A program made the position numbers and the translations under genes. From positions 1,550,001 to 1,614,000 of the forward strand of contig BCJC01000004.1 of NCBI GenBank assembly GCA_001600175.1: a stretch of 64,000 nucleotides of DNA. The letters are read 5' to 3'. Below the pieces are notes generated by a model. It was not told the DNA's origin, searched no databases, and saw nothing but the letters and a program-made list of their open reading frames with translations. Shown here in pieces: positions 1 through 64,000 of the stretch; positions within the stretch are counted from its first letter, which is position 1, and the number at the start of each line of letters is the position of its first letter. This DNA comes from Erythrobasidium yunnanense. Lineage: Eukaryota > Basidiomycota > Cystobasidiomycetes > Erythrobasidiales > Erythrobasidiaceae.

Positions 1-74
1 TGCACTCACACTCTGCTCGCACTCTGCTCGCACAATAAGCTAATTGTTCTTCGTGTCATAGCGAACTACACCTA

Positions 75-1718
75 GCTGTCAACGATCAGTACCTCCTACG
101 CTCGCTTTTACGCTCCGCCGTTCTGAAGAGCCTGAGCATCTTCGTCTCCCGCCTCGAGTCACTTCTCATCACTCCTGCTGCCGAGCCTAGCATCCTCACC
201 GTCGCCCACTCAGTCAAGGATGCAGAGCATCCACCTCTGGCTCAGCGATATACCTTCATGCTACTCCGCTCAGCTTGGGAGCTCAAGAAAGGCCTCGTTA
301 AAGCTTGCGGATCAGTCGTGGGAGCAGATGGACGCGAAGACGCTATGCCGAAGTTCGTGAAGGAGACCCTAGCTCCTTGGATCACCAAGCTTGATTTGCT
401 CACGAACAAAGTCTGGACGCCCATTCTTACAGCTATGAAGGATGAGGCTGTCAGATTGGTAGTCTGCCAAGGTCAAGAGAAGGGCATGTCCCCTTCGAAC
501 TCGACGACCAGCTTAGGCCTTCCGCACGCGACTGCCAGCAAAGGCGGCCTATCTCTTACGCGCTCAACAACACCTCTGCTTCTCATTCATCCGCCTGCTG
601 CAGGTGCTGCAGCGCCTCAGCTCAATGCGCCTTATCTTCGGGATCTCGTTTCACTACTTGGTGCTATCAGCCGTACCTTCGCATGGGTCTCCGTCTCCGA
701 CAACGATCACCAAAAGTGGAAGGCATCCATCGGAAGCTCTGTCATCTGGAAGATGCTTCTCACTACTTCGAGCAAGCGAGTCGGAGATGAGTACGCTTTA
801 CGCCGCCGAGTCAGCCCACCCTCTTCGACAACAAACCTGGCTGCAGCAGCAGGATCTACTACAGCACCAATTGCTCGTCGATCAATGTCTGCTATGGGTA
901 TGGGCCGTCTTCGCGGGGCTTCAGGCCATGCTGGCAAGAGATCGCCCTCTCCGCCTGCTGCATCGAGCGATGAGACCGCTGCAAAGCTAGTTGTCGAAGT
1001 GGAGGCATTCGAAGCCATCATTGAGAAGTTCGTATCTTCCCTTCTTATGCATTCGCCGTACGAGAACACTGGTACATCGACCAATCCAAACGAAGCGGCA
1101 TGCAGCAAGGGCAAAGACTGTCCTAACTGCAAAGGGCGCTACATTCCTTTGGACGAGGAGGACTCCGACGATGAGGATGCACTCCCTCGAGAGGCCATGC
1201 AAGAAGCCATGACTGCCCTCTCTAGCTTCGTGGTCGTTCTTCGTGCTTTCGCAGTCGAACGCAACCCTGTCGCAGTCCTCCTCGGCGGTACGCATGCCGT
1301 AGACGATATCTCACTGGCTCCAGAGATCTGCCCCAACTTGATTAGAGCTCTCGACACGCTTCCACCCCTCATCCTGCTTCAGACTCTGGTCTCTCGCATT
1401 CCTGGTCAGTACGGCTTCAGAGCGCCTTATGAGCTGTGGTCTACCACCTGGAGAGACTATGAGCAGACAATGAAGGGCTTCCATACTGGCGAAGAATGGG
1501 TAGGAGAAGTTGGATGGGAGTTGCTCAAGGAGTGCAAGAAGGTCGATCAGCGTCTGCTTAGCGGCGAGCACGGAGAAGAGGAGGCTCAGCATTTCAAGCA
1601 GGAAGGATGGCTCAAGCTCATCAGGCTTGCTGTCACGGAGCTCGCTGAGGTGGACGATCTTGAGGAAGGCGCTTCCCAGTCCGGCATCGCTCTCTCCGCT
1701 AGTCCCGGTCAATATTGA
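75..1718 (+). CDS. Hypothetical protein, 5' end cut by window edge
   Basis: I do not recognise this protein. The reading frame stays open upstream of the first ATG (258) to a 3' splice site ending at 74 (cacctag), preceded by a branch-like gctaat, so the visible part is the last exon of a longer gene and its start lies outside the window. The exon encodes about 547 residues. The N-terminal half looks helical, followed by a low-complexity Ser/Pro/Ala segment. Then comes a Cys cluster (CSKGKDCPNCKG, near 1100-1130) directly before an acidic run (DEEDSDDEDA), and a second helical region. The end is convergent with the nitrilase gene, 153 bp away. That it is coding is well supported by uninterrupted frame and codon content; its function is unknown. 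Confidence 0.75.
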   Translation, partial: AVNDQYLLRSLLRSAVLKSLSIFVSRLESLLITPAAEPSILTVAHSVKDAEHPPLAQRYTFMLLRSAWELKKGLVKACGSVVGADGREDAMPKFVKETLAPWITKLDLLTNKVWTPILTAMKDEAVRLVVCQGQEKGMSPSNSTTSLGLPHATASKGGLSLTRSTTPLLLIHPPAAGAAAPQLNAPYLRDLVSLLGAISRTFAWVSVSDNDHQKWKASIGSSVIWKMLLTTSSKRVGDEYALRRRVSPPSSTTNLAAAAGSTTAPIARRSMSAMGMGRLRGASGHAGKRSPSPPAASSDETAAKLVVEVEAFEAIIEKFVSSLLMHSPYENTGTSTNPNEAACSKGKDCPNCKGRYIPLDEEDSDDEDALPREAMQEAMTALSSFVVVLRAFAVERNPVAVLLGGTHAVDDISLAPEICPNLIRALDTLPPLILLQTLVSRIPGQYGFRAPYELWSTTWRDYEQTMKGFHTGEEWVGEVGWELLKECKKVDQRLLSGEHGEEEAQHFKQEGWLKLIRLAVTELAEVDDLEEGASQSGIALSASPGQY

Positions 1719-1871
1719 CTACATGGTAGCTACATCGGTTACATTGCTTCATCATGCTTATCCTACATTAATACATCTCATCGTACTCTACATTATCTTG
1801 GATCGTCCCGTTATATTCATCCTTATGTACCCTATTATCCTTTATTTACAATAACGCAGCATGCATCCTTC

Positions 1872-3276
1872 TCAGCTGTCTTGAGCAGACTCCAATTGCG
1901 GATGACCAAAGTTTTTGTCCTTCGCTAGATCGTAGTCTTTACGAATCTGGTATACCTTTCGAGCGTCCTGCACGTGACAGAGAACGCTTAGCAGCTTCCT
2001 GCCCGAGGGGCACTATGACTCACTGCAATCACGTCCAAATCGACATCAACGATCTTTATTTCTTCTTCTGATCCTTCTATGCGCGCTATACAGCCCTTGA
2101 AAGGTGCTGCTACCGCACTCCGACCCAAGAAACCGTCCTTTGCAGGACCACCACAGCTATTAGAGAGCTCAATAAGCTTGAAAGACTTCCGGAGGAGTGA
2201 GAAGTGCTTACTTGACAAATGCCACAACGCATTCGTTCTCATATGCTCTCGTGCTATGTATCTTCCGCTGTTAGCGATGTACAAGGAGTGCGGCATCTGT
2301 ACGTACATAACAAGCGAGTCAAGCCAGGATTTCTCGCCTGCGAATCTGAGGACACGATCTATCAGCTCGCATTGTCGCTGATTGTCGATGGGATTGGACT
2401 TGCTCCGGATCGTGGATCTTGCCTTCATCTCCTACATCGTCTGCTACCCAGTAAGTCGGTACTATCACAAGCTCCACTCCTTGTACCAGCAAAGCTCGGA
2501 ATGCTTCGGGCCAAGCCAGGTCTGCGATGTTTGCAAGCCAATGAGCTTTCACTTCAGTTTTCTTCTAGACTTCGTAAGCCAGAAACATTGGCTTACCCCA
2601 GCATACTAGCATGCCTGTCTTGCAATAATCTGTATCAAACACGAGGTGGTCGTCTTCTCCAGGATGGAGATAGTCCTTCTCAGGGTGCCCTAATCAGAGC
2701 CCGGCTCAGCTGGGCTCTAAGGGGGGCATCTGGTGATTACGCTATAATTCTGTAGACTACACTTACAGAGATTACGCTTCCGATAATGCCCTTTGACGGA
2801 CCCATCTTTGCCGAAGTAGTAGGCGCTGTCGGATCATATGAACGTCAGAATGACTGAGAGGACAAGTTTATCATAGGTTGGCGAACGTGTTGAATGTCTT
2901 ATCCTCTCGAGCGTTTGACTGGTCGTGCTTGACCTTCTCCACCAGGGTTCCGCAAACGATGTCTATCTTGAATTGCTTCGCAAGTCCAGCAATATAGTCT
3001 TTCGCCTCGTTATCATCATGGAAGACTGATCAGTGAAGCAGGGAGCAGTCAAGGATATTAGCTCTGTCGAAACATGCATGCTGCGAGCCAGCAGGATGTA
3101 CTCTTCTCAGGCGAATCTGCTACGATTCCTTGTGTGAAGAACTCAGGGAAGATGACAATGTTGGCATGATGGTCTTGCGAAGCAGATGCGACGTATTGCT
3201 GCAGCTTTTCGGTATTTGCTGCTATTTCAGGCGCGGAGTTGACTTGACACAGCGCAAGGCGGATAGGTCGTGGCAT
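1872..3276 (-). CDS. Carbon-nitrogen hydrolase (nitrilase family amidase)
   Basis: Nine exons: 3276-3102, 3025-2887, 2825-2767, 2689-2597, 2521-2436, 2377-2307, 2253-2212, 2156-2024, 1967-1872, giving 297 residues in continuous frame. The Glu-Lys-Cys triad of the nitrilase superfamily is visible: Glu45 in FPEFF, Lys121 in YRKRNLW, and Cys154 in GMLVCWDLAWPEAFR. The Cys codon ends exon 4, so the catalytic site only appears after splicing. The C-terminal part has the family pattern TRAYENECVVAFVN, then GRSAVAAPFKG and DARKVYQIRKDY. Length is normal for a fungal amidase or nitrilase-like protein without extra domains. There is no signal peptide, so a cytosolic enzyme hydrolysing an amide or nitrile is inferred; the substrate cannot be told. 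The intron 5 donor (gtagga) is the least certain junction. Confidence 0.9.
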
Positions 3277-3833
3277 GCTTTGCGATGTATGACAGAGTCG
3301 TATGTAGATGGTGCCAAGAGCTGCGAAAGGGTTTTGAGGTCCGGGAAATGGGCAACCGGTAAGATGTACAACTCGACTGAGAATGTTTATATTTTACGAA
3401 GGGAAAGTAAAAGAAACAGAGAACTACCATGGCTACAGTGAAACCACCCCTGTGCGCTGCTAGAAGACAACTATAATTCATGGGAAAAACAGATCGGCAG
3501 CTAGATACAGAGAATGAAAGACGAACTAAGGGTGTTTGGAGAAGGAAGTAATGCAGACATGGAATGATGCTGAAACAGGTTGTGCTTTTCCCCTCTGATG
3601 GAAGCGGGTAAGCCTGTTTGGGTCGACCTCGGTATGGTCTTTTGCTGGCTTGGATGCAAGCTGGTCGCATGAGTAGTTTTTGAATGTTGTAGTGTAATTT
3701 ATGAGATGTCGAGATGCGCAGATGGGGAAAATCGAAAGAAGCGATAGCAGAGACCGGCTCTTTGGGATAGGTATGTAGGCTTCAGGCGGTGTGAAGGTGC
3801 CTGTCTGGGTCGGAGCAGAGATAGATTCATGCT
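3277..3833. other. Intergenic stretch
   Basis: This lies between the start of the nitrilase gene and the 3' end of the Gln-rich gene, both on the minus strand. Only short frames without domain content are present. It presumably carries the nitrilase promoter. I see no repeat, tRNA or element. Confidence 0.6.
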
Positions 3834-4884
3834 TTAGACATGTCCCATGATGTTCTCGAGCTTAGAAGCATAGTTGTCGCCGTTGTTTCCAGTGTATCGA
3901 CCGGCCATAGGATCATCCTCGTACCAGCCTTGGCCATTATAGCTGTCGTAAAATGGCTGCTGCTGTTGATGTTGTTGCTGCTGTTGTGCGTAGGTATAGT
4001 TGTCCATCATCATACCCTCATCTTCATCTCTGTGGTCAGGCGAGTCGAGCTCGAAAGGCATCTCGCTATCTGCCAAGCTTGTGCCGTCGGTCGTGGAGAA
4101 GGTAGAGAACGCAGGAGAGCAAGTTCCGGAGGTAGAAACTGCTGCACTGCCTGGGAAGTTTGGAATAGATAGGTGTCGGAGGCTGCGAAGAAATAGTCTC
4201 TGTCAGCCAAGTGCTGGGTAAGTGTATTCCAATATGCTATATCTGCTCACAGATGGCGCTGCTCGGGTTTCTGAGCAAAGAAGCCGTCTTGCGTCTCCTG
4301 CTGCTGCTGTTGCTGCTGTGAATAGGCAGAGGGCGAGATAGGGATTGTTCCAGAGTAGAATCCGGCGTTCTGCTGTCCTGGAGCGTATAGATTTAAGGAT
4401 CCTTGTGGAAGAGCGTGCATAGCTCCTGCAAACATACACAATCACAAGAATCAGCTTTTCCGGGTAAAAAGCTCGCCTGAAAAACCTGGACAGAGTAGGC
4501 GCGCGTACCGAAAGCGTGCATCTGCTGGGATGGGTCGATGCTGCCATTCATACCGACGTCCATCATGTCGCTGCTTTGCACCGTCGCGTCCGTCTGCAAA
4601 ATCAAGACTCAGAATAATCGCGAACAAACAGGCAAACAAGAGCATACCAATCGTCGCTTGAACGCGGGAGCAGCAGTAGCAGCTGAAGTCGGTAGAGTAG
4701 ATGATGTTTCCTGCGACATTGCCACTATCGTTTCCTGGCTTTCTCCCTCGAATCCGACATCGTCGGCATCTCTTTTCTTGCCCAACACGCTCGACGTGCT
4801 GGGAGCGAGTGGAGCGTTCGATAGCTGCTGCCCAGCGAAGGGAGCTGGTTGCCCATAGCTTGAAGTGGAAATGAAGGCAGACAT
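3834..4884 (-). CDS. Gln-rich hypothetical protein
   Basis: Four exons (4884-4648, 4593-4509, 4425-4251, 4182-3834) give 281 residues with consistent phases. The protein is low complexity: a short region around GKKRDADD that could act as a basic localisation patch, Ala/Thr/Ser segments, two Gln runs (one near the middle, one QQQQQHQQQQ near the end), an acidic Asp/Glu stretch (RDEDEGMMMD), and the C-terminus GDNYASKLENIMGHV. No enzyme or binding domain is visible. The last junction was chosen because only the inner acceptor (ttcgcag before 4182) joins the frame that carries the long C-terminal Gln-rich tail; an acceptor 15 nt upstream would lead to a different end. Function unknown; the composition suggests a regulatory protein, which is inference. 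Confidence 0.7.
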
Positions 4885-5273
4885 CGTGTTGAATTGGGCA
4901 AAGAAAGAACGAACGAGATGAAAGGAAAGGAAAGTGCCCAAAGATTGTCGAATGCTGGCTTGCTGCGTTACTATTAATGAATCGTGTGCAACAACAGCCT
5001 AGTCCATGTGCCAATCTGCCACCTCGCGTATGACAAGAACGATGTTGCGGAAAGACATCCCTGGCAGCCTTCGGAGCGTAGAGGCCATGCAACCTCGAGT
5101 CTCTTAACACTCCTTACGCTGCTGATTGTGTATTGCTACTCAAGTCCGGCCCCAGGCATGAGCTTCATCGAGTGGATGTCCTACGAAGTTACCAATGTAG
5201 ACGACTTAGTAGCGAAGACCGCCGAGCAGAAGTCTAATACGCACGTTGGTTCCATCTACTGCTTTTTCTCAAA
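4885..5273. other. Intergenic stretch
   Basis: A gap between two minus-strand genes, holding the promoter of the Gln-rich gene and the 3' flank of the Sld3-like gene. I see no coding signal or repeat here. Confidence 0.5.
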
Positions 5274-7808
5274 TCACCTTCCAGGCGTTTCTCCTACCCA
5301 AATCTCTCTAGACCCGGGTGTCTCAGCAGCCAGTATCCTCTCTGTTCTGGGTGTCTCGCTGACCAAGGTTCGTACCAGAGTATGATTGGTCCGCTTAGGC
5401 GCTATGATATCCATCTCATCCGGACTGTCCTCGTCTTCTTCAGCAAGGTGTCTCATGTCTGCTGAGATCTCGGTGCTAGTGACTTGTACGGACAACCGTG
5501 ATTTGCCATGCTTGTGCAGCTTTGCAGGCGTAGCTAGTACGAGTGTCCTACTCTTTTCACGCTGTAACGTCATTGAAAGACGTTTCGGACTAGCGGGCTT
5601 GCGTTTGTGCTGCGGTGCGGACTCATTGTGTGGTGCGGCAGGAAGAGTGGGCTTGGAGGTGAAGGAGGCAGATGAGGATGTAGTGTTGATGACAGGCACG
5701 GATGTTGTTGTTAGGCTGATTGATGTTGGAATTGAAGGAACAGAGGTTGTCCGCATGAAGGCGCTTGTCTTGCGTATGCCACCTAGAGTTGTAGTCGGGG
5801 CACCGTTGGATGTAGCTGCGCTCATTGCCGTTATCGTACTGCTTCCTGCCTTCTTCTGCCCGAAAGAGACCTCTCTCGACTTGAAGATGTTTCTACTAGT
5901 CCCCAAATTGCTGGTGACCTCCTGATGCTGATGTACGTTCAAGCTTTGTGACCTCTTCAACTTCCGCTTGCCTTCATCTGCCTGACTTTCTTTGTCCGGG
6001 AAAACGCTATATGTACTCTTAGCTTTCGTAGCGGAAGGCGGCATTAACCAATTAGCCTCTTGCTCATCCTCTTCTTCGCCATTTCCTCTTCTCTTATTGA
6101 TATGCTGCTTGTCATCATTCGCCTTGAGTAACTTTGCTAATGTAGGGCTGGCAGGAACCTTCTTGGCTAGATCAGCGGCTTGCGCGGCAGCTACTGACTT
6201 CGCGAGCGCTTTCAAGTTCGGTGTAGGATGGTGATATGGCGATTCTTCTTGTTGTATATCGTTGACAGAACGGGACTGGGAGGAAGAGGCGGAGAAGAAT
6301 TTCGAATGGCAGCCTGAGATAATGTCGGAGGGTAAGCGGGATGAGTATCTAGATTTCAAGAAACATTTTCAAAGGTCAGTATCTTCCATCTATGACGTTC
6401 TCGCTAGACAAGCGAAACGTACTCTGGCTCGACAGTTCCGCTCCAGAAGTCTTGTATGCTATCTTGCTCGCTGCCGGCTGCATCGTCACTGCCTGAGATA
6501 CTATTCCCGTGTGAGCTGTCCATCACCAGATCATCCAGTGAGAAGCCAAGACCCGAGACAGCTTGATGGATAGCCAAGTTGTCTGTAAGTCGATCAAGCC
6601 TGATCGCGATCTTCTTGTACAGTTTCTCGAGAGCTTTCTTGTTTGTGGAGATCTCACTTCCGTCTGGCATAATGCCAGGCTTGCTATTTTCCTGTATATG
6701 CGATAGACGCGTGCCTTCGGAATCTGCCTTCTTCCGCTTCCGAGACGTTGGGCCAGTATCGCTACTGCTATGTGAGACTTGACTATTCCGCAGATCGGTG
6801 AACCATGAATTGCGGCTCGAAGAACTAGGTCGATTCGGACCCAATCTTGAAGAAGGAGTAGGTAGGCGCGCCAGAATCTCCAGTGAGAGTATGATCTGCA
6901 GCTTAATTCTAGTAGGAACGAGAGCATGAGGCCATTAGATACGGCCGGTGAGACACTATATCAAGAGCAGCTTACTCGGATACCTCCAGTTGGGAAAGCC
7001 ATTCGCGCGATGTTTTCGGTGCCTCTTTGGCCTTCTTCTTTCCTTTCGCATGATCGTGTACCAACGTCCCATTTGTGCCGCTCCTCGATGTTTCCAGTAA
7101 AGCGCGCCATGTGCCGTATGCCTGCTTGAACAGCCGATCCTGCGGGTCCGTCCCCGCGATCTGATCTTGCAGTATTTGATCCTCTGCACTATACTGCACA
7201 GACGCGCTATCGTTGCGAACGTCCTCTGCCAAAGTGGAAGAAGACGCTTGGCCGGAAAGAGCCTGTTCCTCTGCCTGCTGTCCATCTGCTTCACTCGACT
7301 GTGTTGGCTCTTCCCATGTACTCAACAAGTCGGAGTATGTAGTGTGCCATTTCGTATCGAGGTCATCCAAGTCGAGGAGGAGATCTTGCAGCTGCTCCAG
7401 CGCTGTCGAATCTGCGTTCTCCCGCGACCAGGGCGCAGCACTTTCAATGAGAGTATGTAGAAAGTCCTTTGTAGGATTGCTCTGCGTGCAGGAAGAGCGT
7501 CAGAGCGAACTCGGCGCGTATGTTTCCCAAAGCAAAAGGCGTACGCGCTGGCAGGTGTATAGAGCGTGCAAGTAGGCCATTCTGAGTGTTGATGTAGCTG
7601 TACGTTGGAATTCGCACTGTTCTTGCTCTTCAGTGATGCTGGCTTTCACTTCTTCCATCGGTTCCAGCTGCTCTTGTAGTACGTCTTGCTGCTGTCGCTG
7701 TTTTCCCTTGTTTCTGCTCAACCGCGACGACGACGATGATGCTGGGTACGCTGGATGTGCCGGCCAGGGAATGGGACAGTCATAGTTGAGCGCGTAGAGC
7801 GAGGTCAT
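5274..7808 (-). CDS. Candidate Sld3-like DNA replication initiation factor
   Basis: Proposed exons 7808-7545, 7481-6984, 6895-6419 and 6275-5274 give about 746 residues. The segment AYLHALYT, followed by a helical region and then REWLSQLE joined to IILSLEILARLP across the second intron, resembles the Cdc45-binding core of fungal Sld3 (family pattern: YLxxLY, then REx2LQx2LxLExL). The C-terminal third is Ser/Thr-rich with repeated Ser-Pro and Thr-Pro sites (KVPASPT, VLATPAK, VSETPR, AAETPG, GETPGR), as expected for the CDK-phosphorylated Sld3 tail that binds Dpb11. The assignment is based on this pattern only. The last intron (6418-6276) is the weakest part: it is long, starts gtttcg, and the last exon could instead be a separate gene. 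An in-frame stop lies just upstream of the start ATG, but an additional 5' exon cannot be excluded. Confidence 0.5.
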
Positions 7809-7963
7809 CAATTCGAGCTAGAGTCGTGACGGAAGAGACCTCATACATCGAAGTAATGCGGACAGGCGCTTTCTTGTTCCCTACGAATACTATGGTTTGC
7901 TATATGATACACGCTTTCTGCGATTCATCCTATCTCTCCTCCCCGCTGTGGAGTAATGTCGGA

Positions 7964-8609
7964 TCAGATGCCCTCTCCTGGTCCACGCTGGCTTCTTCTG
8001 GCACCTCCATCATCTCCTTTACTGCTCTTGTTGGAGTTGCTCTCTGTAGCATTGGGTACATCGCCATCTGCCTTGCTAAATTGACGCGATTGGGCAGAGT
8101 TGGAAGCATAGTTGTCCATTGTCGAGTCGGAGGGGAGCTGGCCGTCACATCAGCATGTCATTGTGTATACAATACAGCTGCTAGATGTATGTAGCGTGGA
8201 CTTACGCCCTTCTCGACCTTGTCTGCGCCTGACTGGGGATTGGGATCAGAGTCGAAGGCAGCTCCACTTTGAGCTACCTCGTCGGGAGTAGGACCAGCAC
8301 TTCCAGTCTCGCCCTGATTTCTGTCAGTAGGAGCCTGTGAGCCACTTAGAAGCATGAGCTTTTCGGTGTTTTGCCATGAAGTCATCGGGTATTGCTTGCC
8401 TGCAGTCCGGACCAAGTCAGATCGCATGAGCCATCACCTTGCTCCTGTCTATACGTAAATGTCTCGCTTACCTGTCCACCGTGCGTCTTGCCTGAGCCTG
8501 ATTTCCCGTCCGATGATCCATAATGGCGGAGAGCTCCTCCTCGCTGAAGCTGTAAGGAGCGCCGTAGGATGGTCATGGGCGATGTAACTGAGATGATACT
8601 GCGATGCAT
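7964..8609 (-). CDS. Small hypothetical protein with basic N-terminus
   Basis: Model of three exons (8609-8480, 8399-8206, 8137-7964), 165 residues. The N-terminus is rich in Arg, Ser and Leu and lacks acidic residues for about 35 positions (MHRSIISV, ILRRSLQLQRGGALRHYG), which looks like a mitochondrial presequence. The rest is hydrophilic, with a KQYPMTSWQNTEKLMLLSG segment and a Ser/Asp/Gly-rich tail. Exon 1 must end at 8480 (donor gtggac) to keep frame with exon 2; the better-looking donor gtaagc eight bases downstream would give an immediate stop. Intron 2 (gtaagt...gccag) is clear. I know no family for it; mitochondrial location is inferred from the N-terminus alone. Confidence 0.55.
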
Positions 8610-8703
8610 AATGAATGGATGACTATGCTTGATGAAGTTGTTTGATGGCAGAAAGTCAAGGTTGCTTCTCGTCATCAAACCAACATCATCGAAGTTATAC
8701 ACC

Positions 8704-9261
8704 ATGAATCAAGACTATGAATATGCACCTCCTACACTGCGCTATGCCCATCCATTCAGTCTGGCAGACCTCGAAGAGCTAGACATCAATCTGGTCGCAG
8801 CTGGTACATTGCTCTCCCTGGCACGCCTTCCTATCCCACTCTTCATTGACTTCCTCTCCATTCTCTTCCTCTATCTATCCACTCGTTCCACAGAGATCGA
8901 ACGCCTGCAGAGATCCATCGAACGGCTGAAGTCCACAAATGACCAATTGAACGAAGCAGCCAACGAGCCAGGTCTCGCATCACATGAGAAACAAGAGTAT
9001 CTAGACATAGTGGCAGAGAACGACGTGGCTATGGATACGCAAAAGGAGAGGATAGGGATGTGTGTTTGGACATTGAAGAAACGGTTGGGCATAGATCCAA
9101 AGAATAAACACTATGACCTGGATCAGGATACTACAGCTATCACAATCACAAAGCGCGAACTGCAACCAAACCAGTCGGAAGAGCAGGACTCCGCGCAATC
9201 TAGGGCGACAACGCAAATACAAGAAGATCATGATCAGCAGGAGGACGGGTTATTCCTCTAG
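8704..9261 (+). CDS. Hypothetical protein with hydrophobic segment and coiled coil
   Basis: An intronless frame of 185 residues starting at ATG 8704, divergent from the small gene at 8609. Residues 30-60 are hydrophobic (LVAAGTLLSLARLP, then LFIDFLSILFLYLS) and could be one membrane helix or a hairpin. They are followed by a heptad-like stretch (EIERLQRSIERLKSTNDQLNEA) and a Gln/Glu/Asp-rich tail. No family recognised. The lack of introns is unusual for this neighbourhood, but the codon content and the uninterrupted frame support a real gene. A peripheral or single-pass membrane protein with a coiled coil is a reasonable inference. Confidence 0.65.
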   Translation: MNQDYEYAPPTLRYAHPFSLADLEELDINLVAAGTLLSLARLPIPLFIDFLSILFLYLSTRSTEIERLQRSIERLKSTNDQLNEAANEPGLASHEKQEYLDIVAENDVAMDTQKERIGMCVWTLKKRLGIDPKNKHYDLDQDTTAITITKRELQPNQSEEQDSAQSRATTQIQEDHDQQEDGLFL

Positions 9262-9688
9262 CAACAGTCAGGAGACAAGTAGTTCCGCAGCATCTGCTGC
9301 ACACGGATTTCACTTGCACAGGTAACGGCCGTGGAGCGCCCGAATCTTGGCTGTCGCCTATCAAGAGGACACGGATGGAAATACAGCGCAACGAAGGGAA
9401 GCGTGACAATTGTATAGTCAAGGTAACGAAATCCGACAGCAGACACACCAATGGACGAGCCGCGTCCGGCCAAGGGCTCCATCACTCCTCCTCGGATGTG
9501 GCCATTTGAAGAGGTTTAGACAGAGTCTATGCGGCGATAGAATCGGGTTCAGCTATGCTTTGACAAGTCAAGTCACATAGCTCAAGTCTTATGTATGTGA
9601 CAGCTTGAAAATATGACCTCGCTCTCTAGTAGACATTCAGTTGTTTTGCTTGGCTTTAGATGACAAATGGTATATCTCTAGAACTTGT
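9262..9688. other. Intergenic stretch between convergent genes
   Basis: The 3' flanks of the 8704-9261 gene and of glutathione synthetase meet here. Only short shadow frames are present; no structure noticed. Confidence 0.5.
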
Positions 9689-11461
9689 CTACACCAAGAA
9701 AGGTGAATCTACAACTGAAAATCCAACAGCTACACCACCTTCATCGCTTTCCCTTCCTTTCGTCCTTAACAAATGCCCCGCTTCTTCATTAACCAGTATC
9801 CTCTTTGCATCTTTTCTTCCATCAAAGAGGCATATCCCATATATGCCTAACTCACTAACGACATCTCCTATTTTCTCCTTCTCTTCTCCAGCACGCACAA
9901 GAGCATTCCTACTTTTTTCAGGCGGCTGAATGAGCTCCATGAGGATATAGCCTTCTCTCAACTTCGGCTCGTTCTGCACTTCTTTGGCCTTATCTTTCTC
10001 GGCCAACTTATCGAGATAGGCAGGTATGTCCGTCCGATAGATATTGTTTCCCCCACCTTCGCGTTGTGGTTTCAGAACGTATTTCTCCGGAGAACTATAT
10101 GCGAGAGAGAGGTTCTTGTTCCCTATTTCGTTGTCTTCTAATGAATAGATCCCCACGAACGTCTCGCGCATCGAGTCGATCACATCTTGAGACCAGCCTA
10201 GTCTGCTAGCGAAAGATTCCAAAACACCTTCTTCGCATAGTACTTGTTGGATCTTCTTTGCGCCCGCTAGTTGTAAGCCTACAGAAGGGCATTTGATAGC
10301 TTTACTGCGCTCCAAGGACTGCCGAACGTGCCAGCATAGCTCATTCTTATAGTCATCAGGCGAGTAGCCAGCTCGGTAGTAGATGACGGATATCTCTGCA
10401 CTTTCTTCGGCGGAATCGGCGGAAGCGAATTTCGAGACGTGCGGAGTTACGTGCAGAACCTTGGTTTCGGGATCTACGATAGCTTGTCCGCCCAGGCGAT
10501 CTAGGTCCAGTCGGATGACCTGTATGCCGTGTCTGTGAAAGAGATACCATGAGCGACTTAGTATACTCCAGTACTAGGCTGGCTGAGAAGCCCGCAGGAT
10601 TGGGCTTGACTTACGCTTCCTCAAGCTCATACTCTAATGCGCGCTGATCGAACACGTTCCTTTCATTCGGCTGTACGACAAACAGAATCTTTGCGCTGTG
10701 AATTTCAAGCATGTCAACACAGATACGCTACCTGGAAGCAGTATGGGTTCATGCTTACTCTCGCTTCCCATATGCTCTATGCGCTTCTGCTAGACCTCTT
10801 GCTAGCTTTTGTGTTGCTGGATTGATGGGAAGAGCATCTAAGGTGATGGGTGGTTTTGCTGTCTGATATATCGCTGAAGTGCGTGCTAGATGGCTGCATG
10901 CAATTGTGAGCCTGAATTCTAAACTCCATTGAACAGTTCTCACCGATGCAGCTCGGTGACTTTACTGCTCAGACCGCCGAAGGATGAAGAGATGGTGTTG
11001 AATTCGACTTGCTTGATGTGCATTTCGGCAGATGGTGAAGTGGAGGAGGAGGAAGACGGAGGAGAGTGTAGAAGGTAGTCTGATCTGAATAGGCCAAGCT
11101 GTAAAGGCTGCGCTTCTCCCTCCTCCCTGACCTTCATCCATATCCTGTACAATCTCTCTTGAAACTCGTCTACCTTGATTACGTTTCCTCCTATGACCTT
11201 CTCCAAGAATGCATGATCGCTTGCAATCTCAGCGTACAGTTCGTTGTATGCCGTTTGCAAGCGGACTACGCGGTCATAGAGCTTCTTAGGGAACGGGGAT
11301 GGGAACAAGCTGAAAGGAGCGTGGATTGCAGATGTGGAAGATGGTTGAAGAGGACGGTAGAGGATGGAATGGGATAATGCATAGTCGCGAGAATCAGTCA
11401 GCAGCTGGGAGATGTCGAGGTCCGTTGCAGCGGGCGGCCAGTCTGGGGGGAGTTCTTCCAT
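9689..11461 (-). CDS. GSH2: Glutathione synthetase
   Basis: Ligates gamma-glutamylcysteine and glycine with ATP, the second step of glutathione synthesis, in the cytosol. Four exons (11461-10944, 10893-10759, 10695-10615, 10532-9689) give 525 residues, normal for eukaryotic enzymes. Family landmarks are VEFNTISSSFGGLSSKV in the N-terminal half, the segment HGIQVIRLDL at the start of exon 4, and the Gly-rich ATP-binding loop KPQREGGGNNIY near residue 398, followed by the Glu-rich ATP-grasp segment EGYILMELIQPP. All phases close. The gene is divergent from the Pol I gene with only 119 bp between the start codons. Confidence 0.95.
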
Positions 11462-11580
11462 GATGATACTACTCAGTGACTGTTCTTGATGATGTTAGAA
11501 TGTCCTCGAAGCCGTCCTGTTGATTGAGTTGTTGCTCCTCCAAGGTGTGATTTCCAACTTAGCTTCTTCCCCGACTGACC
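11462..11580. promoter_or_regulatory. Shared divergent promoter of GSH2 and RPA190
   Basis: The 119 bp between the two start codons must hold both promoters, unless transcripts overlap. No TATA box or recognisable factor site stands out. A shared control region is inferred from the geometry only. Confidence 0.4.
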
Positions 11581-14500
11581 ATGGCCGACCCATCCCATCC
11601 TGTCCCTACTGCTGTCGACAGCATCAGCTTCAGCTTCCTCTCTTCCACAGACGTACGGCGCATCAGCGTAAAGCACATCACAAACCCTCAGCTCTTTGAT
11701 GCTTTAAACGTCCCAAATCCTGGAGGGCTCTACGATCCCGCGCTGGGCCCAACAAAGAAGGGAGACATGTGCGTGCTTGCTACGTGTTATACTTCACCAA
11801 TGGCCAGCTTATTCCCATGCCTTTTCTCTCGTTTTCCTGCCGTCAAATTTTATCCATGTCCTGCACAAACTCCGTTCGCATGGCTTCATTATTGGCATTC
11901 ACAGCTGCGCAACATGTCACCTTACATCCTTCGACTGTGCAGGTCACTTTGGGCACATCGGTGAGTCCAGGAGATTGCAAGCTTCATAACGAGAGACCGG
12001 ATCTAACAATGTATTTCGCAGACCTCCCTGCACCCGTCTTCCATCCTTTATTCATGACACAGACGTTCAATCTCCTACGCGGATCATGCACACACTGCCA
12101 CCGCTTCTTAGCGCCCGGTCCAACAGTCGCAAATTATGCAGCGCGTCTGATGCTTCTAGAGCGCGGACTAGTCAGCGAGTCGGATGCAGCAGAAAGAATG
12201 CATATACAATCGGCGCGCCCTTCTTCGTCAAGCAAGAAGAACATGTCGCAGGAGCAGAGCATCGAAGAGAAGGGTGACGATACTGGCGAGACGCTTTCGG
12301 AATACAAAGAGAGACTGTGGGAGTTTGCCAAGAAGTCGATAAAGACGGCTAGTAAAGGGAAACATCTGCCGAGGAGAGATGAATATAAGGACGGAATATC
12401 GTTCACAAGACGGAAGCAGCTCATCAGCGAGTTCTTGAAGACGACAGTAAGGAAGAGATGTGCAAACTGTGCAGCGTGCGTATTCTCTTATTTCTTCACT
12501 GCTGTTGTCCTCGCTGACCCTTTCGCCGTGCTTCAGACACCATCATCGTATGCGCAAAGAAGGGCATACCAAGATCATGGAGTACTCCCTTACGCCGAAG
12601 CAACAAGTTCAAGAAGACATGGCCGGTATTCAGCGACAGAACATCATGCTAGCTCAGCACAGTGCAAGGCAAAAAGCCGCAAAGATATCCAGCAAGCAAT
12701 CTCGAATCAACGGCGGTACCAGGCAGCGAGAGGAGGAAGCGCGTCAAGGATACAACCAGGACGAGTTTGATTCGGATCAAGATAGTGATGAGCCTGAAGG
12801 GCCGAATGGAAGACAAGCTACTCCAGCTTCGAGCTCGGACGACGATGAAGATGCCAGCGACAGCGTTCACAAGCAGGCCAATGGGAGAGGGCGTCAGCCT
12901 ATCATTGACAGTGACGACGACGAAGCCGTGGAGGACAACGAAGCGCGAATGGACCTAGACGAGGATGAGCAGACGCAGCTAGAAGCCGACCTAAGCGGCG
13001 TGAAGCCCATCGCAGCACAAAACACAATGACGGGCAAAGCGAAGCAGACAGAACGAATGATGACTCCCGAAGAGGCGCGACATCATCTTCGTCTTTTATT
13101 CCAGAACGAACAAGAGATATGCTCGTTGATCTACGGTTCCCACGGCCCCTTACCTACCGCGCACATGGAGGAAATGACCAGCAAGGATAGAAAAGCGGGA
13201 AAGGGACATGTTAAAGCGGACACATTCTTCTTGGATGTCATACTCGTCCCGCCTAGCAGGTTCAGACCGGCAGCTTCGTTGGGCGATATGCTCTTCGAGA
13301 GTCCGCAGAATGAGCTTTTGAGTGCGGTGGTAGGTGCAGGATGTTCGTGTGATGCTCTTCAAGACATTGATGCTTGTATCTTTCTCCAGCTCAAAGGCAC
13401 TTTCACCATTCGAGACCGCTTGACGGCTTACCGCGACTCCATACGCAAGAAACCTCCTCCTCCCGACGGTACTATCGTTACGACCACGCCCCTCGACCCT
13501 CTTCGCGCCTATGGTCTTCTCCTCGACTCTCTTCTTAACCTCCAAATCGCCGTGAACTCCCTTATGGACAGCACGAAGAACCCTATGATTGTTCGACAAG
13601 GCAAAGAACCACCACAAGGCATCAAGCAGATCCTCGAGAAGAAAGAAGGTCTTTTCCGGAAGAACATGATGGGTAAAAGAGTCAACTATGCTGCTCGATC
13701 AGTCATTTCCCCCGATATCAATATCGAGACAAACGAGATTGGTGTCCCGCCTGTCTTTGCGAAGAAATTGACATTCCCGGAACCGGTCACACCGCATAAT
13801 GTAAAGAAACTTATGAAGGCCGTCATCAATGGTACGAAAGTACATCCCGGAGCAGCATATATCCAGATGGAGGATGGGCAGCTGATAGCGCTGGTAAGCT
13901 GCTCCGTTCCCGGAGCCAGGTAAAATTCTATGCTAATACATGATCATGCACGCAGGACCGGCTATCTGACGAGGAAAGGCACGCGAAAGCACAGCAACTC
14001 CTCACACCTTCGACAAACACCAACGATCGCTATTCAATGCGGCCAGAGATGGGTCTACCGCAGACCAAGACACCTCAGCTCAATCGCAAAGTCTATCGGC
14101 ACCTAGACGATGGAGATATCCTGATCCTAAATCGACAACCGACTCTGCATAAGCCTTCGATGATGTGTCATATTGCTAAGATCCTCAAGGGTGAAAAGAC
14201 AATCAGAATGCACTACGCGAATTGGTGAGCGGACTTCTGCAGGTCTTGATGAAAATAGCAGCTAACGCAGTGCTGCCTCGTATTCAGTAACTCCTACAAT
14301 GCAGACTTTGACGGTGACGAGATGAACATGCATTTCCCGCAATCGTATATCGCACAAGCAGAAGCTCGTCTGATCGCTAATACCGACAATCAATACCTTG
14401 TCCCGACATCCGGAAATCCTCTTCGAGGTCTTATCCAAGATCACGTTATCGCCGGTACCTGGATGACCAATAAAGACACCTTCTTCAGCCGCGAAGACTA

Positions 14501-17500
14501 CTTCCAACTCATCTACGGTGCCTTGCGCCCTGAGAAAGCAGGCTACTTGAACAGCGGACGTGTGGTCACCCTTCCTCCGACAATATGGAAGCCAAAGCCG
14601 CTATGGACAGGAAAGCAGATCATCTCGACTATCCTCAAGAATATAGTACCTCTAGGCTCGAAAGGTCTACACATGTCTTCGAAAGCGAAAGTACCTGCGA
14701 GTGCATGGGGGACACAAGGCAAAGAGGAAGGCGTAGTACAATTTTACGATGGTCATCTGATTACTGGAGCTCTCGACAAGTCGCAGTTCGGTGCTACTTC
14801 GTACGGTCTGGTGCATTCGTGCTACGAGCTCTATGGCGCAGAAGTGGCAGGAAAGCTACTGGGGATACTCAGTCGACTGTTCACGAAATACCTCCAACAC
14901 CGCGCATTCAGCTGTCGCATGGACGATCTTATCTTAACAAAGCAGGGAGACAAGATCCGTTCAGATCTTGTCAAAGGCGCAGAGGAACGAGGATACATGG
15001 CTGCTATCTCCGTAGTCGGTCTAGACAAGGAGAAAGACATCAGGAGTGCAGATACGAAGCATAATCTGAATATCCGCTTGGAGAGCATATTAAGAGATGA
15101 CAACAAGCTCGCCGGTCTGGATGCCATTGTGTCTGGCAAGATGGGAGAGTTGACATCCGAAACAATCGGAAAGACACTGCCTAACTACCTCATCAAGCCT
15201 TTCCCTCACAACGGAATGCAAATGATGACTACCTCCGGTGCAAAGGGTTCTATCGTGAATGCTTCTCAGATCTCTTGTATGCTTGGGCAGCAGTCTCTTG
15301 AAGGTCGAAGAGTGCCTACCATGGTATCAGGCAAGACGTTACCATCATTCAAAGCATTCGAGACTGCTCCTCGCGCAGGTGGATACGTAGCACAGCGTTT
15401 CTTGACCGGTATCAGACCGCAAGAATACTACTTCCATTGCATGGCTGGACGAGAAGGTTTGATCGATACAGCCGTCAAAACATCACGTTCTGGATATCTG
15501 CAAAGGTGTCTCATCAAGCATCTTGAAGGGATTCGTGTCAACTACGATCACACCGTCAGAAACTCCGACTCTTCCGTCATTCAATTCAGCTATGGAGAAG
15601 ACTCCTTGGACGTCACTAAGCAGAAAGCTCTCACACAGTTCGAGTTTGCTGCCCGCAACAAAGACTCGATAGTTGCGAAACACGATCCTTCGAAAGCGCT
15701 AGGCAAGATTGATGAAGCAGAAGCTGCGGATCACATGAAGGCTACGCTGAAGGCACTCGCCAAGGACGCCGAGACACCCAATACATACGAGATTCCGGAC
15801 CCTACTCTATCCCTCTACTCGCCTTCGCGGTATATCGGCGCAGTTTCAGAGAAGTTTACGCTCAAACTAGCGGAATACATCTCAAACAACCCGCAGAAGC
15901 TGTTGAAGAGCAAGAAGAGTGCAAGAAAGACCTGGCAGCCGTGGGAGGGGAAGACAACAGAACCTCTTATCGAGCTCGACGATTTCCGGGTCCTCATGAA
16001 CATGAAGTACATGCGGAGCTTGGCGGATCCAGGCGAGTCTGTCGGTTTACTGGCATCGCAAGGGTAAGTGGATAGCCCTGATAGTTGAAGGTCTAAGTGC
16101 TAACGATACTTGCAGTGTCGGAGAACCCTCAACGCAAATGACGCTCAATACTTTCCACTTCGCCGGACATGGTGCAGCCAACGTCACTCTAGGTATTCCT
16201 CGTCTGCGTGAGATCGTCATGACTGCATCATCCAAGATCAAGACACCTACAATGAAGCTTGAAGTCCGCTCAGACATCAGTCCTGAGGAGGTCGAGAACT
16301 TCTGCAAGGAAGCATCGAAAGTCACTCTTTCGCAAATCACAGAGGATGTATCCGTCGACGAGCGTCTGTCAAGCAAAAATGCCGAAAACGCCTTCGCGAG
16401 AGAAAAGCTATATACTGTCAAGATGAAGTTCTACCCTCGGGAGGAATATGAAGCCGAATTCAGGACCAATCCCGAGCAGATCCTCCGCAGTCTAGACAGA
16501 TCATTCATCCCTCTCTTCGATAAGGAGATTGGCAAAGCGCTGAAAACCAGCATGAAGGGAGCCAAACTCTCTGAAATCGGTAAAGGGCAGAGGCAGCGTG
16601 GAGATGGTCACTCTCGGACGGAGACAGGTGACGATCTTGAAGGAGGAGATGGTCAAGGTGCTCTTGAAGACGAGATGGAAGCAGCTCCTGCTAGAGGTGA
16701 CGACGAGGAACTCGACAACGATGCCGACGACGCTCGACGGGCTAAACAAAGTCAAGACATCAGCACGTACGATGATTCTGAAGATGAGGAAGAGGAGGAC
16801 GATGATGCACCTAAGGACATCGCAGCCTTGGAAGCCGCACTCGATGACAGCGATGCCGAGGATAATGCGAGAGGCGACGAGTCTTCGGACGTTGATAGCG
16901 AGGACATTGATGCTCGTGCAGAGCAGATGGACAAGCGAAGTAGGAAACAGGCCAAAGAAGAGATCATTGCAAAACTGGCGAGATTGGAAGACATGATCGC
17001 CAGCAGGAGTCGATATGTGCAAAAGGTAACATTCGACAAGGAGAATGGCGAATGGCTCCATTTAGACCTACAAGTACGTTACAGACTATACATACAACGA
17101 GACAGGCCTGCTTACTGATAGGCATTGGATTCGCAGTTCTCCTCCAAGCAACCGAAGCTACTCCTTGTCGGTGTCGTCGAACTGTGCTCTCGCGCGGCAG
17201 TCGTACATCAAGCGCCCGGCATATCTCGCTGCTTCTTATCAGCAAGACCACCATCAGCGAAACCCAATGATCCGGACTACTGCGTGACAGAGGGAGTCAA
17301 CCTTTCTGGCGCGTGGAACTTCGCTCACGGCATCATCAACATGAATACTATCTATTCCAACGACGTTGCAGCTTTCTTGCGCGTATATGGTGTCGAAGCT
17401 GCTCGGTCCGCCCTCATCAGCGAAATCAATGGCGTTTTCGACGTCTACGGAATCGCGGTTGATCGTCGACATTTATCCCTCATAGCAGACTACATGGTAC

Positions 17501-17788
17501 GCTCTACTCTGATGATCGCATATGAACGTTGCTGATAACATATTTCAGACCTGCGAAGGAGGCTACAAACCCTTCAACCGAACAGGTCTGGCCAACTCAC
17601 CTTCTCCTTTCCTCAAAGCCTCTTTCGAAACAACAGCTACCTTCATCTCCGACGCCGCTTTGTACGGCGACTACGAAGATCTCACTTCCCCTGCTGCTTC
17701 CATAGTTATGGGACAAATTGCAGCTTCAGGTACCGGTGTCTTCGAGATTGCCATGCCTGTTGCTAGCATGGCTCAGACTAGCTTCTAG
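11581..17788 (+). CDS. RPA190: RNA polymerase I largest subunit
   Basis: Largest subunit of the nucleolar polymerase that makes pre-rRNA. Nine exons (11581-11768, 11905-11960, 12022-12475, 12537-13893, 13956-14224, 14288-16063, 16116-17073, 17137-17496, 17549-17788) give 1885 residues with every phase checked. Visible landmarks are the N-terminal zinc site (ICATCHL ... CAGHFGHI), the [13 protein letters not shown] segment, and the catalytic magnesium-binding loop [10 protein letters not shown] at about 779-788, split by the exon 5/6 intron just before it. The bridge-helix and trigger-loop region [18 protein letters not shown] begins exon 7. Two strongly acidic insertions (near residues 290-390 and in exon 7) are typical of Pol I largest subunits. 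The gene ends convergent with its neighbour, 182 bp away. Confidence 0.96.
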
Positions 17789-17970
17789 CCCATAGTACTT
17801 TCCTTTGCAATAGTTTGCAAGTCTTTTATACCCTGATCAGTTAGCAAAAGCAGCAGTTGTCGTTACATTAGTAGGGATGTATTTGCGATATGATAATAGA
17901 CAAGGAAGCTTAAGTAACAACAACAATCGCGCGCATCCGCCTTCATATAAAGCTCGAATGAAGCGGAACG

Positions 17971-18911
17971 TCAGATTCCAGTATCGACTTTCGATGTGTG
18001 TGTTTGGCCAAGATCCCATAGCACGCGTCGGGATGGTATATCTTTAACCAACGATGCCCATGGGTCTAAGGTGTACACGCTGACGGGAGAGGGTGCCCGA
18101 TCCCGCTTGGCATGCTTCTCCAAATAAGCGAGAAGCTTCTTGGATACGCTGGAAGCTTTAGAGAAAGAGTTTGTGAAGTCTTTTTCGTCTTCTGACCATG
18201 TAGCAGCTGGTGAGTGACTGCCTAATATACGATAGATTTCGAAAGGATCGATTTCAAGCGAGTAGCCAGCTGCCAATAAATCGCTTATGAGGCATAGAAC
18301 AGCTGTCGAATGCTCTGTCAGCTCCTGAGATAGGTGTAGAGCGATGAGGTAGCCTACCTGTGCGGTGATTTCCATCGTAGAAGTGTTGATTGAAACAAGC
18401 TCTGATCGTAAACGCGACCGATGTCTCCAAGATCTTGCTTTCCTACACTAACGGCATCAGCATAGTTGGATATGGGCGGAAGAGATGCAGCAGAATTTAC
18501 GGGTTTATCGTCCCAAATGCACGTACTTGCCGCAGCAATGCTTACGTCCAAGCTTCTTTCGGCATCCAAAGCGAGCTTGTTCAATTTGATAGCACGCTGT
18601 GACTCTGACCACTCGTCATCACCATCCGTATCGTAGCCATTAGGTCGTCCATCTGGCCTGACACCGTTGGTCACGCAGCGATTGTACTGTAGTCGCCTCA
18701 GAGGAGACCATGTCGGGAGTTGACCTTGTACAGATGATGTGAGATCGACCTTCGCTAATCTGAATTGCTCTCCATAGCATTGAAACAGAGCATCTCTGTA
18801 GAGCTTATTGTAGAAGTCTATTTGGACTGGCCCTTTACAGAGGAGTCAGTGTCGCGCTCATGACAAGGAGAGCCAATGCGTACCTTCACCGGCTGCTGTA
18901 AAAGACTTCAT
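17971..18911 (-). CDS. Hypothetical protein
   Basis: Three exons (18911-18884, 18832-18414, 18357-17971) give 277 residues. Exon 1 is only 28 nt. The N-terminus (GPVQIDFYNKLYRDALFQCYG) is amphipathic, the middle is hydrophilic, and the C-terminal half is helical (VGYLIALHLSQELTEHSTAV, then CLISDLLAAGYSLEIDPFE). I recognise no family. The second intron is inferred: donor gtttac at 18413 and acceptor cgcacag just before 18357 are the only pair that keeps the two long frames together. Coding status is supported by phase closure; function is unknown. Confidence 0.6.
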
Positions 18912-19349
18912 GGTTTGCTAGGGAATATTTCGGGGAGAAGAGTGAAGAAAGCGTTTAGGAAGCGTTTGTCAGGATATGGTAAGGAAAGGATGGGAAGCAG
19001 GAAGAGAGACAGAGGAATGAAGAGAGAACAGAAGAGTAATAAAAGAAGGAAAGGCATCAGGCATGCGGAGAACGAGTCATTCATTTCAGCTATCTCATTC
19101 TTGGGCTGGCTGTAAGAACGTCGGAAGGCCGTCCAGAACATGTCTGTTGGCATGTCCCGTCGAGGAGACGTGAAGCATGTGTGAGTCAGTTCTCCACAAA
19201 GTCCGTATGTGCAACGTTTGCCCATCGTCAATGTCCTCCTTGGCGGAAGGAAGGAAAGCAAGCAAGGAAAGGGCAAATAGATGAGAGGTTCTTTCGAGAT
19301 CTAATATCGTCTACTCTTTATTATCAAGAGCCTCCATGTGTCCTGACAC
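18912..19349. other. Intergenic stretch
   Basis: The 5' flank of the hypothetical gene ending at 18911, then the 3' flank of the tryptophanyl-tRNA synthetase gene. It contains purine-rich (gga/aag) tracts from about 18930 to 19060. No coding or RNA gene signal seen. Confidence 0.5.
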
Positions 19350-20613
<1,264 letters not shown>

Positions 20614-20662
20614 TGAAGGTATCGTCTTGACTTCATTCAAGCTGACTTGTTGGCAACAATCG
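20614..20662. promoter_or_regulatory. 49-bp divergent intergenic region
   Basis: Only 49 bp separate the tRNA synthetase start (minus strand) and the Rad60-like start (plus strand). Transcription start sites must lie inside this gap or in the opposite gene. No TATA element seen. Confidence 0.45.
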
Positions 20663-23003
20663 ATGAGGAGCGGCAAACGCAGAGTCGCAGATGATTCAGA
20701 CGACGATGATGATGACATTGCATATACGAAGAAGAAGCAAGAGTATTCCGGCGACGACGATGACCTCCCTTCGTTCGCTGCTGTAGCTTCCACATCCTCC
20801 AAGAAAGCTGGCACAAGGACAAGCCTGCGAAAAGTTTCTGCTGCTGCTTCATCATCATCGACGTCTTCAGCTCCTGCCCCTGCTCCTAAGTCTGCTCCAG
20901 CTCCAGGTCCTGCTCCGGCTAGACGTGCCCGGCCCAAATCAACAGCAGCGAGCAAAGCAGCTGCTACAGCTTCGCAAACTGCTCCAAAGAAGGTCCTCAC
21001 TGCAGCGGAGCAGGAAGAACTGCGGAAGATCAGAGAAAAAGAGCGCGAAGAAGACGATTTCTTCACGTCCAAACGCGAGTTTACCTTCAAGACAGGCGGC
21101 AAGCGGACGGGTAGGTTACACCCATTCGTAATTCTTGTCACTCTGTACAATCTGACCGCGTTGCGATGCGCTGGCAGCCCTTGCCTTACCGAAAAGCCGA
21201 GTTGCGCCCTCGTCGTCTTCCCAGCAGCCTGCCAAAGCCAAGCCGACTCAGAAGATCGTCATCAATCTTGATCAAGAAGAGTACTCATCCTCTGCAGACA
21301 GTCATTCTGATTCTGGAAGCGACTCTTCGGAGACGCTAGCAAAGCGCAAACGAAGGAAGAAGAGCAAAACACCAGTCAAGCTCGCCTCGTGCGTCATACT
21401 TCACAGTGTCAATCTTGTGTCATCATGTACTGACTTCCGTCTTTGTCTAAGGCCGACGAAGCGAGCAGCCAGCTCATCCTCATCTTCCAGCTCAGACTCC
21501 GATAGCGATTCTTCAGCACAACGTCGCAAAAAGCGTGTAAAAGCAGAGAAGAAAGAATCATTCAAGTCGAACGGGGCGAACGGAGCGCATGACAGAAAGG
21601 GCAAAGGCAGAGCTTCAGATGGTGTGAAGGATGAACCGAGGAATAGGGAGAGGTCGCTTTCGCCGCTCGCACAGGCCGATACATTCGAAGTGGCTCATGC
21701 TTTGCAAGATATCCGAAGGTAAGCTAGCCCACAAGATCGCTCTGGCGAAGTTAGCTAATTAACCTGCAATCCTCAGGCATCGTCCGAGCATGGGCAGGCG
21801 GTACAACGTCTCTTCTGAAGGTGAAGATCTCGGGCAAGAAGCCAACGATGAGCTAGGTGATCTCGTCGGTATCGATGGTCCAGCTGGCCCACATGCCTCC
21901 CGTTCTCGATCCGCTTCGCATGCGAGAGGCGATTCCACAGATCCTCCCGGACATAATACGCATACCAGAACCTCAATGACGCCTTTTGCAGACGAGCATG
22001 AAATGACGGAGGAAGAGAAGGAGGCTAAATACGGGCCAGTTACGAGTATATCGGTTAAAATGGTGCATGATCCGAGGATAGTCGTTACGGACCAGAATAA
22101 GAATGGAGTCAAGAGATATACGGCTGCAATGGATATCAAGGTCCGGTCGGTAAGTCAGGCTGATCTAATATGCGTTGAAGTGACACTGACCTTATCATTG
22201 ACCTTCCTTATAGCGCGAGAACTTCGAACATGTCTTTGGCAGAGTCAGTACAGAAAAGGTACGTGAAGTTACTGCCATGCCGCAAGCTTTTGTCAGGCGC
22301 TGACTCCTAAGGTTCACAGGGTATTGCACGCAGCGACATAGTCATCACATACAACGGGCAGCGCTTATATAGCGTCGGAACACCACACTCACTCTCCATC
22401 CTCTCCTCAGCAAATTTCGAAGCGTATCCTCGAGAAGTCTTTGAATATGTGCAGCAACAGCGGCGGGAGCGAAAAGCCCGTGAGCTCGCACAAGCCCGAG
22501 AACATCAGCTAGAAAGCCTCGCACGAGTAAACATGCCAGGTGCGCAGCGGAATAGGGCTATCGACCTTGATGAGGCGGACGAAGGTAGACTTGCGGCAAT
22601 CGCAGAAGATGGAAATGATAGCGATATAGAAATGGTCATGCCGGGTGGAGGTCGTTTGGCTTCACTTCAGCCTGCAGGAGTGGCAAACAGGCGGGACGAG
22701 CGATCCGTATCGCTGGCCGCTGCAGATACAGCCAATGCAGGCGCATCAGCAGCTCCGAAAGAACCTGCTCTGAAAGTTACAATACGAGGCGGACCACAAC
22801 AACAGCTTAATCTTCGAGTCCCGCTCACGAAGACCATCTCTACGCTCATCAAGGCATACCTGAAGAAATTCAATCATGATATGGCTCTGTCGAGTAAATG
22901 TAAAGTCTTCTTCGATGGAGAGGCTCTCAGTCATGAATGCAAGCTTGAAGATGCGGATATCGAGGATGAAGATACGCTGGACATCAGGGTGCCGAGCTCA
23001 TAG
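20663..23003 (+). CDS. Rad60/Esc2/NIP45-family protein with two SUMO-like domains
   Basis: Genome-stability factor family (Rad60 in fission yeast, Esc2 in budding yeast) that works with the SUMO pathway and Smc5/6 in the nucleus. Six exons (20663-21110, 21178-21388, 21452-21718, 21777-22149, 22214-22258, 22320-23003) give 675 residues. The first half is disordered, with acidic, Ser-rich and Lys/Arg-rich tracts (DSDDDDDD; SSSSSSSDSDSDSS). The first SUMO-like fold spans roughly 395-490 (ISVKMVHDPRIVV ... DIVITYNGQRLYSVGTP). The second is at the C-terminus, about 598-675 (LKVTIRGGPQQQLNLRVP ... KVFFDGEALSHECKLEDADI ... DTLDIRV), the classic Rad60-SLD arrangement. A ubiquitin-like fold with a DxVD/E-type ending is clear. 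Identity at the family level is good; orthology to a named gene is not tested. Confidence 0.85.
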
Positions 23004-23852
23004 ACAGTCGGGAGGTTAGAAAATACCAGGTAAAGAAGGAGGACGTTGGAAAAGCGATCCAGTAGTGCACGCCCTAGCTGACTTTGTCATTGTAGTTTTA
23101 TCTTTCGCTGCTCTACATCATCTGCCTCAGGAGCATCGGCGCCGCGACCTTCTTCAAAGCTTAGGGCCTGCAGAAGTAGGCATACGCCATCATTTCGTCT
23201 TTCAACACACGCCTGTCCTGATCCTTTGTTCGGTGTTCGGCATAGCTTCGGGTGGTTCGCTAACTACTGAGGCTTTGATGCGGATTGCGGGCCACAGCTT
23301 TATACAGCGTCGGTGGATTCTATACACATACCACTGGCTACGACGCAGAACCCCATTTCACCCCATAAGCTCACTATGGACGTCTGCACCGGCCCGCTTC
23401 CCTCGACAGACGAGTCGATTCACCCATCCAGCGTACTCCAAGCAGGGGCACCCGAATATTATCAGCAGTATCTGGTATGCTATGATTCGGGCATCGGTAG
23501 CTCAAACGATTCTGGCCCGTCTATCGGAAGACGCATGAAGGCGTCACGACTGAGATTAGCCTCCAAAGGCATAGTCACAGCCAGAGCCACGTGGAGAGAG
23601 AAGAGGCAGATAATCTGTAACGGGAAGGGCAGACCTCGCAAGAAACTGGGTGGTGACCGAAGAATGGGAAAGAAGCGGAGGGCACGAAGATTAGCAGATC
23701 ATCGCGACGATGCGCTAGTATCTAGCTTTCGCAGCCTTGATATTCATTGAGAGCCTGTGTATGCTTCCTTGTCCACACAGGTACTAGGTAACTATACCCT
23801 ACATGCTTGCTTGATTAATCGAAACCCTTTCGCCCTGGGACGCTTTGCTTTT
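23004..23852. other. Gap with one doubtful small frame
   Basis: An 849-bp region between the Rad60-like gene and the GH43 gene. Apart from the small basic frame listed separately, nothing is recognisable. Confidence 0.5.
23376..23750 (+). CDS. Doubtful small basic protein
   Basis: An ATG frame of 124 residues inside the gap. The first half is neutral (PEYYQQYLVCYDSGIGSS), the second very basic (CNGKGRPRKKLGG, RMGKKRRARRLADH). No family match, no introns, and the frame might be chance. It is listed because the region otherwise lacks any gene and the basic tail is dense. Confidence 0.25.
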   Translation: MDVCTGPLPSTDESIHPSSVLQAGAPEYYQQYLVCYDSGIGSSNDSGPSIGRRMKASRLRLASKGIVTARATWREKRQIICNGKGRPRKKLGGDRRMGKKRRARRLADHRDDALVSSFRSLDIH

Positions 23853-25564
23853 CTAATATCTGATCTGTCCATCGCCAACGTATGACCAATGGCTGAAGTA
23901 GGCATGCGAAGAGTTCTGTCCGTTGGCGAAGACGCCGACGAATGCACCTGTAGCACGTAGCACCGAAATGTTAGCCTTCGAGTCCACCATCGCTCGAACA
24001 GGTACCTACCGATAAAGTCTACAGTGACGAGCGCGGAAGAAGCGTACGCTGTGAGTAAGGTCGATCCAGAAGATGATGCTGAGAAGGAGTAGGTGGTTTG
24101 GTTGAGAGCCTTGACCTCGAAATCGACTGTCGCGGAAGCATTCTGGATCGCTTTGTATCGGGGCTCGGGAGATGTAGCTTCTGTTGCATTGAGTGGACGG
24201 AAGAAGATCTGAGCCGTTCCGTTGACAATTGAAACGCCCATATCGATGCGGTGAGCCAGATCGGTAAACACGGAGACACCCGCTTCATCTCCTGGGTTCG
24301 CAAGTTCCGGCGTCATGCTGACCTGGTATGTGAATAGAGTGTTGGTTTGCCGACGACCAATGAAGCTGAGACCCGGAATAGTTGCATTGGCAATTGTGGT
24401 AAGAGCAAGAGTGTTCTCGTGGCCGCTGGGCGAGACGACGTAGTCGGAGGCCTGGGGAATGCCATAGTGGCAAAAGTGTAATGGTACTTCGGACCCAGCT
24501 CCAAATGTATATGTATCATCGGCATCCACGAAGACACCAGCATGATCCACTCCGTTGCGATCTGCAGGTGGCAGAGGACCTGTCATGTTGCCCTCAACTA
24601 TCGACATGACAGGCCACCCTTCCTCTGACCAGGTCACGGGAGTAAGGACGGTCTCACGAGACATAGGCCCGTATTCGAAATCGGGGCCGGTACGACGCGC
24701 CAAAGCAACAGCCCACCACTTCTCGGAAGCGTCTTGGAAGATATCGGCATGCCCTACGGACTGAAAGTAACGGGTAGTGTTGGCATTGGTGGGTACGGGA
24801 TTGTTGGGGCATGAGTCGTAGGGACCAGTGAGATTTTTTGACCGGGCAATATCTACCTCATGGTACTTTTCGGTACCCCCTTCTGCAACGAGTAGGTAGT
24901 AGTAGCCATCTTTGGAATAGATATGAGGGCCTTCGGGACTGGCACCTCCCGTACCATTCCATAAGTACTGGAAGCCTGTGTTTTCGCCGCTCGTGAGGTC
25001 GACGGAGTTGAGACCGATGCCTGGCGGGCTGAAGCGGGCTGCAGTCGACGCAATGTGCACAGAGCCATCCGCATCCCAGAAAATGTCCGGATCAATGCCC
25101 GACACGTTCCTTGGACTGGGGATCGACCAAGCTGCATCGCTATAAGGATCTGTGGTTTCGAAGAGTAGACCTCCTGGTGGTCCCGCTTCCACATCGAAGG
25201 TAATGAGGTACATAGTTCCGTTGTGGTATCGCAAGGTTGGTGCAAACATGCCAAAAGTAGGAGTGGGAAGAGTGTTGAATGCTGGAATTTGCTCTGCTCG
25301 ATTGAGAGCGTTGGACACAAGCTTCCAATTGACGAGATCCTTGCTTGCATAGATGGGATGACCTGGCCAAGTTCCGAAAGTTGAGGACGTGCAGAAGAAG
25401 GTTCCATTCAACTCTGGCACAAATGTGCAGCTTGGGTCGGAATGGTACCCAGGGATTATGGGATTATTATAAGTCGAGTTGGCAGTGCCCTGACTCTGTC
25501 TTGGATAGATAGCAGCAGCGCTAGCTAGGCCAGCTAGACCGACTTGGGCGAGAAGGCTGTACAT
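23853..25564 (-). CDS. Secreted GH43-family glycoside hydrolase (xylosidase/arabinofuranosidase type)
   Basis: Two exons (25564-24010, 23947-23853) give 549 residues. A signal peptide is evident (MYSLLAQVGLAGLASAAA, cleavage near 18), and many Asn-x-Ser/Thr sites fit a secreted glycoprotein. The five-bladed propeller catalytic residues are visible: Asp43 in GYHSDPSC (base), Asp158 in GIDPDIFWDADG (pKa modulator) and Glu211 in SPEGPHIY (acid). The last third resembles the C-terminal lectin-like beta-sandwich of beta-xylosidases. The small last exon restores the expected end (IGAFVGVFANGQ ... HWSYVGDGQIRY); reading through the intron would give an unrelated basic tail. Likely role: release of xylose or arabinose from plant hemicellulose outside the cell. 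The exact substrate is not determined. Confidence 0.92.
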
Positions 25565-26367
25565 CTGACAGGAACCGGTATATGAGCATGTTGGAAACTG
25601 ACTCGCGCAGGTAAAGGTAACAACTCACTACGCAAGGCCGTCAAAGCGTGTTAGTAGCAGACGTGTCGCGTAAAGTGGTTCCTGGGCAAGTAGAAGAACA
25701 AGCTTAATAAATGATATGGAATGTCATTTTGTGGCAGAGGTTTTCTCTCTCTTTCCTGGGAACTAACCCCCACCTAGGTGGGTCCCCGAGGCTCCGTCGG
25801 CAAATTGTAAACGAGGTTCCGCAGATGGTTAGTCATGGTAGAAAGCTTTTTCCTGTGGGGTATCCATTAATTAAGAGAGGGAAGGATCTTCTGGACCTCT
25901 GGACGCCCACAAATCGCAGCTGACGCACCGGTTTGGACGGATTGACTGCCCTATCACAAGTTGGCGCCGCCTGGCAAGCATCTCATGCATGTATTTGTTC
26001 TGGCTTGGTTCCCCTAGTAGTCCTCGATGCGGCAAGAGGGGTACTGCATGGGTTGCCATTCTTGTGGAGACGCTTCGCAGGAGGATAGACGTAGTATAGG
26101 CGGGGCTCTGGCGTATGTCGGGGCAGAACAGCCTTGCTTTAGTCTCGATTCATCCACAGCTACCAATGCTCCAAGTCCGGATCGGATGGTCATTAGCAAG
26201 CTGGCTCTGCGACATCTTGTGCGGTATGGACATCAGCTCACGAACGAGGGTATCAGGAGAGTGAGCGATGTGCTGTGTACGCTCAACTGGGATCTGGCCC
26301 ATGGTCAGCTAAGCTATTGTCCATGCATGGCGGAAGCACCCAGGATCCAAGAGAAAAGGACAGTCAT
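25565..26367. other. Upstream region of the GH43 gene
   Basis: An 803-bp region without a convincing gene, upstream of a hydrolase gene likely to be regulated by carbon source. It includes two CCCCAC/GTGGGG matches to the CreA/Mig1-type SYGGRG site and a perfect 14-bp palindrome (listed separately). Confidence 0.5.
25768..25782. promoter_or_regulatory. Palindrome with CreA-type site
   Basis: The 14 bp from 25769 to 25782 (cccacctaggtggg) form a perfect inverted repeat about 205 bp upstream of the GH43 start codon. Its left edge, ccccac (25768-25773), matches the fungal carbon-catabolite repressor site SYGGRG on the minus strand, and a second match (gtggggt) lies at about 25855. Repression by glucose is inferred from family knowledge, not shown. 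Confidence 0.35.
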
Positions 26368-27410
26368 TCAGATCTTCGACCCTGACTCTGCCGATTCTTG
26401 CCACATCGTCCTGCTAGAGCATGCACATACTGTTTTATCGTTTGCTTGCGTTTGGAGCCCACGTCAGACTACATATGCGTAGTGTTAAGCGGACTTGACT
26501 TACTCCATACGCCTGCACTTCTGGCAATAACACCGGCCAATATCCCAGGACCCATCTTCAAGGCTGTTTGCTTATCTGTTTGCGAGGAAGGCGCCAAAGG
26601 TGCGATGACCATAGCTCTGCCTATGATCTCCCATATATTCAGGTCTTTGACCTCTGTGAACAAGTCTCCATAGCCATCCTTCTTGCGTAGTTCTACAAGA
26701 CCTAGTTCTCTGAATATACCTCCTGTCGAAGAAGCGCCTGACGAGATGTCGCCCGTCTTGGCTATGTATACGCCATACTGTATCGGCGTGGGGAGCGAAG
26801 AGGAAGCCGTGGATGAGGATGTGGAAGGAGAGGACATCGCTGGGGATGATGGGTTGGTGGATACATTGAATGAGCTGCTGCCTGAAGCAAGAGCGTTATG
26901 TGCCAGGTTATCATGCTTGATCGTCAGGTCCAGCAGTGTAGTTTTCCCGACTTGTACCTGTCACAGCAGTCAGTACAGATACTCTGCCATGATAACAAGG
27001 GCATACCATCCTGGCTATGCCATTGACGTCTTGCGGGAGACCTTCTTTCTGTTTCTCGGGAGTGAATGATTCAAAGATGCACACTGCAGCTTCACCACCT
27101 TCCGCGCCTGTTCCACGGACGATGACTTGTCTTCCATCTTGCTTCAAAGCTCTTGCGACGCGAGAAGGTGCCGCTGTGCCTTCTAGCGTAAGTCGCTGCT
27201 TGGAAAGGTCGATTTCGTAGCTTGTTACGCCTGGTTCAGCTGACAGGATAGACTTTACGTGCTTGACGCAAGCTTCGCAGTGCTGAAGACATTATCATGA
27301 TGAGCTGGGTGTTCGAACAAGTCGCTGCCTGATATCTGACTAATCCTTACCATTTCTACCGCGAATTCGGTCTTGAAGCTGACATCTGGCTCTAGTTGAG
27401 ATGTACTCAT
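26368..27410 (-). CDS. CCS1: Copper chaperone for Cu/Zn superoxide dismutase
   Basis: Delivers copper to and activates Cu/Zn superoxide dismutase in the cytosol and mitochondrial intermembrane space. Four exons (27410-27351, 27282-27007, 26957-26504, 26444-26368) give 288 residues with closed phases. Domain I is a heavy-metal-binding fold with the MxCxxC site MHCEAC at 20-25, created exactly at the first splice junction. The middle domain is SOD-like (QYGVYIAKTGDISSG, STGGIF). The C-terminal domain III CxC site is CAC at 270-272 (KTVCACSSRTMWQE), encoded by a small last exon. All three functional parts are present, so the gene looks intact. Length is near the fungal norm. Confidence 0.93.
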
Positions 27411-27610
27411 CTTGATGGTAGTGTGCTGTAAATGCTGGTTTGGGAGATAGAGCCAGACACCGGATAGTTGGAGAAGCAAGCCGGGTATATCGACCAAGCG
27501 ATACTTTGCCTGCAGTCTCGAGTGTCATAGCTTACGAGAAAGACTGTTCTACATGTACCTAAGACTGAGGAATTCACTACCGACTGCTTGGCACTGACAG
27601 GACTTCTGTT

Positions 27611-29584
27611 CTACTTCCTTGCCTTGAAGCACAGCTTGAACTCATCTGGAGACAAGCTGACAAGCAGAGTATTCTTGAGCATGATTCTTTCTATCTCCAG
27701 CTTTGAATTGTTTGATGCTGCAACAGCAGGCGGTAGAACAATCTCATAGTTTCTGACGATATTGATCAGAAGACCTGAAGCGACTCCAATATCAGCTCAT
27801 AAGTTTATCGGACAACAGGAGAGGACGACGTACAGGTTAGCTCTGTCCGAGCGAAGTTCTGGCCCGTGCATGATCGCGCACCGCCAGAGAAGGAGAAGAG
27901 AAGATCTCGAGGCCAAGTATATGTATCTGTATCGATGAATCTATCAGGGTTGAAAGTGAACGGGTCCTCCCAAACGGCAGCTATTGACAGAGTACCTGAT
28001 TAGCTTCGTTCAAGCGGCATGTGAAATGTCGAAAACGCACGATCATGCTGCATGCCCCATACATCCAAGAAGATCTTCGAGTCTCTGGGTAGGAACACTT
28101 TCTCTCCTTTCAAAGGTCCTCGCTCGGAGGTAGGCAGCATGACGTCCTGGTCCTCTCTGACCATTTTCGGAATATCGATGACTGCGGGATATCTTCGTAG
28201 GGACTCATAGATGCACGCAAGGGCGCGTGTAAAGTGTGGATAGAGAGAGTATGGTATGACATGGGATGGGTCGGAAGCTTCGGGACATACGTCCATGATG
28301 TGCGTGTAGAGCTTGTCTTGTTCTTCAGGATAGATCGCCATCAGAGCTAGAGTGTACGAAAGCGTATGCGAAGACGTCTCGTGACTGCAACATTGAGTGT
28401 AAAGTCAGCAGATTTCCATACAGACAAGCAGAAGGTATCCTCACCCAGCAAGGAGGAACAGCCATATGTTACCCAACAGTTCCTCCTCACTGAGTTTCTC
28501 AACCCTCTTTCCGGTCTCTGCATCTTTGTCCATCCCACTTTCTTCCGCATCATTTGCTCTTATCAAACACGACAAAAGATCTTTCTTGTCTTCCCCGCTG
28601 CCGTCCGCGATAGCTTTTCTTCGTTCAGCAACCAGTTCCTTCATTGCTTTGTCGAGGTTGTTCTTGTAGTCGTACGCTTCGTGTACTTTTGCAAAGGGAA
28701 GCTTGCCGGTGTAGTTAAGGGAGACGACGAGCGTCATTAGATTGCTGCATGTCCCGTAGATGGCATCTTTGAATTGGCTGGTGAAGGACGATGGATTGAA
28801 CTGTTCGGACAGGATGGGAACTTGTACGCCGTACGCCGTAGTGCAAATGACCTATATCGAGATAGGTGCAATCAGCACAGACCCCATGAGTAGCAGTACC
28901 CTGCGCGCGACTTACATATAGGGCCAGATCAAAACATCGCTTGACGACTCCTTCCTCCATGGCGACACCTTGGCTGTCTGCTTTCGCGGCAAGCTCCTTG
29001 ACCCAGACTCTGGATACGTCATTCGAAGCTTTCCATACGAGTTCATTGACGTCTGCCGTGAATGCTTTTGCGACAATCTTCCTATGTCTTCGGAACGTCT
29101 CGCCTTCGGATATGATCAACGAAGTCCCAAAGATTCTAATGATTTTGTATATATCCAACCATTTTGGAAAGAGGGCTCGATTCTCTAGGTCCAGTATGTA
29201 CTTGATAGAAACGGGATCTGCGATCCTGAACGTCGCATGTGGTTGCGATACACCCATGATGCGGTATATGGTCGTGTTCCATTTCTCATATGTCTTTGCT
29301 CGCGCTGAGGCGATATCGAGATAGCCGAAATACCCTCCCCAGGAGATGTAGGGGATCGAAGGGAGTGCGATTGAAGGTAGTGAAGAGAAGGGCGTCAACC
29401 AGACTGTGCGTCCAGGAACGTCTTTCACAAGAGAGTGCACGGGTCGGTATTTACTGATGCGATAGAGGATGTAGCTGAGTGAGCAGGAGGAGAGGGCCCC
29501 GATGCAGGTTGGGATGTCGATGCGGGTATCGGTGAAGCGCAGGATGGCTAGGAAGATGCATAGACCAAGCAGAGTCGCGAGCAT
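27611..29584 (-). CDS. Cytochrome P450 monooxygenase
   Basis: Haem-thiolate oxygenase, ER-anchored by two hydrophobic N-terminal segments (LLGLCIFLAILRF; CIGALSSCSLSYILY). Five exons (29584-28916, 28851-28445, 28384-28041, 27980-27834, 27774-27611) give 576 residues. The oxygen-activating I-helix motif AGHETS is split by intron 2 (residue 359 on). The ExxR motif is ESLR at 419-422, the PERF-type motif NPDRF is at 484-488, and the haem ligand is Cys511 in FSFSGGARSCTG. No key residue is missing. Substrate and CYP family cannot be told. The neighbours are housekeeping genes, so no metabolic cluster is indicated. Confidence 0.93.
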
Positions 29585-29870
29585 GGCCAGTCAAGTTTGG
29601 ATGGGATGGAATGGAACGAAAGCTGAGATGGAAAGGTTACGGAAGAGAAGGGGATAGGATTATGATGCTTGTACGTCGCGGCGAACCAGGCGAGACCAAA
29701 GCAGAATGACGGCAGGCGTGTGTGTGATGCTAGCGGAGGGAGGTCCGGTCAAACAGCGAGGGAGCAGCTAGATCCAAGAGCCAGTCAGATCAGCATCAAG
29801 GACATCCAGGAGAATCTTGAAGTTGAAGTGAACACGAGAAAGAGCAAAGGGCCCGCGTGTCTCTCTCGTC
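29585..29870. promoter_or_regulatory. Divergent promoter region between P450 and Vam7-like gene
   Basis: A 286-bp divergent spacer. It carries gga-rich tracts near the P450 start. No definite factor site recognised. Confidence 0.35.
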
Positions 29871-31097
29871 ATGACCAACACTTCGTTATCATTGCAAGGC
29901 CTCTACGTTCGCAGCCATCAACGACGAGAAGACTATGTATGCTATGCCATCGAAGTACACGCTGCATCTCCCAGCGGGAGGACATGGACAGTCTGGCGAC
30001 GATACAGCGAGTTTGAGGCATTGGTCAGCGACATTGACTCCGAGCTAGCATCAAGCAACACTCCAGCTTCATCTTCATCATGGAAGCTACCTCCTTTACC
30101 GCCCAAGAGGGAGAACCTGTCGACCATCATGCTCAAACCCTGGAAAGGCGTCTCGGGCAACAAAGACGAGGACTTCATTGCAAAGCGCCAGGCTGGACTG
30201 GAACGATTCTTGAGAGCTATACTGGCTAGCAAAGATGAGAGAGCACAAGCTGTGCGCCAGACGAGGGCGTGGATTGCCTTTCTGGGCGCGGACGCATCAT
30301 CGTCATCTAACTCTGGTAGTACTTCCAAAGCATCAGAGAATGCTTTCACTGCTTCTTCGTGGTTGGAGGAATACAGTGCGCTTGATGGACAAGTGAAAGA
30401 AATCCAGTCACTCCTGCACAAGCGGGATGCCCTTATCGATAAAGGCGACACGATCTCTGCGCATAAAGCGAGTGTAGACGCCAAGAAGTTACTCGCAAAA
30501 CAGACATCTAGCATGACTGTCTTAGCGAGCGCACTGGATGACCTTGCAAAGGGTGGACTGAGCGAAGGTGAATTGAGAAGGAGGTTGGACATGGTCGCGA
30601 AGATGCAGGACAAGACGCTGTTATTGGGACAACTCGCTGCGAACGTATCTACAGCTGCGCGCTTATCATCTGCATCGAGGAATACACCTAGTACAGCCAA
30701 TTCGGAAAACAGGACGGCTCTTCTAGGACCTGCATCATCATCATCAGGCAAGCCTGTGACGAGGGTGCTGGGTAAAGCAGCAGTGGTACAAGAGACGGAA
30801 CAGACACGGACGCTGGACAATATGGGTTTACTGCAGATGCAGCTACAACAAGTGGACGATCAGGACCAGAAGCTTAATAGCTTAACGGCTGTCATCAGGA
30901 GACAGAGGGAGTTGGCTACTGCTATTGGAGTAGAGCTGAACGAGCAGAATGAGATGCTGGATGGGGTGAGTTATCCTCTTCATTCCGGTTGCGAACGAAT
31001 TTACTGATACGGGTCTCTGCTCCAGCTCTCGAATGATGTGGATAGGACGGGCGCCAAACTCGCGAAAGCCAAGCAGCAGATCAAGAGGCTGGAATAA
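29871..31097 (+). CDS. VAM7: Vam7-like PX-domain Qc-SNARE
   Basis: Vacuolar fusion SNARE without a membrane anchor, held on membranes by a phosphoinositide-binding PX domain. Two exons (29871-30965, 31026-31097) give 388 residues. The PX domain covers roughly residues 5-120 and shows the RRYSEFEAL signature and the Pro-rich loop LPPLPPKRENL. A helical linker follows, then a C-terminal SNARE motif (about 315-388) with heptads ending in IGVELNEQNEMLDGLSNDVD, where the central Gln fits the zero layer. There is no transmembrane helix after the SNARE motif, as in Vam7. The SNARE motif is completed only by the second exon. Confidence 0.88.
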
Positions 31098-31315
31098 ACG
31101 CCTACTATCAGTATTCACGCAATTTCAAGTACACCCTTCGTTTGATACCCTTTCCGGCAGTGTGTGTTGCGCAGGCAGGCTGCACGATATTGTTGTTACA
31201 TGCTAGCTCCCTCATTCATACTTTCTATTGCTATACATTGTTCTTCGTTAACCCTCCTGGCTTTCTGACACCTCCTACATCTCTTTGCTTTCTTCCCAAG
31301 CTTGAAGTATCAACG

Positions 31316-33070
31316 ATGCGGACTAGTTCTGTCTTTATCGCTTCTCTAGCAGTCGCAGCTTCCACAGCCAACGCAGGCTTCCTCGACAAGCTGCGCGGTG
31401 CTTCGCCGTCCTCAGCAGTCGACGCAGCCCTCCCCGTCCCTCCAGCAGAGCCGTCTCTCGTTGGCCATGATCCATTCGCAGCTGGTAATGCAGAAACGAC
31501 AACGACGACGGTGATAGTCGCAGCTACGCCCATTCCTGGTGGTCCAAGTGTAGCGAGGGGACAAGGCGCTGCTGAAACAATACCAGCTGGCTCTGGCTCC
31601 GCGAAGACCGCGCCAGCTTCAACAGCGCAGAAAGTTCAAGAACCATATACTGGCCTGGAATACAGATGGAAAGCCATCAGAGTGAGCTTATACTCCCTAC
31701 GCCTGTCTTCAGGATGTTTTGCTGATGTCTGTTGGCCCTCCTGCCAGATTCGGCCCGGCGAGCTCAAACGCGAAGGACTCGCAGCGTGCGTCCTTCATTG
31801 ACAGAGAATCACTGAGAAAGATGTGCTAATGAAGGTCTAACGCGGGCAGCCTCCTCATCGGCGCATACATTGCGATCTCCCTCCTTGGCAAGCGCAAGAA
31901 TCAGGAAGAAGCTCTCGCATGGTGGAAGGCGCACTTTGATATCCTCAATGAGGTGTGTGTCTTCTTCTCGTGAAACATGTGTCGAGGCTAACGCTCGAGG
32001 GTTTCCGCAGAACTTCTCGTCCTTCCTGAGCAGGCCCGGCAGTGCAGCTCTCACACGTCTTGATCCCAACACTTACGTAGGACATGGCTCTGGTCGACGA
32101 GGCACCTCCGGTCTCACCGCAAGCATTTCGACTTATCCTCGACACGACATTGCTCAGCTTGTCTATTACTTGGGGAACAAGCTCTACGACCTCACCTGGG
32201 TACCTTCCGCAAATAGCGTCGTTCTCTCATTCGAACTACCTGCCTTGGAGAACGCTAAGAACCAAGAAGATTTCGTATTTGCAATCGTTGCAAAGAACCA
32301 GATGCAGCAAGTCAAAGATAGACGATGGGACTTGTCGGCTTTCGCGTCCAGTGTGGCTGAGAGACCGGATGTACTCAAAGGAGATGAATTTGTGGTCTTC
32401 TCAGAGGGAGGTCAGCTCAATGATTGGTTCTTCAAGAGAGAGAAAGTCGGCATCAAGGAGTTGTGGGGAAGCGAGGATCCAGCTGCAAAGAAAGCGCTGG
32501 GATATCTGCAGAGCTTGATCATCTCGGACCTCGTTAGCGAGAGGCCTGAGGAATCGTGAGTGGATCTCTGCATCTTTTTGCATGTCTGGATTCCAGCGAC
32601 GCTGACATGCGATATGCCAATCCTAGCACCCTCGAGAAGCTCGGCTCTATCCCTAAGTCCCGAAAGCTCATCTTGACAATGACGCTGCCTGCCAAGAGCC
32701 GCGCAGAAGAGACGCGTCCTTTGGTCGAGCTGGCTTTCAACCTGCTAGACGTGCTAGCCAAAGGCGGCGTCCCCTCCGATACACTCAATAAGAGCGTACG
32801 TACCATCTCTCCTTATGATGTTCCTAGTCATGATCAGCTGACTTGTGTGCTGGCCTGCAGAAAAAGCGCCGAGCGGACATCTACAACCTCCTCCTGTCCG
32901 AGTCGCGCAAAGAAGCCTCAGAGAAGAAATTGACAGAAGCTAGAGCGCTCAAGAAGCGTATAGAGGATGAGAAGAAGGACAAGATGAGTCTCAGCGAGCG
33001 CAGGAAATTGGAGGCTAAAGAGAGGGAGAAGGAGATGATCAAACAGGCTAAGAAGCAGCAGAAGAAGTAG
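31316..33070 (+). CDS. CCDC47-family ER membrane protein (PAT complex type)
   Basis: CCDC47 relatives are ER membrane proteins of the multipass translocon, acting in membrane-protein folding and calcium handling. Six exons (31316-31681, 31748-31785, 31850-31952, 32011-32555, 32627-32795, 32861-33070) give 476 residues. A signal peptide (MRTSSVFIASLAVAASTANA) and a membrane helix at about 136-148 (LLIGAYIAISLLG) are seen. The conserved family core contains KDRRWDLSAF, EFVVFSEGGQ and RKLILTMTLP, and the protein ends in the typical Lys/Glu-rich coiled tail (REKEMIKQAKKQQKK). The second exon is 38 nt. The family call rests on the whole-protein pattern. Confidence 0.85.
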
Positions 33071-33378
33071 AGAAACTGAGCCAAACTGAGCAAAATGCAA
33101 GCGTAAAAGTATGTGATGAGATACCCTGCCTTAGAAGCCAGCTCTACTCGATATGCTCCTGCTAGTCCAGGACAAAGCTAGTCTTCGCTTTGAATAGCAA
33201 GACCATCAATTATGCAATGCAAACAAAGCATACCCAACGATCTCTAACTCGACAGTCTTACTCTCCATTGCTTCTTGACCTCTTCTTCGTCATTTCGCCA
33301 ACTCGTTCATACTTCACCGACTTCTACATGATTCCTTCGCATCTTCGGTAGCAGGAAAGGACAGGAGTGTTGCCTTCG
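33071..33378. other. Intergenic stretch
   Basis: A spacer of 308 bp between tandem + strand genes; it holds the CCDC47-family 3' flank and the POM152 promoter. Nothing else seen. Confidence 0.5.
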
Positions 33379-36300
33379 ATGAGCAATCCCAACGACGCCA
33401 ACAGGCAGGACGCTGGTCCACTCGTCTCGCTGGAATACTGCGATGCGCCGACACAGCGATTCTATACGGTGGGCCGAGAGACACCTTAAAACAAGCAATG
33501 CCTTCAGGAAGAGCTGACATCTGTGCTGTTCGCAGACCGCCCTCTTCGTCCTTCTACAATCCTACAAGCTCTTCGCATTCATCGAATCCTACGTGACTTC
33601 TTCAAGCAGCAGCAGGCCATGGCTTCTCTTGAAATACTCCTTCTACGACATCCTCGTCCTTGCTGTCATACTCCCACGACTGAGAATACCACGCTTCATC
33701 TGGCCTGCTAGAGTTACAGCCCTACTCGTTGGAACAGTCTTGCTTTGCAATTGGATCATTGTCGGAGATTGGCAAGCTAGAAGCTTGTTGGGCATCTTCA
33801 GTATTGTTCTACCTACGTCTTTCAGAGGTAGCATGACTTCCCAGATTACGAGGAAGCAGGCTGATGCGATTGTTGCATACAGACTACTTCTCCTTCGACT
33901 TGGCCATCCTCGAACACCGGATACGATACAGCTCCTTACTAGACCCCGCAGCGCATATCTTAGGCTCGCACACCATTCATATCCTCCCTCACTCTACTGC
34001 TCGTTTCCCAGCAGGTCTTCTCGAAACTTCCGCACAAGCAAGCACCTATCTATCCTGCGTATCCGTAGAAGAGAGTGGACCATTCACACCCACACGATAT
34101 GCGACTATTCCCGTCCTCTTCAACAACACATCGCCGAAATGGCTCCAGTACAGCATAACGCCCTTCGGACAGACAGAACGGAAGCTTTATAACCTCTCGT
34201 CAGACGATTTCGAGAAAGTAGCGGTGTCGAAGCATAAGCGCAGCTCGAAATATACGGCCTACGAAGAGGATATGGAGGAATGGGAAGCAGAAGACAGAGC
34301 TCGGCTGGCACAACAGGAAGAATACGATTTTGCGACTGCTTCTGGCACAGTTGGACAGAAGTTCCTAGGGTATGATGGAGACCATGATTCAGATATGGCA
34401 GTTGGCTTTGCGAACAGCGGAAAGAAGAGCAAGAAGGGAAAATCCGCAGCTGCATCTTGGGAGATTCAAGCGCTGCTGAGGAACATGGATCTACAAGCTT
34501 CTCAGTCTGTTTACTCATTCCAAGTCAAGACGCCCGGAATACTTCGTATCGAAAGAGTTATCGATAAAGCGAATAACGATATCCGCATACCTGCTTCATC
34601 AGGTAACGGCCTCACGATCGTTCCCTGTCCTTCTGCGGAGTTCATAGAAAGTAAGAGTAAAGAGCAGACGACATGTCAAACGACGGCGCGTACCGCCGGA
34701 GACCCAGGAAATAACGTCGATATAGGAGTCAAGCTCTTTGGCTACCCTCCCCTCAGATTGAGCTATCATCGTATACAAGGAGGTGGAGCAGGTTCAAAGG
34801 ATAGAGAAGCGTTCCATATAGACGGAATAGCACAAGATGGGGCAGTCTTGTCTCCGCATCTTCTGGGCGGCTCGAACAAGAAATGCTCCTCTGGCTCCAG
34901 CTCTGCCTCGAGTGCACAACAACCGCTCCAGATCACGTACGGTGGGCAGCCAGCTGGAAATGCTGCTGTGCCGGACACGATGACACTGCGGCTGAACGTG
35001 ACGCGAAATGTCGCAGGTCTGCAGGTATTTAGGCTAGACAAAGTGACAGACGCCTTCGGGCATGTGCAAGATATCTCCGCTCTCCGTGATCAATATTCTC
35101 TTGTTTCTGCTTCAGCAACAGGCAAAGCAGCAAATTCACCTGGCCAAGCCAAGCGGTCCCTTATGGGCAAGAAAGACACCGCGAATAGCAATACACAAGC
35201 CCGTCTACTGAATATAAGCGAACGCAAAGTCAGGGTCTATCCTCGAAGCAGTATCAATTTCTATGGCTGTGGAGGTGCAAGCGGAACAAGTCTTGGTGAA
35301 TCAGTCAAGTTGCTCAAAGGAAAGAAGACGAAATTACAAATGAGGGTAACAAGCTCTGCTTCGACGAGCCGGTCGGAGGCAGAAGATGATGCACCTTGGT
35401 CTGCTAAAATCGCTTTTACGCCTGATGATGATAGCTCCAGCCAAGGCTGGGAGAAGGAGGTCACGCTTAGGCAGAAACAGGAATACCTAGAAGTAGACGC
35501 CCCGGGAAGGTATACCCTTACAAGCTTGGATGGTATGCATTGTCCAGGAGACGTACTGGAACCGAGCGAGGTGAGTATTGTTTCGTGTGTAAGAGGCGAT
35601 GCTAGGCTGATCAAGCTTCGTGCAGTGCAATGTCTACACCCCTCCTCTACCTACAGTCGATCTGTCTCTAGATCCAATCACACATGCTTGTGCCGGCGAA
35701 GTCGGCTTACGAGCTATCTTCTCGTTGACGGGAGAAGCACCTTACAAGATCAGCTACTCCGTGACGCATGGCTCCGGGCGACCCACGCAGTACACGAAGA
35801 CTGTCCGCTCAGGATCGCGGGACGAACTTGAGCTTCGCCCAGAACAGACCGGCGAATTCACATACGAATTCATAAGTTTACACGACAAGAACTATGATAG
35901 TATACCTATCTCAAGGACGGTCAAACAAGTCGTACATCCTTTGGCTGGAGTCAAATTTGTCAATCCTGGAAAAGAGAGGAGCTTCTGGTCGTGCGAAGGA
36001 GAAGCTGCCGTGGACAAGACTATCAAAGTACCCGTTGAGCTAAAGGGCACAGCTCCATGGACGCTTGAGTATCGAATACTAGGCAACAAACAGCCTTTTA
36101 CCGTTTCGGACATCACGCAAGCGAAGCTGGATCTGGATGTGCCTATTCCTCCAAAGGTACTGAAGAACGGAGGAAGCTTCACGCTCTCGATAGTCAGTGT
36201 CAAGGATGGAAGAGGATGCTCCCAGCCTATGACGGTCGAGGATCTGGTAGTGAATGTCATGAAGAGCAGCCCAACGGCTGCTTTCGCAAACGCGAACAGA

Positions 36301-38038
36301 AATCAAGTCATCACGGTCAAGCAGGGAGAACAGGTGCAACTACCGCTCAGACTTACTGGAGAAGGGGTATGTCGCTGTAGTTTCCTGTGCGTTGGCCGTA
36401 CTGATGCTATGTCGGTTGTTTTACAGCCCTGGAAAGTAACGTATCAGCACTCGACAGAAAAGCCACGCACGGTGACTGTGAAAGCAGCGAATGGCCAGCT
36501 TCTTGTTGATCAAGCAGGCGCATACACGCTTCTCTCCGTCTCAGATGCACACTGCCCAGGCACAATCACCTCTACTCGGTCTTCGCATACTATATCATGG
36601 ATTGAAAAGCCCACGGTAGCTCTTGCAAAAGACCTCGGAAAGATCGCCAAGAATGGATCCGTGATCCGACCGCCTGTCTGCGAGGGAGTGCCAGATACAG
36701 CTGGTTTCGTTCTTTCTGGTCAATCGCCATACACCGTGGCTTACGATCTTATTGAAGATTCTACCGCTAGTGAAGGCAGCAGTAGCAAACGTACAAAGCT
36801 CGATCTGCAGACGGTACAGAAACATGCGCAATTCGAGCTCGTCACATCTACTGCCGGACACAGGATCTACGAGCTCACAGGCGTCAGCGACTCTGTCTAT
36901 ACTGCTCTGTCAAAAGAAGGCATCCTCGCATCTTCGGAGGGCGGAGTAAAGAACATCGCCAGGTTAGAGCAGGATGTCCTCGCTCGACCCACCGCGCACT
37001 TCGTAGACCGCGATCGGGCGCCTATCTATTGTGTCAAAGAATCCTTAAACGAACGCGACCATGGGCTAGAGATTTGCTTCTCTGGGATACCGCCTTTTAG
37101 AGCCGAGTTCGAAGTTGCTCCGGAAGGCTCGCACATGTCGCAACGCTATTCGGACGTCCATATCTCAAGCAAGACATGGCAGCTATCTCTACCTCACACT
37201 CTGTCGGAGCCTGGACCGTTTTCAGTCTTCTTGCGGCGGGTAGTCGACGCTACAGGCTGTGAGCGGACCTACGCTCGAGGAACAAAAGGCACCTTCGCAC
37301 GACTGGAAGTAGTAGAGATAGCTTCTATCTCAGCTGTGCAAGTACAGAAAGATCACTGTGTGGGAGAAAGCCTCGACTTTGTGCTACAGGGTGCAAGCCC
37401 ATGGACAGTCAACTACGAGTTCAACGGCAAAAAACAGAGCGTCTCTAGCAAAGATTCTCGCTTCTCGCGGGTGGCAGAGTCACCTGGCGACTTCTCTATC
37501 AAGTCGGTAGCACAGTGCGTATATGTCCTCGCCTCAAGTAAGACCGCAGCTGATCCCTTGATTAGCTACCGCGACTCTTGCAAATCTATCGTGACGGATA
37601 TCCATAAAACCATCCACCCTCTTCCAGCTGCAAAAGTACACAGTGGAACTACCTTCATCGAGAACATCAGAGAAGGCGATCAAGCAGAGATTGTCTTCGA
37701 ATTCGAGGGGACGCCGCCTTTCAGTGAGTGCACTCTTGCGGGAATTCGTGTCTCTGCTGACGATATCGTGTAGCTTTCACATATACCAAGTCGCTGCCCG
37801 CGAATTCCAAGTCCAGGAAGCCGACCATACAAGAGACGCATACAATCACGTAGGTCCTCGACAATCAAGGACGTGATCAGTAACTGATACTCGTGTGACA
37901 CACAGCGGCGTCACTACCAATCGATACTCTATCTATACACAGTCTGAAGGGACCTGGGCTGTCACCAGCATAAGCGATGCTCACTGCTCTTATCCGCCGT
38001 TAGACAGGGCAGACAGGAAGCTGCTTACGCCGTCATAA
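33379..38038 (+). CDS. POM152: Nuclear pore membrane glycoprotein POM152
   Basis: Membrane-ring nucleoporin of fungi. Eight exons (33379-33468, 33536-33827, 33883-35570, 35626-36366, 36427-37514, 37566-37723, 37774-37849, 37906-38038) give 1421 residues. After a short N-terminus with the family signature DAPTQRFYT there are three hydrophobic segments (ALFVLLQSYKLFAFI; FYDILVLAVILPRL; VTALLVGTVLLCNWIIVG). A long lumenal part of Ig-like repeats follows, in which motifs of the type PPF-x-x-x-Y or PW-x-x-x-Y recur (APYKISY, APWTLEY, PWKVTYQ, SPYTVAY, SPWTVNY, PPFTFTY), each followed by a Gly/Leu-x-Asp-x-x-Cys element (SVSDAHCPG). Intron positions were confirmed because the repeats continue across them. 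It is intact. Confidence 0.93.
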
Positions 38039-38293
38039 GGAGCAGTAATCAGAAGATGTACATACCCCTCGTTGTATTCCCTTAAAGTTCTTGTATAACA
38101 AGTAATGTCAACAATACCTTTTCTTCGGATGACAATCGACACAATGCCATGGAGTGAGCTGACAAGCGGACAGAGCGACAGTACATGATTCCTGACGCTA
38201 GAGTCACGCAGATTCGATGGCATCATCTATCATGCTACGTTGAGCAGCACCGATCCGACTTCAGGCATTTCAGGCGCGCAGACCAACGCAGCC

Positions 38294-41200
38294 ATGGCGG
38301 ATGCAGGGGGCTACCTGTTCTCAGACGGCGAAGATGACAGCAACGGCAACGCGATAGCAGACCTTGAGAATCCCGATGTCATTCCAGACTCATCCGACGA
38401 AGGCGACCTCGAGGCGCTTGATTTGGCCATAAACGAGCAAGTCGCGGTCCTTCCCAGCGAAGACAAACCACCAGGAATCAACACAAGTAGTAGTAAACCA
38501 GACTCACTTGTCTCCCGGGGTGAGTTGCGGCTGTCTCCTCCGTTGAAGCACGCGAATGCTTTGTTTATCGACCTTGTTTTCCCCGTCCGCAAACAGCCAT
38601 CAAGGGCTACAATCTCAACACGAGCATAGTAGAAGACTCTAATGGCACCGTGGACCCTCGAAATCTCGTCGTCGCGCCGGCAGTTCTGGACGTCCCTACA
38701 TCGACCAGCTCCGCCGCGACAGATGTCACTGAAAAGCTCTCGACACAAGCTATCCAGCGCCTACGCAATGGAGAATCCACGTCTGAGGGCACTTCTGTGA
38801 CCGCATCGACCTCGCTAGCTACTTCCTCTGGCCGTACTACACCTGCTCCTCCTGTTCAGCCGGAAGATCCGCATGTGCCAGACGAGCCCAGAAGCGATGA
38901 CTTCGTACGTCAGATGCAAGCGCGTGATGCCAACCGTCCTAGACCACGCAAGACTGTCCAAGTCCGGCAAGAGAAAGAAGCGGAAAAGGCCAAAAGTACC
39001 AGCAGCGCACCCACTTCGAAGGCTTCAAGCTCTAAAGCTTCTACTGAACCGATACAAATAGCAGGTACATCAGATGATGAGATGCTTTTGGCGCCGAATA
39101 GCACGACAAGCGAACTTCGTAAAACTTCCAAGTCCTCTACCAAATCATCCGCGTCCACTTCAGCTAAAGATGTCAACACCTCCACAAAGTCGAAGAATGC
39201 AAGCAAGTCTTCGAAGCGGAAAATAGCCGATTCCGAAGATGAGGACGATGAGAACAGCTGGATGCTAGATGTACAGAAAGCACAAGCAAAAGAGGAGGAA
39301 GATGACGACGACTTTGATGCTAAGAAAGGCACAAGTGCAAAGGATAGATGGAACAAGAACAAAAGCCAAGGCAAGGAGACTACAAGGAAGAACAGCAAGG
39401 GCAAAGCCAAAGAGACCAAAGCGAAGCCGGACCCGAAGAAGAAGAACAAGTATACAGATACCTTCTATGACGATGATACAGGCTCTGAAGCTCCTGCTCG
39501 TGGCAGTTCAGCGGGTCCAGTGCCGGTGCGCAGGAATACGCCTCGCAGAGGTAAAGCTGCAGCTCCCGCTGCGAAGGTCATCATACCGGACGAGGAAGAG
39601 GCCAGTGATGTCCCGGAAGTAGCAGCGCCCACAAAGGCACGACCGGCGGCGAAGAAAGCGCCTGCCAAAGAGAAGAAGGGAGACAAGCAGCCGCGATCTG
39701 CTGAATTTGTCGATGACGAGGACATGGAGGATGATACGAAGGATGGAAAGGCGGAGGAGAAGGAAGCATGGCTAGAAAAGAAAATACAGGATGACCCAGA
39801 GGAGAAAGTCGTGACCGTCAAGGCAACAGTGGGATCGACCAGAAAGCCATCGAAGACGTACAGCAAGCGAGACAAGGCCAAGCAACAACAACCGAAGAAG
39901 TCTCGCAACATCATTCAATCAGATGACGAAGAGGAGGGTGACGATAACGACGGGAGCGAAGTACTCCAGCCCCTAGCTTTGAATGGCAAGGCAGCTCCAC
40001 CTTCGAAAGACTCTGCTATGGAAGTGGAAGAAACGCCTATAGCGATCAGCCGTCCGAATTCAGCTGCTAGTTCGACCTCCTCCAAGAAAAGTCGTATAGA
40101 GGTCGTCGTGTACAATACTAAGAAGAAGAATACTGGTTCAGCGCCAGTCTCTACAGGCAAGAAGGCGGTAGAAGTCCAGTCTGCCCGCAAAGACAGTACC
40201 GAAAGCGCTCTCAGCGACTTACCTCTTGACGACAAGGAAAGTGAAGAAGAAAAGGAAGAATTATCAAAAGCTGAACCAGCAGTGACCACGGCTGTCAAGG
40301 CTACGGCTAAGCCTTCATCAAGTGACAAGTCATCCGGTAAAGAGAACGTCAAGAGCAGCAAGAAACCAGCTTCGAAGGCTAAAGAGATTGCATCGAAACC
40401 AGCGCCCAAAAAGAAAGCAGCTGTAGTGGAGTCGGAGGAGGAGGAGAGCGATGAAGACGATGGTGCAGATATTAGTGAAGCGGAAGAGAGCGACGACGAA
40501 GCCGAAAAGGCAAGCAAAAAATCGAAGGCAAAGGCAACCAAGCCGGATGCAAAGGCCGACAAATCCAAGACAGCAGCTCTGAAGGCGACTGCCAAGGAAA
40601 GTAGTGTAAGCACGCCCAAGCAGCCTACACCGAAGAAGGTACGTACGCCTTCCGATCTTTCGATGGATGCGGCTCAGCGATTCCTTACAGAACCTTCCGC
40701 AAGCACTCACAACCAAAGATGCCAACTCGTCGGCGAAAGCGACGCCCATATCCGCGAAAGGCGCTTCGACTAAGACAGTCGAAGCGAAGCCGATGCCCAC
40801 AGGTGAGTTTCGGCACAAGACACAGTGGAGCGCATTCCATGCTGACGTCTTCTATCAGGCTTTCTTGGACTCGTCTCCAAGTTCGGCGGGGGACTTGGTG
40901 TCCGCACATCTGGCTTATCGAAAACAAAGCGAGTGCCCTCTTTGCTGAACTTCATTGGTCCTGCGCCGGCGAAACGGCCCCCTTTGCCACCTGGTGAGCA
41001 TTTCGAGGTATCGGAGTGGATGTAGCCCTAATGATAGCTTTGTGCACAGCGCCCGTCCGCAAGCCGAAGAAGGGCGAAGAAGTCTACTCGGACGATGATA
41101 TGGAAGAGAAGAGAGACCAGCCTGAAGGTGAATTACTTCCGCCAATGATTGTCTAGAAGAGACTGACAATCGCCGCAGAATGGTGGGATGCCGAAGATTA

Positions 41201-41369
41201 CCATGCCTGGGAGACCCGGAAACGAAAGCGTGCAAAAGCGCGCGGCGAGATCGATTCAGACGAAGAAAGAGAGCTAAGTAAGAAGAAGAGCAGGAAGGCT
41301 CGCACAGACGCTGGGATGGGAAGCGCAGCTCCAGCCGAGGTGGCGCACGAAGAGCATTTCAGTGATTAG
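38294..41369 (+). CDS. Large disordered Lys/Ser/Glu-rich protein, nuclear type
   Basis: Six exons (38294-38519, 38597-40638, 40691-40802, 40859-40993, 41050-41127, 41179-41369) give 927 residues. I do not recognise the family. Most is charged and disordered, with alternating acidic blocks and Lys-rich blocks (SKSSKRKIADSEDEDDE, KKNKYTDTFYDDD, EEESDEDDGADISEAEE), the pattern of nuclear or nucleolar chromatin-associated proteins. The small 3' exons encode a more ordered tail: GFLGLVSKFGGGLG, KRVPSLLNFIGP followed by PPLPP, then WWDAEDYHAWETRKRKR and a final acidic/basic end. That tail is the place to look for homologues. A replication or chromatin role is only a guess from composition. Confidence 0.75.
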
Positions 41370-41519
41370 ACGGCAGAAGAAGCGGTATATATCTTTCGAT
41401 CTTCATCCCTTGTTATCATTTTATTATTACCCTTTTGCTATCCTGTCACTGTTGCTGTGCCAGTATGCCATGACTGTCAATGTGCAGAGCTATACATGTT
41501 GTCCCTCTACCTTCTGGTC

Positions 41520-44230
41520 TCACCCGCTGGGATCATACTTTGCAAACGCCTTCTTGAATTTCTGACAGTCTGCAGCCTCCTCGTCGTCGCTCTTCGCGCA
41601 TGCTTTCCAGTCTGCTCTTGCCGGAATGCCAAGTATTAGCGACATCGTGGCTCTGTGAAGATGATTCATCAGACGCGATTTCCCGCCGAATCGTTTATAT
41701 TGCTTACCTGCCAAACTGCAGATTAAACCGTTCGCCCAGCTTGATGCGATGGACGAGCCGCATGCCGTCGCCCAGCGTAGCCATGAAGTAGTTCCCGCTT
41801 TCCTTGATGAGGTCCAGCTCCTTCATCTTATCAGCATCCTCTTCCTGCGATCCTAGGTCCAAGAAGTTATATCCCTCTCTTCTTCCCTCTTCCACGAACA
41901 AGCGCTTCGCATCTTCCGCCTGTCCTTTCGACACAGGACATATCTGAATATGTGCATGACCAGATTTACTGCCCGGCCCAGAGCGAGAGACTTCCCATGA
42001 TATAGGCACACAGCCGTATTCTGCATAACATGAAGCGAGCGTTTTCGTATAAGCTGCTATCTCGGCATGTATTGGCGCTGAGAGCTCGTCGGGCACTGCG
42101 GAAAGCGTAGGATAATGGGCGATCTGCATTGAGTATATTAAGGAGCGTTCCTTGGAGAAACAAGGGCAGGATCATGCTCACCGGTATGATCAGACAATGA
42201 CCACCACCGGGCACAGGAGACGCTTGATCATCCGCATCTGGTAGCTGCCCTTTCGGTAGTGTAAGGTATGTTTCCGCTCCTATGCTGGCTATGAGATGTT
42301 TTGTGACTTTCGGATTCGACAAGCAGAACCAGCACTCGTCGGCTGTGGTACATCACCACACAGCATCAGCTTCATGGACTTGAACTTTCGCTGAAGGAAA
42401 GGACAAACGACTTACGCGCTATTTCCTTGGCTGGTCCTTTGCCTTTATGGTCTCCAGAATTTTCCGCCATCGGACAGTCTTGTATCCAATGTCCGGAGAT
42501 GTTACACAACCGACACACATAGCTGTCAGGCGGCGGTGCGCGTTTCTTGCCGTCTCTGCTGGGTCCTCCTCGTGCATTGGCGGGCGTCTCGATCTTCTCC
42601 GGGCAGTCCTGTTGAAGTCCAATATGAGCGATCTGACATCGAGTGCCAAACGTGCCAAGAAGGTGCATACCTGAATGAAATGGCCGGGTACGCCACATAT
42701 CTTGCATTTGTACGATTGCGGAGGTTCGCCGTGTTTCTTCTTTCTAGCATCTCCGCCCTGTCCGCCGTTTGCGAAGATATAGCTTCCACCATTCTCATCT
42801 GCGTCATTCGGGTACGTCCGCTTGATTCCTCTTTGTCCATTCGATGATGAAGCGGAGGAAGAGGAAATGTCGAATGGGTAGGGTGTGACGTTACTTGGGA
42901 TCTCTTGAGATTGTTCTTTCGAGGAAGGAGAGATTGAGAATGCGTAGAACCAGCGTTGTTTGGTCGGGTTGCCGAATTGGCCCAATGATAGGAAGCGAGT
43001 TGCTCTCTGTTGTTGCTGCTGCTGTTCTCCATCTCCGCTGACCATCGAAGGATAGACGAATGGTTCTCTTTCCCAGAAAATGTTCTCGTTCCCTACAAAC
43101 GCATATTTTGGCCTTGCTTTATTCAGCAGGCCCTGTAAAGCAGGAATGGCTTTCTCCTCGATAGATGATTTGGAAATGGTCTCGCTAAGAACCTTCTCGC
43201 TGTACCGCATGACTTGAGACGGCCAGCTATTGAGGAGAAGAATGTCGACGTTGGCTATTGAGGCGGAATTCTGAAAGGCTGAGAGGGCGGAAGAAGTGAA
43301 GTAGGGCGAGTCGGCGGGTAGAAGGGAAGAGGATGTATAGTGTTCTAAGGAGAAAGAGCCGCCAAAGACGGCGAGTTTCAGGCCGGAGGAGAGGGTGAGG
43401 ATAGCTTGCTTGCCTGTACGTACAGAGTAGAGGCAGGAAGTCAGTATTGCATGCTTTCAAGTGACTCGAAGATTTGGAAATGCGATAGAGTTGATGGTCT
43501 CATATTAGATCAAGACTGTAAGCAGTGGGCAAGCCAAAGCAGCCTGGTGCATTGAGAACAAGCACTACTTCCGTTTTCCACCGATTGACTACAGCACTCG
43601 CGCCGGTTGCTATTGAAAAAGCCTTCCTGACGATATTTGCTGTGATCAACTGCAAGAACAGGTTTCATGCTTGCGTAGAGTGATCAAGCTGCCTGACCCA
43701 AAGTGAGGTTTCCCTCTCCTTTCGCGCGTTGTAAAGGCGCGGCTCTCTTTTCAAGTGTATTTATGGATACCCTCACGCACGAATGCAGAGAATATCCATC
43801 CTTAAACATCATTGAAGTGTGTGGAATTGGGGAGAGTTACGAAGGAAAGTCGGAAGGCAGCTCACCAAGGAAGCTGAGAGTATCAGTGACCTGACCATTA
43901 TCCTTCTGCGACTTGTCTAGAATGGTAGATGGTAGCAATCTATCTCCCTGATAGAAGTAGGTCGGGATAGGAAAAGCCAGAGATCCATCGAGCAAGGCAG
44001 CAGCTTCTTCATTGGCAGTAGTCTCTTCGCTCTTGAACAGATCTCCTAGACAGAGTATGCATGTAAATGGACCATGCTTGTCGTTGATGTTGCTGGCTTT
44101 TGCAACGAGACTGGACAGAGAGCCGGCGTTGGATCCAAAGACGAGGCTGTAAATCACATTGATACATCAGCTTACATCTTCCTCATCGTTTCAACGTTCT
44201 TCTTCCTTACACCTTGTCCTTGCTGGCCAT
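41520..44230 (-). CDS. DRN1: Drn1/CWF19L1-like protein (CwfJ domains, zinc knuckles)
   Basis: Cofactor family of the lariat debranching enzyme, acting in intron turnover in the nucleus. Seven exons (44230-44211, 44146-43866, 43413-42671, 42608-42416, 42342-42182, 42123-41708, 41652-41520) give 648 residues. The N-terminus is a metallophosphoesterase-like fold (KVLVFGSNAGSL, CILCLGDLF, LKLAVFGGSFS). Two CCHC zinc knuckles follow (CKICGVPGHFIQDC, CRLCNISGHWIQDC), the first split by intron 3. Then comes CwfJ domain 1 with DECWFCLSNP and PGGGHCLIIPIAHYPTL (HIT-like) and CwfJ domain 2 (SGHAHIQICPV). Intron 2 (43865-43414) is 452 nt, roughly eight times longer than any other in the gene. The gene is divergent from TRS130 across 122 bp. 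Confidence 0.93.
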
Positions 44231-44352
44231 AATCAATGTATCTTGAATGAATGGACAAGAAGCAAGCTTGGACAACGACAACTCAGAAGATGACAAGATA
44301 ACGATGATATGATGAAGAAACAGCAACAAGAACAACGACGATATCGGCGAAC
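44231..44352. promoter_or_regulatory. Shared divergent promoter of DRN1 and TRS130
   Basis: 122 bp between start codons of two divergent housekeeping genes. No clear motif. Control of both genes from here is inferred from geometry. Confidence 0.35.
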
Positions 44353-47300
44353 ATGACAGATGCAAGCTCTGGAAATGCGAACGCGGCCAACAACCACCGG
44401 GTCATCGTGTCGCTAGCCTTCATCCCATCATCCACAGCAGCTCCCAGCTTGACATCCTCTTTAACTTCTGACTTCAATGCACATCTCCCTTTGACTGACT
44501 TGCAATGGAAGAGCTCGTCGCGCGGAACCCAGAGGACCATCGAACGGCTATCACTGGATTTCAGACCCTTTGCAAGCTTGCTCGCAGATGAGGCTACTCC
44601 AAAAGCGCAGATCCCAATCTCCCTACTCTCCAAACCCTACCTCCATATTTTGTTTATAGCCTGCGACGACAATGAGGTGTATAGAACGACTGTCAGGCCG
44701 GACATCAGACAATGGATGGATGCAGTCAATCGCAAAGCAGGAGCAAACAAGACTAGCATAGAATGGCTCATGGTACACGTCACAACACAGAAGTCCGGGC
44801 CAAAGAAGTTCTACCAGACGAAAGGTAGTGTATTCGATAAGATCAGGGCAGACTTTAACCATACGAAACGGGATAGAGTCGTGCAATTACCTAGACCACA
44901 ATCGCCGAACGAGGCAGCTATCCTCAAGTCGGATGTTCAGAAGAATACAGATGAGGATCAGGCATTGTGGAAGGAGTTCTTGGTCAAAGTGAAAGAAAGT
45001 ATCGTATCGGCTTTCGATACAAACTTCACAAGCTATGAAGAGGATGTCCGCAAGGTGGATGCTCAGCGACAAATGCCAGGCTGGAACTTCTGCACCTTCT
45101 TCATCCAGAAGGTGAGACCGGACTTCAATACATCTATTCGCAAGCTGGTCTAACTGATTGCGGTATCCAGGAAGGCCTCGCACACTCTTTCGAAGCTATG
45201 AATCTCCTCGAAGACGCACTAGTACAGTACGACGAGCTCGAAGCGTCCTACACTCTGTCCGCTCGCACGTCCAGTTTGACATGGTTCAAAAGCCTCGGCG
45301 GCACCTCACCCGGAGACGAGTGCCTATCGATCTTCGATGCCAACAGCAAACCTTTCCGAAAGCTCATCGTGCAGAACGAGATCACTATCTTCGATTTCCG
45401 GATATACCTTTTCGGGAGACAGGCTGCGCTCGTATGTGCGCTGGGGCAGATAACGGAGTTGGCGAGGAGAGCTACGCCTTTCATTCATTCCATGGCGAAG
45501 ATGCTGCGTGCGCGTGATGTGAGCTGCACCTCGTTTCCGAAGCCGTCCATAGGCCTTCACTAACAATTATCTTATATGTCAGGGCGCTCTCAAACCACAC
45601 TTTGCAGAGATATGGATCTACAGCGCATGTCTGGACGTGATCCAGAAATGCCAAAAGATGTGCACAACACGCAAGCTCAATCCCGCCGCTCAACCCGATC
45701 TTCTTCCCCTTCTGGCAGGCTTATATGAAGTTGCTGTTCGGCAGCTTGAGAAGTTGGGCATGCATTATGGATACTTGCCCAGGAAACATCCGTTCTTGAT
45801 GAGTGCGAATGTGATCAAGGATATCCCTGAGACGGACGAGGAGAACTGCGACGGGAATGAGGGAAAACGGGCAATTGAGTGTGCGAGAGAAGATTTACAG
45901 CTGGCGCTCAAGGATCAGATTGGGTATGATATGAAATATAGAGAATTACTGGAGAGGACACTGGAAGCGTGGAATGGTAGTTTAAGATTGAGGAACGCTG
46001 CAAAGGTCAGGGCTACGATAGCAGCCTTTGAGCAGTGAGTCGAACCTTTCTCAGACCTGGCCGCCCAGATGAACTGATGAAGGACGAATATCTAGATGCC
46101 GGCAGCGAAACAGCCAGGCCGAGGATATCTACTCGACCTTACACTCGAATTACTCAAGCTCACACTGGACAGCAATCGAATCCCAGCTTCTCGTCCAGTC
46201 TATCCACTTACAAGACTCGCTCTCTCGACCTCGGGATAGACTTCTTTCAACACTCGCTCTCGTGCGTACAGGGCTCGAAGCCGGTTCCTTAACATGGACA
46301 CTAGGCCGTGCCTTCTTCGGACACGGAGAACTACGGTCGGAAAGTGTTATTGCGAGAGACTTGATGGGTACCGTAAGAGATCTGAGTGCGACATTGGAGA
46401 AAGACTTCGCGGTCATGGCTTTTCCCGTCTTCGAGACTGATATTGAGGAAATACATGCGGGCACGCTGGAAGAAGAGGAAGGAGTATCTGTCCTGGTCAA
46501 GATTCTGAACCATCTGCCGACGGTATGAGTCCTTCTTACCATCGTTTCTAAAGGTGTGTAGGGATTGACCCATTATCGCCCTTGCCATCGCAGGAGCTCG
46601 ACATTGATGAAGTCAGGCTCAAACTCGTTAATACTGCCGGAGAACCGCTCTGGCTATCGAGCGCTTCAAGCACTAAAATCAGCTTGAAGCCTGGCAAGAA
46701 CGTTGTTCAAACCGCATCGTTAGTACGTCTTTCCCCTCTCCACTGTGGCCCCGGGACAATCTGATCGCGTATCTCTACAGGCCTCAGTGACGGGCACATA
46801 CGCTCTTGACATCTCTCAACTCCGACTTTCCCGCACAGTCTTTCAATATTCACATCGGACAAGCTTGCAGCGGAACCTACCGTTCAACAAGGATGTTCTG
46901 ATAGCTACTAAACAGCCCATTGTCGTCTTCGGTCACGATAGAAGAGCTGTAGAGCTTGATCTCGAGGAATCTGGCGAGAGTACGTATCAAGTGACTAAGA
47001 TGAGGATAACGATCGGCTGACTGCTTTGATCAACGTATAGCATACTTGGATAGACCAAGAGATATCATCCTCGTCATCTCTCCTGGAAGAAGTCACCTCA
47101 GCAAGCTCACTTTACATCTTCAAGAGCCACCTGGCAAGATCAGCTTTCTTCTGTCTTCGGTCCAGGCTTTGAGCACAGGATGTGAATCAATTGCATCCTC
47201 TCCTCACATGCATGTGTACTGACGTTGGACTATCAGCCTGTATCCTGAAAGTCGTTGATGGCGCACTGGAGATCAGCGAGATCGAGCTCTCTGAGCCTAT

Positions 47301-48841
47301 TCGGCTCCGGTTGCCCTTCGAGATCTTTACCCAAGAAGCCTATGCTACTGTAAGTGTTTCAGTTGTCGAGCTCCTATGTTTCACAACTAAGCATGCGAAT
47401 TATATGCTACTCAGGTTCCTGTACAGCTCGAATACACGACTAAGAACCGACCAGATTACAAAAGACAGCTTCGAAGCACACTCAGAATAAAACTAGCATT
47501 ACCACTATCGGTCAATGTTCAGGATTTTCTACGAGACGATTTGTGCGTCCACAAATCTGCACATGCTCCCAAGGCAGACTGACAGTTGAATATGTCTCGC
47601 AGCATCCTCTCGCGCTTCACGGTATCGGCCGATTCTGCTATTCCTCTACGCATCCAGAATGCAGAATTACAAGAATCCGCTGGACTGAAAGCCGTTTCTG
47701 CCAGGCGGAAAAGGAATGAGAGCCTGGTCAGCTATAAAAGCCCTGGATAAAGAGAAGAAGCTTACCTCATCTCCCTCGTCAGACCATACACCGAACTCTG
47801 CCTGCTACTTTCATCTTCCGGATCAGCAAAGACGGGACCTCATCCTCTGCGAATATTTCAGAATCGCGCTTGCGGATGAATATCAAGTATCGAAGCTATG
47901 AGCATGAGCTGCAACACTTACTCCGGAATCATATCTTGGCTATTTTCGAAAAGCACGATCAAACTGTCTCCAAGCGGATGAGCAAAGCTATCATTGCTGG
48001 AATAATAGCTTCACATCCTTCACTAGCGACGCTCGATCTAATCAACGCTGAGCAACCGAATCTGGGCACGTTCGAGGAAGCTATCTGGAAGGACAGGCTG
48101 GCTGTATATTGGAGAAGCAGCGCTGAATGGGATGCGTTACGGGGCTGTCTGGTAGAAATCTACGAAGTATGTACTGGTCTCTCAATGCGACGCAAATTGA
48201 ATGCTGACGGGACTGTTGACAGACACCCGTGTCTACTGCGCCGCTCGGTGAACTACCTTGGCATCTCCTATCCATTCCTTTCGAGGTGCCCTCTGTTGCA
48301 GTAAGCTTAAACTTACACTACTATGTATTTGTACAGCATACTCACGATGTATGTGCAGATTTACAACCGCGTGTCTCTCGAACTCCCCTCTCCCCTCTCT
48401 TTCCCTCTACAAGTTGGCAACTTCATCGATGTCAAGATCCACATCACTACTTCTTTCAGATGGGCCAATCCAGCCGAGCAGCGAGACATGCAGTCTTTGG
48501 CATCTGGCCAGCGCATGCTGTACGACATCAGTACGCGCTCGAACGACTGGCTTATCAATGGGCGCGCCAAAGGCGAGTTCTACGCTACTGAAGGAAGCAA
48601 CAATACTATCGCGCTTTCTTTGTCGCCTATCCGACCGGGAAAGCTGTTCGTCCCATCTATCACTGTCTATCCACTTCCGCAACCTGGCCAGCCTGTTCCT
48701 ACAGCTGTTGGTGTGTACAATACTTTACCTAGCTGCGAGACATTCCAAGAGAACGCAGCTACGAGTGTGCTAGTTGTGCAACAGGATTATGGAAGGTCAC
48801 AAGTCTGGATAGACAGGGCCGAAGGCGTCGTCGCAGTGTGA
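44353..48841 (+). CDS. TRS130: TRAPPII complex subunit Trs130/TRAPPC10
   Basis: Golgi tethering complex subunit, part of the exchange factor for Ypt31/Rab11. Thirteen exons (44353-45111, 45171-45518, 45583-46034, 46096-46522, 46594-46722, 46781-46979, 47041-47181, 47237-47349, 47415-47542, 47603-47726, 47783-48166, 48223-48300, 48359-48841) give about 1254 residues, the usual length. Recognisable parts are the N-terminal KPYLHILFIACDDNEVYRTT and FFIQKEGLAHSFEAMNLLEDAL with YDELEASY, a helical solenoid, and a C-terminal beta-rich half (GTYALDISQLRL, VGNFIDVKIHITTSFRW). Intron 10 is the weakest call: donor gtcagc at 47727 is poor, but it is the only way found to reach the next conserved exon (PATFIFRISKDG). 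Confidence 0.9.
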
Positions 48842-49115
48842 TACCTTGAAGTATATCAGTCAATAGTATGTATACAAGTGTCGTTGTCTCAGTAGCAGTC
48901 TTATCAGATATCATGACAAATCCTCTGATAACGGAGCCCCGCGGCTAGCTACGCTGCTCCGCTAGCTTCTCCAGCCGGTGACGAGCAAGTCGCGACAAGC
49001 GAGAAGCGAGAAACGACTTCTTCTTCTGGTGACCAACTCGAACTTCGCACTTGCATCGCATATCGTTGCATTGCAGCTTGTCTTCTTCCCTTGACACAGT
49101 TCCGGCAAGACGAGA

Positions 49116-51375
<2,260 letters not shown>

Positions 51376-51612
51376 ACGACAGCTAGAGAACTGAAAGCAT
51401 CTAGAACCAACTTGAATGTTCGCATAAACATGGGAGAGCGTGTGTGCCTCGCAGTTGCTTCTCCTCGTGTATTGCCCTAGCGCGGGCTCTCCTCGTCAAG
51501 CGCGGAGGCCGTCGCGACAATCCCATCATCCGTCAACCGAGTGGATTGCTCTTCGCTCCTTGCTTCTGCTCCATCCACTTCTCTTCACGTCACTCAATAC
51601 TATACAGCAGCC

Positions 51613-52508
51613 ATGACTCTCAAAGGACACTGGTGAGCAGCAGCCATGGCTGACAATTGGATGACGCTGCGAGCTGAAAGTTGACGGTGTGTCGTTCGCG
51701 CGCAGCCTCTGCGGAGATTCTACATTCACCGTTCGTACTCTATACTCATGGCTGGATGGCCTGGCTTGCCTTTCTGCTTGCGACGCGTTCCTGACTTTTT
51801 CCTATCTCCGCTTTTCCCAGGTCGACATCGACCTCAAGGATGCTACCATCGGCGCAGAGTGGGCAGACATGTCCCACGACGTACAATAACATATACTGAT
51901 TCAGAATGTCGTGTTCCCAGCCACTGCGACGCCTGCCAGAGACAGTCTGGATCAGCCTACAGTCTGGTCCTCGTCGCTCCCAGAGACAAAGTCAAGATCA
52001 ACGGACCTGTAAAGGATTACGCAAAGAAGGGCGACTCTGGAAACGATGTTCACCGAATCTTCTGGTGAGTTGGCTCTTTCTTCAAACTGTCACCGCGCCG
52101 GCCACCAGCTAAAATTATGCTTGCTTTGTAGCGGAAACTGTGGTTCCCGTAAGATAGAATAGAGGCCTAAATGCTGGTCAGAATGCTGACCGTCGCGCAC
52201 TTCTTCAGCCATCGCACACGCTCCCGATGCCGCTAAGGACATCATCGCCATCAAGGTAAACCTTCTCCGTTCTCTCTTAGCGATCTCACATACTGACAAG
52301 GATGTACTCTACAGGCCGGCTGCCTCGACAGAGAGACCAAGCAGCAGCTCAAGATCAACATTGATATTTGTAAGCAGACCTCCCTTATCCAAAAAACCCT
52401 CCACACAGCACTGATTATGATACTATCCATCTAACAGACACCCAAGACAAGCTGCCAGCCGTCACCCAGGAGGCTCCCAAGGCTTTCAAGGGTATGCCCG
52501 AGCACTAA
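51613..52508 (+). CDS. GFA/CENP-V domain protein
   Basis: Small zinc-binding protein of the glutathione-dependent formaldehyde-activating (GFA/Mss4-like) family. Eight exons (51613-51632, 51706-51730, 51821-51858, 51921-52064, 52132-52148, 52209-52255, 52315-52369, 52438-52508) give 138 residues. The zinc ligands appear in order: GHCLCG across intron 1, HCDACQRQSGSAY, and FCGNCGSPIA across introns 4 and 5. Several exons are tiny (20, 25, 38, 17 nt). The third intron is the least sure: donor gtgggc at 51859 with acceptor ttcccag was chosen because the nearer acceptor at 51905 breaks the frame. No catalytic function can be claimed; many members have unknown substrates. Confidence 0.82.
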
Positions 52509-52840
52509 ATGCCGGCAAACCAAAGAGTGCAATAGCTGCCATGCCTAGCGTCAGGACAGCATGTTGAAATGAAGCAACTGAGCGCAACTAAGCCTGTGGC
52601 ACAAAAAGATTTTGATGGACCGTTCGCTTCTATCGTCCAGCTGATATAGCTTTTAGAAGGTCCCCAGACTGACCACTCAAATACCCAGCTAGTCTACTAA
52701 GCTAATCATGAAAGACAAAGGTCGCTGGCCTGCAGAAAGGTCAAAGACCCCCTTTTTCAGCTTGAACACTCCCTCCCTGCCGACCACAGGCTGAGGACCC
52801 TGTTCAACGTCTACCCCTACGTTGGACATACTCACGGGCG
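52509..52840. other. Intergenic stretch before the zinc-finger array
   Basis: 332 bp holding the GFA gene 3' flank and the promoter of the first array gene. A C-rich/T-rich tract (ccccctttttc) lies near 52748. No coding signal. Confidence 0.45.
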
Positions 52841-53817
52841 ATGGGTCGAAGAACCACGCAACCGCTCTACAGCGCTGAGCTAGCCACTTTTCAAACTCCC
52901 GCCGCGCTCAAGAAAGAGCGCAAGCGATTCGATCGAGGCTTGACCAGATCTGAAGCAGAGCTTTGGGACTTTATAGCGCAAGGACTCGCCGAAGGTAGCT
53001 CGCCATCGTCTAGCGCGTCCTCGCCAGTCGTTAGTAGGAGGAACTCCTTTGCGCCCAGTCAGCCGGACAAAGGACTAGATGGCCTGATCAGCGATATTGA
53101 AGCTTTGAAAGTCCATGCAAGGGAAACGCAAAGATATGGAAAGCACTTCAAAGCGTATCTGGATGGTATGCCTCCAGTCCCCTGGTATGATAATCATGAT
53201 GGAGCGCGAGGGCGAGAAACAGATATGCATGCTTTCACCGGCAGTCACGGCCAGATCGCAAGCGTGCAAGCAGTCGATGCTTTCATTGATCCGAGGCTCC
53301 TGTTCCACGACGACCAGTCCGTGGCTGCCATTCAATTCCCAAGAAATCCGACCGAACTCTTGACATACACCGCTGAGAACGCCATACCTGCGCAATCCAC
53401 ACCTTGTTCTAATACCAAAGCTCCTGCTATGCCGAAGACAGGAACGAAGAGGCTGGACCAGCGCGCAAGGACGACTCAAAAGAAGAAGGATAACAATACG
53501 GTTGGGCCAGGGCGAGGCAGCAACAAGCGTGGTCCGCGAGCACCGTCTGCACCTAAAGCAGAAAGGACCGGCTGGCGTGAGTCGTATTCATTCTCGAGTT
53601 TCAAGGAGAGCCTATTTCGCTGACTTACAGTCCTCCGCCGCCGCCGGTGATGGTGCCCTGCCTATTACCCAAAGGCTGGAGATGCACCTTTCCTGGATGC
53701 ACCCGCACAATGAACAGAAAGACAAATGTCTATATCCATAGCCGTGAATCTCACCAAAGGCCGGCTGAAGAGCATAAAACCGCCAAAGCGTTTTATGTAC
53801 AACCGCCCCATCAGTGA
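52841..53817 (+). CDS. Array gene 1: subfamily A protein with single C-terminal C2H2 finger
   Basis: Two exons (52841-53576, 53675-53817) give 292 residues. The N-terminal ~110 residues share a pattern with the next two genes: a short leader (LYSAELATFQ), KKERKRFDRGLTRS, a Ser-rich linker with SRRNSF, and EALKVHARETQRYGKHFKAYLDG. I do not recognise this region as any known domain. A variable low-complexity middle and a basic stretch (KRLDQRARTTQKKK) follow. Exon 2 encodes one finger, RWRCTFPGCTRTMNRKTNVY then IHSRESH (C-x4-C-x12-H-x4-H), with the usual hydrophobic core spacing. The intron is phase 1 directly before the finger. Its acceptor is acccaaag at 53674; an acceptor nearer the donor would miss the finger. 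DNA or RNA binding is inferred from the finger only. Confidence 0.8.
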
Positions 53818-53987
53818 ACGCTGCACAAGGTACCTTGGTCACTAGGTCAAGCATCGTGCCTTTCCAAGTCACTATGATTTCCCTGTTCGGCCGCAACATA
53901 AGCAAGCATGCCTTTGACTAAGCTGAGCTTTTTGTTAGCTGGACCTAAGCCGTTCCAGCTAGCTCTATCGAACGACAACAGGTGACG

Positions 53988-54997
53988 ATGACGAGCAACT
54001 CAACACAATCGCTCTCGCTGTACAGCGCCCAAGTTGGCCTTACTCAGAATGATCTCGTCCTCCGGAAAGAGCGCAAGCGATTGAATCGAGGATTCACCAA
54101 ATTTGGCCAGGACTTGTACGACTGGGTAATGCATGACCTGGGATACATCGACTCAGGAGCTACGTCAACTACGTCCTCGCCAGGTCCAAGCCGAAAGAAC
54201 TCCTTTCAAGCCGTCGTGCCTAACAAAGGATCTGACGGCCGGATTAACGAACAGGAAGCCCTGAAAGCACATCAGCTAGAGACGGAACGATATGGAAGAG
54301 AGTTCAGAGCTCAACTCGATAGTGCGCGAAGAGCCACCCGTACTCAAACTGCTGGACACCCAGATCAGACGGTACCACCTTCTCTGCAATACGCCCAGAC
54401 CACGGTCAATCCTAGAGACCTTATGCAGTCACGTTATGCTCCAGCGTGGGAGACCTCGAACGTGGTACGGTCTTCGAGTTTTAGGGCTGCCAATGCCGGC
54501 CCTCCTCCCGCCCACGCTGCGCACTATAGTGGGACTTCTTCTTCGTCTATGACTCCTCAGATCACCCAACCTTTCGCACAGACAATTCCATCTTGGCAGC
54601 CAGGTCGCACTTCAGGGTTTACAGCAGTCAACGCAGTACCTCAAGCAATGTATACTACACGTTACGGTTATTCTCCTGCTCCAACTACGACACACAATGT
54701 GCCGCCATCGAAGCCTGGTCAGGCGAGCGGAATAGCTAAAGCCCAGCGGCAGAAGAAGGCCGAGAAAGTCGGCTGGCGTAAGCTACTTTTCTCTGTGGGA
54801 AAGATACTAGGCTGATCTATCTGTATATCTGCCTCCGTACGGGTCGGCGCTCACTTACAGGCTGGAAATGCACCTATCCCGGCTGCTCGAGCACGATGGC
54901 TCAGAAATACAACGTGTACAAGCACAGCCGGGCTCTTCACCATGCGAGGACAGAAGAAGAGCATAGGTCTGCTGAGCAAGCTTTCGTATTCCCTTAG
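53988..54997 (+). CDS. Array gene 2: subfamily A, single C-terminal C2H2 finger
   Basis: Two exons (53988-54777, 54861-54997) give 308 residues. The shared N-terminal region is clear: SLYSAQVGL, LRKERKRLNRGFTKF, SRKNSF with PNKGSDG, and EALKAHQLETERYGREFRAQLD. The middle is Ser/Thr/Pro/Gln-rich (disordered). The last exon is a single finger, RWKCTYPGCSSTMAQKYNVY then KHSRALH, followed by a 19-residue tail. The intron (54778-54860) has gtaagc and cttacag, is phase 1, and splits the Arg codon before Trp in the same place as in array gene 1. It lies head to tail, 170 bp behind array gene 1. Confidence 0.85.
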
Positions 54998-55266
54998 TGC
55001 TGGCTAGACGATATATTCGGCACGGCTGCAGACAACGAAGGGCGGCTCGAGGTCAGTGCAGGCAAGTTGAGTGAATAGTAGTCAAGGGTGCTACTTCACT
55101 AATCCCCTGCAAGCCTGAAGAATAGTCACTAGCCTTTGCATGCTGATGTCGACCGTCCTTTGGTACAGCTCGAAAAAGGCAAGGCTACCTTTCGAAGAGT
55201 CGCCTTTGTCAGGTCCTGCCGACCAGCAGTCGATAGCGCCAGTAGATATGCTGCCAACACACAACT

Positions 55267-56271
55267 ATGCCTATATCAAGACTATCAGAATACAGCACCT
55301 GCTTGCGATCTCTTCAAAATCCCGAAGCGCTCAGTAGGATACGCAAGCAGCTCAATCGAGACGAGAGCAATCCCGATGGAGGGATATCCAAGTTCATGAC
55401 GTACGACCTTTTCAGTCGAGGCAACTCCTACTCTTCCTCTTTACCCTCGGCAGCTACGAGCAGGAGGAGTTCCTTTTCTACGACTGCAGCCAACAAAGGG
55501 CAGATGAACGAGGCGGAAGCATTGAAAGCGCACATTATAGAGACGCAACGGTATGGGGAACACTTCAAGGCCTACCTCGATCTGGCGAACGAGGTTGCGC
55601 GCCTCAATGCGCAGATCCGTGATGACGAAGCGCTCGCTGCTTCTGAAGTCAAGAAACATACAAGCATGTCTGTCGCTCCTCGGGATGTCATGCCTTATGA
55701 TGTAAACGCTTGGGAGTGGCAAGATTGGAATCCGATGCAGACCAACATTTCTACCCCTCCTCCTCCAACGTCGGCCTCCACTAGTCAACTATCGGTAACA
55801 AGGCCTTTGGTTATAGTAAGCACGCCTCCATCGGCTACAAGATCACCTCCGGCTTCAGCGCCAAGTGGTGCAAGTCTCCCGAAGGCTGTGCGTAAAGGCG
55901 GGGGGAGGCACGCTACTCGCACTGTGCGAGCTCCTATACGACATCAAGAATTGTCACAGTCTCCGAAGCACAGGACAGTAGCCGCCGGACGCGTAGTCAA
56001 AGCTCAAGGCGCAACCACATCAAAACTTCCGCAGCAGAAGCTCGAGGTACCTTCTGATTCAAACTGCCGTAAGCTGCGTTACTATATGTCTTCAGACGCC
56101 GAGACGTACCATTAATATATTCTCAAATATCATGCAGGTTGGAAGTGCACTTTTCCAAACTGCACATCCGGTTCATTCTCACTGAAATACAACGTTTACG
56201 AACATAGCCGCAAGCTTCACGCTGGTCGTCGGACGGCAATGGAACATAAGACTGCAGTGCAAGTACCGTAA
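55267..56271 (+). CDS. Array gene 3: subfamily A, single C-terminal C2H2 finger
   Basis: Two exons (55267-56068, 56138-56271) give 311 residues. The subfamily A pattern is retained but diverged at the start (LSEYSTCLRSLQ, SRIRKQLNRDES), then SRRSSF, ANKGQMNEAEALKAHIIET and QRYGEHFKAYLD. The middle is Pro/Ser-rich and ends in basic patches. The last exon carries one finger, RWKCTFPNCTSGSFSLKYN then VYEHSRKLH, with two extra residues between the Cys pair and the first His (C-x4-C-x14-H-x4-H). The phase 1 intron splits the Arg codon just before Trp, as in its two neighbours. Function unknown beyond the finger. Confidence 0.83.
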
Positions 56272-56544
56272 CTGTACGGACGATTCGATACTTCTGCAAA
56301 TCTGCTGCATACTCGAGAGCTTGACTACGCAATGCATAAGCTAGCCCATGGTGTGGACTTGTGACATTGCCTTACACTTACGGCCTAGTGTATGCTCGTG
56401 GCGATCAGGCCCCCTAGCGATGAAGCCTCACCTTGTCTCTCATAAAAGATCCCCCTTTCGTCATATACCCTTTCTGCCATCCGCTCTTAATGGCCAGTCC
56501 TACGCTCACGCAACTTGAACGCTACTCAATCGGCACGAATCGAG

Positions 56545-57916
56545 ATGGCTTCTGGAAGCCAGCAACGCAGCCCTTCACCGCTCAGCGTCCTCGATCCCGT
56601 TAGCAGGCAGTTTAACCATGTCGATGCCGGCCGGGGTGTAGTGCACAAGGTCGCTCATGCTGGAGACAAACGTCGGCATAGTCAACTATCAGCTTCCTCG
56701 GCCTCCTCACGCTCAAGCAACTTCCTAGCGGATATCCAGAGGAGAGCTTCCCTTTCTTCACTCGACCAAGCGAAACGTCCCAAACTTCAGCGTCGACCTG
56801 CGCTGCAGCGTAATGCCTGCGAGAGCGGGCGATCTGTTGAGCCTGGCCGTTCACCTTCCAGACTGTCGGAGGAGGGTAGCTTATCTGTGCCTTCCAACCC
56901 TAACCCTGAGCACCCGGCCACAAATTCTGCCTGCACGAAGCGGAGGCAAGGATTGCATTGGATCACCGTCTCCGAACGTCGGCCACCCAGCACAGCGAAG
57001 CACCTCGGTGAGTGAGTTCAGCTGCTTTGCAGAAGCTTCATCCTGATGCTTTGCGCGTCGTCCTAGAATGGAAATGCACGTACCCTGGCTGCTCGATGAT
57101 TACTCGGCGATCGAAAGCTTTGGTATCGCATAGCCTGAAGGAGCATCCGGACAGGCCCGCAGAGCAGCACTACGATTGCAAGTCATTCCTTGTTAAAGCC
57201 GGGCAGACTGCATTGCCTCCTAAAGAACCCACCCTGCGAGACGTAGAGGGACAAGGTGAGCAGCCTTGTATCTAGTCGTACCTGTCTCCGGTGAAGCTGA
57301 GCTGCTAAGCTTGCCAGTCTGGATATGCGAAGCAGATGGCTGCACTTCAGGACCGTGGCAGCATGCCCGTAACGCTTCTAGGCACGCCAAAGAAAAGCAT
57401 GTAGACCAGGAACAGAAGCTACGGAGGGTCCCTCAGAGCAGCCATATGCGGCCTTCTGAGCGAGTCGCAAAGCGTCGGGTAGTACCAGGACAGGGTAAGT
57501 AGTGTTCTACCATCGTATTGTTGCAGTCTAAGACTATGGTCCCAAACCCCAGTCTGGATATGCGAAGCAGAAGCTTGTAACAGCGGACCTTGGGAACATT
57601 ACGAGGCAGCCTCCAAACATAGCAGAGTCAAACATCCGAATCAAATATGCAGCCTACGGAGACTGCCGCTCAGTAACCAAGCCCGGGCTACTAAGCGAAT
57701 ACCAGTACACCAAACTGTAGAAGGGCAAGGTAAGCGGTTTCCGGCCTTATTCCTGACAAGCGCACTGATTCGTATACCTCGCTAGTGTGGATATGCAAGG
57801 CGGAAGGCTGCACTGGCGGACCTTGGAAGTATTACACGAGTGCTTATAAGCACAACATGCAAAAGCATCAAAATCAGACGCACAAGTTACAACGGGTACC
57901 GATAGAATTGGTCTGA
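56545..57916 (+). CDS. Array gene 4: subfamily B protein with four finger exons
   Basis: Five exons (56545-57007, 57067-57255, 57318-57494, 57553-57729, 57786-57916) give 378 residues. Exon 1 encodes a Ser/Arg/Pro-rich N-terminus unlike subfamily A. Exons 2-5 each encode exactly one finger beginning at Trp: EWKCTYPGCSMI, VWICEADGCTSGPWQHAR, VWICEAEACNSGPWEHYE and VWICKAEGCTGGPWKYY. Each has two His in H-x4-H and, in the last three, the follow-on LRRVP, LRRLP or LQRVP. All four introns are phase 1. Exons 2, 3 and 4 are 189, 177 and 177 nt, so each could be gained or lost without a frame change. The second to fourth fingers are C-x4-C-x13-H-x4-H. Recent exon duplication is inferred. Confidence 0.85.
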
Positions 57917-58052
57917 GTAATTCCTCTTGTTCGCAGTGTGCTGATGAGATGCACATCTAGTCCCTTGATGTCGTCTCTATCAGGAGTGTCGACTGCTGAT
58001 CTCCGAGTTTCTGATTTCCTTCCCTTTCTGTATCGACAGCATCAGCCTTTCT

Positions 58053-59152
58053 ATGACTACGCAAAGGTCGAAGAGACCCCTTGATCACGCTGCAGCCTGG
58101 CGACACATGGACGCACTCCAAGCAGGGTCGTGCCGTATCTCACATCAAAACCACAATTCAGCAATGAGTCCATCCTACAATACAGTTCCAAGCTACCGCC
58201 GATACATGCAGCGTACTCAATGGCCTGACTTTCTACAGAACGAGCGGGCTCTGCTGGACTTGGCTCCGATCTCTGAGGGAACTGTGACACCACCGCAACA
58301 ACCAAGGCAGCGCTTCGATAGCTTCTCCGGCCAAGACTATTTCCCCCAATCTTCCCGACCCTCCCCTGACCTGAGCAGTCTGTCCTCACATGTGTCAGAA
58401 ACACGAGCTCTCCGAGCGGGAGAGTCGGCCTTGACGCAAAAATCGGCAACACCTCTAAGTGGTCGAGCTGATGGTGCAAAGTTGCCAAGGATCCTGCTGA
58501 GACCCACCAAGGGCCAAAGTAGGTCGTGCCTCGCATTGTTGTCATAGGAGACTGACCAATTTGCAAACAGTCTGGATATGCGAGGCGCCAGGGCCAGGGT
58601 GTCTCACCCGTGGTTATGGACCCTTCGTGTCCCAAGCTGGCGCTCGTCAACACTGTACGATCGTGCATCCTAACGGCGCCGAGCGTATAAGGGAGGTTAC
58701 AACAGAAGCCGAAGATACCTCATATGGTCGGTCTACTAAGAACGCGTACAAAGGCGGACTGATACGAATTGTACGAGACTCTCCGGTTGTCGGATCTGGC
58801 TTAGGAAGCAAATCTCGGTATCACTCTGGTAGGCACGAGAGACGTGACTCGATGTTTCAGGCTTCTGCGCCTCGCAGCAAGACACGGAGAACACCTCACA
58901 GAGGGTACGCTAGCAAGACAGAGATGAGCGACGCAACGCGAAGGCGACATGAAAAAGCCGCTACAGAAAGTAGGTGCAGGCTTTTTTGTGATAACAGGAA
59001 AGTGCTGACTGCCCATCACAGTATGGAAATGCGAGATGGACGGCTGCTCAGCCGGTCCTTGGCCTTTGAAAGATAGTGCTCAAGTACACTCTAAGCGCAA
59101 ACATCCTCAGCCCGCACGAAATATAAGGAGGGTATCACAGCACCTGGCTTGA
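58053..59152 (+). CDS. Array gene 5: subfamily B protein with two finger exons
   Basis: Three exons (58053-58518, 58571-58969, 59022-59152) give 331 residues. Exon 1 is a low-complexity N-terminus containing YNTVPSYRRYMQRTQWPDF and LLDLAPISEGTVTPP. Exon 2 starts with a diverged finger, IWICEAPGPGCLTRGYGPF then QHCTIVH, in which the Cys pair is spaced C-x6-C, and continues as about 90 residues of basic linker. Exon 3 encodes a regular finger, IWKCEMDGCSAGPWPLKDSA then VHSKRKH, and the family ending NIRRVSQ. Both introns are phase 1, immediately before Trp. It sits 136 bp behind array gene 4. Confidence 0.8.
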
Positions 59153-59514
59153 ACATCGTAGTGAATGACCCAAGCGGGCTGGTCGTTGCTGCTACCGATA
59201 CACTAGCCCGAAAAACATCCACTATCGACTCCGTTACCTTACAAACAGATATACGAATCGCAACTTATGCCATTTACATGGCGGAAAAGCACCTCGAAAT
59301 AAGATCGTCCAGGCGTGATTGTGTGTGATGCTCCACAGCAGGGTGTATGCACCTCTTCGACCGTAAGCTGTCGTCAAAACTCGCAGCCCAGTTGGCTCTC
59401 TCCAGCTGTCCCTTGTGAAGACCCTTTCTCCCGCTCATGTAAGGGACCGCCTCTATCAACAATATCGAATCAACTCAGCAGGACCTTGGTAATTACGCGA
59501 TACCGACGACAGAC
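59153..59514. other. Spacer inside the array
   Basis: A 362-bp spacer between array genes 5 and 6, the longest in the array. No intact finger or N-terminal module was found in it. Confidence 0.45.
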
Positions 59515-60399
59515 ATGGACAAAGCACAGCGAAGGTCCCATGCCTTGTCGCTTCCATCGGCTGTCCGAGCTTACAAGGAGCGGATGCTACATCGCCAAAA
59601 TCCACAGTCTCTGCTATCAGAGCTGCTATACCTTAGCATTAGATCACCTTCAATCGACGATTACGCTATTCTGTCTGGATACCTCCCTCACCTGCCGATC
59701 AACTATGCTCAGCATCAACCGGCACCAGGTCCAAGCCAAGGCATCTCGTATAATGACCTGTCCGCTATAGATATCGCAGGGAACACGCATGCAGATCAGC
59801 TAACAGAAAGCCATACTGAGCTTGAACGGATCGGCGTTGCCCGGCATGCACCGTCAGTCTGGCCTGAGATATGCCCTCAAACTGCTGGCGGGCAAACCGC
59901 CAATCAAGGACAAAGATACAAGGAGATTGCGCCTAGGCCATCATCGCAAGGCCAAGCCGACAAGCGACCTAGGTCTACATCTAGAGAGCAATCGCGCGAT
60001 TCTAGGAAAGATATGTCTCGCATTGGAGTACCTGCACAAGCGTCAAGAAAGAGGTTACCATCATCACCGCTGCAGGATCCCGAACAAAGGCTTGTAAGCG
60101 CTCAACAACATACCCAGGCAAAACGAGGTATGTGCCCGCAACCTTACATGAAACGCACGCTGACACAGTACATGCTAGTACGGCGCCGAGAGTGGGTCTG
60201 CAACCTGCCTGGCTGTGGTGCGGGGCCGTATACTCTGCAAGACAGCGCCAAAAGACACTTTAAAACGAAGCACCCTGGAGTGACCATCAGCGTCCGTAAG
60301 TTGTCGAATGATCAACATCAACCTCGACAAACTAGGTCGGCAACGAAGTTTAGTGATCAGACAACGGACGCTGCTCGCGCGCCCAGTTTCAGTAGATAA
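59515..60399 (+). CDS. Array gene 6: subfamily B-like, one finger, alternative end possible
   Basis: Two exons (59515-60127, 60179-60399) give 277 residues. Exon 1 has a helical start (AVRAYKERMLHRQNPQSLL, LLYLSIRSPSIDDYAILSG) and a basic linker. Exon 2 encodes the finger EWVCNLPGCGAGPYTLQDSA then RHFKTKH and the family follow-on VTISVRKL. The intron is a multiple of three and open, so unspliced reading would also stay in frame, but the branch point (cgctgac) and ctag acceptor support splicing. A perfect donor (gtaagt at 60296, phase 1) inside exon 2 could instead splice on to the degenerate finger exon at 60508. Confidence 0.75.
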   Translation: MDKAQRRSHALSLPSAVRAYKERMLHRQNPQSLLSELLYLSIRSPSIDDYAILSGYLPHLPINYAQHQPAPGPSQGISYNDLSAIDIAGNTHADQLTESHTELERIGVARHAPSVWPEICPQTAGGQTANQGQRYKEIAPRPSSQGQADKRPRSTSREQSRDSRKDMSRIGVPAQASRKRLPSSPLQDPEQRLVSAQQHTQAKRGMCPQPYMKRTLTQYMLVRRREWVCNLPGCGAGPYTLQDSAKRHFKTKHPGVTISVRKLSNDQHQPRQTRSATKFSDQTTDAARAPSFSR

Positions 60400-60507
60400 G
60401 CGAATCAGCAGCTGACTCAAACAGAAGCTTCAAGTGAGAGTGAGACCCTACATCTTCGTCAAACCGTTGCATGAAGGCTCGCATAGCTGACAATGCTTCC
60501 GCGGAAG

Positions 60508-60611
60508 AGTGGATCTGCAAGAAGCCAGGATGTCGTTTTGGATCTCCGGCTCGCGCAGGAAGTGCTTGTCATTCTTTCAGTATCAACATCCTGGCGAAGC
60601 CCTCAGTATAG
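60508..60611 (+). pseudogene. Degenerate finger exon
   Basis: A branch point (gctgac) and an acceptor (gcggaag) precede AG-TGG, as at other finger exons. The frame reads WICKKPGCRFGSPARAG, then a single His (ACHSF), after which it departs from the family and stops at 60609-60611. In the +1 frame the sequence continues with QHPGEALSIG, matching the family's second His and HPG. So a one-base shift has removed the second ligand. It may be a dead exon or a non-zinc-binding alternative last exon of array gene 6. Confidence 0.55.
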
Positions 60612-61675
60612 GTCTATGGTCGAAATCGAAGTGACCAGCAGATGTTGAAACAGCCTTAGCAGGCGTTAAGCAATCTCAGTAGGCGATGAGGGATGTCCAT
60701 GTCATGCGTTGTGTACCCAGTATGTTGCCTAGGTGTGTGTACGGTCAAATCTCAACAAACGTTCCTTCCGCCTACTTGCTCATATACTGCGAACAGCAAT
60801 CTACGCAGTCGCGAGGGCTCCTTACGCGCATCATGTGTACGTCCCGTGGCTAGAAAGCGTTACAGCAAAGTCTTGATCTCGCGTAAACAAGCTGCTAGAT
60901 ACGCGACGAGTCTTCAGTGAATCCAGCCAGAACCCTCCAGAGAAATGGAACTGGAATAATAACCAGATGCCTTGCGCTGATAGTAGCGAAGCACTGAAAC
61001 TTCATGTCTGCATAGCTGAGGATGAGTCTTGTCACGAAAGTACTGACAGGGACAGGCCAGGTCGAGGCACGAATTGGAAAGATAGTGTTGATAGACATGT
61101 CCGTCTGACCGCAATGCAGACCACGCTACAGCTGCAGACCGCCTTCCGGATTGGGCAGGATAGAGGCTTGGACCTGCCTAATGCGAGAATTAGGCGCGGC
61201 CTTAAGCAGGAGGAGCGTATTATCGATGTTAGCAGTGAAAATAAGGTGAAAGAATGAGCAGGAGAGTGAGAGATTTCAGTTGGCGTCGATGAGCAGCACC
61301 ATCAAGCGGTGATTTCTCGTTGTCGATCTTAAGCCTGCGCCAGCCGGTACAGCGTTGGATCTGGCGACAGCGACAGCGCGAGACGCCCAGCTCGTCGTTC
61401 GTACATCGTCAATTCGTTCCAGACAGTCGTTCTTGTCGAAACGGCAGAAGCTAGGTCTCACCGTCTGCCGGCGTGACCAAGCGTAAGCTAGGCTAGGCGT
61501 CAAGAAAGTGGTCTCATTCGTGAAGATAGCGTGACTGCCAGCTGGACGAGCCGCTTCATATCAATCTCCGACATTCAAGAACAACAACGATATCGCAGCT
61601 GGACAAGGTCTGAACTCTTTGGCGGACCGGCTCCGCTCAAGCCTGTCGAGCTTGACAGGAGCTGTCATACCCATC
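60612..61675. other. Long spacer upstream of the Zn2Cys6 gene
   Basis: A 1.06-kb region without a convincing gene, the longest gap in the window. A frame at 60967-61257 contains LHVCIAEDESCHE and, later, NWKDSVDRHVRL, which weakly recalls the LKDSA or LQDSA ... RH part of the array fingers and could be an old relic. The part next to 61675 is presumably the promoter and 5' UTR of the transcription factor gene. Confidence 0.45.
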
Positions 61676-63807
61676 ATGAGCTCACCCGCGTTGTCACATC
61701 AACAGCTGCATCCATCGTATCATCCTCATCCACCTGCTGCGATTACTCAGAATCCGGTCGAGTATGGGCAGCCGGCGCCAGCTTGGCTCGATACAGCTTC
61801 CATCGCCAGCGGACACCGAAGACAGCACAGCGCAGCCAGTACAGCTTCCCGCATGGCATCGCCTGGGACCTACGCTTCCAGCGAAAGAGGCTCGGTCATA
61901 TATGAAGAAGCTCAACCACATGCTGGCCAAGACTCTCGAGGAATCGCTAGCACAAGCATGGGCAAGCAAGACTCGATGTACAACGCGCTACCTACTTATC
62001 GATTTCCATCTGCACCAAGCCCTGCACCCTCGGTCAGCACGCCTCAACAATACTCTCCCTCCCATAGCCCTTCCTTATCTTTCCGGAGCATAAACTCTGG
62101 GTCATCACTTCAACAATATCAGGAGAATCAGCATGCTCTCAATAGGAAGCTACAGCCGGCTCTGGAGCTGGCAGGACCGCCTTTGCCAAGCATCTCGATG
62201 GCAGACGAGCAAGCTCAAGATACGCCATCTGCGCCATCAGTCCCGCGCTTTCAAGGCTACAGAGACTATGATAGTCGACCAGGCTTTCCGGGCGGTCTTG
62301 TCTCGACGGCCGAGGGAGAGCCATACGACGTGATCACGCCAGGCAGTCAAGAAGCCAACCATCCGACATCATCAACAACCGAATACCTTGGTGTCAGCTA
62401 TGCTCCGACGCCCGAGATGTATCAAGGCCCAATGGTACCTACTGCACCGGCAGTTGTGGCCTCTCCTGGCCTTACTGGTTCTGCTCCTGCAAACCCAGTT
62501 GGGTATACTACCTATTCGTCTTCCACGACGCATACTCATACTACCTCCTCATCTACTTTTGTTCCTTCCTCTGCGTACCTACCCTCCAAGTCTGCATTTA
62601 GCGGCATGTCACCTGCTCTCCCCGCCTCGACTGGTATGGCACCACGGTCAGCACCTTCGACACCTCTGGGCAGACAAGATGCTCGTTTCTTGAGTCATAC
62701 AAGAGCATGGACGACACCGGAACCTCTAGTCTCGTCGTACTTTCCGTCCCATGGAAGTCCGTCTCCGCTCATTGCGCAGTCGCCAGCGACCCTCACGAGC
62801 TCGGTACCTCCCTCCTTTCGGCTTAATGCCTCGACTTCTTCATCCTCTTCTTCTTTCTATCCTTCGCACGATCTGGAGAAGTTTCACTTGTCGAGCTCGA
62901 CTGCCTCGTCGAAGCCAGAAGAGGACTACATTCCGTATGCACGACCAGTCGGCCCAAAAAGCAAGCGCGCACCTCCTCCTTTTGCACCTACAACTCCAGT
63001 CATGCATGTACCTATGAAGAAAGTGAAGAGGGAGAAGACGACTCCCAAGATAACAAAATTGCCGAGTCCGGCAGCGGGCAGCAGTGTTGCTGGTTCGCCG
63101 GCGCCTTCAGCTCAGAATGAGGAGGAAGAGAAACCTACAAGGGTCAAGATCGCTTGCAATGCATGTAGAAAGACGAGATTGAAGTGTAAGTGACGAAATT
63201 TGCCGAACTCCTTTGAAGGAGCTAGACTGACTGGTCGATGGATGCAGGTGACGGCCTTCAGCCATGTACATCCTGCATCGACAAATACCTCAAAATGAAC
63301 CCTCAAGACTTGGAACGTGAAGCAGGAGCAAGGCGGCACATCGAAGCTACGAATTCTTGTGTATACGAAGCGACTGTCCGTCGACGAGGCAAAGGCAAGA
63401 AGACTTTGGCTAAGGAAAGATATCAGATAGATGGAAGAAGCATGAGTCCCAGTTCCATTGGGAGCCCGAATATCCTTGGCCCGTCCGTTTCCTCTCTCTC
63501 GTCATCCATGAATGGAGGAATCCATGGAGACGAAAGATACCCAGCATATATGCCCCATTTCGTCAGTAGTCAGCCCTCACCTGCTGTGCAGGACTATCAC
63601 CCTTCTCCGTACCTATCGCCGCATTCTTACCCTCAGCATCAGCAGCATTCCCCGCATCAATATCATCAACACTCTCAGTACCCTTCTAGTCAGCATCTCC
63701 AACCTACGTATCCATCGCATAACATGTATGGGTTAGGAGTCGGGCTAGACCACAGTGGTCGCCATGGCTCATCTGAGCACGGAAGTGCAGCAGCAGATGA
63801 TTACTGA
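61676..63807 (+). CDS. Zn(II)2Cys6 transcription factor with extended cysteine spacing
   Basis: Two exons (61676-63185, 63248-63807) give 689 residues from the first in-frame ATG. The first 490 residues are disordered and rich in Ser, Pro, Thr and Gln, with a basic patch (MKKVKREKTTPKITK) before the DNA-binding domain. The cysteines are at about 494, 497, 504, 510, 513 and 541: ACNACRKTRLKCDGLQPCTSC followed by 27 residues to NSCVYEATVRRRGKGKK. The phase 1 intron splits Cys504. Zn2Cys6 domains usually have 6-9 residues before the last Cys, so this spacing is odd. The tail is rich in His, Gln, Ser, Pro and Tyr. No fungal-specific regulatory domain follows. A nuclear DNA-binding regulator is inferred from the domain. 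Confidence 0.85.
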
Positions 63808-64000
63808 GACAGACTTCAGTCACCATGAAAAGCTAGGCAGAGCAGGGCTTTCGCCTCTTAATCGTCATTCGACCGAAGTTCAGTACACCTACGTACCACA
63901 TCAGTGACGGACAATTAGCTAGCAAAAGACAGATAAGCAATTAGACTGTGTTCCGAATCTGTAACTCTGCCTTTCTTCCTATGTTCCATTATTGTTGATT

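Follow-up and report, generated by a model that had tools for sequence, protein, structure and literature searches.

Six genes for isolated C2H2-type fingers form an old tandem array in Erythrobasidium yunnanense

Six tandem genes for C2H2-type fingers

Positions 52841-60611 of the window (the whole stretch of 64,000 nucleotides that was analysed) hold a confirmed tandem array of six finger genes, most of whose copies are old. The reading we prefer, to which we give a probability of about 0.55, is that an old array, shaped by gene birth and death, encodes basic nuclear factors whose isolated C2H2 fingers bind nucleic acid. The array would have grown by whole-gene duplication together with duplication of an intron-plus-exon finger cassette inside gene 4. 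Its products would be nuclear factors that contact DNA or RNA through isolated fingers and basic flanks, and their Ser-rich N-terminal part may serve regulation or partner binding and in genes 1-3 includes an R-[R/K]-x-S-F site and a block that is conserved and in part helical; two finger classes could give the paralogues different targets. The phase-1 finger cassettes, the two finger classes and the old age of most copies are additions to the original prediction, which had described six consecutive plus-strand genes with spacers of 136-362 bp, and ten intact fingers plus at least one decayed one, set among single-copy housekeeping genes. The models fit this layout, with spacers between successive genes of 170, 269, 273, 136 and 362 bp; ten fingers are ligand-complete by pattern, a truncated finger is recognized by profile, and the contrast with ordinary neighbouring genes is supported. 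The splice sites in the models listed below were picked by hand to hold the fingers in frame, and the junctions are predicted ones.

Gene 1, 52841-53817, plus strand: exons 52841-53576 and 53675-53817; class A finger 53677-53754; 292 aa (hand splicing, acceptor doubtful).
Gene 2, 53988-54997, plus strand: exons 53988-54777 and 54861-54997; class A finger 54863-54940; 308 aa (hand splicing, pattern).
Gene 3, 55267-56271, plus strand: exons 55267-56068 and 56138-56271; class A finger 56140-56220; 311 aa (hand splicing, pattern).
Gene 4, 56545-57916, plus strand: five exons; fingers 57069-57146 (class A) and 57320-57400, 57555-57635 and 57788-57868 (all class B); 378 aa (hand splicing, pattern, tree).
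Gene 5, 58053-59152, plus strand: three exons; aberrant class B finger 58573-58668 (C-x6-C-x16-H); class B finger 59024-59104; 331 aa (hand splicing, pattern).
Gene 6, two-exon model, 59515-60399, plus strand: class B finger 60193-60273; 277 aa (hand splicing, pattern).
Truncated finger exon, possible gene 6 exon 3, 60508-60611, plus strand: W-x-C-x4-C retained, His pair absent (profile match, alternative gene 6 model).

Pattern and profile searches

The strict pattern W-x-C-x4-C-x12..14-H-x4-H gave nine matches in the six frames of the 64-kb window, all nine inside the array, and was found in 0/100 Markov-1 shuffled windows. A looser pattern gave 11 sites in the window, namely the ten array fingers and one minus-strand site, against a mean of 0.06 and a maximum of 1 in shuffled windows. 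The extra site (minus strand, 24978-25067) overlaps a GH43 ORF in a different frame. The finger profile, built from nine fingers with the first finger of gene 5 excluded, scored its own members at 48-62 bits by construction, the truncated finger (60510) at 12.3 bits (i-E 0.02), the excluded finger at only 6.9 bits, and nothing elsewhere in the window above 7.7 bits. A candidate seventh gene at ∼60877-61257 was rejected, as its ORF is loosely finger-like and yet gives no match among those listed by the finger profile. A shared promoter element was set aside as too weak (the 8-mer CCCTTTCT in 3/6 upstream regions of 250 bp versus 0.1 expected, with no 9- or 10-mer), and neither Rfam families nor tRNA genes were found in the window.

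Form and fold of the fingers

The C2H2 ligand order, the H-x4-H spacing and a Trp two residues ahead of the first Cys are present in all ten fingers, and C-x4-C in nine. The first His follows after 12 residues in three fingers and 13 in six, the tenth (58573-58668) combining C-x6-C with 16 residues. The form originally proposed, Trp-x-Cys-x4-Cys, 12-14 residues, His-x4-His, therefore stands for nine fingers and fails for the first finger of gene 5, with its 16 residues. The LRRV-like segment said to follow often is loosely seen in six fingers, and the remaining four have another tail in common, unlike LRRV. In the finger tree, class A (genes 1-3 and the first finger of gene 4) separates from class B (the other six) with 100/100 support, gene 4 having both classes.

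Against PDB sequences the finger profile matched GLI (1.3e-10, summed over five fingers), YY1 (2e-5) and ZIC3 (8e-4). All 11 PDB matches with E < 0.1 were C2H2 finger proteins, five identified by the printed alignment and six that we take to be such from the molecule name. Because of the matches to GLI and YY1, the finger is less unusual than had been claimed. Judged by ligand order, near-canonical spacing and profile match, the fingers can be placed in the C2H2 kind, and their ligands would be expected to bind zinc. At the Pfam cut-offs no family was found in any of the six proteins: PF00096 reached 11.4 bits in gene 4 (cut-off 25.2) and was not among the matches listed for the remaining proteins or the ten separate fingers, OrsD (PF12013) stayed at 12.1 bits in gene 4 (cut-off 26.6), and YdjO, at 26.6 bits against a cut-off of 27 in gene 4 and a weak 12.2 in gene 5, was rejected, its match presumably reflecting a chance commonality of W-x-C-x4-C. 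NCBIfam gave nothing on the ten fingers. For a class B exon, AlphaFold2 predicts a helix at residues 16-26, placed around the first His, with a mean pLDDT of 89-91 over residues 1-30; DSSP assigned two-residue strand pieces only, and not the two-strand hairpin that normally precedes the helix. The three Foldseek matches of this model were all C2H2 finger structures, none significant (E 4.6-8.8).

Each predicted protein carries one to four well-separated fingers toward its C-terminus. The fingers are single or lie 37, 32, 32 and 101 residues apart and the TGEKP linker is absent, so that the fingers are unlikely to read DNA cooperatively and may bind protein instead. This arrangement speaks for an alternative in which the single C2H2 fingers are protein–protein docking modules for paralogues or other nuclear proteins and make no direct contact with nucleic acid. 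The presumed DNA-contact helix positions point the same way, as they are not clearly more variable than other helix positions (0.88 versus 0.82, four positions each), and diversifying selection at the contact positions was rejected on these values. Docking is, however, opposed by the strongly positive character of all six proteins (277-378 residues, pI 10.0-10.4 in all models, with much low-complexity sequence), and by the nearest profile matches, which are the fingers of GLI, YY1, ZIC3 and Sp1/KLF, all of which bind DNA. We consider docking conceivable, with the odds clearly against it, and nucleic-acid binding by basic nuclear factors remains our preferred reading.

Finger exons and introns

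All 11 predicted introns in the array are phase 1 by hand splicing, and an AG acceptor lies exactly 2 nt ahead of the Trp codon in nine of the ten intact fingers (14 nt in gene 6). As a phase-1 intron precedes each finger exon, the internal finger exons would be symmetric 1-1 cassettes, and each finger appears to occupy its own exchangeable exon. Two segments bear on these junctions.

57249-57876, plus strand: intron-plus-exon tandem duplication in gene 4, finger cores 235 and 233 nt apart.
53631-53674, plus strand: gene 1 intron segment of 44 nt between the CTTACAG common to gene 2 and the frame-keeping acceptor.

In gene 1 the acceptor in common with gene 2 would yield a frameshift and a stop, and the splice joint of this gene is doubtful. 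In a codon-usage test the model frame was the best of six in genes 1, 2, 4 and 6 only, gene 3 being beaten by a reverse frame and gene 5 by another forward frame; all six array genes scored under the five training genes.

We raise as a tentative and rather doubtful proposal that the locus is a fungal exon-shuffling system, in which symmetric phase-1 exons with one finger each have been copied inside single genes and from one neighbour to another. The outcome would be a lineage-specific nucleic-acid-binding set invisible to the standard zf-C2H2 model. If the exon-cassette reading is true, the locus shows how a fungus can build and remix zinc-finger proteins finger by finger, as is mainly known from exon shuffling in animals.

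N-terminal regions

The original division of the N-termini into a clear group (genes 1-3) and a mixed group (genes 4-6) is recovered by blastp, which aligns genes 1-3 among themselves. These three have the following blocks in common, each with an R-[RK]-x-S-F site.

52841-53167, plus strand: N-terminal block of gene 1.
53988-54323, plus strand: N-terminal block of gene 2.
55267-55581, plus strand: N-terminal block of gene 3.

Pairwise identities among genes 1-3 are 47% and 43% over ∼100 residues and 32% over 203 (E 5e-20 to 9e-26). No match of genes 4-6 to anything is better than E 0.001, a value obtained in Ser/Pro-rich sequence without composition correction. The block has no relative among PDB sequences, and its structural model is poor (pTM 0.24).

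Age of the copies and selection

The N-terminal blocks of genes 1-3 differ by dS 1.0-1.5, dS is not estimable for 23/45 finger pairs, and no near-identical DNA was found beyond a 28-nt match at 89%. pN is below pS in 3/3 N-terminal pairs and 45/45 finger pairs. With synonymous change at high to saturated levels and slower amino-acid replacement, this is not a fresh expansion. Recent or ongoing expansion is rejected for the majority of copies by these dS values, the exceptions being the younger-looking finger pairs G4b-G4d and G4d-G5b (dS 0.65 and 0.59, both over 29 codons), the latter with nearly equal pN and pS (0.40 versus 0.41). Hence the family originally called 'locally expanding' was indeed duplicated locally in tandem, but expansion in the present tense does not hold.

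The same data bear on the alternative that the array is a decaying relic, several of its genes being past making a finger protein. The truncated finger at 60508-60611, the aberrant first finger of gene 5, the gene 1 joint with its frameshift and stop at the gene 2-type acceptor, and the weak codon signal of genes 3-6 would all be expected of a relic. Yet ten fingers retain all four ligands, after open first exons of 154-267 codons, and pN is below pS in every tested pair, making a relic of this kind improbable.

Comparison with known systems

The array resembles GLI, ZIC, YY1, Sp1/KLF and TFIIIA, which are of the C-x4-C kind, in ligand order, C-x4-C (9/10), 12-13 spacing (9/10), H-x4-H (10/10) and the predicted helix. 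It differs from them in the Trp two residues ahead of the first Cys, one additional residue in the loop of six fingers, the isolated placing of the fingers without the TGEKP linker and a Pfam zf-C2H2 score below cut-off. In mammalian KRAB zinc-finger genes the fingers lie on one long exon; the array, in contrast, has separate finger exons, far fewer fingers and no KRAB match, Pfam giving no family for genes 1, 2, 3 and 6 and, for genes 4 and 5, nothing but matches below threshold to families other than KRAB. Nor do the fingers follow one another directly with TGEKP-like linkers, as the gaps of 32-101 residues show. Mammalian C2H2/KRAB genes are described, in the available parts of two sources, as tandem clusters that gain, lose and degenerate fingers (PMC2443715, PMC7289599), and the array is like them in these respects. 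Although this likeness in tandem layout, finger birth and decay favours an arms-race array that recognizes transposons or invaders with fast turnover, such a reading is highly improbable for an array of mostly old copies, whose contact positions have not clearly changed more than others and which has no KRAB-like effector domain and no adjacent-finger runs.

Viral or prokaryotic relatives were also rejected: seven pattern matches in viral contigs (five-finger alignment) and 190 in genome contigs (one gene 4 finger exon), both searches covering genes 4-6 only, included none confirmed by tblastn. No comparable array was described for any fungus in the titles and abstract openings searched, and the available part of PMC4469406 makes no mention of C2H2. 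The tCWCH2 fingers of Zic/Gli, PacC and Zap1 stand in tandem, two adjacent fingers each carrying the conserved Trp between their Cys residues, as far as the available text of PMC2837044 describes them. Both kinds are C2H2 fingers with a conserved Trp, but in the array it precedes the first Cys in 10/10, which sets these fingers apart from tCWCH2.

According to the available text of a basidiomycete C2H2 survey, proteins were collected by a PF00096 search and dropped if they lacked C-x2,4-C-x12-H-x3,4,5-H (PMC12295980). This spacing is present in 3/10 array fingers and no array protein reaches the Pfam curated cut-off, so such genes could escape that survey. With the cut-off missed and 7/10 fingers outside the survey spacing, fungal zinc-finger catalogues may be incomplete. 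The same text records tandem duplicates among fungal C2H2 genes (PMC12295980).

Array organisation and finger classes

Six plus-strand genes at 52841-60611 were rebuilt by hand splicing; in each, a long first exon precedes one to four finger exons, and intergenic spacers of 136-362 bp separate the genes, in agreement with the original prediction of a six-gene array. The tandem array is real and mostly old. Nine fingers carry the pattern W-x-C-x4-C-x12..14-H-x4-H, and all nine of its occurrences in the six frames of the window fall in the array, with none found in 100 Markov-1 shuffled windows. The tenth finger, the first of gene 5 (58573-58668, plus strand), departs from it with C-x6-C and a stretch of 16 residues before the first His. 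The 12-14-residue loop first described for every finger holds for nine of ten; judged from its arrangement and loop, zinc binding by the tenth is doubtful. A profile built from the nine fingers, with the first gene 5 finger left out, scores 12.3 bits (i-E 0.02) at 60510, where a truncated finger (exon 60508-60611, a possible third exon of gene 6) bears out the expected decayed copy; the left-out finger scores 6.9 bits, and elsewhere in the window, outside its own members, the profile reaches at most 7.7 bits.

In a tree of the ten fingers two classes stand apart with 100/100 support, the first fingers of genes 4 and 5 being long branches whose exact placement is unsure. Class A consists of the single fingers of genes 1-3 and the leading finger of gene 4. 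Its second Cys and first His have 12 residues between them, against 13 in gene 3, and its AEEH-like tail includes a third His. The remaining six fingers form class B, whose loop contains GP together with an aromatic residue. The spacing to its first His is 13 residues (16 in gene 5's first finger), and the tail loosely resembles LRRV; the LRRV-like segment previously described after the finger is a trait of class B, its place in class A being taken by the AEEH-like tail. Gene 4 contains one class A and three class B fingers, and therefore joins the two halves of the array.

Identity of the finger

Against PDB sequences, the ten-finger profile matches GLI (1.3e-10 for the sum of five fingers, 0.022 for the best one alone) and YY1 (2e-5), as well as ZIC3, SWI5, Sp1, KLF5, TFIIIA and others. 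All 11 matches with E < 0.1 are C2H2 proteins, six of which are assigned by molecule name. The AlphaFold2 model of a class B exon has a helix at residues 16-26 (block-mean pLDDT 89-91 over residues 1-30) and DSSP strand marks at residues 2-3 and 34-35, the latter in the LRRV-like tail; in our reading of the model these two segments may pair. Foldseek returned three matches, all of them C2H2 structures (E 4.6-8.8), and Pfam zf-C2H2 was below cut-off or unlisted in all six proteins. The finger is therefore read as C2H2 with a Trp ahead of the first Cys and one extra loop residue in six cases. The domain is of a known type and less unusual than first supposed, and sits in a less common gene architecture. 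Two of the ten fingers fit a PROSITE-like pattern. The exact 12-residue spacing, demanded by a basidiomycete survey (PMC12295980), occurs in three.

Exon structure

All 11 placed introns are phase 1 under hand splicing, ten preceding ligand-complete fingers and one the truncated finger. As the splice sites were picked to hold the fingers in frame, this common phase is a prediction. Where the acceptor AG lies is plain in the DNA itself: it lies exactly two bases 5' of the Trp codon in nine of ten fingers, and 14 bases 5' in gene 6. Given phase 1 introns and an AG set before the Trp codon, the internal finger exons would be phase 1 at both ends, and their copying or loss would therefore leave the frame unshifted.

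Internal finger exons from hand splicing
57067-57255, plus strand, gene 4
57318-57494, plus strand, gene 4
57553-57729, plus strand, gene 4
58571-58969, plus strand, gene 5
60179-60295, plus strand, gene 6, counted only if the third exon is spliced in

The repeat unit of gene 4 is intron plus exon (57249-57643 and 57488-57876 match at 58%), and its 51-nt finger cores are spaced by 235 and 233 nt. The intron of genes 1 and 2 has CTTACAG in common, which serves as the acceptor in gene 2. Gene 1 has 44 more bases (53631-53674, plus strand) between CTTACAG and the finger, and splicing at CTTACAG would give a frameshift with a stop seven codons on; its finger-preserving model requires an AAAG acceptor at 53674, and the truncated finger at 60508 likewise requires an AAG acceptor. 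Both splice joints are weak.

Age and coding signal

The N-terminal blocks of genes 1-3 differ by pS 0.56-0.65 and pN 0.35-0.42, corresponding to dS 1.0-1.5 and dN 0.47-0.61. For the fingers, pN is below pS in 45 of 45 pairs, although barely so for the fourth gene 4 and second gene 5 fingers (0.40 vs 0.41); dS is inestimable for 23 pairs and falls lowest at 0.59 and 0.65, in each case over 29 codons. At the DNA level the units are 58-70% similar across 108-400 bp, with a single 28-nt match at 89%. Since dS is high or inestimable and the units are so diverged, most duplications are judged to be old; neither the DNA comparison of units nor synonymous change points to recent copying or homogenisation, and the description of the family as expanding at present is not upheld.

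In a codon-usage test the annotated frame ranked top of six for genes 1, 2, 4 and 6; it scored 0.057 vs 0.069 in a reverse frame for gene 3, and 0.009 vs 0.028 in another forward frame for gene 5. All six genes scored below five training genes, and the coding case for genes 4-6 rests mainly on the fingers and open first exons.

Remainder of the proteins

A block of about 100 residues is common to genes 1-3; it includes an R-[R/K]-x-S-F site together with a segment resembling EALKxHxxETxRYGxxFxAxLD, for which a helix is predicted. This block has no match in Pfam or PDB sequences and gave a poor structure model (pTM 0.24). Sequence comparison reveals no convincing relation among the N-terminal parts of genes 4-6, in line with the division first described into one clear group (genes 1-3) and a mixed one (genes 4-6). 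Five of the six proteins (genes 1-5) have basophilic-kinase-like R[R/K]xS[F/L/M] sites, at a conserved position in genes 1-3; the motif is short enough that it can arise by chance. All six predicted proteins are basic, at pI 10.0-10.4. At somewhat better than even odds (about 0.55), the mechanism would be nucleic-acid binding by isolated C2H2 fingers in these basic proteins.

Genomic neighbourhood

The surroundings are ordinary, as anticipated: RNA polymerase I largest subunit (closest to rpa1 among PDB sequences, at 3e-213, followed by RPA190), glutathione synthase, a GH43 enzyme, POM152, TRAPPC10 and an alpha-amylase-family enzyme. To judge by POM152 and the polymerase match, the DNA is probably fungal. 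The gene directly after the array (61535-63804, plus strand), which looks like a Zn2Cys6-type regulator, contains CNACRKTRLKCK, with CTSC and RRRGKGKK following in the next ORF; neither ORF piece has a match in Pfam. Elsewhere, an ORF at 42422-43456 (minus strand) has a CCHC zinc knuckle (PF13696), and one at 22311-23000 (plus strand) ends in a SUMO-like (Rad60-SLD) domain.
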